64,000 nucleotides of DNA, taken from positions 3,224,001 to 3,288,000 of the forward strand of contig JAPFBE010000033.1 in NCBI GenBank assembly GCA_034336665.1. The letters run 5' to 3'. The notes below the pieces were generated by a model that saw only the letters and a list, made by a program, of their open reading frames with translations, was not told the DNA's origin and searched no databases. The position numbers were made by a program, and so were the translations under genes. Positions 1 through 64,000 of the stretch are shown one piece after another; the stretch's first letter is position 1, and each line of letters starts with the position of its first letter. The DNA is from Luscinia megarhynchos. Taxonomy: Eukaryota; Chordata; Aves; Passeriformes; Turdidae.

Positions 1-19
1 CGGGCTTCTTTTTCCCTGC

Positions 20-1276
20 TCAGTCCTGGGTAAGTACCCCAAACGCAATGCCCTCTTCTATATTCACAGACAAGAAAAATGGTCTCCACAAATCCGGGAG
101 GCTTAAGACCGGGGCATGGACTAAACTTTCCTTTAATTCCTGAAGTTTTTCTGTGTCTTCCTGACTCCATTTTACTAGTCCTTCCTGTGTTAATTTATGG
201 TAAAGAAATCTAGCTTTACTGCTGTAATTTTCAATCCACTGTCTACAGTACCCAGTGAGTCCCAAAATTTGTAGAATCTGTCTCTTATTCTTTGGAATAG
301 GTAGTGACGTAATTGCTTGGATCCTTTCAGGGTCTATTTTCTTCTCCCTCTTCTTTAAATAGTGCCCCAAATATTTTACCTCCTCTTCTACAAACAGAAG
401 TTTAGTTTTGGAAACTTTTAACCCTTTAAGTCCTAGGAAATTTAATAGCCTTATACTTTCTTTTTTCACATCCTCCTCATATTCCCCTGCTAGAAGCATA
501 TCATCTACATATTGTATCAGGGTTACTCCCGGTCCTGTTTGATAATCCTGCAAGATTTGTTCCAATGCCTGTCCAAACAAATTTGGAGATTCTGTGAACC
601 CCTGGGGTAACACTGTCCACCTTAACTGTTGCCTCCTTCCGGTATCGGGGTCCTCCCATTCAAATGCAAAGTAATCCCGGCTTGCCTCATCCAGAGGGCA
701 AGCCCAAAAGGCATCCTTTAAATCTATGACACTATACCACAGGTTATTAGGCCCTAATTTACTTAAGAGTGTATATGGATTTGCCACCAAGGGGAATCGA
801 GCCACTGTGCGTTTATTGATTTCTCTTAAATCGTGTACTAACCGATAAGTGCCATCTGATTTGCGCTCAGGGAGTATTGGTGTGTTGAAGGGTGACATAC
901 ATGGTTCTAATAGCCCCTTGCTTAACAGCCTATCTACCTCAGGTTTCAATCCCCGTTGGTCCTGAGGGGATATGGGATATTGTTTTATTTTTACCGGGAC
1001 CTCTGGATTTTTAATAATCACCGAAAATGCGGCTATTTTTAGCTGCCCTACGTTTCCCGGGTTATACCATACTTTAGGGTTTATTTTTTCTTCATCTTCC
1101 ACCTTAAGAGGACAGAGTTTAATTTGTAGTTCCTTCTCTACTACTTCTAATTTAATTTCTAGTTCTATAATCATGTTTCTCCCTAATAAATTATATTCAG
1201 ATTCTGATACTAACAAGGAATCTCCTAACCCAATTTTTGACTCCGATTCAACTGTCACCCTTTTAATAACCCCCAC
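20..1276 (-). CDS. pol: Retroviral pol fragment: end of protease and reverse transcriptase (gERV-1)
   Basis: This is the RNA-dependent DNA polymerase that would copy the retroviral genome into DNA. The frame is open for 418 codons. It holds the end of protease, the fingers region (LPQGF motif), the palm with the catalytic Y-V-D-D (plus-strand 500-511), and the thumb/connection region up to the start of RNase H, where the window ends. It is one base out of frame with the protease ORF to its right because of a one-base deletion near 1270. Its first codon is therefore not a true start; pol is made by readthrough from gag in this family. gERV-3 has the same region but with more breaks. Confidence 0.93.
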   Translation of the reverse strand: MGVIKRVTVESESKIGLGDSLLVSESEYNLLGRNMIIELEIKLEVVEKELQIKLCPLKVEDEEKINPKVWYNPGNVGQLKIAAFSVIIKNPEVPVKIKQYPISPQDQRGLKPEVDRLLSKGLLEPCMSPFNTPILPERKSDGTYRLVHDLREINKRTVARFPLVANPYTLLSKLGPNNLWYSVIDLKDAFWACPLDEASRDYFAFEWEDPDTGRRQQLRWTVLPQGFTESPNLFGQALEQILQDYQTGPGVTLIQYVDDMLLAGEYEEDVKKESIRLLNFLGLKGLKVSKTKLLFVEEEVKYLGHYLKKREKKIDPERIQAITSLPIPKNKRQILQILGLTGYCRQWIENYSSKARFLYHKLTQEGLVKWSQEDTEKLQELKESLVHAPVLSLPDLWRPFFLSVNIEEGIAFGVLTQD

Positions 1277-1458
1277 CTCAAAGGTTCTCCTTTTGCTCCT
1301 ACCACTGTGGCAGTCTCTTTGGATAAACTACATCCTTTTGGCAAAAACTGAATAGTTGATCTCTCAGCGCCTGTATCAACCAGAAAAACTATTTCCTGGC
1401 CGTGGGGACCCACTTTTAGTTTTATCAAGGGCTCCTTATGATGTTTCCGGGCCCCCAA
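1255..1458 (-). CDS. pro: Retroviral aspartic protease, frameshifted (gERV-1)
   Basis: The product is the aspartic protease that would cleave Gag and Pol. The active-site stretch L-V-D-T-G-A-E is present. The frame begins right after the gag TAG (1480-1482) with no frame change, the gammaretroviral stop-codon readthrough layout. The TTG at 1458 is not a real start. The frame is thrown off near 1270 by a single-base deletion relative to gERV-3, so this copy would not give a complete Pro-Pol. Confidence 0.85.
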   Translation of the reverse strand: MGARKHHKEPLIKLKVGPHGQEIVFLVDTGAERSTIQFLPKGCSLSKETATVVGAKGEPLRWGLLKG

Positions 1459-1479
1459 GAGATAGAGCCCCTGACCCCT

Positions 1480-1482
1480 CTA
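1480..1482 (-). other. gag stop codon TAG, in-frame readthrough junction to pro
   Basis: The gag frame ends in TAG. The codons after it continue in the same frame into protease. gERV-3 has the same layout with TAG at 33346-33348. Stop-codon suppression at this junction is the established gammaretrovirus and epsilonretrovirus strategy. That it works here is inference. Confidence 0.75.
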
Positions 1483-2883
1483 ATCTGTCTTGAACTCCTT
1501 CTCATCCCGAATCCTGGCCCTACACTCTCTCTTGAAATGTCCTTTTTTTTCACAATAAAAACACACCTTGATATCCTGTCTCTCCTTAGAATTCCCAGAC
1601 TCCCTAGACTCTTTTACTGATCGCCTCTGTGTCTCCCTCCGATCTTGTTCCCTACTTTCTCGTACCTCAGCAACCATCATTCTAACCTGTCGTGTGTGGC
1701 TCTCTTCTTCCCTCCGGACATACACCTTTTGGTCCTCTCTCAACAGCTCATCTAAGCCTCTATCCTGCCAATTTTCCAGCTTTTGTATCTTTTTCCTTAT
1801 ATTCTCCCAAGATTTAGACACAAAATGTACCTTCAACACCGCCTGCCCCATTTGACCATCTGGATCCATTCCTGAATAAAGCTGGAAATTTTTTCTCAAC
1901 CTCTCTAACCACTCTGTGGGGGTTTCATCTTTCTTTTGTCTTTCATTAAATGCCTTATTGATGTTCTGGCCCCTCGGGACTGATTCTCTAATTCCCTGAA
2001 CTATAATTGTCCTTAAGTCCTGCATGTGTGTTCGATGTGCTGGATTCTGGTGATCCCATTGAGGATTCTGCAGGGGCCATTTGATGTTAGCTGCAGGACC
2101 ATGAGCGTGCTGGGCGTCCCAGATACGCATCCCTTCCCTCCTAATCATATTTTTCTCTTCAGCAGTAAACAGGATGTTCAAAATAGATTGTAATTCCTCC
2201 CAAGTGTACATATTAGGACCCAAAAATTGATCCACTCTTTCAGCAACTCCCAGTGGGTCTTCTAATAAATGTCCCATTTCTTTCTTAAACTCCCTAACAT
2301 CCCCTGAACTGAGGGGTACAGATATAAATCCTATTCCTGCCTGAAGCCCTTCCATCGGCATCTCTCTCAATGGGAATAAATTTTCTTGTTGTTTCCTAGA
2401 TCTACCTCTAGTGACTGGTCCTGAATAGTCTGAATGATCAGAGTCAGAATTTTCCTCTGGGGGGGGGTGCACTGGGCACATATGGGGGGGTATTATCAGA
2501 GTCTCTTCTTTCCTACCCTCCTTTCTCTTATTTTTGCCACCCTCTGATTTTTCGGTCAATTTAAAGATAAAAACCTCGGGACGGGCTATCCAAATTTTTG
2601 CATATTCACTTTCCTCTAAGCAAACAGGTTTTTTGGTATTTACCCAAATATTCAATCTCTGCTTTACCCAATCCTCTGTTGACCCAAATATCGGCCAAAA
2701 CACCTTTCTTGAAATCTCCTTCCCACCCCAGACTTCCACACAATAATGTATCATCCTAGCCTTATCCTTCCCTCCCGTCCCAGGAAAATGGTCCCAATTC
2801 TCTAGCAGGAACCCCAAGGGACTATCTCTAGGTATGGGTGGGAGTTTAACGTCTGCAGGAGGTTTACTTTTCCCCTGCCCCAT
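1480..2883 (-). CDS. gag: Gag polyprotein, full-length open frame (gERV-1)
   Basis: This is the structural polyprotein that would assemble particles at the plasma membrane. The frame has 467 codons, starts with ATG at 2883, and the second residue is Gly (M-G-Q-G-K-S-K), an N-myristoylation signal. An N-terminal matrix-like part is followed by an acidic, Pro-rich linker (about residues 130-170), then a capsid region with an MHR-like stretch around residues 300-370. A charged Arg/Glu-rich segment follows, then one zinc knuckle C-x2-C-x4-H-x4-C at about residues 441-454. A single knuckle and 450-550 residues are typical of gamma-type gag. The frame has no break and ends in the TAG shared with gERV-3. 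Confidence 0.93.
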   Translation of the reverse strand: MGQGKSKPPADVKLPPIPRDSPLGFLLENWDHFPGTGGKDKARMIHYCVEVWGGKEISRKVFWPIFGSTEDWVKQRLNIWVNTKKPVCLEESEYAKIWIARPEVFIFKLTEKSEGGKNKRKEGRKEETLIIPPHMCPVHPPPEENSDSDHSDYSGPVTRGRSRKQQENLFPLREMPMEGLQAGIGFISVPLSSGDVREFKKEMGHLLEDPLGVAERVDQFLGPNMYTWEELQSILNILFTAEEKNMIRREGMRIWDAQHAHGPAANIKWPLQNPQWDHQNPAHRTHMQDLRTIIVQGIRESVPRGQNINKAFNERQKKDETPTEWLERLRKNFQLYSGMDPDGQMGQAVLKVHFVSKSWENIRKKIQKLENWQDRGLDELLREDQKVYVRREEESHTRQVRMMVAEVRESREQDRRETQRRSVKESRESGNSKERQDIKVCFYCEKKGHFKRECRARIRDEKEFKTD

Positions 2884-3083
2884 TCTTCCGGAGTACCTTC
2901 ACTCACGCCAAAATCACTTTCGTTTCCCCTGTTTCGTGGCCCACGCCCTCGCGGGCCAGTGGGAACCGCACTACTAAGGGTCCACACTCACTTGGGGAAT
3001 CTGGCTACCAGCTCCCCTCTCACACACACACCACGTCGCCCATTGCTCGGGATCCTGACCCCGCCCGAACGGATCCCCCTTAT

Positions 3084-3089
3084 ACTTAC
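3084..3089 (-). promoter_or_regulatory. Leader splice donor (GTAAGT), gERV-1
   Basis: The minus strand reads GCAGGACGC|GTAAGTATA, a strong 5' splice-site match. It lies about 195 nt after the primer site and 200 nt before gag. The same context occurs in gERV-3 (34964-34969) and, with GTGAGT, in gERV-2 (5467-5472). It is the expected donor for spliced env or accessory messages. Confidence 0.7.
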
Positions 3090-3284
3090 GCGTCCTGCGT
3101 CTTCGTCCGAACTTTGTGCACAAAATTTAAGGGGTCAACCGGGCCCTCCTTCCTTTACTTTTGCTTTCCTAACTTTTTAGGTTCGTCATTCGAGGTTGGG
3201 ATGGGGCTGCCCCGTCCCCGGGGCCACCAAAAATGGTGGGGGCGTAGCCTTCCACGCCAGGTGGAGAGCCCCTCCGAAATCTCG

Positions 3285-3302
3285 ATCCGAGTCACGGCAC
3301 CA
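3285..3302 (-). other. Primer binding site, tRNA-His
   Basis: The minus strand reads TGGTGCCGTGACTCGGAT. This is the complement of the 3' end of vertebrate tRNA-His including CCA, three bases inside the end of the LTR. Confidence 0.9.
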
Positions 3303-3305
3303 AAT

Positions 3306-3858
3306 TGTTATAAATGAGTACAATGGACCATGCGAGATCGAATCAAAATTGAAAAATTTATTGGTCACAGAAAAGCAAAAGTAAAGATCAGCGCTGCGCC
3401 GGGCGGCAAGGGAGTCGAGCCAAGCCCGCTCCACCAACTGCCGCAACCCCCCTCAGTTTGTCCCTTTTAAGTTGTTTCTGGATTACGTGTTTTTAGTAAT
3501 TTGCGCATGCTCTTCCAGTTGCTAGGGGTCTTTTTTCTGGTCTTTTTCTGCCTTCTGGTGGTCGAGGGATGAAGGTGAGGAGCCTCTTTCTCTGTTTTGT
3601 CTTGCTAACCCCCCTCCTCCTTATAGGGTGATCCGGCGGTTTCTTGGGAACTTACTAGCACTTAGATATGTGATTTATGCAAGTAAAGCAAAGTGATTAA
3701 CTCTCAAGGTCTGTCTGGCTAGCAAAGCTAAACAATTAACAGCTTCTTGGCAAGCAAAGCAAAGCAATCAAACAATTTACGACATCTTGGCTCCACAGGC
3801 CCAGGCGATATCTTTCTCAAGGTCTGTCAGGCGAACAAAAGGTTCCTTATCTATCACA
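3306..3858 (-). repeat. 5' LTR of gERV-1 (553 bp)
   Basis: In sense orientation the LTR begins TGTGATAG and ends ATAACA, and the primer site follows. It aligns along its whole length with the gERV-3 LTRs but is clearly diverged. A TTATAGG-type TATA element lies near 3621-3630 and the AATAAA signal near 3357-3362, both on the minus strand. Confidence 0.9.
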
Positions 3859-4793
3859 GTATGTATCACATGATTCTCAAAGGCAGTTAATGTTTGCCAC
3901 CTTTCTGGTTAATTAACAGGAACCAAATAATTCTGCTTCATTGCCATGCAATTTCCCCTCCTGTCAACTCCAGAATGACTTATGAGACATTTCGGAGAAG
4001 TGTGATACTCATTAACAGCTTTTGGGCACCCCTGACCTCATGAGAGATGCTTTTGCATGAGTGGACTATTGCTGCCTGCCACCGGAGACAAATGGGCTGG
4101 GTGCTGTCCCTGGGTGCAGGTGCCTTCCTGCAACATAGACATCAATTTTTTCCCTGACTACCCCATGTTTGGAGTCTGTGAGTGGTGTTGGAGCAGTGGG
4201 GGTTTCTGCAGGGGGGCACCTGGGCAGTCCGCATGCGCTGGTGGGCTTCTTCTTGGTCATCTGCTTTCTGATAAAACCTGGCTTTTCCCACCAGTGTTGC
4301 AGCACTGCACCAGGCAAGCACCAGTGGATGGGGATAGATGAGGTATCCTCTACTCCAGATAGAGTCCCCCCCGACTGTGATCTGGTGGAAATCCTGTCTC
4401 AATCAGAAGTTTTTAAAATTTGGAAATTTTCTTCAGATTTTATCCAAATTTGAGAAGTAAACTTGATGTAGAACTCAGCAGAGCCCTTCCCTTGAGGTTG
4501 TGTTGCACAATAACATCTGTGCCAGAGAAGCCCTTTCAGTTCTAAGTTTACTCTTTAGCATCATATTTACGTATTTTCCTTCTAAAGCAATCACATCCCT
4601 AGCTTTTTTTCCCTGCAGCTACAAAGCATAGAAACGTAGAAATACAAAAACCAATTAAAATGGAGTTCTTTTTTGTTAAGAACTAAAAGAAAAGAGGTTG
4701 CAAGCAGGAAATAGAGTATGTAATGTAAAGAAAAATTAAATTTTTCGTGTGTATGTGGTCTCAAGCTCTAATTTCAATAGTTGAAATAGAGGC
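3859..4793. other. 935 bp without a recognised feature
   Basis: This is the flank between gERV-1 and gERV-2. I see no coding similarity, LTR boundary or LINE tail. The short open frames at 4057-4453 lie on both strands with no recognisable motif. Confidence 0.6.
4789..4793. repeat. Target site duplication GAGGC, left copy
   Basis: The same five bases follow the 3' LTR at 11293-11297. Confidence 0.85.
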
Positions 4794-5269
4794 TGTGATA
4801 CAGTATAAGCACTTTGTTCATTAAAACTCCTAGTAAGGAACAGTGAATTTCAGCCGGTGGTGAGACAGGTATAGACTTTGACCACATAGTTTCAATCACG
4901 GAGCATGGTATGCATAATTTATGCTAAAACTAAGGGCTGGGTTGTTTAACTAACTTTTAAGGATTTTCCCCTAGGCTAGGAGGAATAAACAAGAAAAGCA
5001 CCCGGTGCCTCTCCCCTGCTGCGACCACCAGAAGACAAGATTAGGACCCCCCCCCCCAGCAACGGGCCTCGCGGATGCAGAGTACTCCAAGGGACACGTC
5101 AGCTAAATTAGAACTGCATAAAAAGACCATGGGGGGAGAGGGAAATTGCGCGTCATTTGTGGATCAGTGCCTCCCGGCCGCCCAGCGCTGTTTTGCTTAC
5201 TGTCGCTTGCTAATAAACTCGAATTGATTAGGACTGACTTGATTCGGTTTTCATTCTCAGTCTATAACA
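4794..5269 (+). repeat. 5' LTR of gERV-2 (476 bp)
   Basis: It starts TGTGATAC and ends ATAACA. A TATA-like element (CATAAAAAG) lies near 5117-5125 and AATAAA near 5211-5216. It is shorter than, and only partly similar to, the gERV-1/3 LTRs. Confidence 0.9.
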
Positions 5270-5272
5270 ATT

Positions 5273-5290
5273 TGGTGCTGTGACTGGGAT
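5273..5290 (+). other. Primer binding site, tRNA-His with two changes
   Basis: TGGTGCTGTGACTGGGAT matches the tRNA-His primer site of gERV-1/3 at 16 of 18 bases. Confidence 0.82.
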
Positions 5291-5466
5291 AGGGACAGCC
5301 CAGTGGGCCGCTCTCCCTTGGGGAGGCGTCCTGCAACTTTGTGGCCCCGTTGGAGAGGCGCCCTCCGGGACCCTAACCGATGAATCCTAAATTCGGCAGT
5401 AAGCAAAAGAAAGCCAGCAACCCCGTAATCTTTGTGCACGAAGATCCGGACGAAGACGCAGGACGC

Positions 5467-5472
5467 GTGAGT
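5467..5472 (+). promoter_or_regulatory. Leader splice donor (GTGAGT), gERV-2
   Basis: The context GCAGGACGC|GTGAGTATA is conserved with gERV-1 and gERV-3. Confidence 0.65.
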
Positions 5473-5648
5473 ATAGGCCGGTTATCCGTTTGGTTGGGGT
5501 TGGGTATCCCGGAGTGTGCTGAGTAAGACGCTCGATTGGGGGCGAAGCGAGTGCGGACCCCTCAGTAGTGCATTTCCCACACCCCACGAGGGGCTGGGTC
5601 ACGAACAGGGGGCAGCAGGTGTGTGTGAGTGAGAAGGCACTCTGGAAG

Positions 5649-6095
5649 ATGGGACAGAGGAAAAGCAAGCCCTCTGTTCCATGGGCGGGGGACCCAAATT
5701 TAAGCTCCCCATCATACCACCAGCTAGTCCATTAGGTTTAATAATCAAGACCTGGGATGCCTTCCCGTCTAGGAGCGGGAAAGACAGAGCAAAAATGATA
5801 AACTATTGCCTAAAAGTATAGAGGGGTCAGCAAATTAAGGAAGACCACCTGTATTGGCCAATTTTTGGTTCCTTTAAAGATTAAATTTGTCAGGCTTAAA
5901 ATATTTATGTGAATTTAAAAGAGCCTTTTAAGTTAGACGCATTGTTAAAATTTCAGTTTGTAGCAAAATCGTAGGTGGACATTACAAAGAAATTGGAAAG
6001 CCAGAAAATTGGCAGACTAAGGAGTTAGAGGAATTGTTGAGGGAAGCACAGAAAGTGTATGTCTGGCGAGGAGATGAGGCTTAAAAGAGACATGT
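5649..6095 (+). pseudogene. gag: gag remnant: matrix start and capsid end, large internal deletion
   Basis: An ATG at 5649 begins M-G-Q-R-K-S-K, matching the matrix start of gERV-1. The frame soon has stops, for example TAG at 5819-5821 where gERV-1 has Trp. Near 5985-6090 the sequence jumps to the C-terminal end of capsid (E-L-L-R-E-A-Q-K-V-Y-V). Most of capsid is therefore deleted. It is not functional. Confidence 0.8.
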
Positions 6096-6099
6096 GAGT

Positions 6100-6365
6100 G
6101 AGGCAATGAGTGCCAGGGCCGGGCACGGATGTGTGAGAGGTGGGGGCAAGGGCTGAGGGCTGTGGGGCAGCCGGGGCTCAGTGCCGGGCTGTGCCTGACC
6201 CTGCCACCCCCGGGCAGGGGCAGCAGTGGCCGCTGGCCCCCATGGGGCTGAGGGATGCCCCTGCCCCGTGAGGCTCGGGGTGCCCAGCCACCTGTGATAC
6301 TGCGGGCCATGCTCGCTGGGAGCACCTGTGGGGGAAGAGCTGTGTTTGCACTGTGACAGGGCACA
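6100..6365. other. GC-rich foreign segment inside gERV-2
   Basis: About 265 bp of strikingly GC-rich sequence sits between the capsid remnant and a pol fragment. The surrounding provirus is A-rich. It has no similarity to the other gERV copies and lacks the G-to-A pattern. It could be a later insertion or captured cellular sequence; its origin cannot be told from the window. Confidence 0.55.
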
Positions 6366-6689
6366 AACTGACTCTTGTATACAGTGAGTTAAAAGAGGGA
6401 AAACAAGAATAGAGGAATATATGTGAAATGTAGATTGTACATGAAAAGATTAGGATTCTGTTTTAAGGATTTTGTGAGTTTTGCTGGAAAATACAAGCAA
6501 TACAGGGAAAGCCATGGAAGTTTGCTAAATGTGTGAGAGGGGTTTGAAAAGCATGAGTTTTGATTGCTCCTCATTGTGAACTAAAACAAGAATGCAAATT
6601 AGTGTTGTGAAAAGTAACAAGTTTTATGCAGAAATACATCCGAGAGTATAAGCAGCCGCAGAGATATACGAAGTTTGTTTAGGCAAACT

Positions 6690-7015
6690 TTGCAAAAAAA
6701 ATATTAAAATAGTTTACTCCACCCTCAGGAGTTAAGCTGTTGCAATATGTAAATAATTTGCTGTTATTGAAAGAGCAGGAGAGAGTGGTTGAGTAGAGTG
6801 TCAGATATTTAAGACACCTTCTGACTGGGGGGTTGCAGTATGTTAGTTCAGAAGGAGGGCAGAGAATTTTTTGCCCCAAACTAACAAGGGATTGCGGCAA
6901 TTTTTGGAGTTAGTAAAGTACTGCAGAGCTTAAATTGAGAATTTTCTGTTGTGGCTAGACCTTTGTGCAGCTTTTTAACCCAGAGCGGTCCTGGTGTTGT
7001 GATGTGGACACCGGA
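6690..7015 (+). pseudogene. pol: Out-of-place reverse transcriptase fragment
   Basis: This sits upstream of the nucleocapsid, where pol should not be. It begins with a palm motif L-L-Q-Y-V-N-N-L-L, an altered Y-V-D-D with both Asp codons changed by G-to-A. It ends with a connection-domain stretch around the residues I-E-N-F-S, with a frameshift between. It differs from the native RT found later at 7330-7960 and probably comes from a second gamma-like element. Confidence 0.65.
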
Positions 7016-7022
7016 GGTGGAG

Positions 7023-7110
7023 TAACGTGTTTCTATTGTGGAAAAAAGAACATGTAAAAAGAAAATGTAAGAAAAGAGTAGCAAATGAAAAAATGTTTAA
7101 AGAAGATTAG
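7023..7110 (+). pseudogene. gag: Nucleocapsid zinc knuckle remnant
   Basis: It encodes C-F-Y-C-G-K-K then a His-Val-Lys-Arg-Lys-Cys stretch, matching the single knuckle of gERV-1, and ends in TAG. The capsid part that should precede it is replaced by the two foreign segments. Confidence 0.75.
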
Positions 7111-7139
7111 GGAAGTCAAAAGCTCTATTCGCTGGGAAC

Positions 7140-7335
7140 ACAGGAAAAATCAATGCCCCTGGTAAAACTAAGAGTAGGTCCCCAAAAAGAAGAAATTAAT
7201 TTTTTTTGTAAATTCTGGGGCGGAAAGGTCAACTGTTCAATCCCTGCCCCGTGGCTATAAAATTTCAAAAAAAGTACAGGTGGTGGGAGCTAAAAGAGAA
7301 CCCTTCGGAGTGCCGGTGATAAAAAATGTAACCTT
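7140..7335 (+). pseudogene. pro: Protease remnant, catalytic Asp changed to Asn
   Basis: The active-site region reads V-N-S-G-A-E-R-S. The catalytic Asp codon GAT is AAT at 7211-7213, a G-to-A change that alone would inactivate the enzyme. The frame then meets stops near 7350. Confidence 0.78.
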
Positions 7336-7368
7336 TGAACAGACTCCAGAATAGGCCTGGAGTCTCTA

Positions 7369-7960
7369 TTGTTAGTCCCTGAAGCAAATTATAATTTATT
7401 AAGGAGAAACTTTATAATTAAGTTAAAAATTAGTTTAAAAGTTGTAGAAAGCAAATTGAACATTAAATTATGCCCCCTACGAACAACGGATATGAAAAAG
7501 ATAAATCCCAAGGTGTGGTATACACCCGATACAGTGGGAAAATTAAAAATTAAACCTTTTAAAGTAACAATCAAAATTCCCGAGAATTAGGCAATAGCCC
7601 TTGTCCAAAGCGGGGAGACAAAGCTTGAAACCTGAGATAAAGAGATTGTTAAAGAAAGGGCTGCTAGAGCCCTATATGTCCCCCTTTAACACCCCTATAT
7701 TACCATTAAAAAAGGCTAATAGAAAATACAAATTGGTACATAATTTAAGAAAAATAAACAAAAGAACCGTGGAAAAATTCCCGGTGGTTGCAAACCCGCA
7801 TACCCCATTAAGCCAGCTAAGACCAGAAGATAAATGCTACAACGTAATAAACTTAAAAGATGCATTCTTGTTCTGTCCCCTTAAGAAAACCTGCCGGAAT
7901 TATTTTGCCTTTAAATGGGAAGACCCGGATACACACAGAAAACAACAAATAAGGTGTTAA
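7369..7960 (+). pseudogene. pol: Reverse transcriptase N-terminal part, hypermutated
   Basis: Two open pieces (7369-7590 and 7601-7960) cover the protease end and the fingers of RT up to W-E-D-P-D-T. Compared with gERV-1 they show at least eight Asp/Glu/Gly to Asn/Lys/Arg changes of the kind caused by sense-strand G-to-A. At 7960 the sequence jumps to the integrase tail, so the palm, RNase H and most of integrase are deleted. Confidence 0.85.
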
Positions 7961-7969
7961 TCAAAGCCT

Positions 7970-8115
7970 AAAAAGAAATGTTCTTAACACCTCGTTGGGA
8001 AGGACCCTATGTTTTTTTGCTTACTACAGAAACAGCTGTGAGAACTGCTGAAAAAGAATAGACTCACGCTAGTCAAGTAAAAAGACCCATTTGGTAAACG
8101 CTAAGAAGCCCTAAA
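7970..8115 (+). pseudogene. pol: Integrase C-terminal tail remnant
   Basis: In a shifted frame it matches the end of the gERV-3 integrase (the W-E-G-P-Y region followed by T-A-E-K). It joins directly to the RT fragment and is followed by the accessory region. Confidence 0.7.
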
Positions 8116-8159
8116 AGATAGCCAGCTCGCCTGGGGACCTGAGAATCACCTTTAAAAGA

Positions 8160-8745
8160 TAAGAATTTAAACCCGGACTCAGAACTATTACTAATAAACT
8201 CTGAGCAATTAATTTAAAGACCCGAGTTGGTAAATTGGCTGAATATAGCTACCCCATTGTTAGTAATTTTAGAGTATACTGTGGAATATGGGGCTGTGAT
8301 TGCTATCATTTTGTATGTTTTATCTGTAAAGTGTGCCAGAAACGGTGGTAGACCCACTGCCAAAAGAACAGACCCCCAAGGGGAGTCTGTAAAGGGTGTT
8401 ACTGAATTAAAAAAGAAGCTCACACGAGCCACCCTGAAGGTGGGAAAAATTACTGGGAGAATAGTAGAACAGTCTCAAGAGTAGTGCGAAATATTTGTAA
8501 AAAAAGTAAACCCTGAGAACTATTGCTATCACTCCGACGAACCGACACCATTTATAGCACAGATCATCAAAGGGTGTTGCCAAAAGGCCTTAACTGGGGC
8601 CCAGTGGGTCCAGAGTGATTCACAAGTAGATAAAAATTGGAAATCGTATAAGAACAAAAAGGGGCAAAGCTACAGACCTCCTGAAGCCTACCTTTGCTGC
8701 CGAGAAGATGGAACACCCCGCGGCTGGCTGCAACCCAGTCTGCGG
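8160..8745 (+). pseudogene. Cys-rich accessory ORF, decayed copy (gERV-2)
   Basis: Between pol and env, the frame containing 8295-8403 encodes a Cys/His cluster with spacing C-F-x-C-x2-C-x6-H-C-x9-C-x2-C, the same as in gERV-3 and gERV-4. A TAG at 8349-8351 replaces a Trp codon inside the cluster, again a G-to-A type change. Further on, a conserved N-P-E-N-Y-C-Y-H block (about 8511-8535) and a terminal C-C-R-E-D-G block (about 8695-8712) match the other copies. The C-terminal block overlaps the env ATG at 8708. Confidence 0.78.
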
Positions 8746-8848
8746 GCGAGGCAGAAAGGTAAGAGAGTGTGGAGGAGGGAACCCACCGAGTGGGACAACG
8801 CAAAAATCCTTCAAGAAATGCCCCTGGGATATAAATTCCCTAAGAAAC

Positions 8849-8849
<1 letters not shown>

Positions 8850-8880
<31 letters not shown>
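8850..8880 (+). repeat. Poly(A) run of 31
   Basis: A homopolymer inside the env leader region of gERV-2. It is likely length-variable and could be an assembly weak point. Confidence 0.9.
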
Positions 8881-8882
<2 letters not shown>

Positions 8883-10805
8883 CGGACACCACATTGGGAC
8901 CAAAGGGCAAACACCCGGGGGAGACAAAGAAATTAAAAAATAATGCTTTAATAATCAGGCTAGGACCCTACCCTTTCTGGCAGACTAAGTTAGTAATTTT
9001 GGAAATTAATTTTTTTAAGTTGTCCCAAGGAAAACACAGCCACCAACCCTTCAGGTGATCTCTAATCAGGAAAAAAATTAACAACCCGCTCAGTTTAAAA
9101 AGGGGCTGGGGGCCCCTAGCTTTACAGCGCACTTAAGCTCACTTGTAGTCATAGATAAAATACAAACCCAGCTAAAAGCGTTTTATATATATGCCCAAGC
9201 TTAAATCCTACAATAAGTTACTGTAATTCACCCAGAAAATATTATTGTGCTTATTGGGGCTGTGAAATAGTTGCCTCTAATTGGGAACCTGGGGCAGGCA
9301 AAGATAAATACCTTCAAGTGGGATAAGGCCCCCCAAGCTGCCAAAAACCTAAGCATTCATATAGTAGTAAAGTACTTAGAAGTTGTAATTGTTACTTAAT
9401 TTATTTAAACATAACAAACCCACAAGACCGTGGGTGGGTAATTGGGAGAACTTGGGGAGTGCAGTATTGGGAACCAGGCACCGATAGAGGAGGACTAATA
9501 CTCATTAAGAAAAAGCCCTTGCCCCATGACTGTCAGGCCATAGGCCCGAACCCGATAATTAGGGATGACAATTCGCCTAAAGTAAATGACACCTTCACTA
9601 AAGGTAACAGCACCCTGGCATCAGACAACGAGACCATAATACTCCCCACTGTAGACCCACAGCAAAACACTCTGGAGCCTTATGTATGCCGCTTATCAAG
9701 TTCTTAATGCCACTAAGCCTGACCTTACTGAACATTGTTTGCTTTGTTTTGATATTACCCCCCTCTTTTTATGAAGCAATAGGAGTCACTAAAAAGTCTA
9801 GACGGTCAAATGGAAGTAATCCCCCCTCAATGTAATTAGAAAAGTACTCAAGCTCGAGGGACAACTTTAGCAGCAGTAACTGGAAAGGGGAGGTGCATCA
9901 GGAATGTCCCAAAAGATAAAAAAGCATCTGTGTGGAGTAATAACAAAAGCAAAGCAACCAAGAAACCCCGCCACTTGGTTAATCCCGGCCAGAAATACTA
10001 AATAGGTATGTTCAAAGGAAGAAATAACTCCTTGTATTTCTCTCAACTTATTCAATGAAGCGTCAAATTTTTGTGTACAGGTATTGATAGTCCCTAAAAT
10101 TATATATCACCCAGAAAAATATGCATACAATCTCCAAGACACTACGGCACATCACTTGACAAAAAGGGAACCATTCACAGCCTTAACCGTGGCCACTTCA
10201 ATGCTAATTGGAAGGGCAGGGGTAGGAACTGGAGTAGCATCATTAGTAAAACAAAACCAAAAATTCAATTCCCTAAGGGTAGCTGTAGATGCAAACTTAG
10301 CCACATTAAGCAATCCATAACCGCTCTAAAGCAAGATGTTCGGTCACTATTGAAGGTAGTGTTACAAAACCGAAGGGATCTAGATCTAATCTTTTTACAG
10401 CAAGGGGAATTACGTGTAGCCTTAAAAGAAGAGTGTTGCGTGTACACGAATAAAACAGAGTTGTAAGAAATTCAATGGCCAAGCTAAGAGAGGGGTTAAA
10501 GCGAAGGAAGAAAGAAAGGGAAGCCCACCAAAGCTGGTATAAGACTTGGTTTAATAATTCTCCTTGGCTCACTGCCCTGTTTTCAACCATAGCAGGACCA
10601 ATCATTCTCCTGGTATTAAAATTAACTTTAAGCCCCTGCATCTTTAAAAAAATCATAAAAATTTTAAAAAGACGACTAGAGGCAGCACACCTAATGCTCA
10701 TCCGAGCTAAATATGAACAAATATCTAGTGATCCAGAAGTAATTGAAACCCTTGCCTTGAGTCATAGAGAACTGAAACGTTTTAATAAACAAAATGGTAA
10801 AAGAG

Positions 10806-10817
10806 AAAAGGAGGGAT
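10806..10817 (+). other. Polypurine tract of gERV-2
   Basis: An AAAAGGAGGGAT-type purine run directly precedes the 3' LTR. Confidence 0.7.
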
Positions 10818-11292
10818 TGTGATACAGTATAAGCACTTTGTTCATTAAAACTCCTAGTAAGGAATAGTGAATTTCAGCCGGTGGTGAGACGGGTATAGAC
10901 TTTGACCACATAGCTTCAAATCACGGACCATGGTATGCATAATTTATGCTAAAACTAGCGGCTGGGTTGTTTAACCAGTTTTTAAGGATTTTCCCCTAGG
11001 CTAGGGGGAATAAACAAGAAAAGCACCCAGTGCATCTCCCCTGCTGCGACCACCAGAAGACAAGATTACGACCCCCCCCAGCAACGGGCCTCGCGGATGC
11101 AAAGTACTCCAAGGAAGGGCACATCAGCTGAATTAGAGCTGCATAAAAAGACCATGGAGGGAGAGGGAAATTGCGCCGTTTGTGGAGTAGTGCCTCCCGG
11201 CCGCCCAGAGCTGTTTTGCTTACTGTCGCTTGCTAATAAACTCTAATTGATTAGGACTGAAGTGATTCGGTTTTCATTCTCAGTCTATAACA
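10818..11292 (+). repeat. 3' LTR of gERV-2 (475 bp)
   Basis: Collinear with the 5' LTR, same TGTGATAC start and ATAACA end. It is followed by the GAGGC duplication. Confidence 0.9.
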
Positions 11293-12208
11293 GAGGCTAC
11301 GACAACAGTGTATAGACACAGAGCTGGTCTAGACAGGCCAATTAATTTCAGAGTCCTCTGAGCTCTTAAAAAGATTAAGGGCTCCCTTGACTCATTTCTC
11401 TTTTCAGCATTGGAATAAAGGCTCAGATTTTGTCAACAGACTCTTATAGAAAGCATGCTGTCATCACAACAAACTGGTTTGCTTTTGGGGGAGGGTTGTG
11501 TGCAAAAAGAAAATGGTCCAGTGAGAAGCCTGAACCCATTCCCGAGTGCTGTTACTTGAAAGCTTTGCTCTTGATCTGCTGAAAATAGTGTCATACAGAG
11601 ACAGGAACCAGGATTCTACAGCCTTGTACCTCTCTGGGAGCCAGCTTGCACCATGAGCTTTGAGACACTGGTTTTAGGCTGCAATTCAGCACAGCACTTG
11701 AAACTGGTGAGTCACTGCAAACACGCTTAATTTGGCAGCTGGTGGCCAGGAGGGGGAGTAAAGAGAAAAGCCAGAGTTCGGCTGTTGGTTTTTGGTCTGG
11801 GCCCAGCCTAGGCTTGCTTCTCTTAAGAGTGAGGCCAGTGTTTGGCTGGCTGAGGGAAGTCAAAGGAAGTTTGTTAAGGCAGGTGAAATGGAGAGGACAA
11901 GACTGTGAGAGCACCCAGGGCTGGACAGTTACTGACAGCTGCAATACCTGGGAGTTATTTCCAGCCTTTTTCTTTGGACCACACCCACCCACTCAATGGC
12001 AGTTGACACCAATCACCCATTGTTTCTTGACTCCAAACAAAGATGGTGTTTCCAAGAGGACCTCTGCTAATTTACATTGACTGGTCACTGGCTTTTTGGG
12101 TGTTTTTGGTCAGAGCAGAAAGAAAGGCTTCTGAGCTGCATGGATGCTGCCTTTTGTGTGTGTGCATCTCTTTTATTGTAGCTGGCTCACGTTTCTTTTG
12201 TCTCCCAT
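11293..12208. other. 916 bp without a recognised feature
   Basis: After the GAGGC duplication I see no LTR, LINE or coding signature up to the family A LTR. Confidence 0.55.
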
Positions 12209-13606
12209 TGTCATGGTTTGACACTGGCCAAATGCCAGGTACCCACAATAGTCATTCATTCACCCTCTCTTGCTAAAGTTGGGCAGAGGAGAGGGAAAAA
12301 GATTAACGAAGGGCTCATGAATTGAGATAAGGATTAGAAGAAAAAAACACTTTAAGGACAAAACAGGTTCAAATTTAAAGGTATAAAGTAAATTTATTAT
12401 TAACAAAGTCAGAGGAGGATAATGAGAAGCAAATATAAACGTTTAAAACACCTTGTTTTCCCCCCAGCATCTCCCTCCTTCCCGCCAACAGTGCAGGAAG
12501 ACAGGGCATGGGGGTTTTGGTCAGTTTGTCACTCGAGATCTTTTTCTGTTTGTTCAGGGAGAGGAGTCTCTTCTCTGCTATGCTGTGGGGTCCCTCCCAC
12601 AGCCAAACAGTCTTCCCAAAACTGTTGTGGCATGGGTCACTGGTCCACGGGGTGCAGTCTTTTAAGGATAGGCTCATCTAGTTTGGAAGCCAGGGCTCTC
12701 TCTGTCTCTGGAAGCAGAGGCCCTCTTTCTCTATTCGGGTCTCCCACTAGATCACACCTTTCTCTGGCATCCACCTACTCCAGCGTGAGCACTTTTCCCA
12801 CAGCCTGTGAGTGGATCTCTGCATCTCCCGTGGACTTCAGGCATTACAGGGTGACAGTTTGTTTTGTCATAGTCCTCACCACAGAGGCCTGCAGAGGAAT
12901 CTTGACTCCAATGCTTGGAGCACCTCCTCTCCTCTTCCTTTTTCACTGACCTTGGTGTCACCATGTTGTTTTCCCTCATGTGTCCTCCCTTCCTCCTCTT
13001 CTCTGGCTAGAATAAAACCTGCTGTTTGTAGATACCATTGCCAACAAGTTGCACTAATTCAAAGATTCTTGCACGATCCCATGGTGCCAAAAGGTTGATC
13101 TCATCTATGTTTCATGTTGGCGAATCTCTCACCATGCTTCTAATGCTGGCCCGGCAGCTCCATGGCAAGTGGGCAGTGGTGGCCACCATGGTGCTGGTGC
13201 TATTTAATGCCTCCTTTATGTGGGGCACCGGGAAGGGGGAGCTGCTGCTCCTGCCCTCTTCGCCTGCAGCATGGTTGGCTAGGGACAGCCAAGCAGGCAA
13301 GGCTTACTGCAGGCCACTCCAAGATGGTGGTGGCCGTGGTGGCACATCACCACGTGCCATGCTGGCGATAGCCCCCGGCGGCGCTTCGCTACCTCTGGAA
13401 AAAAGCTACAACCGCGCTGTTTTGATTTTCTTAAATATGTCATCCCAGAGGCATTACTAACCTCTCTAATTGGGCCAGCAACGTCTATCTTCAGAGTCAT
13501 CGGAGATTGGCTCTGTCAAACATGGTGGAAGTTTCTATCAGCTTCTCACAGAAGCCACCTCTGTGGCACCATCCGCTACCGAAAACCAGGCTGTGCCAAA
13601 ATAACA
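12209..13606 (-). repeat. Family A long LTR (passerine class III type), antisense copy
   Basis: The plus strand starts TGTCATGGTTTGACACTGGCC and ends ATAACA near 13606, so the sense LTR lies on the minus strand. The same family recurs at about 14396-15294 plus 19371-19504, 39852-41590, 47375-47805, 60130-60320 and 61236-61330. It contains repeated units about a GGGTCAC..CCACGGG..TGCAG pattern typical of these long avian LTRs. The left end is firm; the right end is approximate. Confidence 0.7.
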
Positions 13607-14395
13607 CATCCATATAGGTTGGAAATCAGCTGATATACATTAGCTTGGGCATCTCTCTTGAGAAGCACTGGGCATCTCTCTAACATTTTCTCAAGACTCT
13701 AATTTCTGCAGCCTCCATACGCTATACAGCCATTCAGGAGCCTGTAAAAACAACCCAGTCCTTATTAATTTTTTTCTTTTTTAGCACAGATTAAACCACT
13801 TTTTAGCATAGATTAAACCCAAAACACTAGTAATGCCTTAAGACCATAGCTCAAGCATTCAGTAGGCAAATGGTATTTGTTGGGATGCACTCTCATTGAA
13901 AGGTGCCTAAGAAAATGCCTAATCCGATGCTTTTGTCTATTTGAAATGAAACACTAATCAGCCTTGTAGCAGTACATCCCAAGACTGTGCATGAAACTGG
14001 GTGTATGTGGTAGTGCACATCCCCCCCTTACCTCCCTGCCTTGACTACTCTACCATCAAGGAATTCTTGTTAGTCTTGGCCTTGATTAATGGGCAGTTAA
14101 TTTACCCTTGAGTTTATCAAAAGAACTGCCTGTTCCCAAGAACCTTTGTTGTCTAATGAGCGCCAGTTTTCTAATGAATAGCCTTAAAACCTTATTTTTA
14201 TCTAAATACCAGCCCAAGTGGAACAATTTTATTGTTATTGGGCTTTTTTGAGGAAAATCCCAGTTAAAATTCCCCGACTGTGACCAGGATAACTAAAGCA
14301 AATCATCTAAGAACTCTATGAACAATGGTCTTGAGTGAAGCACTTTGATGTCTCCTGGACCACAGTGGGCTGTGACCAGCATCTCTGCATTGGGT
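13607..14395. other. Unrecognised spacer between two family A LTRs
   Basis: About 790 bp of moderately AT-rich sequence with no coding or repeat signature that I can name. Confidence 0.5.
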
Positions 14396-15294
14396 TTGTG
14401 TGGCAAGGTTCTGGTGGCAGGAGGGCTATGGGCTTGACTTCTCTGACAATCTGATGGAAGCTTCCCCCATGTCCAACACAGCCAATGTCAGCTGGCTCCA
14501 AGGTGGACCTGCCACTGGCCAAGGCCAAGCCCTTCAGTGACATGGTAGCACCTCTATAATAGCATATTTAAAGAGGAAAAAAATGTTATTGCACAGGAAC
14601 AATTGTAGCCAAAGAAGAGTAGAGTGAGACTATGTAAGAGAATCAACTCTGCAAACACGAAGGCAAGTGGAGAAGGAAGGGCAAGAGGTGCTCCAGGCAC
14701 CAGAGCTGAGGTTCCCCTGCATCCCGTGGTGCAGACCATGGTGAGGCCGGATGTTCCCCTGCAGCCCATGGAGAACTCCATGCTGAAAAGGGGGATGCTG
14801 GAAAAACACGATACACAGGCCCGTGGTGGGAAGCCCACACTGAAGAAGGTTCCTGGTAGGGACCTACAGATCCTTGGAGAGAGGAGCCAATGCTGGAGGA
14901 GGTTTTCTGGCAGGACTTGCAAATCTGTGAGGGAGCCACTGGTGAAGTAGTTCATGAAGAACTGCAGTCTGTGGGAAGGTCTGACACTGGAGGAGATAAT
15001 GGATGACTGTCTCCCATGGGAGGCATGCCACTGTGCAGCAGGGGAAGGGCTCCTCTCACTGAGGAGGAAGCAGTGGCAGAAAAAATAAATGATGAACTGA
15101 CCATTCCCTGCCTCCCTGCACCAATATGAGGAAGGAGATAGAGATTCAGGAATAAAGCTAAGTCTGGGAAGGAGGGAAGGGTGTAGGCAAGCTGTTTTTA
15201 AGATTTTTTTTACTTCTGATTCTCCTACTCTGATTTTTATTAGTAATACATTCAACTAATTTCCCTAAGTCAAATCTGTTTTTCCCATGGTGGT
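14396..15294 (+). repeat. Family A LTR, sense copy, 5' part (split by class II ERV)
   Basis: It aligns to the reverse complement of 12209-13606. It breaks at 15294 and resumes at 19371, so the class II ERV landed inside it. The left end is approximate. Confidence 0.6.
15289..15294. repeat. Target site duplication GGTGGT, left copy
   Basis: The same six bases occur at 19371-19376, directly after the 3' LTR. Six bases is the usual class II (ERVK) length. Confidence 0.85.
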
Positions 15295-15664
15295 TGTGGG
15301 AATACAACTAGAGAGCAGGACTGCGAGCACTGCTCAGCTTGTCACAACCGACATGGATGTGTTAGTCATAGTAGGCCGCAAGCCTTGGCAAGTGTAAGAG
15401 GGATTTTGAAGAAGGAATGTAAGAGATAAGAAAGTGCTTGGTACGGGGTGCTTACCCTGCAGTTTCATGGGGATTTTTGTGATATATACTAGGTACCTGG
15501 TTAGCTTAAACGAGGTATAGATTGAGCAATGTTATTTAGTTATATAACTTAGTAATGCTAATAGGATTGGTGTGCTATTTTTAGTAATAGGTAAAAAAGT
15601 ATATAAACTTTGCTTTGTGGATCAATAAACGGCTTCATGGCATATCGTGAAGACCCTGTCTCCT
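15295..15664 (+). repeat. 5' LTR of class II ERV, 3' end deleted
   Basis: It starts TGTGGGAATAC. TATATAAAC lies near 15600-15608 and AATAAA near 15625-15630. It stops 17 bp short of the end seen in the 3' LTR. Confidence 0.85.
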
Positions 15665-15689
15665 GTGCGGCGCCACACTACGACACAAA

Positions 15690-16548
15690 TGCTTCGGTCG
15701 CCACCGTAGATGCCATCGCAAGTGCCATCACCGCAGGTGTCCCACGCTGCATGTCCTCAAGTTCTCGCCCAGCAACTACAGGCAGTGCCAGAATGGACTT
15801 GGCAACCTCAGTCACAGTAACGTTACTTGACTCTTCTATTCCTTTACTCCCTACAGGAATCTTTGGATCACCGGGACCACGAAAAGGCACTTTGCTAATA
15901 GGGAAATCCTCAAATAACCTTGTAGGACCTTTTGTCCTCCCTGCAGTAATAGACTCTGACTTTATTGGGGAAATAAAAATCATGGCATGGACACCCCTTT
16001 CCCCCTGTACTATCCTGGAGGGAATTCGTATTGCACAGTTAATTCCTTTCCCACAAGAATCAGTGTCTGTTACAGGGGAACAACAAGAGGGGGTGGGAGA
16101 ATTTGATTCTACAGGAACCCCACAAATATTATGGGTACAGACAATTTCTGATAAGCGTCCCACTTGCAAATGCACCCTGTCATTACAGGGACAAAAAGTA
16201 ACACTCACTGGTATCATTCATACTGGGGCTGATGTGACTGTCATCTCTCAAGATAAATGGCCTTCTGATTGGGCCCTCACTGAGGTACCCCAAGTTCTCT
16301 CTGGAATCAGGGGGAAAAAATCCGGCAAGTGGTGTTTGCTCCAAGACCTCTGTAAAATTAATTCTGTAATGGAGGACATGGGGGCTTTACAGCCTGGCCT
16401 CCCCTCTCCTACCATGATCCCTCGAGATTGGCATTTAACAGTCATTGATTTAAAATATTGCTTTTTTGACATTCCTTTGCATCCTGATGATGCTCCTAAA
16501 TTTGCCTTTTCTGTACCTAGTACTAACATGCAAGCTCCCTTACAGTGA
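15690..16548 (+). pseudogene. pro: dUTPase, protease and start of RT (class II ERV)
   Basis: An open frame in phase with the downstream pol. A dUTPase-like domain (about 15820-16060; P-T-G-I-F-G-S, then S-D-F-I-G-E and an L-I-P-F-P end) is followed by a protease with H-T-G-A-D-V-T-V-I. The usual catalytic Asp is His (CAT, 16219-16221), so this protease would be inactive. The protease end and RT start are lost in an in-frame deletion before K-S-G-K-W (about 16318). RT then continues to an in-frame TGA at 16546-16548. The order dUTPase-protease is typical of betaretroviruses. Confidence 0.8.
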
Positions 16549-16560
16549 TACCACTGGGTT

Positions 16561-16887
16561 GTGCTTCCAGAAGGAATGAACAACAGCCCCACTATTTGTC
16601 AGTGGTTTGTTGCAAAGGTCCTCAGTCCCGTTCGTCAAAAAATGCCTGCTGCCTTGCTGTATCATTATATGGATGACACCTTAATTGCAGCAGAACATCA
16701 GGAGGTAATGGAGAAAACCTTAGCCCTTGTCATTGATGCTGTAACTCAGGCAGGACTCAGTCTTGCCTCAGAAAAAATACAACAACTACCTCCTTGGAAA
16801 TACCTCGATTGGTGCATTAGGACCCAGTCTATTTCCCCTCAGCCTTTTCAAATTCACACAAACATTCGGACTCTGCATGATGCTTAA
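16561..16887 (+). pseudogene. pol: Reverse transcriptase palm (class II ERV)
   Basis: Same frame as the preceding and following pieces. It holds the L-P-E-G-M-N-N-S-P-T motif and the catalytic Y-M-D-D at 16666-16677. It ends in an in-frame TAA at 16885-16887, one of only two nonsense codons in about 3 kb. Confidence 0.85.
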
Positions 16888-16893
16888 AAACTT

Positions 16894-18726
16894 GTGGGGA
16901 CAATTAATTTGGTTGGTTCCTTATTAGGAATTTCAAATGCAGACCTAAGCCCCTTGTTTAATTTGTTAAAAGGAGATTCCAATGTCCTGTCCCCTCGTCA
17001 GCTTACACCAGATGTTTGCCAAGCACTGCAGAAGGTGGCTGATGCTATTGCAAACAGGCAAGCTGCCCGATGGGCCCCTGAGCTACCTTTTTCTTTAATT
17101 ATCCTAAATCCAGCTAAGCAACCTCATGCTTTAATTTTCCAATGGGATCCTAAAGCGCCAGACCCACTGTTGATCATTGAGTGGATTCTTCTGTCACACC
17201 AAATGTCTAAAACTATTAGTACTCAACATGAAATTATGGCATTGCTTATTATTAAAGCTCGCAACAGGCTCACCACACTTGCAGGTGTGGATTTTAGTTT
17301 AATCTGTTTACCTGTTACTACTGTTTATTTGCAGTTGCTACTGCAACAGTCTGATGTGTTTCAAATGGCTTTTGCTAATTTTTCCGGACAGCTTTCTTCA
17401 CATCCTCCGAAGCACAAGCTCGTGGCAACAAGCTTTAATCTTCTAATGCAGCCCAAAAGGAGCAAAGTCCCGTTGCAAGCCTTAACTGTTTTCACAGACG
17501 GGTCGGGCCGCACCCACAAATCAGTGTTACTCTGGTGGGATGAAGACCTCAACCAATGGAATTCAGATGTTACTACTGTTTCAGGTTCTCCCCAAATTGC
17601 TGAATTAGCAGCTGTGGTGCGGGCCTTTCAACGCTTTGCTACTCCTTTTAGCTTGGTAATTGACTCTGCTTATGTTGCAGGAATCGTGGAGCTAGCTGAA
17701 GCTGCAGTACTCAAGGAAGTACCTAATGCAGAATTGTTTCAATGGTTACAACAGCTTGTTTATCTTTTAGATACCAGACAGCATCCCTATTTTGTAATGC
17801 ATGTTCGTTCTCACACATTACCTGATTTTATTACAGAAGGGAATCGTCAATCAGATTTGCTTACTTTACCAGTTCAAACAACTCAGCCTGTGTTACCAGA
17901 CCGCTTTGCTCAAGCAAAACTCAGTCATTCATTTTTTCACCAAGATGCTGCTGCACTTGCACGCACTTTCGGCTTGACCACTCGTCAAGCCTCCAGTATT
18001 GTGGCTGTGTGCCCAGATTGTCAGAGACACTCCTTTCCTTCTCTTGCAGGAGGTGTCAACCCTAGAGGCCTTCAAAGCCTTCAAATCTGGCAAACAGATG
18101 TTACTCATTTTCCTGAATTTGGCCGACTTAAATATATTCACTCTTCTATAGATACATTTTCTGGTGCCTTGTTTGCATCTTGTCACACTGGAGAATCTGC
18201 AAAGGATGTATGTCGTCACTTTGCGAGCGCTTTTGTGGTCTTGGGGATTCCCTCTGAAATTAAAACTGATAACGGTCCTACATATGTCTCTCAGAGAGTT
18301 GCAGCTTTTCTTGCTCTCTGGGAAGTGTCACACAAAACAGGGATTCCTCGTTCCCCCACAAGCCAAGCTATCATCGAAAGAGCACACGCTTCACTTAAGC
18401 ATCTTTTGTTACAACAGAAAGGGAGAATGGGGAATGCCACCCTAGCTGGAAGGTTGCAGAAATCATTGTATGTTTTTAACATTTTAAATTGTTCCCTGAT
18501 GGACTTTAACCCTCAGATTGTTAGGCATTTTGGTAATAATCCTCAGTTAGAGGTCAAACAGAAAGCCCCAGACCTTATTAAGGATCCAGAAACAGGTAAG
18601 ATCATGGCACCCTATCCCCTTGTCACCTGGGGAAAAGGGTATGCGTGTGTCTCCACAGAGAACGGCCCGAGGTGGATCCCGGCCAAGAGCGTGAGACCAT
18701 TCCGAGAATCCTTGGAACCTCCTTAG
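16894..18726 (+). CDS. pol: Pol C-terminal part: RT connection, RNase H and integrase (class II ERV)
   Basis: An unbroken 610-codon frame. The RT thumb/connection fills the first 200 residues. RNase H follows with acidic residues in T-D-G-S-G, I-A-E-L-A-A, I-D-S-A-Y and R-Q-S-D-L. Integrase has the HHCC zinc site (H-S-F-F-H through C-P-D-C), then catalytic Asp in W-Q-T-D-V, Asp in K-T-D-N-G and Glu in I-I-E-R-A-H. A DNA-binding tail ends W-I-P-A-K-S-V-R-P-F. All catalytic residues are visible. The frame is in phase with the RT piece upstream but lacks its own start, so it is a protein only if read through. An open frame this long in a roughly 5 percent diverged element is notable. Confidence 0.85.
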   Translation: MGTINLVGSLLGISNADLSPLFNLLKGDSNVLSPRQLTPDVCQALQKVADAIANRQAARWAPELPFSLIILNPAKQPHALIFQWDPKAPDPLLIIEWILLSHQMSKTISTQHEIMALLIIKARNRLTTLAGVDFSLICLPVTTVYLQLLLQQSDVFQMAFANFSGQLSSHPPKHKLVATSFNLLMQPKRSKVPLQALTVFTDGSGRTHKSVLLWWDEDLNQWNSDVTTVSGSPQIAELAAVVRAFQRFATPFSLVIDSAYVAGIVELAEAAVLKEVPNAELFQWLQQLVYLLDTRQHPYFVMHVRSHTLPDFITEGNRQSDLLTLPVQTTQPVLPDRFAQAKLSHSFFHQDAAALARTFGLTTRQASSIVAVCPDCQRHSFPSLAGGVNPRGLQSLQIWQTDVTHFPEFGRLKYIHSSIDTFSGALFASCHTGESAKDVCRHFASAFVVLGIPSEIKTDNGPTYVSQRVAAFLALWEVSHKTGIPRSPTSQAIIERAHASLKHLLLQQKGRMGNATLAGRLQKSLYVFNILNCSLMDFNPQIVRHFGNNPQLEVKQKAPDLIKDPETGKIMAPYPLVTWGKGYACVSTENGPRWIPAKSVRPFRESLEPP

Positions 18727-18842
18727 AAAGAGGACTTTTGTATCCCTGGCATCTCACTGGAGATCCCGACCCAGCCATCCTCGGCTCCAGTCCCAGATCC
18801 TTGTCGGACCATCGTCTCAATCAGCTTAATTGAAGCAGGAAC

Positions 18843-18985
18843 TTGGACTTCAAAACTAGATTTTATGTATTAGCTATGCTTTTGCTTTTAGTAATAAGTT
18901 TGCCCTGTATCTTGCAATGTGTTCAAAAGTTAATTGACAAGTCTACAAAGAAAATTATATTGGTAGAACAGAAAGGGGGGGATGT
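18843..18985 (+). pseudogene. env: Env transmembrane anchor stub (class II ERV)
   Basis: A short frame with one strongly hydrophobic helix (around F-Y-V-L-A-M-L-L-L-L-V) followed by a short charged tail lies between the pol end and the polypurine tract. This fits the last part of an envelope TM subunit; everything upstream of it is gone. Confidence 0.55.
18971..18982 (+). other. Polypurine tract of class II ERV
   Basis: A GAAAGGGGGGGA run directly before the 3' LTR. Confidence 0.8.
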
Positions 18986-19370
18986 GGGAATACAACTAGA
19001 GAGCAGTACTGCGAGCACTGCTCAGCTTGTCACAACTGACATGGATGTGTTAGTCATAGTAGGCCGCAAGCCTTGGCAAGAGTAAGCGGGATTTTGAAGA
19101 AGGAATGTGAGAGATAAGAAAGTTCTTGGTACGGAGAGCTTACCCTGCAGTTTTCATGGGGATTTTCGTAATATATACTAGGTACCTGGTTAGCTTAAAC
19201 GAGGCATAGATTGAGCAATGATATTTAGTTATATAACTTAGTAACACTAATATGATTGGTGCGCTATTTTTAGTAATAGGTAAAAAAGTATATAAACTTT
19301 GCTTTGTGGATCAATAAACGGCTTTATGGCATATTGTGAAGACCCTGTCTCCTTATTACCACTGCTGTCA
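18983..19370 (+). repeat. 3' LTR of class II ERV (388 bp)
   Basis: It starts TGTGGG and ends CTGTCA, followed by GGTGGT. It is the complete form of the 5' LTR. Confidence 0.88.
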
Positions 19371-19504
19371 GGTGGTAACTGATGAATAATCTCTTCCTGT
19401 CCTTTTCTCGACTGATTAAGCATTCTTCCCTGTTCAGTTGAGGAGTGGAATGATGGAGTGGCTTTGGTGGGTACCTGGTGTCCAGCCAGGGTCAACTCAC
19501 CACA
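19371..19504 (+). repeat. Family A LTR, sense copy, 3' end
   Basis: It continues the LTR interrupted at 15294 and ends GGTCAACTCACCACA, the reverse complement of the start of the antisense copies. Confidence 0.7.
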
Positions 19505-22279
19505 CTCTCTGAGTTGGATGCCTCTTGGAGCTTACCAGCTCTCACATGTGGGACTCTGGGAACTGTTGCAAAAGTTGCCCATGGGACGGGGCTGATACTC
19601 CTGCCTCCTCGAGGGTCGGTCCTTTGCCCATTGAGAAATGCAAGGGCATTTGATATAATTCACTGAACTTGAGGGGGCTTTTTAAACAGGCACATATAAC
19701 TTTGTACATACTTTTATGTGTGTGCATATGTGAATTGATTTACACACCTTACAGCCTATAGCAAGTGTAGCCTGAATGTTGCCATCTCAGTTTTACTGCT
19801 ATGATTACAGTACACCCTATTGAATAATTTTCTAAGTATTAAATTAGTCAATGATTAAGGGGTGCTAAATCCTTAAGCTGTAAACTGTTCTGGGCTGAGT
19901 TTGGGCACAGTCAGACCTAGGCTTCATCAAGAGTTTAAAAAGAGAGGGGGTTTTCTTCCAAACCTTGTTACTCAACAAGAGGGTCTCCCTGTTACCCTTT
20001 TGCGTCCCCAGTTTCTGTACAAATAATTATAAAGTGATTCTAATACAATTTTCCTTTGTGTGCTTTATTTAGGCAGTGAGTACTAGAGTGGACCTGTCGT
20101 TGAACTTTGTTGTGCTTTTACAAATTTATATTAAACCTGCTTTTGCTGATGGTGATTTGTTAAATGACCTAAACCATTCACTCATGATAGTGTAAACTTT
20201 GAGTTTCTAGTTCCCATTTCACTCAAAATGCCCCTGCCCTTTGCCCCCATGGCCTGTCTATGTTGGGCCCTCAGGACTGAAATAGAAGCAAAAGAGCAGT
20301 GTCTGAGTTGCATGCAGTTTTCTCCCAAGGGAGCCAGGTCGAGGTCTGGAAAAGTTGAGGCTCCAGTTATGTATTGACACAGATAGAAATAAGTGGCCAC
20401 TAAATACAGAGACCATGAAAGGTTGCTCTGAAGCATATTTTTGAGAAAACACACCATCTTCCTGCAGTTCAAGATGTGTTCGCTTTTTGTCATACAGAGT
20501 CTGCTTCTTCCATCTCAGGAGGAGATTTGCTTTTTCTTGATTTCTTCTTCCTTATTTTTTTCCTAAGTATATGTCACAATTAAGAGATTTGCTCATGATG
20601 AGAAGCATCCACCTCTCCAAATTGTATAGCAAGGTGGAAATTTGAACAGTGATAAAAGATTGGGGGTTTGAAATAAGAAATGTCCAGCTAATCCTTCATT
20701 ATCTTCTTGGCAGATGGCCAGAAACCCTCTCCTATTTTAGGCAATAAAACACGATGTTTTATTTGTCTGTATTTGATTTTGATTTGGTCATCCCTCTTTA
20801 TCAGCTGGCATGGATCTGGTAGCTTGAGTAGAACAGAGTTGCTTCCAGAAACTAACAATCCTTACCAGAAACCAAAGGAAAAAGTGTGTTTTGTACTTGG
20901 TATATTAATATCACCTGTTTAATTGCTGTATACTCTGTTAGCACTAAACAAAATGGGCAAAGTTTGGCAAAAATATTAGAAATATACATCGGAACTCCCT
21001 TTCTTATGTGTATCTCTACTGAAAAAGATCTCTACTGAGTAGGACCTAACCTGATGTGACTTCCATCATGCAAAACTAGAACTGCATTAGATGCCCAGTA
21101 TATATTTCTAACAAACCTGAATCAGTGGGTATTTTTGGGTGTTTCGTGCTGGATTCATATTCCAATGTACCTGAGGCTTTGGTTGTGCAAGAATCAAATC
21201 CGGAAGCAGTTTGATTACTTTCTTGTTTTATAGTAAAGCTTAGTTGCTGGAGTACAGACAAGAGACTTTAGGAAGGGGAAGCGCCTATTTTTCATGCCTT
21301 ACATCTCCTTTGTACCCAAGCTGCCAAATATTACATGCAGCTATTAGCTTGCGTACTGGTCTGACCCTTGAAAGGGCAGCCTATTGCAGTCAACGGGACT
21401 GCTTGGTTGAGTTGGTGGTTTTTTAAATTCTTGCAGTCTGGGCAGGGGGTCTTACTAGTTTGGACTTTGTGCTCAAGACAGTGTTGACAATGGGACTTTA
21501 TAAATAGAAGTGACTCAGTCTTGGTTTTACAGCCCTTAACCAATATCAGACTGACTTCAAACTTAGAAAACATTGTGTTGCTTATTCCTTTTGGACTAGG
21601 TAGAATAAATGAACTTGCCATCATGACAAGTAACAAGCTCAGCACTTTTCAGCACTTTCTAGCACTTTCTTTGCAGCACAGAAGCTGTGCTATTTTACCT
21701 GACTATGCTGTCTTCAATACATAGACTCATGGGCAGAGAAGAGCTACAGAATGTCCTTGAATGTGCATACATTTGGACAGGCTGCTCTTCTGCAATTAAA
21801 CCACAGCACTTACAAACCAGTCACTCCTTTGAAGTGCATTTTCTTGATACACTCGAAGCTCAGAGATGAACCTTATTTCCTCCCCAGAAGAGATATGATT
21901 GCAGCAGTTTATTGATAAAGCAAGCTACTGAGGCAGAGTCAGGAAACTTCTTTAGATTTCCACTGTACTTGCTAAAGGCAGAGGATCCTTGCAGGTCTAT
22001 GGCACTGCCAGTGAGGGTTTTTTTGTGAATGTTACACCTGAGTCCATATGAATGCTTGGCCTGCTTTTGGGTGGGGGAGGGATTACTGGTGAAGAAGAGA
22101 AGAAAGCCAAGCTAAGTATCTTGTACCAAATCTTCCCAAGCTTTGGGGAACTTTTCACCCTGCGCTTCTGTTTATCTGAACTTGTAGCTCTGTAATAGTG
22201 GTGGGTGTTTTTGCACCACTTAATTAGTGGTTTGTCTCAGTCTCTTCTGCTTTCGGTCAGAGACAGGATTAAAAAATAC
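19505..22279. other. 2.8 kb without a recognised gene or repeat
   Basis: AT-rich, ordinary complexity. The open frames are all short and lack motifs. It is probably unique host DNA or very old repeats. Confidence 0.5.
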
Positions 22280-22720
22280 ATGAAGGAAATGGATTTTCTC
22301 GTGTTCGGGCTTGGTTGTTTATTAAAACTTATCAAAAGTACAGAGCATTCAGCAACACTTCTAGCCACCTGCTAGAAGTGAGCAAAATGGAGACCAATCC
22401 AGCTGCTACAAGATCTCTTAAAGCTAAACAGTCCAGTAGAGAATTAACACCTATATTATTTATACTTTTAACCCAATAACTAAATTCCCATGGCCCTCAG
22501 TGTGACACTAACTGAACAACCAGAAGCTACTACCTGAAACCCATGAAGAAGGGAGATGAACACCAAAAGAGACACCACTCAAAATCCTCCATCTTGTCCC
22601 ATACCTATTACTATATTATAAACCCCTCAGGACCTGAGATTGCACCACTTGCCCTGAACCGGAGCTCTGGCCTGGCTAAGGTGGATGCTTGCGGGCCAAG
22701 GACTGTTTGTAGCTGTGCCT
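22280..22720 (-). repeat. Possible antisense solo LTR
   Basis: On the minus strand there is a TATA-like TTATAATATAG near 22605-22620 and AATAAA at 22318-22323, about 290 bp apart, in the order expected for an LTR promoter and poly(A) signal. No ends or duplication could be fixed. Confidence 0.35.
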
Positions 22721-23925
22721 GGTGCTCGTCATGGTACACTGCTTGGTACTGGTTATCGCACCCTGGCCCTGGACCTGCGTCATGGGGCTACGATCTCCAC
22801 ATACAATAGTCCATAAATCTCCCCACCTTTTGGCCAGAGGCCACTCGCTTCGGAAAAGGACTATAAAAAGTGACTTTCTTAGACAAGACTTTGGAGATCT
22901 CTTTCTCCCCAACGGATTGAAGGCGCATCTCATCGGATGTCTGTGTGTGTGTGTAACTTTATAAAATCTGTATTTCTAGCCCCTGTGGTTGTAAATATTA
23001 ATCAAAAATAACCAATGCATGAAATAAGAACTATCTTCAGAAATCAGATCACAGCTGTCTCACAGTATTTCTTTCCCTGTTTTTTGCTGTTCTGTTGATG
23101 ATCCTGGTTTTTCTTTGTTTTTATAAGCATTGACTATTGGGCAAGCCAGAAAATTTATGTCAGCACAGATTGCCATGATAGATTGGTTCTAAGTATCAAA
23201 GGATTTGTGAATGAAAAACAAAACTAAACTCTGCAAAATAGAAAAATGTGTCAAATAAGCAGTTGCCTAATTCATTTTACAAGAGTTATTTAATTCTTAT
23301 AACTAATGTGCAAATACTTAGCTTTCCTTTCCTTGTTTTGCTGTTTCATCCATGAGTGCTATCTGATCAGTTTCTTGCAAAAAAAACACTGTGCAAACAA
23401 ACAGCTTTACACAGGCAACTTCTGTGAATTTGTATTCTGTGTGATAGAATCCTGATTTTTAAGACAAGTCAGATTTTTTCTTAATTATTTTCATATTAGA
23501 TTCCATAGAAATTTAAAGTCACATAATGCTTATCAATACTGTAATTGATAAGAATCTGAATGAGGATATATTTGACGTATAATTTCACATGCATTTAATT
23601 TCATGAAAAAGCCATGTTACTATTGCTAGCAGTAAAATTAGCATAATTAGATAATTAGTGTACAATAGCAGACAATGATACATGCTATACTGGAAGAAAC
23701 ATTTGTACTTAGATTTTATATATGGATAAAAATCAAAAACATTTGCCGGGGTATTTCTCCCTTTCTCCCTCTTCCCGCATCCCCCAACTTACCACTCTGT
23801 TGCAATGCTTTTATTCTAGTGCATATTATCAAAATAATTTGAATGTTTGTCAGCATCTTGTGGCACAGTAATAGGTTTTCTTAAAGTTGCATTCAGAATC
23901 AATTCCTCTTACACTTCTTTCTTCA
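22721..23925. other. 1.2 kb without a recognised gene
   Basis: A TATAAAA element at 22863-22870 in a GC-rich context may be another old LTR promoter. After 22960 the sequence is AT-rich and featureless. Confidence 0.4.
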
Positions 23926-24036
23926 TTTGTCCGTCCCTGGAGATATTCAAGGCCAGGCTGGATGGGGCTCTGATCAACCTGGTCTGGTGGAAGGTGTCTC
24001 TGCCTGTGGCAGAGGGGTTAGGACTTGGTCCCTTCC
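23926..24036 (+). repeat. CR1 LINE 3' tail, left part
   Basis: It carries the well-known CR1 end (CAAGGCCAGGCTGGATGGGG followed by AACCTGGTCT and GTGGAAGGTGTC). It is interrupted at 24036 and resumes at 24431 with TTCCAACTC..CATTCTATGA. Confidence 0.88.
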
Positions 24037-24424
24037 TGTGGACACCACTGAAGGCCCAGGAAGGGTTTACTAGGCCTTTTCCAGGTTCTGAGCTCTTTTC
24101 CTCTTTTCTCAGGCTGGAAAACTTTTTTTCCCAGGCTGAGACAGTTTCTCAGCTCCAGCCTGAGCCTTTCCCAGGATGATGACTTTCTGGTAAAAAGAAA
24201 GGAATAAATAAACAGAGATTAGCACTTGGTGTTGACTGAGAAACAGTTCTCGTGCTACATGACAGGAGATGTTTTCTCCTATTGTCCAATGGACTGCTGT
24301 CCTGTTCAAGAATTGCAAACCACACTATAAATACGGTTTGGTTTTTCAATAAATGCTTCTTTAGCCTCACACACTCAAAGAAGTCCTTGTTGTTACTACA
24401 TGCGACTCTCAGCGTACTGCAGCA
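24037..24424 (+). repeat. Class II solo LTR inside the CR1 tail (388 bp)
   Basis: It starts TGTGGACACC and ends TGCAGCA, with the 6-bp duplication CCTTCC at 24031-24036 and 24425-24430. A TATA element (CTATAAATAC) lies near 24325 and AATAAA near 24349. Joining the flanks regenerates a normal CR1 end, which confirms the boundaries. Confidence 0.88.
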
Positions 24425-24452
24425 CCTTCCAACTCAAATCATTCTATGAATT
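24425..24452 (+). repeat. CR1 LINE 3' tail, right part
   Basis: It begins with the CCTTCC duplication and continues AACTCAAATCATTCTATGAA, the usual CR1 terminus. Confidence 0.85.
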
Positions 24453-24490
24453 ATTTCTGAGTATAGGATGTACAGAAATTTCTCTTTTTG

Positions 24491-24900
24491 TGTGGCAGTA
24501 CAGACTGGATTGTACTGGGCAAATAATTTGGCTATAAATAAGAAACCCAGCCTGGTTCCATAAACTCGCCCCTGTCACAGTACAAGCTGGCTTGTTACTG
24601 GGCAACTGATTTAGCCATATATGGGAAAAGCAGCCTGGTGGGACAGACAGTCCTCCAGGGAACAGGGGTAGGACAAGATTTGGAACCAGACAGGGATTTG
24701 ACCCAATGGGTTGCTGCCTGGCTGCAGAGGCTATTGGTCAGAGAGCTGGGCAGCCTAAACTTTGAACCAATCACAAGTGCTTGCCGAGGAACATTAAGAA
24801 GGCTATTTAAGGTGCAGTGGAGAACAATAAAGTGCTTTTAGTCACGTGGATCACAGAGTGCTTGTGTCGCTGTCTCAAACCTGGCACCATCCATGTTACA
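24491..24900 (+). repeat. 5' LTR of an alpharetrovirus-like/class II ERV (410 bp)
   Basis: It starts TGTGGCAGTAC and ends ATGTTACA. A TATTTAA element lies at 24803-24809 and AATAAA at 24825-24830, and a primer site follows. Its U3 contains an imperfect tandem duplication (24496-24555 and 24578-24638). Confidence 0.8.
24496..24638 (+). repeat. U3 tandem duplication, unit about 60 bp, period about 82 bp
   Basis: Both units run from CAGTACA to CAGCCTGG with GTACTGGGCAA-like and TATA-like cores. Such duplications often carry enhancer elements in retroviral U3 regions. Confidence 0.65.
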
Positions 24901-24902
24901 AT

Positions 24903-24920
24903 TGGTGACCTCCGACGTGG
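24903..24920 (+). other. Primer binding site, tRNA-Trp-like
   Basis: TGGTGACCTCCGACGTGG is close, with one inserted base and end changes, to the tRNA-Trp primer site used by avian alpharetroviruses. Confidence 0.65.
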
Positions 24921-25073
24921 TTTCAACATTTAGCCACACCTGCAAAGGCAGGGAAAGACAGAAATCCGTCAAGAAAAAGAGAGGGGAGGAAATTCTAGTC
25001 TATGAGCTAGGGAAGAAACTCCCAGAAAGAGGCAGGAAACAGCTGGCCGAGAGCCAGGATCGTCCAAGAGATG

Positions 25074-26055
25074 GGAGAAAATTTTAGCCGAGAGCTAAGG
25101 AAAACATGCGAGGATACATCTCCACAGAAAAGCATCCAGTAATCCATGTATGGACCAATTTTTTACAAGGATGAGAGATACATTATGAAGAAAAATCGCT
25201 TTTTGATTCAATATCATGGACAAAAGGTGAAGGAATAAAACTAACTAATGAAACTGCATTTGATATAAATAATTGGATTAAAATTGGAGAACAAATATTA
25301 AATGCTGCTTTAAAAGGTGATAAAAATGCAATTAAGGCTTTAAGCCTTGGAGAATTATCTTAAAGTTGCTAAAAGAGATAAAAGCCAATTTGTCTAGCAG
25401 CAGCATGGAAGTAAATGTGCTTACTTAATGCAGAGACTTTACTGACTGGCAAACCCTTAGTAGCCGGCTCAGAGACCCCTAATCCATCCCAAACTGCTGG
25501 GGGGGGGGGGGGGGTTGCTGAGGAAAAAACCCCAAATGGCGGCGACAGCATGGCAGGAGAAGAAAAGTCCCAGGAAGATTCCCAAGATGACGGTAGCCTC
25601 ATGGTCACCGGTGGGAAAAAAGAAACCCAGCCTTCCTCTTGGAACATGGGTTCGCCCCCAGCCCATACCTGGTGGCGCGTGCCTCCTACTCCGACCACAC
25701 CCTGGTGGGAGGTACCCCCTCCTTTGACTCAGCCATGGTGGGTGGTTCCCCCGATTACGGTCCAGCCTCAGAGGAGCGAGGTCCGGACCCCACTCTAGCC
25801 TTTGGAGGGCGTGACTTCACCCCAGCAAGCAAGCCTGCCTCCACCTCCAGTCACCATGGAAACTCCTGCCAACAACTGCCCAGAGAGGGGAAATCCCAAT
25901 GACGTCATATTAGGAGCGCCTTTGGACACACTGAGAGGCCCACATGAACCAGGAAATAAAAACACCAAAGCTCCAAACTCACCTTCTGCTTCAAATAACC
26001 AACGTCCCTTTACAAATACTTATTTACTTACACAACAACTTATCTCCCTGAAATA
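25074..26055 (+). pseudogene. gag: gag remnant: matrix and Pro/Trp-rich linker
   Basis: The ATG at 25074 starts M-G-E-N-F-S-R-E-L-R-K-T, a myristoylation-type matrix start. The matrix continues in shifted frames to about 25365. Then a frame (25415-25798) encodes a Pro-rich linker with P-W-W-E-V-P-P and P-W-W-V-V-P-P repeats. A run of about 16 G at 25499-25514 lies in it. Capsid is not recognisable and no 3' LTR was found in the window. Confidence 0.65.
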
Positions 26056-26544
26056 ACCTTGAACCCCTCTAAGATTCCCCAAACTTATAATTTTTCTCTC
26101 ATCACCCTCATACATATAAAACCTCAACCATAGAGCAACACATAAACGATCTTCAAAGGTCCTGCTACAAGGCTTTTACTTTGCCCTGTTATCAAGCCAA
26201 TCTAATCAGTTTCTCAGATCTCTCAGGTAGTGTTTTTCTATTTAGCAGCTAAACACCCCAGATCAGCCCAACCATTCATGCCTCAAGGGTGTATTGGGGT
26301 TTCAGGTTCTCTGCACCTCACCTTTATGCAGATCCTGCACCAACCTTTTAACTGTTCTAACCCTCAATATAATTAAGATTCCTGTAGGCAGTCAGAGATG
26401 GGATGAGTGCAGTACTACCTTGGAGTTAGGCTTTTGCAGTCATAATTACAGGAAAATTTCTCTCCTCTTTGTTTACTTAATTCCTCGTTTTAACCCCAAA
26501 GTAGCTAAGCGTCCCCTTTTTCCGGGCCTTCACTTAGACTCCAG
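26056..26544. other. Unassigned left flank of gERV-3
   Basis: It may be the continuation of the decayed class II element. It ends with TCCAG (26540-26544), the target duplication of gERV-3. Confidence 0.45.
26540..26544. repeat. Target site duplication TCCAG, left copy
   Basis: The same five bases follow the other LTR at 35736-35740. Confidence 0.88.
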
Positions 26545-27100
26545 TGTTATAAATGAGCACAATGGGCCATCTCATACCAATCAAAATAATCAATTTATTA
26601 TTGTAGAAAAGAGAAAGCAAAGTTGCAGCGCTGGGCGGCAGGGGAGTCACCGCTCCACCAACTGCCGCGCCCACCCCTCTTAGTTCGTCCCTTTTAAGTT
26701 GTTCGGTTTCCGGATTACGTGTTCTTCTTCTAGTAATTTTGCGCATGCTCCTCCAGTTGCTAGGGGGTCTTCTTCTGCCTTCTGGTGGTCGAGGGATGAA
26801 GGTGAGGAGTCTTCCTCAGCCTTGTCCTGCTGACCCCTTCTCCTTATAAGGTGATCCGGCGGTTCCTTGGAAACTTACTGGCACTTAAAGCGATATGTGA
26901 TTTATGCAAGCAAAGCAAAACAATTAACAACATCCTGGCCTTACTTTCAAGGTCTGTCAGGCTAGCAAAGCAAAACAATTAACAACATCTTGGCAAGCAA
27001 AGCAAAGCAATAAAACAATTTACGACATCCTGGCCCCACAGGCCCAGGCGATATCTTTTCAAGGTCTGTCAGGCGAACAAAAGGTTCCTTATCTATCACA
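26545..27100 (-). repeat. 3' LTR of gERV-3 (556 bp)
   Basis: In sense it starts TGTGATAG and ends ATAACA. On the minus strand TATA (CTTATAAGGA) lies at 26841-26850 and AATAAA at 26594-26599. It is near-identical to the 5' LTR. Confidence 0.95.
26906..27034 (-). repeat. Three direct repeats in gERV-3 U3
   Basis: The plus strand shows three copies of an AGCAAAGCAAA..CAATT..ACAWC..TGGC unit (about 26906-26940, 26964-26993, 26994-27034). They lie upstream of the TATA element in the LTR sense direction, where enhancers sit. The 5' LTR has the same three. Confidence 0.7.
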
Positions 27101-27114
27101 ATCCCCCCTTTTTC
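27101..27114 (-). other. Polypurine tract of gERV-3
   Basis: The minus strand reads GAAAAAGGGGGGAT immediately before the 3' LTR. Confidence 0.85.
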
Positions 27115-27120
27115 TATATT

Positions 27121-29169
27121 TTACTTTTGTTCGCTAAATCTTTGTAATTCTCTTCTGCTTAATTCTAAATAGTCTTCTGTTTTTTCCCCATTTAAAGTTT
27201 CATATTTTGCTCTTATAAGCATCAAGTGGGCAGCTTCAAGCCTTCCTTTCACTATGTTAATAAGTTTGTTGAAAATGCATGGCCCGAATGTTAGTGTCAA
27301 AATGAACAATACTAATGGTCTTGCTATGGTGGATAAGAGGGTTGTTAGCCAAGGGGAGTGGACAAACCAGGATTCATACCAACTTTGTTGTGCTTCCCGT
27401 TCCCTTTTCCTTTGCTCTAGTTGTTTCCGTAACTCTGCCATGGTGTCAATCACAATTCCTGTATGGTCTGTGTAAGTACAACATTCTTCTCTTAGATCCA
27501 CACAGAGCCCCCCTTGTTGTAAAAACAAGAGATCTAACCCTCTGCGATTTTGTAATACTACCTCTGATAGAGATCTTACCGATTTTACTAGCCCATCTAT
27601 TGCCTTTTCAATTCTACTTAGGTCTTCATCTACTGAAATTCTCAAGTTTCTGATCCCTTGTTGTTGATTTGCCAAGGATGCTACCCCAGTTCCTATTCCT
27701 GCTCCTCCGACACTTAGCAATACTGCCACTGTGAGTGCTGTAAACGGTTCTCTTTTCACTAAGTGATGTTCAGGGATAATTTGGTGTTCATACACATAAT
27801 CCTTTGGATGATATGATATTCGGGGAATAATGAGAACCTGTATACAGTATTCCGATGTCTCATTGAAGTTTCTGATGTCTAGGCATGGGGTAACTCCTAG
27901 GTTATTGCAAATCCATTTTGTATTAGCTGCAGGGATAAGCCATTGAGCAGGTTTCCGCGGGTCGGAGATGGACATTTTAACTTGACAGAGATGGTCTTTT
28001 TCTATGGGTATATTTCCCACACATCTCCCTTTTCCCCTCACCTGAGCCAGTGATAACCCAGGTGTATTTTCTTTTCCCTTTTTCCATAAGCACTCCCTGG
28101 GGTTTGTTCCGTTGACTCGCTTAGATTTTGCGGGAGACCCTAAGGCTTCATAAAAGGGTGGTCTTATCATGTAGCATAACCAGCATCCTTTTGTTAAATT
28201 AGGATGAGTATTATTCAGGACCCCAAATGTGGCTTGCATTACTTTCCACAACGCACCATATTCTGGGGTGGACTGAGGCTCACGTGACCAATTAAAAGAT
28301 TTATTCCTTCCCTCAGTCTTGTTAGTTTCTAGGGTTACATTGTCAACTAATTCCGTGCTATTCCCCTCTTCTTCATTGTTGATAACTGGGTTTGGTCCCA
28401 TAGGTACTGGGTCATGTAGGACTGGCTCTTTTTTTATGAGAAAATGTCCTCCCCGATCTCTTCGGGGTTCCCATAACCTAGCTCCCCAAGTTTTACCAAT
28501 CACCCATACTGTATCCCTGAGCTTGTCCTTGGTGATATTAATCTGTATTCCTTGGCAGTCACCAGGATTTCCCACCCCGGAGTCGGAGCCTATATCAGGG
28601 GGAGTGCAACCCTTAGGTCTCCACCCCACAGTCAGGTATGGATCCTTTCCTCCTCCTGGGGGAAACCCGTGAGCCACCGTTTCGCATCCCCAATATCCAC
28701 AATAATATTCCCCTGGGTAATTACAATAGCCTTTTCCCGGATTGGATGCAGGGCAAAAATAAAACCCCTTCTTATTTAAGCAAGGTTGTGTTTGAATAAT
28801 GTCACAGAGCTGACAATCAAACGAGGGGCTTCCTGAGGTCACTACTGTTTGAATAATTTTCTGATCTTCCCACCTTATCAGTGACCATCTAAAGGGTTCG
28901 TGACTGGCCTCTGCCGACCCAATAACAAGCCCCACAAGTCCTCCCATTATACATAATTTTAGAGCTAGGGGATGCTCACTGCCAGAATTAATTTGGGTTT
29001 TAACAATTTTCTCTGCCCTATTTCCCATGCTGTCTCCCCTCCGGCCTTGGGTTTCCAAGAGTTTAGGTGCCATATCGGTGTTTATACTTGGTGGAGGTTC
29101 CCTTTCCCCACCACTTACCCTTCTGCCTCGCCCGCCAACCAGGTTGCTACTAGTTGCGGGGTAACCCAT
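27121..29169 (-). CDS. env: Envelope glycoprotein, intact open frame (gERV-3)
   Basis: This is a retroviral class I fusion glycoprotein that would sit in the membrane as SU/TM. An ATG at 29169 gives 682 codons; the open frame extends two codons further to a GTG. A long leader has a hydrophobic signal core at about residues 71-88. SU has about ten N-X-S/T sites and a C-W-L-C motif near residue 330. The K-R cleavage site at about 472-473 is followed by a Gly-rich hydrophobic fusion peptide. TM has a Q-N-R-R-G-L-D-L-L-containing stretch and C-x6-C-C at about 556-564, then a membrane anchor near 607-631 and a roughly 50-residue tail. All hallmarks of gamma-type Env are present without a stop. Its start overlaps the accessory ORF by 20 nt. 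Confidence 0.95.
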   Translation of the reverse strand: MGYPATSSNLVGGRGRRVSGGEREPPPSINTDMAPKLLETQGRRGDSMGNRAEKIVKTQINSGSEHPLALKLCIMGGLVGLVIGSAEASHEPFRWSLIRWEDQKIIQTVVTSGSPSFDCQLCDIIQTQPCLNKKGFYFCPASNPGKGYCNYPGEYYCGYWGCETVAHGFPPGGGKDPYLTVGWRPKGCTPPDIGSDSGVGNPGDCQGIQINITKDKLRDTVWVIGKTWGARLWEPRRDRGGHFLIKKEPVLHDPVPMGPNPVINNEEEGNSTELVDNVTLETNKTEGRNKSFNWSREPQSTPEYGALWKVMQATFGVLNNTHPNLTKGCWLCYMIRPPFYEALGSPAKSKRVNGTNPRECLWKKGKENTPGLSLAQVRGKGRCVGNIPIEKDHLCQVKMSISDPRKPAQWLIPAANTKWICNNLGVTPCLDIRNFNETSEYCIQVLIIPRISYHPKDYVYEHQIIPEHHLVKREPFTALTVAVLLSVGGAGIGTGVASLANQQQGIRNLRISVDEDLSRIEKAIDGLVKSVRSLSEVVLQNRRGLDLLFLQQGGLCVDLREECCTYTDHTGIVIDTMAELRKQLEQRKREREAQQSWYESWFVHSPWLTTLLSTIARPLVLFILTLTFGPCIFNKLINIVKGRLEAAHLMLIRAKYETLNGEKTEDYLELSRRELQRFSEQK

Positions 29170-29797
29170 CTTCACGGCAGCAAGGATATTCTTCAGGGGT
29201 GGGATTCACTCCTCTTTTCCACTTTCTTTCCCTGGAGTGCCAACTCCTTTCTTTCAACGGTGGGGTATCACACCTGAGTTTCTTTACCTGTTTTCGGCAC
29301 TTTACTTCTACAATATCCGTATTAAATGGACCCGAAGGCTCGTTGGGGTGGTAACAATAAAGCTCAGGGTTAATGCCTTTGGAGAATATCTGCCACCAGG
29401 ACGGGGATCCCACTTTTAGCTCTCGAGCTGCTACCTTTTGGCTTAGGACCAAGGTAGTCAGCTCGCGCTGTTTCTCCCAACAAGGCTGACACACACTCCT
29501 AGGAGCCCTCCCCTTCTGGCAGTGGACCCACCACAGCTCTTTGCAAATTTTACAGCAAAAGCATACAAATGGATAGCAACAACAATCTAACCAACTAGAT
29601 GCCACCTTTATATCATTATGATTTACATTACCCTCCCCATGATACAGTTTTCCCTTATATTCCAACCTAACGGCCCGATAATAAGGTTGTTGTGCAAGTT
29701 CTTCTAAGTGTCCACAATATCCAGGTGACTCTGAAGTTCCTATGAGCTCTTTTTGTAATATCCAATTATCCCCTACCCAAATGTCCTCTGAGTCCAT
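29150..29797 (-). CDS. Cys-rich accessory protein between pol and env (gERV-3), intact
   Basis: I do not recognise a family. The ATG at 29797 follows the pol stop TAA with no gap, and the frame runs 215 codons. Around residues 70-106 is a Cys/His cluster with spacing C-F-x-C-x2-C-x6-H-C-x9-C-x2-C, which looks able to bind two metal ions. It is followed by a W-W-x-I-F-S-K-G region, a Y-C-Y-H-x-N-E-P block, a Lys/Arg-rich stretch (about 170-197) and a C-terminal C-C-R-E-D-G. The same landmarks occur in gERV-2 (8160-8745) and gERV-4 (about 51650-52245). No signal peptide or membrane helix is evident. The Cys cluster plus basic stretch recalls nucleic-acid-binding regulators of complex retroviruses, but that is inference. 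Confidence 0.85.
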   Translation of the reverse strand: MDSEDIWVGDNWILQKELIGTSESPGYCGHLEELAQQPYYRAVRLEYKGKLYHGEGNVNHNDIKVASSWLDCCCYPFVCFCCKICKELWWVHCQKGRAPRSVCQPCWEKQRELTTLVLSQKVAARELKVGSPSWWQIFSKGINPELYCYHPNEPSGPFNTDIVEVKCRKQVKKLRCDTPPLKERSWHSRERKWKRGVNPTPEEYPCCREDGLPRN

Positions 29798-30916
29798 TTA
29801 TGACGGTGTTTTTCTCCTCAGGGTCAACTTCAAATCTCCTGCAGTCTCTTTCACCTCCCATTCAGGGCTTTTAGTGTCCTTCGTGAACCTTGATGGATTC
29901 ACTGGTCCCTTTATTCGGCTGGCATGAGTCCACCCTTTTTCTGCTGTTCAGATGGCCGTGTCTGTGGTGAGTAGTACCAAATACGGTCCTTCCCACTTCG
30001 GGGTTATTGGGTTTTCTTTCCAACTTCGAACCAGGACCCAATCTCCAGGTTGTACCTGATGTAACACAAGATCTAAAGGTGGTCTCTGAGCCCACATCCC
30101 TTTTTCCCACAGTTGTTTTCTAAATTTCATTAGGGTGACCAAATACTTATTGATATATTGTTCACTAATGTTAGGATTGGATTGAACCTTTTCCAAATTA
30201 TAGGGCATTCCATATAACATTTCAAATGGAGACAATCCTACATCTGCTCGTGGTTGTGTTCGAATATTTAGCAAGGCTAAGGGAATGCATTTTGTCCATG
30301 ACAGCCTAGTTTCTAGTACCAATTTAGTGAGTTGTTTCTTTATTTCTCCATTCATCCTTTCTACCCTTCCTGAACTTTGAGGATGCCAAGGGGTATGTTT
30401 CTCCCATCTAATTCCCAATGCTTCCGCCAGTTCCTGTGTTATTTTCGATGTGAATTGTGGCCCTTTGTCAGAGTCTATGGTCTCAGGCACTCCATACCTG
30501 GGCACCATTTCTTCCAACAAAGTTTTTACCACTGTCTGGGCTGTTTCTCTTGCAGTTGGGAAAGCTTCCACATAATGGGTGAGATGGTCTACTATGACTA
30601 AGAGGTATCTGACCCTTCCAACCTTTGGTAACTCAGTGAAGTCTATTTGCAAATTTGCAAAAGGCCTTTTTGCCAAAGGCCTTCCCCCTTGGGGTAATCT
30701 CCTCAGATTACTGCGGTTTACCCACAGACAGGTGGGACAGCTTTTAGTGATATGTTTAGCCATATCATGGAGCCCAATACTCATGAATTTAGTAGCAAAG
30801 TGGTCAACCAACCCCTGGGCCCCCCAATGTGTCTTTTGATGTAATTTATATAACATTCGCTGAGCTACCGCTTTGGGCAATATCTCTCTTCCATCTTCTA
30901 ACACCCATTTGCCCAT
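29798..30916 (-). pseudogene. pol: Integrase, one nonsense codon near the end (gERV-3)
   Basis: This enzyme would insert viral DNA into the host genome. The zinc site H-x3-H and C-P-T-C is followed by catalytic Asp in Q-I-D-F-T-E, Asp in S-D-K-G-P-Q-F and Glu in G-R-V-E-R-M-N-G. The C-terminal domain has W-E-G-P-Y. The open part runs 30916-29951. A TGA at 29948-29950 replaces an Arg-type codon, after which the same frame continues to the TAA at 29798-29800, adjoining the accessory ATG. All catalytic residues are intact. Confidence 0.9.
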
Positions 30917-32484
30917 TTCCTCTTTTACCCCATCCTCCTTAGTTTTTCCTTTTCCCCATCAGTAAAAACAGGATTATTTTCCTCCCTGCTCAGGTACTTC
31001 ATTATTTCCCTGTTTCTCTCTCAAAACCATTTCCTTCATGGCAGCTTGTTTCAGCTTCTTGATCAGCCGCGATTATTTCCTCTGCTTCTGAAATCTAACC
31101 CCCTGCTGGTGTCCCTTCAAATGAACCACTGCCACCCATTTGGGCCCCCTTAAAGCTCGCAATACTTCAGCTATCAATTTCTGATGTACTAAATCTTTTC
31201 CCTGTGAGTTAATCAGTCCCCTTTCCTCCCATAATTTTCCAAAGTGTGGACCACCCCAAACCCATATTTAGAATCGGGTATATATTGTTCCTTCTTTTCC
31301 CTTTTAAGAGTGTTAGAGCTCAAGTATAGCATACAACTCACACGCTTGTGCTGACCATGACTTATCCAAAGCCCCTGATTCTATTACTTGTAAGTCAGTT
31401 CCCCTATGATGGCATATCCAGATTTCCTTTTTGCCCTCAATCACCCCTGGAGGATCCATCTACAAACAGTTTCTCTCCCCCATCCAGCTCCTCTTCCTCC
31501 AAATCGGGTCTAATTTTTAGTTTGTTCTTCTATAGTAGCTATACAATCATGTACTAAAGGTTCCTGTTCTGGTTCTCCATATAGAAAGGCGTGGCTGGAT
31601 TTTTGTAGGGTGGTGGTTTCTAGAGTAAAATCAGGTGCCTCTAACAAAATTCCTTCATATTTTTAAAAGTCTCAAGATCAGAAATCCACTTATCCGCTTT
31701 TTGTTGCATCACACTCCGGATATTGTGGGGGGATAAGACCTTTAGACTACTATTGAAGGTAATTTTTTCTGGCCTCCTCTACCAATACAGCACATCCTGC
31801 TAAAATTTGTAAGCATGTAGGCCATCCCTCTACTCACTGGATCCAAAATTTTTGATAAATATGCCACCGGCTTCTTTTCCCTGCCCAATCCTGAGTCAGT
31901 ACTCCAAATGCAATTCCTTCTGCTACGTTTTGACAAATAAAAAGAATGGTCTTTTAAACCGAAGGCTTAAAACCGGGGCATGAACTAGACTTTCTTTTTA
32001 ACTCTTGAAGTTTTTCCGTGTCCTCCTGAGTCCACTTCATTAGCCCTTCCTGTGTCAACTTCTGATATAAAAATCTAGCTCTATTACTGTAATTCTCAAT
32101 CCACTGCCTACAATATCCGGTAAGGCCTAATATCTGCCGAATCTGTCTTTTTGTTCTTTGGTATTGGTAATGATAAAATAGCTTGAATTCTTTCCGGATC
32201 TATCCTCTTTTTAGCCTTTTCTCAAATAATGCCCTAAATATTTAACTTCCTCTTCTACAAATTGTAACTTAGTTTTGAAACTTTCAGGCCTTTGAGTCCC
32301 AAAAAGTTTAGAAGTCTATACTTTCTTTCCTTACATCCTCTTCATCTTTCCCTGCTAACAATAGGTCATCCACATATTGTGTCAAAGTCCCCCAGGCTTT
32401 GTCTGGTAATCCCTTTAAAATTTGTTCACAGCCTGCCCAAACAAGTTTGGGGATTCTGTGAACCCCTGGGGTAGTACTGTCCAC
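30917..32484 (-). pseudogene. pol: RT palm/connection and RNase H with clustered frameshifts (gERV-3)
   Basis: The region aligns with gERV-1 RT, including Y-V-D-D at 32365-32376, but is broken by many small, mostly single-base deletions. A 64-codon piece at 31742-31936 holds the K-K-P-V-A-Y-L-S-K start of RNase H. By contrast the neighbouring gag, RT N-terminal part, integrase and env show almost no indels. Confidence 0.85.
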
Positions 32485-33009
32485 CTAAGCTGTTGTCTTC
32501 TCCCCCGTTTCAGGGTCTTCCCATTCAAAGGCAAAATAATCTCTACTTAATTCCTCGAGAGGGCAGGCCCAGAATGCATCCTTTAAATCTATTACACTGT
32601 ACCACAAATTGTCCGGACCCAGCTTACTCAAAAGTGTATAAGGATTCGCCACCACAGGGAACCTGGCTATGGTCCGTTTGTTTATTTCCCTCAAATCATG
32701 TACCAAATGATAAGACCCATCTGCCTTTTTAACCGGAAGTATTGGTGTATTATATGGTGACATACAAGGCTCTAACAATCCCCTACTCAACAACCTGTCT
32801 ATCTCAGGCTTCAATCCCCTCCTTCCCTCAGGAGAGATGGGGTATTGCTTTATCCTTACTGGAATTTCGGGGTTCTTGATTTTAACTGTAAATGGGGCTA
32901 TTTTAAACTGCCCCACACTCCCAGGGTTATACCACACTTCCGGATTTATTTCCTTCTCGTCCTCCTGTCTGAGGGGACAGAGCCTAATTTGTAACTCTTT
33001 CTCCACCAC
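32485..33009 (-). pseudogene. pol: Reverse transcriptase N-terminal part (gERV-3)
   Basis: A 174-codon open piece covers the protease-RT linker and RT fingers up to W-E-D-P-E-T. It is in frame with protease apart from the TAG at 33010-33012. A frameshift ends it at 32485. Confidence 0.9.
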
Positions 33010-33345
33010 CTATATTTGGATACCTAATTCTACAATCATGTCTCTGCCTAATAAGTTGTAGTCTGATTCTGATACCAACAAAAAATCCCCCACCCCTAAT
33101 TTAGATTCTGATTCTATTACTACTCCCTTTATTACCTTTACATCAAAGGGTTCCCCTTTTGCTCCTATCACTGTAGCTGTTTCTTTAGACAGGGCACACC
33201 CCTTGGGTAACGATTGAAGTGTAGATCTTTCCGCACCAGTATCAACCAAGAAAGTAACCTCCTGGCCATGGGGACCCACTTTTAATTTTATCAAGGGCTC
33301 CCTCTGATGTTTCCAGGTCCCCAGTAAATAAAGCCCCTGACCCCC
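33010..33345 (-). pseudogene. pro: Protease, terminated by a TAG (gERV-3)
   Basis: Aspartic protease with the L-V-D-T-G-A-E active site intact. It follows the gag TAG (33346-33348) in the same frame. The frame is open to the TAG at 33010-33012, where gERV-1 has a sense codon. Confidence 0.85.
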
Positions 33346-34766
33346 CTAATCTGCCTTAAACTCCTCATCCCTAATTCGGATCCGGCATTCCCTCTTGAAG
33401 TGTCCTTTCTTCCCGCAATAAAAACACACCTTTAAGTCCTGCCTTTCTCTCGAGTCCTTTGTTTCGCTCGACTGTCGACCGGGCCTCCTCTGTACCGCTC
33501 CCGATCTTGCCCTCTGCTTTCCCGTACCGCAGCAACCATCATTCTAACCTGTCGCTTATGACTTTCCTCTTCCCTTCGTACATAAACCTTCTGAGCTTCC
33601 CTCAATAGTTCATCCAACCCTCTGTCCTGCCAGTCTTCCATCTTCTGTATCTTTTTCCTAATATCCTCCCAAGATTTTGAAACAAAATGCACTTTCAGTA
33701 CTGCCTGCCCCATCTGACCATCCGGATCCATTCCTGAGTAAAGTTGGAAGTTCTTTCGCAGCCTTTCTAGCCACTCTGTGGGAGTCTCATCTTTCTTCTG
33801 CCTCTCGTTAAAAGCCTTGTTGATATTCTGACCCCTCGGGACCGATTCCCTGATCCCTTGAACTATTATTGTTCTCAAATCTTGCATATGAACCCTATGG
33901 GCTGGATTTTGATGGTCCCAATTAGGATTCTGTAGCGGCCATTTTATATTGGCTGCTGGTCCTTGTGCGTGTTGGGCATCCCAAATACACATGCCTTCTC
34001 TCCTTATCATGTTCTTTTCCTCTGCTGTAAACAGGATATTCAATATGGACTGCAATTCCTCCCAAGTATACATGTTTGGGCCCAGAAACTGGTCTACCCT
34101 CTCCGCTACCCCTAGCGGGTCTTCCAACAGATGTCCCATTTCCTTCTTGAAATCTCTCATGTCTCCTGAACTGAGGGGTACCGATATAAACCCTATGCCG
34201 GCCTGTGGTCCTCCCATCGGCATTTCCCTTAGGGGATACAATCCTTTCCGGGCCCTACTCCTGGTAGTTGGTCCTGTATAATCTGAGTGGTCAGAGTCTG
34301 AATCTTCCCCGGGAGGTGCACTTGGACCAGCCGCAGCCTCTGGTATCTGAGCCGGAGGTATGTATGGAGGAGGGGCCACCATGGTCTCCTCTGGCCGGTT
34401 TCCCTTCTTTTTATCCTTATTTTCCCTAGATTTCTCCGCCAATTTAAAAATAAATACCTCCGGGCGTCCTACCCAAACCTTTGCATAATCACTCTCTTCA
34501 GCACAGAGAGGTTTTTTAGTGTTTACCCAAATATTCAGTTTTTGTTTTACCCAATCCTCTGAAGATCCAAATACTGGCCAAAATACATTTTTTGAAATTT
34601 CATTCCCACCCCACACCTCTACACAGTAATGTATCATTTTAGCCTTGTCCTTTCCCCCTGTATCGGGGAAATGTTCCCAATTATCTAACAGAAATCCTAA
34701 GGGGCTATCCCTAGGTACAGGTGGGAGTTTGATCTCTGCAGGAGGCTTACTCTTCCCCTGCCCCAT
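33346..34766 (-). pseudogene. gag: Gag with one frameshift in nucleocapsid (gERV-3)
   Basis: The ATG at 34766 starts M-G-Q-G-K-S-K (myristoylation signal). The frame is open for 444 codons to 33432 and includes matrix, a linker with a P-P-P-Y late-domain motif (about residue 133), and capsid. Near 33460-33480 a small indel moves the zinc knuckle (C-F-Y-C then H-F-K-R-E-C) into another frame that ends at the shared TAG 33346-33348. It is very similar to the unbroken gag of gERV-1. Confidence 0.9.
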
Positions 34767-34963
34767 TCCTCCAGAGTGCCTTTACACAATCAATGTTACT
34801 CTCGCTTCCCCTGTTTCGTGGCCCAAGCCCTCGCGGGTCAATGGGAACCGCACTACTAAGTGTCCGCACTCACTTGGGGAATCTGGCTGCCAGTTCCCCT
34901 CTCACACACACACCGCACCGCCACACTCTGGGATCCCGACCCTGCCCGAACGGATCCCTTTAT

Positions 34964-34969
34964 ACTTAC
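34964..34969 (-). promoter_or_regulatory. Leader splice donor (GTAAGT), gERV-3
   Basis: The minus strand reads GCAGGACGC|GTAAGTATA, identical in context to gERV-1. It is the expected donor for env and accessory messages. Confidence 0.72.
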
Positions 34970-35158
34970 GCGTCCTGCGTCTTCGTCCGGACTTTGTGCA
35001 CAAAATTTAAGGGGTCTACCCGGGCCCTTCTATCCTCCTTTGCTTCTCTCTTTTCCTCTTTGGGTTCGTCGGTCGGGATAGGAGCGGAATCCCCAGTCCC
35101 AGGGCCACCAAAGTGGTGGGGCGCCTCCCCGCAAACAGGGAATCTCTCCGATTCAGCG

Positions 35159-35176
35159 ATCCGAGTCACGGCACCA
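35159..35176 (-). other. Primer binding site, tRNA-His (gERV-3)
   Basis: The minus strand reads TGGTGCCGTGACTCGGAT, identical to gERV-1 and three bases from the LTR end. Confidence 0.92.
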
Positions 35177-35179
35177 AGT

Positions 35180-35735
35180 TGTTATAAATGAGCACAATGG
35201 GCCATCTCATACCAATCAAAATAATCAATTTATTATTGTAGAAAAGAGAAAGCAAAGTTGCAGCGCTGGGCGGCAGGGGAGTCACCGCTCCACCAACTGC
35301 CGCGCCCACCCCTCTTAGTTCGTCCCTTTTAAATTGTTCAGTTTCCGGATTACGTGTTCTTCTTCTAGTAATTTTGTGCATGCTCCTCCAGTTGCTAGGG
35401 GGTCTTCTTCTGCCTTCTGGTGGTCGAGGGATGAAGGTGAGGAGTCTTCCTCAGCCTTGTCCTGCTGACCCCTTCTCCTTATAAGGTGATCCGGCGGTTC
35501 CTTGGAAACTTACTGGCACTTAAAGCGATATGTGATTTATGCAAGCAAAGCAAAACGATTAACAACATCCTGGCCTTACTTTCAAGGTCTGTCAGGCTAG
35601 CAAAGCAAAACAATTAACAACATCTTGGCAAGCAAAGCAAAGCAATAAAACAATTTACGACATCCTGGCCCCACAGGCCCAGGCGATATCTTTTCAAGGT
35701 CTGTCAGGCGAACAAAAGGTTCCTTATCTATCACA
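35180..35735 (-). repeat. 5' LTR of gERV-3 (556 bp)
   Basis: Same length and ends as the 3' LTR, with TATA near 35477-35486 on the minus strand. It is followed by the TCCAG duplication at 35736-35740. Confidence 0.95.
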
Positions 35736-35740
35736 TCCAG

Positions 35741-37290
35741 GATTGGCTTGGTCCCTTCACCGATCGTTTCCCTCATGGGAAGAAGAAAATGCGATTAGAA
35801 TGGCTCCTCGCTCGCTTCGTAGATCAGGGACTGCTCCGTCTATGTCTCATGCACACACACGCACACTCCCGGATTTTCGTGACCCTCTCTTTTTTGTGAT
35901 ATACTCACCCGTCTGGGTTCTTCGTGGACAGATTAGAAGTTGCTACAGTTCCTTAGGGAATTTTACTTCCCTTTTCTCTTTTTGTCCCTTTTAATCGTAC
36001 TGAGGGTTAACCTGTGGTCTCTTATGGCTGCAGGAGAAGCCCAGATAAGCCGCTTAATTAAGAGGAGGCACCTACCGCCTGGGAAACCCCAGACCCATGG
36101 AGACTCGAGGTCTGTATCTTGGAATCTCAAATTTGTGAAAAACAAGATTCATGATTTAGAATTTATCAAAAGTTTAATAAGGGATAAAACAAGGACAAAA
36201 ATAAAAAGTAAACAGCACTGGGGTGACTTTGGTGATTGACCAAAGAACACACCTGTGTTATCTATATACTGTTACATTACTGGGGTACATGCATAATCGT
36301 GTTTCATACACTATTCAAACATTCTTATAAACTTTTGATGTATCAGAAACTATTTTGTTTGTTTTCTTTACACTCTACTTTATCTGCATGACATCCTGTG
36401 AATCAGGTTGAGATGTTTTATTTTTCTTGTGTCTCCATCCTGTTATTCCACATCCTCTGACAGGGATTGAACAAGTTCTCTTCAAGTTTAACAGGTGTTT
36501 TCTAATTATCCTCGGTGCTCTGGTTTGTGTCACAGTTATCACTTAGAGAGGTCAGGGCAGCATCTCAGCACTAAGTCAGTCAGTGGATGTGAGGGAAAGT
36601 ATCTGTAACATTTAGTGTTTTGCTAAGGCCTATAGTATAATATATTCATCACACTACCATTTCTATAAACTAGACAATACATACTTAAATTAGTAGATTA
36701 TGTTATACAAACAAACAGTTAAATAGAGCTATACATTATACTATATCCAAATATTTATGGTCAATACTAACATGCAAAAGCTAATGCATAAATGCGAAAG
36801 TCAGTCTTACATGGTAGTCTTTCTAACACTTTACAAACAAACTGTAGGCCTGCTGGTAGATAAAACCAGATACTGAGAGGTGAAAGAAGCAATCAGTGGA
36901 ACCATAATTTCCAGAGGAATTTCACTGATTGACACAGACTTACTCACTGAAGGCCGTGTTAAATCCCTGGAGTTAGAGAAAAAAAACAGAGACAAAAGAA
37001 GCAGTGGGAGGGGATGCATATTAGAACAGGGTCTCTATTAGGCAATTCGGGAAGTCTGCACATCTCAAGTACTTCAACCAATGGGGAAAGAGAGAGAGAA
37101 TTTAAGATAAAAAGGAGGCTGCAGTTCTCTAAGAATTAGAGAGACCCCAGGGGAAGTGCCCCATGGCCTCTCCTTTTATTCGAACAAAGTTACAGGACTT
37201 CTATGTCTCCTTTTTGGACATAAACCTCTGGTGTTTGTAGATTAATTTTCCTGACGCACAGAATGGTCATTTTTGTTTTGGGAGTGTAGC
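35741..37290. other. 1.5 kb without a recognised gene
   Basis: The first part may continue the element interrupted by gERV-3. After about 36240 it is AT-rich with no coding or LTR signature. Confidence 0.45.
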
Positions 37291-37706
37291 TGTCGGGGTC
37301 TGGGAGCCAGACCTCTGGCTGCCACTATGTGCCCAGATAAAGAGTTCCACAAGGAACCATCTCCTGATGTTTCGGGCTGGCCCAGCTTGGCCGGCACAGA
37401 GAAATGAGAACAAGACAAGCTCTGTGGGGTTCCACAGGTATTTATTGTCCTGTGAAGGGTCCAGGTACAGGTATAGTCTGCTGGACTGAGTTCAAACAGG
37501 TATTTTATAGGGTCTGAGTAGCTTGGAAAAGGAACCAATAGCTTGTGGTTTTTAGGAAATTATAACCAATGATTCTATAGGGACAATAAGCGGGCGGCTT
37601 AGTAGCAGAGGGAATATTTCTTTGATTAGTTCACTCTAGCAAAGCAATTCTTATCTAAGGAATTTCTCTCCAAGGAGGCCTAGTTAGGGTTTCTGTTCCC
37701 TCCACA
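37291..37706 (-). repeat. Probable antisense solo LTR
   Basis: The plus strand starts TGTCGGGGTCTGGG and ends CCCTCCACA. On the minus strand AATAAA-type sequence lies near 37438-37444. No target duplication was found, so the limits are tentative. Confidence 0.4.
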
Positions 37707-38069
37707 TGGGAGTCTGCAAGAGGTATTTGCCATTCAATCTCTAACTGGTTTTGTGTGGGGTCCTGATAAGAGTTAGGCCCTTTTTTATCCTTTTTTTTTT
37801 TTTCTCTCAGGGAATTTTCTTTCCATTTGTTGCCTAGTAGATAATGAATGGACAGTACTTAAGAGACAAAAAACGTGGCTGGAAATCTTGGAATTCCACT
37901 GAAATGGTTTGGGAGAGGAGGGGGAAGTGGTTTGTTTGCGGCAGTCTCTTAGCTGGGGGCAAGTGAGTTCTTGCCGGGCTCAGAAGGCAGACGGTTGTTG
38001 TTTTGGTGTTGGACTGCTGCTCCCCAGAGGATTGGCTCCTACTGCGGGGTTTTCCTTCACTGCTTTTCC

Positions 38070-38934
38070 TTACTCTGGGTGAGCCTCTGCTTGCAAGAGG
38101 GGCCATTGGACTGGGAGCTTTCAATGCCTGGCCTCACTGGGAGGGACCCTCAGCATCTGCTTGGGTGCCTCAGGGAAAACCCGGGCCCGCCACCTCTTCC
38201 CTGTCTCCAGGGGAAGCAGCTCCTGGATGCTTACAGGAGGCCCGGCTGCTGCTGCCATTGCCAGGACATCACATGGGGCACGTGAGAGCCAGGAGTAATC
38301 CAAAACACCGCCCCTCCACCTTCTCTCTCTTCCCAGGTCAACCTGGCCCCTACTGTTTCTGCCACTGCTCCGGGGTTATTGCTACACTTTGATTTGCTGC
38401 CCCAGGTCTGCTTGCTTCTGCCGTTCCAGCCCACTGTTCCAAGGTTCCTGCTACTGTCCAGCTTGCCACTCAGAGTGGTACTGATACCAACTGCTCCCTG
38501 TGAGTTTTGCAAGGGGAGCCATCTGCTCTCTACCCCCACACCTGAGTCACCATTGCCAGATGGAAAGGCTGCTGAGCTTGAGACACAGTGCCTCATGCAG
38601 GCGTGGGGGAATCATTGCACCTGCCCTGCCTTGCCAGGGCCCACTAGCACCCCCTACCGGTAGTGGTCGTAACTATGCCAAATGGGAAAGTGCGTGATGG
38701 GCAGTAAAAAGGCTGTATTAGGTTTTACTGTGTGATTTTTTCTGTTATTGCTATTATTGTTGTTTGTTTGTATGTATATATATTCTAGTAAAGAACTGAT
38801 ATTCCTTTCCCCACATCTGTGCCTAAAAGCCTTGTAATTTCGAAGTTATAATAATTAGGAGGGAAGAGGTCATCTTTTCTATTCCAAAAGATTCCCGCCC
38901 TCCTTGGCTGACACCTGTCTCTTAAACCAGGACA
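38070..38934 (+). repeat. Family C (ERVL-type) LTR, plus copy
   Basis: The part 38770-38934, ending CTTAAACCAGGACA, matches the reverse complement of 61537-61700 almost base for base. The part 38080-38300 matches 62106-62330 reversed. An ERVL pol fragment follows. The left end is approximate. Confidence 0.65.
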
Positions 38935-39009
38935 GTTCCCAGAGTGGGATCCTGTTGTGCTGCTACCACCTGCCAAGGTGGTAAATTTAAAAGAGTATCT
39001 AATTCCTGG

Positions 39010-39851
39010 GGCAGGGGGAAAGGGGAAATTACTCAAATGATTGAGGCACTCCTAAGACTGGGAATTGCTAGAGATACCATGACTGCTCTTAACAACCCTA
39101 TTTGGCTTGTTTGAAAATCAAAAATCAGATCGCACTTGGAGATTGAGTTATGATCACAGGGACTTGAATAAAGCAATCCCCCCTATTTGCAGTTAGGGAA
39201 CCAGAAATGGTTACCCTCATAGAAAAAATCAGCAAAACTTTACATCCCTGGAAGGCTGTAATAGATATTGTTAATGCTGTCTTTTAAATAGCCATTGTTT
39301 CTGACAGTCAAGATCAGTTTGCCTTTACCTGGCAACAACAGCAGTATACCTTTCAGGTATTACCTCAGGGATGTAACCACAGTCCCTCTGTTTGCCCCCA
39401 AATGGTGAGTGTTGATGTAGCACTGTGGTCGGGTGCTATCACTGTTTTCCATTAAATAAATGATCTACTTATTATGGCCAAGTCATGACAAGAAATTGAG
39501 GCAGCTGTTGAATTGCTGTAAGTCCACTTACAGATCCAAGACTGGGCAATTAACCTAAAGAAAATACAGGGCCGTGGTACTACTGTGCATTTTTGGGGGA
39601 TAGTTTGGCATGGGCAACTGTCCAGCAATTCCCTCTACCAACCACAGGGAAACAACTGCAAACTTTCCTGGGGCTTTCAAGGTGCAGGAGAACTTTCCTT
39701 CCACATCTGGCAGTACTAATGCACTCTTAGCAAAAAGTGACAGGGAAGACAGTTGTTTGGCAATGGGCCAAGCAACAACAATAAGCCTTGGATGCTTGCA
39801 AGAATGCTTTGATTTAGTATGCCCAATTGTACATGTCTGCATTTAAGGGCA
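39010..39851 (+). pseudogene. pol: Class III (ERVL) reverse transcriptase remnant
   Basis: Conceptual translation in shifting frames shows RT landmarks: W-R-L-S-Y-D-H-R-D-L-N, then Q-F-A-F-T-W and L-P-Q-G, an altered palm, and the F-L-G-L-S thumb start. It has many stops and frameshifts. It lies only about 75 bp after the family C LTR, so gag is gone. It is cut off at 39852 by a family A LTR. Confidence 0.75.
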
Positions 39852-41590
39852 TGTAGTAGGTTGATGATGGCTTGATGCCAGGCATGCACCAAAGCCACTC
39901 TCTCACTCTCCTTCCCAGAAGGACGTAGGAGAGAAAATATAATGAAAGGTTCATAGGTTGAGATAAAGACTGGGAGAGATCACTCATCAAATACTGTCAC
40001 AGGCAAAACAGGCTTGAATTAGATATTAAATGAATTTACTACTAAGAAAATTAGAGAAGGAAAATGGAAAGTAAGATACCCGTTAAAAATGCCTTCCCCC
40101 CACCTGTCCCTACTTCTCAGCTCTCCCTCCTACCCCAGCCATGCAGGGAGACTGGGAATAAGGATTATGGTGAGTTCATCGCCCATGGCTTCCCCTATGC
40201 TAAGGGAGAGGAGTCTTTCCCCTGCTGTATCATGAGGTCCCTCCCACGGGAGACAGTTCTCTGTGAACTTCTCCAGCATGAGTCCATCTCACAATCAACA
40301 ATTCTTTGCAAACTGCTGCAACCAGGCAACAGTCCCCCTGTCGTGGTTACAACAGAGAGAGTGACAATATGGGTGTAGCCAAACTGTATTCTACACACAT
40401 CTACATTATTCATGATGAACTGTTAATGGTGGGTCATTTGCAACAGCTGCTCAGTGCACATCCGACCCCCAGCCTGCAAGCTGGGTGTTAAACTTTTTGT
40501 GGCAGGGCAGCATTTGTCTTCACAAATTCACTCCGCTGTGATCACTGCACTCAGTCTAAGGGGGTCATCTCTGCCAATGGGCTATAATGGATCAACAGCC
40601 CCAATAAGCAGCTTTAGTAACCTAGGTCATCAAGTTCTCCCCAAAATATCCTATGGCTCATAGGATTACACAATTCCATTGTGTAATTTCGCACCCTGGA
40701 GGCGGTACTGAACATTCCTGACAGAATCTGCCTGTATATAATCTGGGTTTTGGGGACTGGGAGAACCACCACCACCACTGGACATCCAGAGAAGGACACA
40801 ACCTTTTTACAGGACCATCGCTTCAACAAGACCACATCCATCACTTCAACAGGACTGCAACCACCATTTAATTGGACTGCTACCACCACCCTGACTAACA
40901 GGGTATCCGGTTGTCAGGTTGTACTCTGATTTTGTCAGTTTAGGCCAATGTTTCTGTACTATTGCCTTTATTGTAGCTTTCCTATTAAATTGTAACTCCG
41001 ACTTGAAATCTCTCACAAGGTATTTGTGTGGGGTTATTTCTCCCACTGGTTTACCTTCAAACCAGCACACTCTCTCAAGCTGCTGTAGCATGGGTCACTT
41101 TTCCACGGGGTGCAGTCCTACAAGGACTGGCTGCTCCAGCGGGGTTCCTCTCTCCATGGGCCTCCCATAGGGTCACAGCCTACTCTCAGGCATCCACCTG
41201 CTCCAGCATGGGTCTCCGCCATGGGCTGCAGGGGGACAGCCTACTTTGCTATGGTCTTTACCATGGGCTGCAGAGGAATCCCATCTCTGATGCCTGAAGC
41301 ACCTCCTCCCCCTCCTTCTCCACTGACCTTGGTGTCTGCATAGTTGTTCTTCTCACATATTCTTATCCCACTCTTCTCTGGCCACAATTACAACTACACA
41401 ATCACTTTTTTCCCCCTTTATTCCTAAATATGTTATCACAAGATATTACCAACATTTCTGATTGGCCCAGCCTCGGTCAGTGGCATTTTCATCTTTGGAG
41501 CCAGCAGGGATTGGCTCTGGCAGACACTGAGGAAACTTCTAGCAGATTCTCAAAGAAACCACCCCTGTAGCCCCCCCAGTACCTAAATGA
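39852..41590 (-). repeat. Family A LTR, antisense copy with nested LTR
   Basis: It begins TGTAGTAGGTTGATG, matches 12209 onward, and resumes after about 41071 with the GGGTCAC..CCACGGGGTGCAG units. The middle (about 40339-41071) is foreign. The right end near 41590 is approximate. Confidence 0.65.
40339..41071 (+). repeat. Nested LTR of a different family inside family A
   Basis: This plus-oriented block interrupts the family A copy. It has a TATATAA element near 40734-40742, a TATTAAA poly(A)-like signal near 40982, and ends TTCAAACCAGCACA. The start is uncertain. Confidence 0.5.
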
Positions 41591-42996
41591 GACCAATACA
41601 GGGCATTAGATAGCCACTGGGGGAGAGTACAGTGAGGTCAGTGGGCTTTGGCTACCTGGCAGGTTGCTTACATCAACCCCTTGACCCCATCAAGGGGGTG
41701 GCAATATATATTCTCTACTGTGGATACAGTGTCAGGATTACTCTTTGCTTAACCCACCAAATATACATCAGTTATGTTAATATCAGATTCTTAAATTATT
41801 GTATTTCAAGTATCTTCTACAAATGCTTGGGGCCTTATCTGGGGGGACAGCATTGGAACTCTGTTTTTGGTGCCATGAACCCACCATCAAATTCAAGTTC
41901 AGCCTGAAAAAGCACAAACCAAACCTTTTCAATCTGTGTGAACCATCGCTCCACCTCAAGCTATCAGGTCTGGAGTAATTTTAGCTGAAGGAGCTGGACC
42001 AGCAGCAACATATGTATTACTGGAAATAGATGACAGTCCTATTTTCCTTCTGTATCACAGGTAGCTCATCATGCTTTGTATACTTGTATGACATGCACAT
42101 ACTCTGGATACATTTCTGGAGGATTACTGTGTAAATACTTGTATGCAGTAACTTTTTCCTTTTTCTTCTCCACATAGCAAATATAGAGCACCTGAAGTGT
42201 GCCTTCACCTACCGGTTCGATTAGACATCAAAGGCAATTGTTGCCCAAAATGTGGCAGCAGCTTCACTGCACCTGGGAACCTCACCAGTCCAGTTGCGGA
42301 TGAGGCACCTCCTTTCTCAACACCACATACACTGTTCTGAGTTTGATGGCCTATGCTGTTTCAACATGGTGCTGAATCAGCTTCATTGAAAAGAACATCA
42401 CCTCACCTAGGAGGAGGAGCACAGACACATACACACACAGGGTTTTTTTTCTATGAGAACTTCCTTGGTGAGTTGCTGGGACCAATCGGAAAGCTGATTT
42501 AATAATTGACAGCCTGGGAAACCAAATAAAAAGCTACTTCGCCTCCATGAATCACATCGGTAAAAGTGAAAAGGCTCTCTTTTGACTTCCGGCTTGTGAG
42601 GAGAGTTAGGCCAGCCGGCCCGGCTCGGCCCTCCCTCCCCCTGTGGCCTGACTGGGCAGGGGTGGGGGAGCCACCGAGACCCTCCCCGTTTTCAATTAGG
42701 GGCCCTGGTGGACAGGGGAAAGAGAAACCTTTGCTAAGATCCTAGTTTCCCCCCCTCAGAGTGGCCACAGCTCAGCCGGGGCCCTGCCGCCATCTCGAAT
42801 GAAGAAATGAAGAAAACTTTTGCCTTTGAACAGTTTGCTCTTAAAAGTAGTACCCCATGAGTTTAACATAACCCATAACACAGCTCTAAAAATTTCTTAG
42901 TTTTTCTCTGTGTTGTTAATAAATTTCCTCTTTATACCCTTTTAAGTTTTAAATCTACCTTGTTTTTTACTCCTAAATCCTATCTCAAAGAGAAAT
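41591..42996. other. Mixed unassigned sequence with a possible old LTR
   Basis: An AATAAAAAGC TATA-like element near 42525 and AATAAA near 42921 in plus orientation suggest an old LTR around 42480-42960. A stretch near 41950-42040 weakly resembles a retroviral dUTPase. Neither is secure. Confidence 0.35.
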
Positions 42997-43608
42997 TTAG
43001 TATATTAAAATTAACAAACCTAAATTAAACCAAGACACTTCTTTAACAATTGTTGTTGTAATACATTTTGGCTTAAATGCAGTTACGGCCATTACCATAT
43101 TAATCATTACAGATAGAAGAAGTGATGGTCTCCACCCTGTGGATTCAGCTTGTTGTTGTGAGAAACAAATTTTGTTCATACTGTCAATGATCGCTCCTAG
43201 AAGAAGAATAAGCTGACCTTCAATGGTTGACTTAAACTTCAGTGGAGACATCCTGGCATCATTCCAAGTATCACTCCTGGAAAGAGAAAACAATACAAGC
43301 CTTGGTGGGGTTTGTCCAGACAGGTTACACTTTAGCGGCTCAAGTTGTTTACCAGCTTGGACTAATGACAAAGATCCATTTTCCCACTCAGAACATCTCT
43401 GTTCTATCTCTTTAAATGCAATTGAGATGTATAATAAATATCTCTTTGGTCCATCAGGGTCAATTCGAAACAGATTACAGTAAACACCATGTTCAGCAAT
43501 ACTCCATCCTACTATCTGCAGTACCTGTACTAGAGGTTCCACTTCTGCAGTTTTCCTTTTGTAAAAGTGGATACAATAGCTGAGCAGTGATAGAAAATCC
43601 AAGTACAT
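42997..43608 (-). pseudogene. RT connection/RNase H start fused to an unidentified tail
   Basis: A 203-codon open frame. Residues 20-95 resemble the end of retroviral RT and start of RNase H (D-P-D-G-P-K-R, then A-F-K-E-I-E, E-W-E-N-G, K-Q-L-E-P). After about residue 97 (near 43320) the similarity stops and an unrelated tail with two hydrophobic stretches follows. It is most likely a chance fusion by deletion. Confidence 0.5.
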
Positions 43609-43636
43609 ATATTCTCCACTATCCTAAAGCTCCCAT

Positions 43637-44160
43637 TTACTGTTGCAATTCTTCCTTAGATTGAGGCATATGCAGCCATTCTATTTTCCTTATGGTGTCT
43701 GGAGGAATCACCTCACTGCCTGCTATCCACCAAGTATCCAAAACTGTTACTTCTTTACTTGGTTCTTGACATTTCTCAGGTGGAATCTCAACTTGTACTT
43801 CATTAAATGTTTGCTGCACTGCTGTTACTGCTTCCCTTACTTTTTTAGGGGGGTGTCCTCCAATCAAAATATTACATTATTTAATGTCCAGAGGGAGTGA
43901 GGCTATCTGTAAAAACTGGGAAAGCAAATAATGGGTAAATGTTATACCCCTGCAGAAGTCTGTTAAAGGTGTGTTGCCCTCCCTTCCAGGTAAGCACAAA
44001 TTGAGCCTTGCCATGTTTTCAGAAGGGAATCATAAAAGACATATCTTTTACATCTAGGGTTGCCATCCACAAGTGGGATGCTGTCTGAATTTGAGTTCCA
44101 CAAAATTTAGCACATCAGAGGTTAAAGGCATGGTTTTGGTTTTTAATTGCCTGTAATAAA
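43637..44160 (-). pseudogene. pol: Reverse transcriptase remnant
   Basis: A 76-codon piece (43637-43867) holds an RT thumb stretch (I-P-P-E-K-C, W-W-I-A-G-S, P-Q-S-K-E-E-L-Q-Q). Upstream, in broken frames to about 44160, is an RT palm-like D-V-K-D-M-F-F region. It continues into 42997-43608. Confidence 0.65.
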
Positions 44161-44880
44161 CCATAAGCCACTACTATCTGTTAATCTCTTTCACCGAGGC
44201 CTGTTGTGATACAACAGAGCAGCGTTTTTTTAACTAAAAGAGGGTAGATTTTAAATAGATATGATATTGAAATCATCAAGATAGACACTTTTTAACACAG
44301 TTTTGAGTATTAGAAAGCAGGCATTCTTTATTTCCTCTAATCGAGTGCCCTGAGCATCAGGTAAATAGGGTTTTTATAATATATACTGATTGCATATTCA
44401 ATAACTATCCCCTCTTACTTGATGTATATGTATTACTTAATTTTATATAATAGCACCTCTTTTCGGAAGTCCTTATATGATTCTCAGGGGTCTTCTTCAG
44501 TGGCCTTCAATGTCCAGTGCCCTTTTTAGGTGGCTGTTCCTTGACCCCCACTTTTGAGTAAGCGCAATATCTTTGTTTTGCATAACTTCTACTTTGTCGG
44601 CCTTGCACAGCTGAGCTGGCATCCTGCTCACATTTTGTATAATTTCTGTTTCCTTAAGTTACATCCTTTATGTATTTCTCCAAGGCTGTGGTGTTTTGTT
44701 CTACTGTCCTTATCAAGTTCCCCCTTTCCTTGAGACTAAGTTCCTTATGGGAACTAGTCTCTTAATATCTATATTTCATTTTGAAGCATAAGGCATTACA
44801 CCAGCTACAACAGTGAATCATGATGCAGGGTAAAATACTGTCCGAGACTGGATAAGATTGATGTCTTGAGACATTTTAGG
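44161..44880. other. 720 bp without a recognised feature
   Basis: AT-rich and low in coding signal. Confidence 0.45.
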
Positions 44881-45440
44881 ATGCTTGGAATGCCTGTGTG
44901 TGTGTCTGGTGGGAGGGGCAAGTCAGGCCTTGTGTAGGCAAGGCAGTGCCCTGCTCCACCCCCAGACCCCCAGGATCAGCAGAGCTGTCAATCAATCACA
45001 CACCAGACACGGTGCTAACCCAGCTCCTGAGTGACCAGAAAAACCACCTGAGGGGAGGCCCCATGAAGGCCCAAGGATTTAAAAGGGGCTGATCACTTGG
45101 TGGCCATTTGTCTGACCCTACCTTCTCCTGAAGTTTCTATCTTATCCAAGCTGGAACCCTAGGAGTTGGTAGCTATATATATGTATTTCTATATCTTTTC
45201 TGTCTTCCTGTCTTTCTCCCTTTCTTCTTCTAACCCTTCTTTCATGGAACATTTTGGGCAACTTAGCATCAAAATGGTTTAAAGGTTTCTAGGTTAAAGG
45301 GGCTAAATTAATGTTATGATAAGTGGTGTTTTATGTTGAATTAGATGTTGAATTTAATCCTTTGCCCAAGTTCCTTGATTTTCTATATTTTGACAATAAA
45401 CTTTTGTGTAATTTTGACCTCTTGAAAATATCTGGTGAGT
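44881..45440 (+). repeat. Probable solo LTR, plus orientation
   Basis: A TTTAAAAGG element near 45079 and AATAAA near 45402 are spaced as in an LTR. A pyrimidine-rich tract (45205-45245) lies between. The ends are not resolved. Confidence 0.45.
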
Positions 45441-45479
45441 ATTTCTCCTGTGCAACAAACCAGAGTAAAGGAACCTTAG

Positions 45480-45770
45480 TTTACCCTTTAGCATTTAAGT
45501 GTTACAGAGTGTTGCAAATACATACAGCAAGGATTATGATGACGATTATAACAGATGTTTTAACCAAGTCCAGCTGGATAACCATGAAATCAGTTTGATC
45601 CAGATGTCTTCAAATACCCAAGAGTTATCATCTTGAGCTCTGCACTGTAAAATCTGGGTTTGTTTCCTGATTTCCTGGACATTTATAGACACTATAATTT
45701 TGCTAGCAAAACAAAAGTTAAGCATCTTTATTTTCTCAGACAACTGCTCAATTGCCAGAGGGGTTTCAGC
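45480..45770 (-). pseudogene. env: Class I env TM remnant
   Basis: The open frame 45546-45836 starts with the end of integrase (I-K-K-A-E-T-P near 45770), then changes to an envelope TM segment with W-L-S-S-W-T-W-L before a hydrophobic anchor that continues past the stop (V-I-I-V-I-I-I-L-A-V). The surface subunit is deleted. Confidence 0.6.
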
Positions 45771-46810
45771 CTTTTTAATTCTGGAGCAACGCATCCACAA
45801 TTTTAATGTCCTGTTCAATTCAGTAAAAGTTGTCAATAGTAATTGGAAAGGTCCCTTCCACTTTGTCTAGGGTGGAGCTGTTCCCCAGTCTTTCAAGTAG
45901 ACCCAATCTCCTGGTTGAACCTCATGCACTGGTGTGTCCAATCATGTCAGTCTGGAGATCACCACTGCTCACTGCAAATCCTGTAAAAATTTATTAAGAG
46001 AAATGAGGTAATTATTCAAATCGACCCCCCCTTTTACATGTGTGCTTCCTGGAATGTGTGGTACTTGGTAAGGTTGACCATATATCAGCTCATAGGGGCT
46101 TATTTTGCTGGTGCTCCATGGCTGAATTCTAATTTGAGGTAGAGCAACAGGTAAGGCTTAGACCCATGTCAAGGAGGTTTCCTGCCATATTTTACCCAAT
46201 TGCAATTTGACTGTATAATTCCTTCACTTTACTTTGCCACTAGCTTGGGGCCTTTAAGGAGTATGAAAATCCCAAATTATTCCCAAGGCTTTCCTAACCT
46301 GTTGTACCACTTCTGCAATAAAGTGGGAGCTTCCATCTGATGACATTCCCAAAGGTACCCAGAATGTAGGTATTATTTGATCCAACAGTATTTTAGTCAC
46401 TTCCTTAGCCTGGTTGGTGAAACAAGGGAAAGACTTCTGGCCACCAAGAAAAGGAATCCAGCAGAACTAGGAGGGATTTATACTCCCCTTTTCTTCACAA
46501 TTGAGTAAAATCACTCTGCCAGTATTTACCCAGAACATTTCCAGATTTTATGGCTCCTAGAACTACTTTGTTAACTGTGTAAGGGTTGTTTCTTTTACGA
46601 ATTATACATTGTTGGATTCTTGATTGTACAATCTGAGCCATTTTAGACCCAATTATTAATTTTTGCAAATGCTTGAAAAAGTTTTCAATAGTCCAATGAG
46701 TGGCTTTGCGTTCACAATCCACCATTTTACACAAGATCTGTTCTGGGACTACTATTTGCCTGGTTGCCCAGTTTCATGGATAAAATTTTGCTTTTAAGGT
46801 TTCAATTAAT
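45771..46810 (-). pseudogene. pol: Class I integrase remnant
   Basis: In broken frames the minus strand gives integrase-like pieces, including the zinc-site region (46495-46734, T-H-W-T-I-E) and a C-terminal W-V-Y-L-K-D-W then K-W-K-G-P-F stretch near 45850-45920. Confidence 0.65.
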
Positions 46811-47374
46811 TGACAATCCCTAGCACTCTGTTTTTTCTACTGGAAAAGGTATCTCTGGAAGGGGTATTAAAGATAAAACTTTGTTTTCTAGAGTGCCTTC
46901 TTCAGCAGCCTCTTTGGCAGCCTTATTGCTTAAATGATTCCCCAATTCCAGTTTGGTCTTACCCACTTGGTGTGCTCTGCAATGCATGACAGCAACTTCT
47001 GCTGGTTTCTGGAGAGTTTCAAATAAATTCAAGATTTGTTTCCCGTTTTTGATCAACATGCCCTGAGATGTCAAAAGGCCTTTCTTTCCAGATGATCTTC
47101 TATTCATGTGCCACTCTAAAACTGTATTTTGAATGAGTCAAAATGTTAATGTGCTTTCCTTTGCTCAATTCCAAAGCTCAGGTGAGTGCAATTAATTCTG
47201 CTTTCTGGGCTGAAACATCAGAGGGGAGATAAGAACATAGCAGGGTTAATGACAGAAGTTGTTTTGAGTGTCACATCATCTTGCTCCAGCAAGACTACCC
47301 CATACTTTAGCATCTGGCTTGGAGATAGGCAGTGGCCCCCTTTTTGCTTGAGTAACAACTGCACTGTATGGGTT
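46811..47374 (-). pseudogene. pol: Class I RNase H remnant
   Basis: The frame 46820-47107 has the RNase H end (V-M-H-C-R-A-H-Q then K-A-A-K-E-A-A). The frame 47218-47374 has the RT/RNase H linker (L-S-P-S-Q-M-L-K-Y, then I-N-P-A). It is cut at 47375 by a family A LTR. Confidence 0.72.
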
Positions 47375-47805
47375 TGTAGTGGGTTGACCCAGGCCGGATG
47401 CCTGGCAACCACCAAAGATGCTCACTCACTCCCCTCTGCAGCTGGACAGAGGAGAGAAAATATAGCGAAGGGTTCATGGGTTGAGATAAGGACCAGGAGA
47501 GTTTGCTTATCAAATACCATCATGGGCAAAAACAGACTCAACACTTATTACACTAACAAAATGAGAGCAAGGTAATGAGAAGTAAAATAAGACCCTTAGA
47601 AACACCTTCTCCATTCCCCTCCTTTCTTCCAGCTTTACCTCCTACCTCACTGGCACAAGGAGACAGAGAATAGGGTTTATGGTGAATTCATCACCTGTGG
47701 CTTCTCCCGCTGCTCAGTTCCCCTGCTGCACTGTGGGGTCCCTCCCAGTGGAAACAGTTCTCTGCTAACTTCTCTAGCGTGAGTCCATCTCAATGTTCCA
47801 TACTC
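47375..47805 (-). repeat. Family A LTR, truncated antisense copy
   Basis: It begins TGTAGTGGGTTGACCC and matches 12209-12640. It stops near 47805, where a class I gag begins. Confidence 0.68.
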
Positions 47806-48600
47806 CTTTATTGAGTCAGAGCAGTGGAAACCTACTGTGGGGAAATGCAAAGAGAACCCTGATAAAGTGGCCACATTAGTAGAAAGACCAATTAACTCAC
47901 AAAATCCTGATTGGGCTGATTTGAACTCTATGTTAGACACATTACTTGATCCCACTGAGAGATGAATGGTCAATTAAGTGATAACAATGTCAGTCAAAGC
48001 GAGCATCACAAATGGATTGCTTCAAGGCACTGTCAGACAGATATTCCCCCTTGAAAACCCGGGATGGTATCCAAATATACCAGAACATATGGCGAGGTTA
48101 AAACGATATCAAAGCCTTGTGGTATATGGGTAAAAATGTGTTATCCCTAAAGCTATTAAATTGGTCAAAGATTTATGCAATAAAGCAAAATTATGATGAA
48201 TCACCCACTGAATTTTTTTAAGAGGTTAAAAGAAACTGCAATCAAATATACAGATTTAGATCATGAATCAGCTGATGGTAAACCACATCTAGTGCTTTTG
48301 TTTATGAGTCAGGCTTCAAATGATATAAGAAGAAAGCTGCAAAAAATAGAGGGAGTTCAAGACATAGATAAATTGCTAGAAGTGGACTGCAAGGTGTTTC
48401 GAGAAAGGGATACCACTGAAAAAGTTAAATCCCAACATAGTAAGAAGGCAACTCAACAAAAGTCATCCAAGAAAACTTCCCCAACGGAGAAGAATCGATG
48501 TGCATACTTGTAAGAAGTGAGGGCATTAAAAGAATGACTGTCCAGCACTGAAAGATAAATCCTCAGTCCCCCAACTCCCAGTAGTACAAACCTCAAGCAG
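47806..48600 (+). pseudogene. gag: Class I gag remnant: capsid and nucleocapsid
   Basis: Broken frames give capsid landmarks (N-P-D-W-A-D-L-N-S-M-L-D-T-L-L-D, then R-Y-Q-S-L-V). An open piece at 48193-48513 covers the capsid end with L-L-F-M-S-Q-A-S-N-D-I-R-R-K. The zinc knuckle that follows is frameshifted. It joins the integrase below with no protease, RT or RNase H. Confidence 0.78.
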
Positions 48601-48612
48601 TTCAAGTTCTGA

Positions 48613-49440
48613 GTGATAGGGACTGAAGGCTACCTCCCCAGCAGAACCTTCACGGGATCTTCCTGGATATTATTGGCAGATTTTGCAGAGTTGCCATGCA
48701 AAGAGGGATACTGGTACACACTGGTATTAGTTGACACCTTCAGTGGATGGCCAGAGGCTTATCCCTGTTGCAGTAATACAGCCAAGGAGGTGGTGGAAGT
48801 TTTGTGCAATCATATAATTGCAAGTTTCGGGGTTCCCTTGGGGATGTCATTAGATAGGGGACCACACTTTGTTGCAATAGTAGTTAAAGAGGTTATGCAG
48901 ATTTTGGGAATTACTTGGGATCTGCTTACACCTTATAGACTCCAAGCGAGTGGTAAAGTTTAACATATGAATGGGACTCTCAAAACACAAATTAGTAAAA
49001 TTTGTCAGGAAACATCCATGACATGGGTTCAAGCCTTGCCTATAGCTTTACTGAGAAGCCGCATACAACCAAGGTGGAGGGATAAGATTGGTCCCTATGA
49101 AATACTGTATGGCAGACCATATCAGATTCTGCATGTTCCAGGTGAAATTTACATGAAGGGGAAACTTGATTTGCAGAGATATCTAATGGCTTTTGGTTCT
49201 ACTTTGCAGAAGATCCAGACTTATGTTGTGCTATCCAGACCTATAGGACTGGACATACCTGCACATTCAGCATGGAGACTGGGTCTATGTTAAGTGGTGG
49301 GGCAGTGATCCTCTACAAGCCAAGTGGAGAGGACCATTCCAAGTTCTGCTGACCACCCTCATCACAAAGTTGCTGGCAAAGGACCCTGGATTCACTTCTC
49401 CAGAGTTAAGAAGGCTTCTGCTCATGAAATAACTGTAAAG
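48613..49440 (+). pseudogene. pol: Class I integrase remnant
   Basis: Two pieces in one frame (48613-48963 and 48967-49293) match a gamma-type integrase core: V-D-T-F-S-G-W-P-E-A, an S-L-D-R-G-P-H-F Asp site, and Q-A-S-G-K-V before a TAA where the catalytic Glu region begins. M-N-G-T-L-K and Y-E-I-L-Y-G-R-P-Y follow. The C-terminal domain is frameshifted. Confidence 0.82.
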
Positions 49441-49549
49441 ACAGAGTCTGATGCAAATGAAAGCAAGCTTTAAATGATTCCTGTTCTGTGCCTAAATAAC
49501 TGTTTGTTATCCTGTTTCTCCTTCCCCGTACGGGCCACCAAATAATGAA

Positions 49550-50193
49550 TGTCCAAGTTTGGACAAACTTAGGGAAAAAACCCCCAGAAGAGCTTCCCAG
49601 GAAATAAGAAAAAAAAATTTCACTCAGGGGGAAAAGTGGAAAAAACCTATTTATTAACACATACAAGAGAAACACTTCCCAGCACAGACCCAGGTGACAA
49701 AAAAGTTTTCACCGAGAGAGAGAAACTTGGACGCTTTGATCTTCACTAGAAGGGCGAAACGCTTCTCTGGCCGGTGTCCAGCGGCAGGCCGCAGGGTTCC
49801 TCCGGAGCTGGTGCTGAATCCTCGGGGGTGAGGGGGAGAAGGGAGAGGGGGAGAGAGAGAAAGAAAAAAACAGCCGGAATAGCCAGCAAGCCTTAAACAG
49901 CAGCGAGCTAAACCGAATAATTCAAGCAATATAAAGTCAAAAAAAAAATCAAGAAAAAAACCCAAAAAACAGCTAACTCACAAACCAGGCCACGAGCCAC
50001 CACCACAGCAGCGATAGCCACCCGCAGCAGTAGCCAGAGCCAAGCTGCAGCCGCGAGCCCCCCCAAGCCAAGCCCACGGCAAACCAAGGCCATTCCGCAG
50101 AGCAGAGCCCAGGCGGCCCCTCCCCCGGGAGCAGACAGCTTCATGGCCAAGGGGGGCAGGGTAAGGAGTTAGTCAAATCATCAACCCAGGACA
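49550..50193 (-). repeat. ERVL-1-type LTR, minus orientation (644 bp)
   Basis: The plus strand starts TGTCCAAGTTTGGACAAA and ends CAACCCAGGACA, matching the ends of the ERVL-1 LTRs. It has the same GTGGAAAAAAC..TTTATT core. It is inserted between a class I integrase on the left and the gERV-4 env on the right, without a matching duplication. Confidence 0.78.
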
Positions 50194-51741
50194 GACTCTA
50201 AGATTTTTAAATTCTTGCTGTTGGTTTACTAAAGAAGCTACTCCTGTTCCTACTCCAGCACCTCCTAATGTTAATAATACAGCAACTGTAAGGGCTGTAA
50301 ACAGTTCCCATTTTACCAGGTGGTGTCCTGGAGTGATTTGATGATGATGCACATAGTCCTTTGGGTGGTATACGATTCGGGGAACTATCATGACCTGAAT
50401 GCAGTATTCGGATGTTTCGTTGAAATTAGGTATTGATATACACGGGGTTACCCCTAATGTGTTACAGACCCACTTGGTGTTTGCAGCAGGGATTAACCAT
50501 TAGGCCGGTTTGCGGGAGTCGGTTACAGCCATTTTTACCCCGCAGAGGTGGTCTTTATCTCGAGGTATGTTGCCTATACACCTCCCCTTCCCATTTACCT
50601 GAGCCATCGATACCCCTGGGGTGCTTTCTTTTCCCCTTTTCCAAAGGCACAAGGAGGGATTGGTCCCATTTATTCTTTTAGATTTTGCTACAGAACCTAA
50701 GCCCTCATAAAAGGGTGGATTAATACTGTAACATAACCAGCACTCTTTAGTCAAATTGGGTTATGTACTATTTAACACCCTAAAGGTGGCTTGTAGGATC
50801 TTCCACAGGGGCCCTTTACTGGGTTGTGTCACGGCTGTTGTCTTTATTAGCTGTGATTCATTATTGGCCTCTGTAAAATTTTCTTGGGTTATGTTGACTA
50901 AGTTACTCAGATCCGTTATTGTGGCTTTTGAGTCTGTCATTATAGGATTTGGTCCAACAGGCTGAGGATCGTGGGGTATAATTTCCTTCTTTATAACAAT
51001 ATGTCCTCCTCGGTCTTTCCCGGGTTCCCATATTCTAACTCCCCAGAATTTTCCTACTACCTATCCCGGGTCTTGGGGTTGCATGACGTTAAGATAGACC
51101 CATTTGCAAGTACCGATATAAGTTACCACGCCTGATGGATCTGTCCAGGGTTTTTTACATCCATGTGGACTTCTTTCGACCCTTAAGTACTTATCTTGGA
51201 TTTGTACCGACCATCCTAGGGAAATTGTTTCACAGCCCCAATATCCACAGTAAAATTCCCCGGGGTAGTTACAGTATGACCTCCCTGGGTTAGATGCTGG
51301 ACACATGTAGAATACACTATAGGGGCTAGAACCTGTCCTATCAAGTAGGTCATCCAGGGTTATGTTAAAGCTAGGACTTCCCGAAGTAGTTTGTGTTTGA
51401 ATTTCTCTCTGACCTTCCCATTTTAAAAGTGACCATTTAAAAGGTTCATGACTTGCATGTACTCCTTTTAGGGACATTAAACAAATTATTCCTAACTGGA
51501 GGTAGTAGCTTCCCCAATGCCCGCAACCTGTCTGCCAGTGGTGATTACTATCCCATTGTTTCTGTAACCTGCCCTCCCATCGCCTTTGGGTCCCCACCTT
51601 TAGTCTCCTCTGTGCCCGTGGGCGACCCACTCCACAAGCATTTTCTCCTCTGCCTCGCCCATTAACTCGGTTGCAGCGAGCTATGGGGAGTTCCATCTTC
51701 TCGGCAGCAAGAGTACTCTTCAGGAGGGGTGTTTGCCCCAT
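50194..51741 (-). pseudogene. env: Envelope pseudogene, one frame with three stops, TM truncated (gERV-4)
   Basis: An ATG at 51741, with a second at 51696 that aligns with the gERV-3 env start. Open pieces 51061-51741, 50500-50754 and about 50194-50391 are all in one frame, separated by stops at 51061-51063, near 50755-50757 and at 50497-50499. SU has C-W-L-C. The cleavage site is altered (K-W for K-R). The frame is cut just after the fusion peptide by the LTR at 50193. It is closely related to gERV-3 env. Confidence 0.85.
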
Positions 51742-52245
51742 GCTTTTTGATGCGTTTAATATACCTGCTCCACTTGTGGGCTTTAATTAGAGGAGTATAG
51801 CAACTGAGTTTGGGTACCCACTGCCTACACAGGGCAGCTACAATTTTGGCTACAAATGGGTAGGTTCGTTAGAGTGGTAGCAGTAAAATTGAGGGTTCAC
51901 CCCCTTTGAAAAAATCTCCCACCACTCTTCGGATCCCACCGAAAGCCCTCCCACAGCCACTATGGTGGCTAGGACGTGAGACGTGAGCTTCTTTTGACTC
52001 CAATAACAATTGTGACACACCCTCCCAGGGATGTAACCATTGCGGCAATGGGCCCACCACTCTTCCTTACAAACTAAACAGACAAAGCATACAAACGGAT
52101 TACAATTTCCCCAGCAGTTTTCAGCATTACATTTGAGTTTGACTTCTGCACTTAGTACACTTTTCCCACCTTCTAGTGGTACCCCTGTTTTTCTGTTTTC
52201 TATTGTGAAAGAAAAGTACTGTGGATCCCAAGGTTCAGCATCCAT
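51650..52245 (-). pseudogene. Cys-rich accessory ORF, frameshifted near the end (gERV-4)
   Basis: The ATG at 52245 opens 131 codons to 51850. The Cys/His cluster C-F-x-C-x2-C-x6-H-C-x9-C-x2-C (about residues 50-77) has the same spacing as in gERV-3, though the other residues differ at many positions. The Y-C-Y-H-S-N-E-P block is present. A single-base shift near 51852 ends the frame. The expected tail, including C-C-R-E-D-G near 51705, is still readable in another frame and overlaps the env start. Confidence 0.8.
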
Positions 52246-52379
52246 GTGGTGTCGGTATAGGTTTCATGTCCCAAAAGGAAGTAGAAGAATAAAGTCCTTC
52301 AAGGTTGCACTTTCTTCTGCAGTGTTAGCTTTAAATCCCCAGGTGTGTCTCTTACCTCCCACTCAGGATGGTTGGTGAA

Positions 52380-53530
52380 TTTAGACAGATTTACTGTTTT
52401 TTTGATCCGGCTTGCCTGAGTCCACCCTTTTTCTGCAGTGCGTACCGCTGAGTCCGTTGTCAGCAACACCTAGTAAGGTCCTTCCCACTTAGGTGTTATC
52501 GGATTTTCCTTCCAACTTCGGACTAGTGCCCAGTCTCCGGGCTGAACCTGATGTAATACAACATTTAACGGTGGTCTCTGGGCCAACATTCCCTTTTCCC
52601 ATAACTGTTTCCTGAATTTCATCAGGGTTACTATATACTCGTTAATGTATCGTTCACTAACGTTTGGATTTGTTTGTGCCCTTTCTAAATTATAAGGCAT
52701 ACCATATAACATTTTGAATGGGGAAATCCCTAGATCTGCTCGGGGTTGAGTCCGAATATTCAGCAAGGCTAATGGAACACATTTAACCCATGATAGCTTT
52801 GTTTCTAGTACCAACTTAGTCAGCTGTTTCTTTATTTCCCCATTCATTCTTTCTACTCGGCCTGAACTCTGAGGATGCCAGGGAGTATGATGTTGCCATT
52901 TTATTCCTAATGCTTCTTCTAACTCTTGAGTTACCTTTGATGTAAACTGCGGCCCTTTATCAGAGTCAATTGTTTCTGGTACACCATATCTGGGGACTAT
53001 CTCCTCTAGTAAAATTTTACTACTGTCCGTGCAGTTTCTCTTGATGTTGGGAAGGCTTCCACATAGTGGGTGAGATGATCTACTACCACCAAAAGATATT
53101 TAATCCTTCCTACCTTTGGCAATTCGGTAAAATCCACTTGGATATTTGCACAGGGCTGCTTTGCTAGAGGCCTTCCCCCATGGGGTAGTTTTTTGAGGTT
53201 ACTTCGATTTACCCACAAACAGGTAGGACATCCCTTTGTGATATGTTTAGCTAAATCGTGGAGTCCGATGCTCATGTATTTAGTGGCAAAGTGATATACT
53301 AGCCCCTGGGCTCCCCAATGAGTTTTCTGATGTAACTTATACAGTATTCTTTGAGCTACTGCTTTTGGTAGCACTTCTCGGCCATCTGCTAGTATCCACT
53401 TTCCTGATTCTTCTGTAACCCCGATCCTTTTAAGTTTCTCTTTTTCCTCATTCGTAAAAATTGTGTCAGTGTTTTCATTGTTATCGACTCCACCCTCGTC
53501 CCTTTGCCCCCCTTTTTCTTTTAGGACCAT
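52380..53530 (-). pseudogene. pol: Integrase, one frameshift and one nonsense (gERV-4)
   Basis: Pieces 53006-53530 (zinc site H-x3-H, C-P-T-C and the first catalytic Asp in Q-V-D-F-T-E) and 52470-52847 (from M-N-G-E-I-K to W-E-G-P-Y) are separated by a frameshift near 53010. The second Asp and the Glu are readable between them in the shifted frame. A TAG at about 52470 follows W-E-G-P-Y. Confidence 0.85.
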
Positions 53531-53937
53531 CTCCTATAGGGCTGCCCGTTTTGCTTCCTGATCCGCAGCGTTGTTTCCCCTGCTTCTCAAATCCATTCCT
53601 CGTTGGTGTCCCTTTAAATGTACCACTGCTAACTTCCTCGGCCCTCTCAGGGCTTTTAATATTTCAACTATAAGTTTCTGATGTATCAAATCTTTCCCCT
53701 GTGAGTTAATGAGGCCCCTTTCTTCCCATAGCTTTCCAAATGTATGTACTACTCCAAATCCATATCTGGAATCAGTGTATATTGTCCCTTCCTTCCCCTC
53801 AAGAAGTTTTAAGGCCCTTAATATTGCATATAATTCGCATGCCTGTGCAGATTATGATTTATCTAATGCACACGACTCTACCACCTGTAATTTTGGACCT
53901 TGCACTATTGCATACCCTGATTTCCTCCTTCCTTATA
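53531..53937 (-). pseudogene. pol: RNase H C-terminal remnant (gERV-4)
   Basis: Minus-strand broken frames give the RNase H end with the V-H-L-K-G-H-Q block and A-A-D-Q-E-A-K. It ends abruptly at the ERVL-1 LTR. Confidence 0.65.
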
Positions 53938-54396
53938 TGTTCTGGTTTTGGACAAATTTACGGGAGATATCTCGCAAAGGAGTCCCCCTAGGAAAATAAA
54001 CCTCCAGAACTCCCTCTCCTTTCTACCGGGTTCAGGAAGGACTTTCTTCCGAGGGAAAAAAAAAGTGGAAAAAACTTGTTTATTTTAACAAACACTTCCC
54101 AGCACCAGGAAAGAACAATCCCCAGATGACACAAAATGGTTTCACCAACGTGAGCGAGGATGGACGAGCTCGGTCAGTCCCTGCTGGGAAGGGTGCAAAG
54201 CTTCTTTGGCAGGCTTCCAGAGGCAGTCTCTGATGTTCAGATCCCTTCGTCCAGAGCCGGTGCAGATCTTTGGGATGAGGGGAAGAAGGGAGAGAGAAAG
54301 AGGGAGCGGCGGGGGGCAGGAGAACCTGGGGCAAAAGCTAGGGGAAGAAGCAGCAGCCAAAGCGGCAAAAGCAGCAGCAAAAGCAGCAGCAGCAGG

Positions 54397-54428
<32 letters not shown>

Positions 54429-54553
54429 CCAGCAGCAGCCCAGCAGCCGGGGGCCCGCCGGGGCGGGGGAGGAACGGCCATGGCGGCAGCAGCTCCGTGC
54501 AGACAGAGCGGGGGGGGCAGGTAGAGGAGTAGTCATAACACTGACCCAGGACA
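53938..54553 (-). repeat. 3' LTR of ERVL-1 (616 bp) with CAG/CTG repeats
   Basis: The plus strand starts TGTTCTGG and ends CCCAGGACA. It holds a GCA-rich tract at about 54345-54440. It is longer than the other LTR mainly because of that tract. Confidence 0.88.
54345..54440. repeat. GCA/TGC trinucleotide tract in LTR
   Basis: Interrupted (GCA)n with AAA-GCA units, longest pure run near 54401-54425. A shorter homologous tract lies at about 59522-59600. Confidence 0.85.
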
Positions 54554-54719
54554 TTCCACCCCTTATCCCACATCGTGAACACACACGATTGGGATATATA
54601 CACCACTATACAATGTAAAAGCTTTCATCTACTTGCTCAAACTTTTAACACTTACACGTTTCCTCTCATTTTACTTACTCAGGCCTTCAACATTTACGTT
54701 ATTCCTTCTGTCTTACCCC

Positions 54720-55609
54720 ACAATTAGATCTCCCTGAGGTACACATCGTGTTGTTCCATCTTTCTGCATTACCCACCACGTACATCCTGGTCTTTGAGCA
54801 AAGACAATCCCACGAATGGGTTTGCCTGTACTCGAGGCAGGATTAACCCATACTGCCTTTCCTAACAAACCTTTAACTTGGGCCACTGGGACTTTATCTT
54901 CATTTACTGTATTAAGGGAGTCAGACTGGGCAGGACCTGCTCGGTTGATGGAACCTCTGGTGTTAACTAATCAAGTAGCCTTTGCTAGATATTGTTCTCA
55001 GTTTTTAAAAGACCCCCCACCCAATGCTTTTAAGGTGGTCTTTACCAATCCATTGTACCTCTCCACTTTACCCGCAGCTGGTGCATGGTAAGGGATGTGG
55101 TACACCCACTCAATACCGTGTTCCCTAGCCCAGGTGTTGATGAGGTTATTTTTAAAATGAGTCCCATTGTCTGACTTAATCCTCTCAGGGGTACCATGCC
55201 TCTAAAGGACCTGCTTTTCCAGGCCCAAGATGGTGTTGCGGGCAGTAGCATGGGACACAGGGTAGGTCTCCAACCAGCCGGTGGTGGCTTCCACCATGGT
55301 CAGCACATAACGTTTACTCTGGCGAGTCTGAGGCAGTGTGATGTAATCAATCTGCCAAGCCTCCCCGTACTTGTACTTGGACCAACGTCCGCCATACCAG
55401 AGGGGCTTCACTCGCTTGGCCTGCTTGATGGCAGCGCAGGTGTCACAGTCATGGATAACTTGTGTTATGCTGTCCATGGTTAGATCCACCCCTCGGTCTC
55501 GTGCCCACTTATAGGTGGCGTCTCTACCCTGGTGGCCTGAGGCATCATGGGCCCATCGTGCTAGGAACAACTCTCCTTTGTGCTCCCAGTTAAGATCTAT
55601 CTTAGACAC
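54720..55609 (-). pseudogene. pol: Integrase with one nonsense codon (ERVL-1)
   Basis: Residues show the zinc site (H-D-A-S-G-H and C-D-T-C), catalytic Asp in Q-I-D-Y-I-T, then a TAG at 55199-55201. The same frame continues with Asp in S-D-N-G-T-H-F and Glu in G-K-V-E-R-Y-N-G, and then a C-terminal domain with W-V-M-Q-K-D-G. All three catalytic residues are visible. Confidence 0.82.
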
Positions 55610-56098
55610 CCTTATCTTTGCAGCCTGATTTACCTGCTGATTGTTTTGCTGCTCTTCATTGGCTCTACTTCTGGGGACATGGGCATCTACATGGCGAACT
55701 TTTACAGGTAGTTTCTCTAATCGAGTAGCGATGTTTTTCCATTCTTCAGCAGCCCAAATTGGTTTTCCTCTGCGCTGCCAGTTCGCCTCTTTTCATTTCT
55801 TCAACCATCCCCACAGAGCATTGGCCACCATCTAGGAATCAGTGTACACATAGAGTTTCGGCCATTTCTCTCTTTCTGCAACGTTTAGGGCCAGTTGAAT
55901 AGCTTTAAGTTCAGCAAGCTGACTTGATCCGCCCTCTCCTTCAGTGGCCTCTGCGACCCGTCGTGTCGGGCTCCATACAGCTGCTTTCCACCTTCGGTTT
56001 ATCCCTACGATGCGACAGGAACGGTTGGTGAATAGAGCGCAACGTGCTTCCTCTGCCGGCAGCTGGCTGTATGGTGGAGCTTCTTCAGCCCGGGTCAC
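55610..56098 (-). pseudogene. pol: RNase H with nonsense codons (ERVL-1)
   Basis: The piece 55832-56098 has the Glu site (A-E-L-K-A-I-Q-L-A) and Y-T-D-S. A TAG follows, and the His-containing end (H-V-D-A-H-V) is in the next piece, continuous with integrase. Confidence 0.78.
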
Positions 56099-56425
56099 TG
56101 GTTCTTCTTCCTCATCCGTGACACTGCATCTTTTACCTTCTGGCCAGTTTGTAATTATTTCTAAAATCCCGGGAAGATTGAGTTTTTCAATCCGGGCGCG
56201 CTGAGTGATGAGGGCAATCCACTTGCTTCATGTGGCACTGGTGGCATGGTGGGTGGAGGGAACCTTTCCGCTGAACATCCACCCAAGCACTGGCAGTCGG
56301 GGTGCCAAGAGGAGCTGAGCTTCTGTGCCGATCACTTCTGAAGCAGCTTAGACTCCCGCATAGGCGGCCAAGATTTTTTTCTCTGTTGGGGTAGAGTTGC
56401 CTTCCGATCCTCTCTAACTTCTGCT

Positions 56426-57420
56426 TCAAAATCCTAGGTGTCGGCCTCGGGTCTCACCAGGCACCTTCTGCCAAAGGCTCCAAGACAAACCGTGGTTCCC
56501 GGCTGCAGAATAGAGCACATTTTTCACATTTGGCCCCGTCCTAACTGGGCCAAGAGCTCCTGCATGGGCAATTTCTTGTTTAATCTGGGCGAAGGCTTGC
56601 TGTTGTTCAGGGCTCCAATGGAAATCATTCTTCTTCCGAGTGACCTGGTAAAGAGGGCTCACAATCTGACTGTACTCGGGGATGTGCATTCTCCAAAAGC
56701 CTATAGCACCCAAGAAAGCTTGTGGGTTTTTTTTGTTAGTGGGTGGAGACATAGCTGTGATTTTGTTAATAACATCAGTGGGAATCTGACGTCTTCCATC
56801 TTGCCACTTTACTCCTAGGAACTGGATCTCACGAGCAGGTCCCTTAACTTTACTCTTCTTAATGGCAAAACCGGCTTCCAGGAGGATTTGGATAATTTCC
56901 TCTCCTTTCTCAAACACTTCTTCTGCTGTGTTCCCCCACACAATGATGTCATCGATGTACTGCAGATGTTCTGGAGCCTCACCCTTTTCTAGTGCAGCCT
57001 GGATCATCCCATGGCAGATGGTGGGGCTGTGTTTCCACCCCTGGGGCAGTCGGTTTCAGGTGTACTGCACGCCCCTCCAGGTGAAAGCAAACTGAGGCCT
57101 GCACTTTGCAGCCAAAGGAATGGTGAAAAACGCATTGGCAATGTCAATGGTGGCATACCACCTTGCTGCCTTGGACTTCAGCTCGTACTGGAGTTCCAGC
57201 ATGTCCGGCACGGCAGCGCTCAGTGGTGGGGTGACTTCATTCAATGCGCGGTAGTCCACAGTCAGTCTTCATTCTCCGTCAGGCTTGCGCACAGGCCAGA
57301 TGGGGCTGTTGAAGGGTGAGTGGGTTTTGCTAACCACTCCTTGGCTCTCCAGCTCCCGGATCATCTTATGGATAGGGAACACAGCATCTCGAGTTGTCCT
57401 ATATTGCCGGCGATGTACTA
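56426..57420 (-). pseudogene. pol: Reverse transcriptase, nonsense codons only (ERVL-1)
   Basis: 57056-57259 gives the RT fingers (V-D-Y-R-A-L-N-E-V, Q-F-A-F-T-W). A TGA at 57053-57055 follows. 56426-57007 gives the palm with Y-I-D-D (56948-56959) and thumb/connection (F-L-G-A-I-G-F-W-R). The frame is shared. RT starts right after gag with no protease between. Confidence 0.85.
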
Positions 57421-58392
57421 CTGAAGTGGCAATTGGTTTTCCTCTATCTTGTCCTCTAAGTTCTGCAAGCGTGTTTCCACGGCTGCGATTCTGGCATGTG
57501 TTGGGCCATGCACAGCATCCGCATAGGCTCGAAGCTTCTTAGCCATATCAAGAACTGTCTCATGTACTTTTTCTCGCTTCAGTATTGCTAAGGCAGAGGC
57601 GTATTCAGATGGCCCGAGTCTCACAAGTTTTCTCCACATCACCGGTGTGCATGGGACCAGGTCCAGATTCCTAGTTGTTACATCCTCTGAAAAAATGATC
57701 TCCGCCACTGCCATTTCCCTTAGTCGTTGGATTCCTTGCTTCATAGTTTTCCATCGGGTTTGTTGCATATATAGGTCATCGGCACACAGATATCTTTGTG
57801 CCACACTGTCTAGGACCTGTGCCCAGAGGCTTTGAGGGTTAGCTTCCCTCATCATTCCCTGATCGATGACAGGATCATGTGATAGGGATCCCAGGTGTCT
57901 CGCTTCAGTGCCATCCAGGATGGTAGCCTCGCCTGCCGCATCCCAAAGCCGGACCAGCCAACTAATTATGGACTCATCGGGTCTTCTCGTATAATCCTTC
58001 CTCAGACTACGAAGATCCTTTAGGGACAGGGACTCATTATTAGTCTCTGATCTCACACTAGTTGTTTTTACTCTTGATTTTATATCAGGAGGCATTGAGG
58101 GTCCTTCTCCTGCATCCTCAACATCATCATCTACAAGCTGATCGGTCTTCTTTGTGCACTTTCCACTTCTGGTGCTAGTAGCCACGGCCATTGGTTGAAG
58201 CTTATTATCTAATTTCGCCCCTGTCCTCAAGTCTGGAGTGTTTACTACATCCTGAGTCACTGGGATGGTAACTATTCTATCTCCGTGTTCCCTGTCTGCT
58301 GTCTGTGGTCCTAGACTATTTAACAGGTTGCGATAAGCATACGCCAGGGCCCAGCTTACTGCAGTGATTTTTTTTTTCCTTAGGGTTATCAT
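57418..58392 (-). pseudogene. gag: Gag, main part (ERVL-1)
   Basis: 324 codons open. It includes an acidic linker (D-D-D-V-E-D-A-G-E-G) and a helical capsid-like region with R-R-P-D-E-S-I-I-S-W-L-V-R-L and a Y-L-C-A-D-D block, and ends in a coiled-coil-like segment. No zinc knuckle. The frame is joined to the N-terminal part by a one-base change in an A-run at about 58375. ERVL-2 shows the same region from 63600 onward. Confidence 0.75.
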
Positions 58393-58885
58393 GGCACTTC
58401 TCTTTCAAATATTTTACCACCTCAGCTGGGTTTTGAATTTTCTCCTGTGGAAAGTCCCAAACTATAGGACCAGAAAATTCCTTTAACATTTGGCCTAGGT
58501 CCTGCCATTTTCCACACCATTCAGGACTCTTCACATTTTGCTTTGCTCCTAAATCAGGAGTTACACCAGCCCCTCTAGAAATCTCAGCTCTCATTTAATA
58601 TAAACTGTAAACAGTGTATAAAAAGCTTACTAAATTAAACATCAGAAAGATAATCTCTTTAGTGTTCAGGGAAACTTGCACATTTTCTAATAAAGATGTA
58701 AAAAATTCAGAGGAGACAAAGGAAAGCAAAGGCTGAAAAGCCTCCTCCCCCTCTTCTTTTCTAACAAACTGAGTGCATATCCATAACCAGGATTCAGAAG
58801 ATATCCCTGGAACCGATTCCAGCATCTTTATAAACCTCTTACAAGCCATCACAACCAAGCCCAGTCCGATAAATATTTTGGTCAT
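58316..58885 (-). pseudogene. gag: Gag N-terminal region with hydrophobic segments (ERVL-1)
   Basis: The first ATG at 58885 opens 96 codons to a TAA at 58595-58597. The same frame goes on from an ATG at 58594 for about 70 codons before the frameshift. It starts M-T-K-I-F-I-G-L-G-L-V-V and has a second hydrophobic stretch (I-I-F-L-M-F-N-L-V-S-F-L). ERVL-2 has Lys in place of the TAA. Two hydrophobic segments are unusual for the N terminus of a retroviral Gag. Confidence 0.7.
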
Positions 58886-59091
58886 TATCCCTCTAGTATA
58901 AAAACTACAAATAAGGGACAGTGCTGGAGCTATTTCCGGATAGGAAAATAACCCCAGAGACTAGAGAGGTATTAAAACCTCAAAAAACCCTAGTATTCAA
59001 AACCACATACCAGCTTCCATCCCAAAAAACATTTTAAATTTATACCAATACACAGTTACAAGGTAATAAAGTTTTTTCCACTTCCTCGTGC
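58886..59091 (-). other. ERVL-1 leader
   Basis: About 200 nt between primer site and first gag ATG, homologous to 62957-63160 in ERVL-2. Confidence 0.7.
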
Positions 59092-59109
59092 CACTAACGT
59101 TGGGCGCCA
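59092..59109 (-). other. Primer binding site, tRNA-Lys-like (ERVL-1)
   Basis: The minus strand reads TGGCGCCCAACGTTAGTG, 14 of 18 bases as in the tRNA-Lys primer site. The copy in ERVL-2 matches 17 of 18. Confidence 0.78.
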
Positions 59110-59114
59110 AGATT

Positions 59115-59696
59115 TGTCCTGGTTTTGGACAAATTTACGGGAGATATCTCGCAAAGGAGTCCCCCTAGGAAAATAAACCCCCAGAACTCCTTCCCCCTCC
59201 CACTACCGGGTTCGGGAAGAACTTCCTCCGAGGGAAAAAAGTGGAAAAAACTTGTTTATTTTAACAAAACACTTCCCAACACTAGGAAAGAACAATTCCC
59301 AGATGACACAAAACGTTTTCACCAAGGTGAGCGAGGATGGACGAGCTCGGTCAGTCCCTGCTGGGAAGGGTGAAAAGCTTTTGTGGCAGGCTTTCAGACG
59401 CAGTCTCTGATGTTCAGATCCCTCCGTCCGGAGCCGGTGCAGATCTTCGGGATGAGGGGAAGAAGGGAGAGAGAAAGAGGGAGCAGCGGGGGGCAGGAGA
59501 AGCTGGGGCAAAAGCTAGGGGAAAAAAGCGGCAGCCAAAGCAGCAAAAGCAGCAGCAAAAGCAGCAGCAGCAGCCAAAGCAGCAGGCAGCAGCAGCCCAG
59601 CAGCCGGGCCCGCCGGGGCGGGGGAGGCGGCAGCAGCTCCGTGCAGACAGAGCGGGGGGGCAGGTAGAGGAGTAGTCATAACACTGACCCAGGACA
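59115..59696 (-). repeat. 5' LTR of ERVL-1 (582 bp)
   Basis: The plus strand starts TGTCCTGGTTTTGGAC and ends CCCAGGACA. It has the same architecture as 53938-54553 with a shorter GCA tract. AATAAA (minus) lies near 59255-59260. Confidence 0.9.
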
Positions 59697-59779
59697 CTCA
59701 CTCAGGGACTTGTTTACTTCTAGGCTGGTTGAGTTCGGGCTGCAGCTTTAGGCTAGCTGAAATGTGACAACCATCTCTC

Positions 59780-60030
59780 TTTCTGTACTATCACACAACA
59801 TCTCTAACATAATATCTGTATCCTTCCAGTCTGAATCATGGGTTTTAATCATAATTTCAAAAGTTTTTGCCATTCTGTCTGGGTCATCTCAGTAGGTGCT
59901 AGCCATTGACTTCCAATTATTAAGGTCTGTTATTGAAAATAGAACTTCTGTTGTGATTGGGCCATCTATACCTACCCCCTGATGGAGGGGAGCTACTGTC
60001 ACATGTCTGTGTTTAGCTCTAGTTCTCCTT
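59780..60030 (-). pseudogene. gag: Class I gag (capsid N-terminal) fragment
   Basis: The minus strand gives F-S-I-T-D-L-N-N-W-K and A-K-T-F-E-I-M-I-K-T, then D-W-K-D and L-C-D-S-T-E, landmarks of gamma-type capsid. It has one stop and no other parts of the element nearby. Confidence 0.6.
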
Positions 60031-60129
60031 GCAATCAGACTATAACCCCCTGCTCCTTGATATATCTTCTCTATCTTATCTGCTCCTCAATAATTCCTCA
60101 CCACCCTCTCTCTCTTCTCTTCTAGACGT

Positions 60130-60320
60130 GTATTGGATTTGCACTGCCTGGTGTTTGGTAGTGTTGGGAGCGCCACAGAGGTGGCTTCTGTGATAAGCTA
60201 CTAGAAACTTCCACCATGTCTGGTAGAGCCAATCCCTGATGGCTCCAAAGATGAATGTGCTGCTGGCCAAGGCTGAGACATTTAGAAATGGTGGCAATTC
60301 CTCTGTAATAATGTCTTGGC
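60130..60320 (+). repeat. Family A LTR, 5' fragment, sense orientation
   Basis: It matches the reverse complement of the last 170 bp of 12209-13606 (GCCACAGAGGTGGCTTCTGTG and CTTCCACCATGT blocks). Confidence 0.65.
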
Positions 60321-60585
60321 ATGATTTTATGATGATACTCTATTCCTGATCATCTGCTTTATGCCCAGAAATGGTTGCTGTAACTTTAGAGTGGGTCCAG
60401 GGGAGCAGTGGGAACTTTGGGGCTCTTGCACGGGCTTTGTTCAAAGATTCACTCCAGGGCATGCTTGGATGTGGCACAGACCAGACATTATTTTGTTGCT
60501 TAGCTAGCTTGGCTTTTTTGTTAGCTTAAGCAAGAAATTTTCCCTTTTCCCTGGCCTGGAGACTGCAGCAGCAATCCTTCAGCAG

Positions 60586-60609
60586 CTTTTTTTTTTTTTT
60601 TTTTTTTTT
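60586..60609. repeat. Poly(T) run
   Basis: About 23 T in a row; a homopolymer in an otherwise unassigned LTR-like region. Confidence 0.85.
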
Positions 60610-61200
60610 GAACTCTTTGGCTTGGTTTTCATCCGAGATCAGAAAATCAATGAGAGGGGATTGGCTGGGACTACGGGAACTGCTCAACCTGGCCTGAGAC
60701 CTTGGGAAAAGCTGAACCAACAAGAGAAAGGACACCAAAATCCACCAGCTTAATCTGCTGTGAGGAGGAGACCAATGCCAGAGGTTCAACAGGTTTCCAT
60801 CTGTTTTGCCTGAGCTGCTGTGTGAACTTTTTTTTTCCTTCTGTGAGACAAAAAATCTGGACCCATTTTATTCCCCCTGAAACACAGCCGGTCAGTTTGT
60901 TTCTTTCCCTGGCATTTTGGGTTTTTTGTTCTGCTGTGGGTAGGTGTGAGTGTCTGTGTGGGGAAGGGGTAGGATAAGGTTCTGACAGTTCAATATCTAG
61001 CATTTATTCCATTTTTTTCCCCTGCCTTCTGGGCTCTTTGTCAATAAACAGGGTTGGGTTTTTTTCCTTTTTCACTTTCACCAGTGGCATTCATTTTTCT
61101 CACTGGCAGAAAAGGGATTCCTGAAGCCCTTTTTCTTTCAAGGAAACACTCAATCCAGAGCATTTTCTTCTAAACTTGTCTCTAAGCCGAGACAGATAAC
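60610..61200 (+). repeat. Probable ERVL-type LTR, plus orientation
   Basis: AATAAA near 61042, a pyrimidine-rich U5-like end, and an end near GACAGATAACA at 61200. The start and TATA are unclear. Confidence 0.4.
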
Positions 61201-61235
61201 ATATTTAGGAAGAAATCAAAACAGTCGTTGTCGCA

Positions 61236-61330
61236 CAGTTCATCATCTGAGGCTCCTCCCACTGCTCAGGGAGAGGAATTGTTCCCCTGCTGCACTATGG
61301 GGCCTCTCCCACGGGAGACAGTTCTCCCCA
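61236..61330 (-). repeat. Family A LTR fragment, antisense
   Basis: The CTGCTCAGGGAGAGGAATTG and CCCACGGGAGACAGTTCTCC blocks match 12560-12620 and 40200-40265. Confidence 0.6.
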
Positions 61331-61419
61331 TCTTTACATGCCAGTTCCCTCATAATATGTCTCAGCAGCCTGATTATCTGTTCCCCCATCCAACCTGCAA
61401 TCAGGACTGACCATAGGAT

Positions 61420-61536
61420 CCCAAGCTCCATGTCTCTCGTACTGAGGAGCCCAGAACTGGACACAGCACTCCAGATGTGCCTCACCAGGGCTGAGTAGAG
61501 GGGCAGGATCCCCTTCTTTGGTCTGCTGGCAATGCT
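61420..61536. repeat. CR1 LINE fragment
   Basis: The AACTGGACACAGCACTCCAG and CACCAGGGCTGAGTAGAGGG blocks are characteristic of avian CR1. It is cut at 61537 by a family C LTR. Confidence 0.75.
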
Positions 61537-62398
61537 TGTCTTTGTTTGAAAGACAGTTGTCTGCCAAGGAAGTCAGGAACCTCCTTGGAATGGAAAATTT
61601 GACCCCCTTCCATCTGAATTATTATAACTCCAAAATTATGGGGCTTTCAGGCAAAGATATGGGGAAAAGGAATAACAGTTCTTTACTAGTATATATATGT
61701 ATAAAAGGAGAAACAACAACAATGGCAGCAAAAACAAAACCAGAAACCCAGTACTAGCCTTCTCTCGGCTATCAAGCACTTTTCTCTTTGGTGTATTTAT
61801 AATCACAGCCGGAAGTGGCACTGTTGGCCCCCGGCTGGGCAGGGCAGGTGTGATGATTCCACTGCGACTTCAGGGGGTGCTGTGATGTGAGCTCGGCTGT
61901 CTCTCTCATGTGAGTAATGGTGGCAAAGCTGGCGAAAGAGATGGAAAAGGGCTTCCTTTACAACCAGCAGCTGGTCTCAGTGCCCCTCCGGATAGTGAAA
62001 TGAGACATAGTAGAAACCTCAAAAGTAGCAAGCTGGAACCGCAGAGGTGAGAAGACCCTGGAGAGGCAAACAAAATTTATCATAAACTCTGCAGCTCTAG
62101 CAGGATTAGCTAGGTGTCCCGACAGGCAGGAGGTACTGGGTTACAATGTAGCAAAAAAACCCAGAGCAGTGGCAAATAAATGGCGGGGCTGGGCAGCAGC
62201 AGTTGGACTCCCGAACACAGCCAAGAGAGGCTCCCTCAGAGGGGCTCAGGGTCCCAGGTTTTCCCTGAGGCACCCGAGTAGATGGTGAAGGTCCCTTTCC
62301 AGTGAGGTAGGGTGTTAATAAAGTCACACTTCAATGGCAGAGCTGCATTCGCGATTGTCTTGGGGTGACGTCGCAGTGCTCTGTATCCCCAAATCGTT
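61537..62398 (-). repeat. Family C (ERVL-type) LTR, minus copy
   Basis: It starts TGTCTTTGTTTGAAAGAC on the plus strand and matches the reverse complement of 38070-38934. Its right end merges with the ERVL-2 LTR and is approximate. Confidence 0.65.
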
Positions 62399-62933
62399 TG
62401 TGGAGGGTTTTGTCTAGCCCGGCAAGTTCCGCCCCCTGGCTGCTGCTGCTGCTGCTTGCTGCCACTGCTGGTTTGCTGCTTAGCTTGCATGCTTGCATTT
62501 TTCTCCCCCCCGCTGCTTCTGCACTTTTTCTGCCACTTTTGCTTTACTTTTCCTTCCCTTATTAGCTAGGAACACCTGATCCTGGGCGGCCTGAACATCA
62601 AGGAACCCTGGACGCTGCGCCATGGTGACAAGAAATACGCTTTTCGCCCCCCCGCCCCCCCCCCCCCCCCAACAGCATCGGAGACGATCTGAGATTGTAC
62701 ACCTACTCAGAACGGTGACAAATTCTTTAGGCATCCGTGTTTGGTTTTTTTCCTGTGTTGAGGGGTGGTTTTTTTGTGTGTTTGTTGAAATAAACAAGTT
62801 TTTTCCACTTTGTTCCCTCGGAGGAAGTTCTTCCCAAACCCGGTAGTGGGAGGGGGGAGGAGTTCTGGGGGTTTGTTTCCTGGGGGGACTCCTTTGGGAG
62901 ATATCTCCCCTAATTTTCTCCGAAACCAGGACA
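62399..62933 (+). repeat. 5' LTR of ERVL-2
   Basis: It ends CCGAAACCAGGACA at 62933, followed by the primer site. It shares the AATAAACAAGTTTTTTCCAC core (62792-62811) and a CTG-rich tract (62440-62470) with ERVL-1 LTRs but is much diverged upstream. A C-run lies at 62653-62670. The start is approximate. Confidence 0.65.
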
Positions 62934-62938
62934 AATCT

Positions 62939-62956
62939 TGGCGCCCAAAGTGGGGC
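62939..62956 (+). other. Primer binding site, tRNA-Lys (ERVL-2)
   Basis: TGGCGCCCAAAGTGGGGC, one base different from the tRNA-Lys primer site. Confidence 0.88.
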
Positions 62957-63160
62957 ACGAGGAAGTGGAAAAAATATTATTGCTTTGGAACTGTGTATTG
63001 TTATAGATTTATAATGTGTTTTGGGATGAAGGCTGGTATGTGGTTTTGGATACTAGGGTTTTTTGAGGTTTTAATACCTCTCTGGTCTCTGGGGTTATTT
63101 TCCTATCCGGAAATAGCTCCAGTACCGTCCCTTATTTGTAGTTTTTATACTAGAGGGATA

Positions 63161-63598
63161 ATGACCAAAATATTTATTGGACTGGGCTTGGTTGTGATGG
63201 CTTGTAAGAGGTTTATAAAGATGCTGGAATCGGTTCCAGGGATATCTTCTGGATCCTGGTTATGGCTATGCACTCAGTTTGTTATAGGAGAAGCAGGGGA
63301 GGAGGTTTTTCAGCCTTTGCTTTCCTTTGTCTCCTCTGATTTTTTTACATCTTTATTAGAAAATGTACAGGTTTCCCTGAATACTAAAGAGATTATCTTT
63401 CTGATGTTTAATTTAGTAAGCTTTTTATACACTGTTTACAGTTTATATAAAATGAGGGCTGAGATTTCTAGAGGGACTGGTGTAACTCCTGATTTAGGAG
63501 CAAAGCAAAATGTGAAGAGTCCTGAATGGTGTGGGAAATGGCAGGACCTGGGCCAAATGTTTAAGGAATTTTCTGATCCTATAGTTTGGGACTTTTGA
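63161..63598 (+). pseudogene. gag: Gag N-terminal region with two hydrophobic segments (ERVL-2)
   Basis: The ATG at 63161 opens 145 codons to a TGA at 63596-63598. It starts M-T-K-I-F-I-G-L-G-L-V-V-M-A-C, with a second hydrophobic segment (I-I-F-L-M-F-N-L-V-S-F-L-Y-T-V-Y) around residues 74-92. It then has a soluble part with S-P-E-W-C-G-K-W. At the position where ERVL-1 has a stop after S-L-Y, this copy has Lys, so the two halves form one frame. The open frame upstream of the ATG is only leader and LTR. Confidence 0.75.
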
Positions 63599-64000
63599 CA
63601 CGAGTAAATTCAGAACCCAGCCGAGGTGGTAAAATATTTGAAAGAGAAGTGCCATGATAACCCTAGGGTAAAAAAGATCACTGCAGTGAGTTCGGCCCTG
63701 GCATATGCTTATTGTACCCTGTTAGATAGTGTAGGATCACAGACAGAAGACAGGGAACAGGGAGATAAATTAGTTACCATCCCAGTGACTCAGGCTGTAG
63801 TCAACACCCCAGGCTCGAGGACAGGGGCGAAATTAGATAATAAGCTTCAACCAATGGCCGTGGCTACTAGCACCAGAAGTGGAAAGCGTACAGCTAAGAC
63901 TGATCGACCAGTGGAGGATGATGATGATGAGGATGCAGGAGAAGGACCCTCAACACCTCCTGAAATGAAACCCGGAGTTAAGGTGATCGGTGCAAGGTCA
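63599..64000 (+). pseudogene. gag: Gag continuation, edge of window (ERVL-2)
   Basis: It continues in the same frame as 63161-63598 after a TGA and a TAA a few codons later. It matches the ERVL-1 gag from the N-P-A-E-V-V-K-Y-L block to the acidic linker. Confidence 0.7.

Follow-up and report, generated by a model that had tools for sequence, protein, structure and literature searches.

A conserved gene occupies a fixed place between pol and env in gammaretrovirus-like endogenous retroviruses (ERVs) of Luscinia megarhynchos. It is under purifying selection of about the strength seen on integrase and env, and a relative of its product folds confidently in silico. The gene is real and probably undescribed. 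Judged by its sequence, an open reading frame (ORF) that lies beyond gag, pol and env and has been selected across diverged viral lineages classes as a retroviral accessory gene. Our preferred reading, to which we give a probability of about 0.5, is that a bird gammaretrovirus-like lineage carried this viral accessory gene for a zinc-core protein, which would act as a regulator of the Tat/Rev/Tas class and be made from a subgenomic RNA. The Tat/Rev-like role is our best guess and is unproven.

The window, that is the whole stretch of 64,000 nucleotides analysed, contains the gene on its minus strand as an uninterrupted, Cys-rich ORF of 215 aa running from 29797 to 29150, as described in the earlier note. 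All parts of the surrounding provirus lie on the same strand. Upstream of the ORF are gag (33432..34766; Gag_p30, 3.6e-29), a reverse transcriptase fragment of 174 aa (32485..33009) and the integrase part of pol (29948..30916; rve and MLVIN_C), with no further pol frame of at least 120 aa between the last two. Downstream lies an env of the gammaretroviral type (27121..29169; TLV_coat, E=3e-106). The 5′ LTR (35180..35738) and the 3′ LTR (26545..27104) were delimited by self-comparison and are 99.1% identical, and the primer binding site TGGTGCCGTGACTCGGAT (35159..35176) is presumably that of tRNA-His. From the gamma-type domains present in gag, integrase and env, the LTR pair and the primer binding site, the window provirus is a gammaretrovirus-like (class I) ERV. 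It resembles simple gammaretroviruses and gamma-like ERVs of the MLV type in its Gag_p30, MLVIN_C integrase, TLV_coat env and gag-pol-env order, and differs from them in the conserved extra gene.

The env ATG at 29169 is the third codon of a listed frame beginning at 29175, which confirms a 20-nt overlap between the accessory ORF and the env start (29150..29169). The related claim that the accessory ATG abuts the pol TAA stands in part. A TAA is present at 29798..29800, directly before the ATG, and it ends pol in the sister copies L002-L004 (distance 0, same frame); the pol of the window copy, unlike theirs, already stops at 29948-29950. This pol is broken, its integrase ending prematurely and its reverse transcriptase being reduced to the 174-aa frame. 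The N-terminal SU differs blockwise among close copies of the same subfamily (window copy versus L002 and L004), which suggests recombination in env.

Two more copies of the accessory gene are present in the window, one at 51680..52245 on the minus strand with a frameshift near the YCYH block and one at 8262..8724 on the plus strand with in-frame stops. The spacing C-F-x-C-x2-C-x6-H-C-x9-C-x2-C, the YCYH block and the CCREDG tail, reported for all three copies, are all present in the 29150..29797 protein, and the motifs are kept in both broken copies. The three belong to different groups (the intact copy to subfamily A, the 51680..52245 copy to subfamily B and the 8262..8724 copy to a third group), and the two broken copies are therefore independent of the intact one, as had been proposed.

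A search of the window's own assembly (1.09 Gb, 1235 contigs) with the accessory protein gave 145 matches. Of these, 30 were taken as loci and 40 further regions were fetched (one of them a repeat), the weaker matches being left out. The resulting 70 loci, with the window copy as L001, and the two other window copies make 72 sequences at 69 places (L006/L008, L007/L009 and L010/L041 share a place). Grouping by best match assigned 11 sequences (8 places) to A, 36 to B and 25 to other groups. The full accessory frame is open at 4 of the 8 A places, including the window copy, and in 24 of the 36 B copies, giving 28 full-frame copies; the concern that the frame might be broken in most other copies is thus not borne out. 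In-frame stops occur within the matched part in 15 of the 25 more distant sequences, as expected for older or decayed copies, and in one of the 25, L043, the whole match is open from an ATG. An upstream integrase, a downstream env or both accompany 72 of 72 sequences, and 67 have both. The 28 open frames, taken with dN/dS values well below 1, place the accessory frame beyond chance. A remote group (L065-L069) has open frames of 176-184 codons with an Arg-rich end and no ATG near the frame start; it appears weakly constrained (dN/dS 0.66), and in L066 a site resembling an acceptor occurs 89 nt into the frame. Among the first 30 genome matches, 17 (at 16 places) fall on three contigs that make up less than 1% of the assembly, the window being on one of them; these contigs may belong to the W chromosome or to some other region rich in ERVs.

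Selection was estimated pairwise by the Nei-Gojobori method on codons outside the env overlap, using the 4 A and 24 B copies whose full frame is exact, a sample that favours conserved copies. With the overlap masked, dN/dS is far below 1 both between pairs and across divergence bins. In five of the six A pairs the accessory frame gives 0.15-0.24 against 0.68-3.07 in the other two frames; the sixth, near-identical pair (L002-L004), with 0 synonymous and 3 nonsynonymous changes, falls outside these ranges. In each of three A pairs, none of 2000 bootstrap replicates reached a dN/dS of 1. The pooled value for B is 0.28, the other two frames giving 1.11 and 0.83. Along bins of rising dS the B value falls through 0.59, 0.43, 0.32, 0.26 and 0.18, as expected from selection during viral replication followed by neutral decay after insertion. 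Distances between A and B are saturated at synonymous sites. By the same measure, dN/dS is 0.20 for integrase in two A pairs and 0.28 for env SU in B (pairs differing by more than 25% were dropped from the pooled env estimate), and the accessory gene is therefore about as constrained as integrase and env. Within the B overlap, dN/dS is 3.98 in the env frame and 0.23 in the accessory frame, which indicates that the accessory protein is the constrained partner and rules the overlap. Cys and His positions in B differ from those of L014 in 2 of 456 cells, and the other residues in 155 of 4200.

As read from the sequence, a leader of some 90 aa precedes the hydrophobic signal of env (L014:2012-2300 in B, where it is Arg-rich; window 28900-29169 in A). 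Outside the overlap, the leader has a pooled dN/dS of 0.755 in B and of 0.24-0.41 in five A pairs, the latter resting on very few changes. It is reminiscent of the long signal peptides found in MMTV Rem or JSRV.

The accessory protein family has 16 conserved Cys/His positions. An AlphaFold (AF2) model of the relative P0014, which is 47% identical to the window's protein, has a pLDDT of 87, with block means of 92-98 over residues 11-160, while the model of the window's own protein, made from 7 sequences, is poor (pLDDT 52.5). Comparison of the P0014 model with the PDB and BFVD gave no significant fold match. The window ORF has no Pfam match, and a PDB sequence search with it returned nothing below E 0.8. 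Among 28 family members searched against Pfam at E up to 10, there was no Tat, Rev, Vif or Bet; the matches fall to four unrelated families with one member each, the best being DUF7804 at 0.025; most matches weaker than about 0.1 do not pass the HMMER filters. Comparisons with Pfam, PDB sequences and structures thus revealed no similarity to a known regulatory protein.

An Arg-rich tail is present in 16 of the 21 members that reach the CC[R/H]ED motif and is absent in A and B, where stop codons cut it off. The core must therefore work without the tail, and this loss speaks against a simple RNA-binding role for the tail. Altogether, the protein probably consists of a compact core of about 160 residues with several metal (zinc) sites, to which most members add a basic helix and the Arg-rich tail. 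The earlier suggestion of a regulatory protein with a metal site agrees with the 16 conserved Cys/His positions and with the tail of most members, but not with the tailless subfamily A, and we infer such a function rather than observe it.

A single-sequence protein search found 8 proteins at E of at most 1, and a profile search 37 at E of at most 10, of which 34 are below 1e-4. Six of these 34 relatives are named, and all six come from birds: one is a goshawk protein and the other five are barn swallow models. Accessory segments can also be read in weaker matches from barn swallow (E 0.008), budgerigar (0.11) and zebra finch (1.1). Relatives 38-59% identical to P0014 keep the same frame. Accessory C-terminal stretches are seen in the gene models P0040 (Melopsittacus CENPQ isoform X2), P0011, P0012 and P0036-P0039 (Hirundo) and P0041 (Taeniopygia), and P0030 (goshawk LOC126043156), annotated as uncharacterized, is a nearly complete accessory protein. 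Read from their sequences, the named annotated relatives resemble ERV copies or gene models with ERV pieces.

A spliced subgenomic RNA would serve as mRNA for the accessory protein, and env would be reached either by ribosomes scanning past the accessory AUG or through an acceptor of its own inside the accessory frame, with its own AUG-free leader. Up to the CCRED motif, only 3 of 4464 residues are internal Met (members without the motif being taken whole as core), compared with 11 of 808 from the motif on. This scarcity may be because env starts nearby, its ATG being located at the motif in A and eleven codons before it in B, and the meaning of the result rests on these two subfamilies, in which the env start is placed. 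Alternatively, the deficit may reflect protein chemistry, a Cys-rich core containing few Met. Counted in any frame, 4-7 AUGs occur between the accessory and env AUGs in A, compared with 12-14 in shuffled sequences; 0 of 500 shuffles were as low in three of the four copies, and 11 of 500 in the fourth. For six B copies the numbers (4-6 versus 6-8) are not significantly reduced (P 0.16-0.28). Every frame opened by the out-of-frame AUGs common to most copies closes before the env AUG, the exceptions being private or rare AUGs in one A copy and three B copies, whose frames run past it. Directly before env comes a stretch free of AUGs, which is 395 nt long in three of four A copies and 151 nt in the fourth; in B it measures 129-350 nt in 22 of 24 copies and 14 nt in the other two.

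Candidate splice donors are predicted on the minus strand in the leader at 34873 (GTGAGT) and, more weakly, at 34969 (GTAAGT). A candidate acceptor is predicted at 29961..29963, 164 nt before the accessory ATG. Each of the four A copies has it, and L043 has one at an equal distance; it is not among the best sites in three B copies. Our weight-matrix scans found no well-scoring acceptor common to A and B. A first cut-off gave almost nothing and a second one weak candidates, and because of the weakness of these scans splicing is left as an inference. In six Hirundo models the accessory-like part starts at nearly the same residues (EIVDCTC). Their shared start suggests a predicted acceptor at this position, which favours env having its own acceptor.

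A zinc-dependent nuclear regulator seems to us the most likely product, given a core that probably binds metal and is conserved rather than fast-changing, together with the basic helix and, in most members, an Arg-rich tail. In such a regulator, the zinc core would bind a host nuclear factor, the basic parts would contact viral RNA or serve as a nuclear localisation signal, and the outcome would be raised transcription or export of viral RNA. The main rival, a serious but unlikely one, is a counter-defence factor resembling Vif, Vpx or Bet, whose zinc fold would be an adaptor that neutralises a host antiviral protein, the basic parts being incidental. A place between pol and env and a metal-stabilised, adaptor-like core would suit an accessory antagonist, and a tail that A and B can dispense with suits this explanation as well. 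Antagonists, however, usually change fast, whereas this gene is under purifying selection with nearly invariant core positions, and it has no match to such families in Pfam, which we take to include them. It is rather improbable that the protein is a component of the virion or of replication, such as a nucleic-acid chaperone or a capsid-associated protein, instead of a regulator. Nucleic acid could be bound by a Cys/His-rich protein with a basic tail, and the gene follows directly after integrase; in A a single stop separates it from pol, whose frame it shares (4 of 4). Against this, in 17 of 24 B copies the accessory ORF starts 53 nt after the pol stop and in a different frame (same frame, 54 nt, in 2; not determined in 5). 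A fusion to Pol is therefore unlikely, and read-through of the single stop in A was set aside.

Capture of a host gene appears still less probable. The precedent is the KIT-ligand gene captured at the same genomic position, between pol and env, in the crocodilian ERV CrocERV29 (PMC4299795). For the bird gene, protein, Pfam and PDB sequence searches found no cellular family, remote homologues being beyond their reach; every locus examined has ERV neighbours, and, as noted above, the annotated relatives that bear names resemble ERV copies or models with ERV pieces. On the protein search and the ERV neighbours, a host gene was set aside as improbable. It is very improbable that the frame has no function and stays open owing to chance, to the env overlap or to the recency of the copies. 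Some copies are indeed young, as the similarity of the window LTRs shows, but the dN/dS values with the overlap masked, the frame controls and the maintenance of the frame in the diverged relatives all speak against it, and the masking likewise disposes of an env-overlap artefact. The ORF is also not a misread part of pol or env: it has no significant pol, env or Pfam match, a complete integrase with MLVIN_C lies upstream of it in L004, and the TLV_coat match begins downstream.

Several known systems share single features with the bird gene. Proteins of the Tat/Rev/Tas class have a Cys/His-rich core and an Arg-rich segment and are encoded by small accessory genes near env. The bird family is like them in its Cys/His-rich core, in its place near env and, for most members, in an Arg-rich segment; no Pfam or fold match to them was found, and it differs in its larger, folded core with the 16 conserved positions. 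In the bicistronic vpu-env arrangement of HIV-1, the accessory ORF overlaps the env start and ribosomes scan past it to env; Vpu is a membrane protein. The bird ORF similarly overlaps the env start, and AUGs are scarce before env in A, but as judged from its sequence it is Cys-rich and has no obvious hydrophobic segment. Extra ORFs of the JSRV orf-x type are placed inside pol, near its 3′ end and in another frame (PMC8278194), whereas the bird gene begins after the pol stop, immediately following it in all four A copies (0 nt) and 53-54 nt further on in 19 of 24 B copies (5 not determined). By position the nearest case is the CrocERV29 KIT-ligand, an ORF that copies a known host cytokine (PMC4299795); in contrast, no cellular relative was found for the bird gene, which is common to diverged viral lineages. 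Chicken Ovex1 is likewise an avian ERV with env downstream of pol, and its authors report no obvious accessory ORFs (PMC2717909), in which it differs from the present family. In the full-text literature searched, covered through titles and the beginnings of abstracts and with most subscription journals outside its range, no description of such a gene was found, in agreement with the impression that it is undescribed.

The gene would also explain some bird gene models now called uncharacterized or chimeric as being its pieces. The 28 full-frame copies, the model and the fixed place provide a handle on the host trait that made the gene necessary. Gammaretroviruses are the textbook simple retroviruses, and an additional gene that is conserved and selected, and whose confidently predicted core matched no known fold in our comparisons, would imply the rise of complexity among them too. 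We tentatively suggest, at somewhat less than even odds, that birds carried, and may still carry, complex gammaretroviruses with an extra gene ahead of env that codes for a zinc-dependent regulator of a previously unseen fold, which would represent a separate origin of retroviral complexity.
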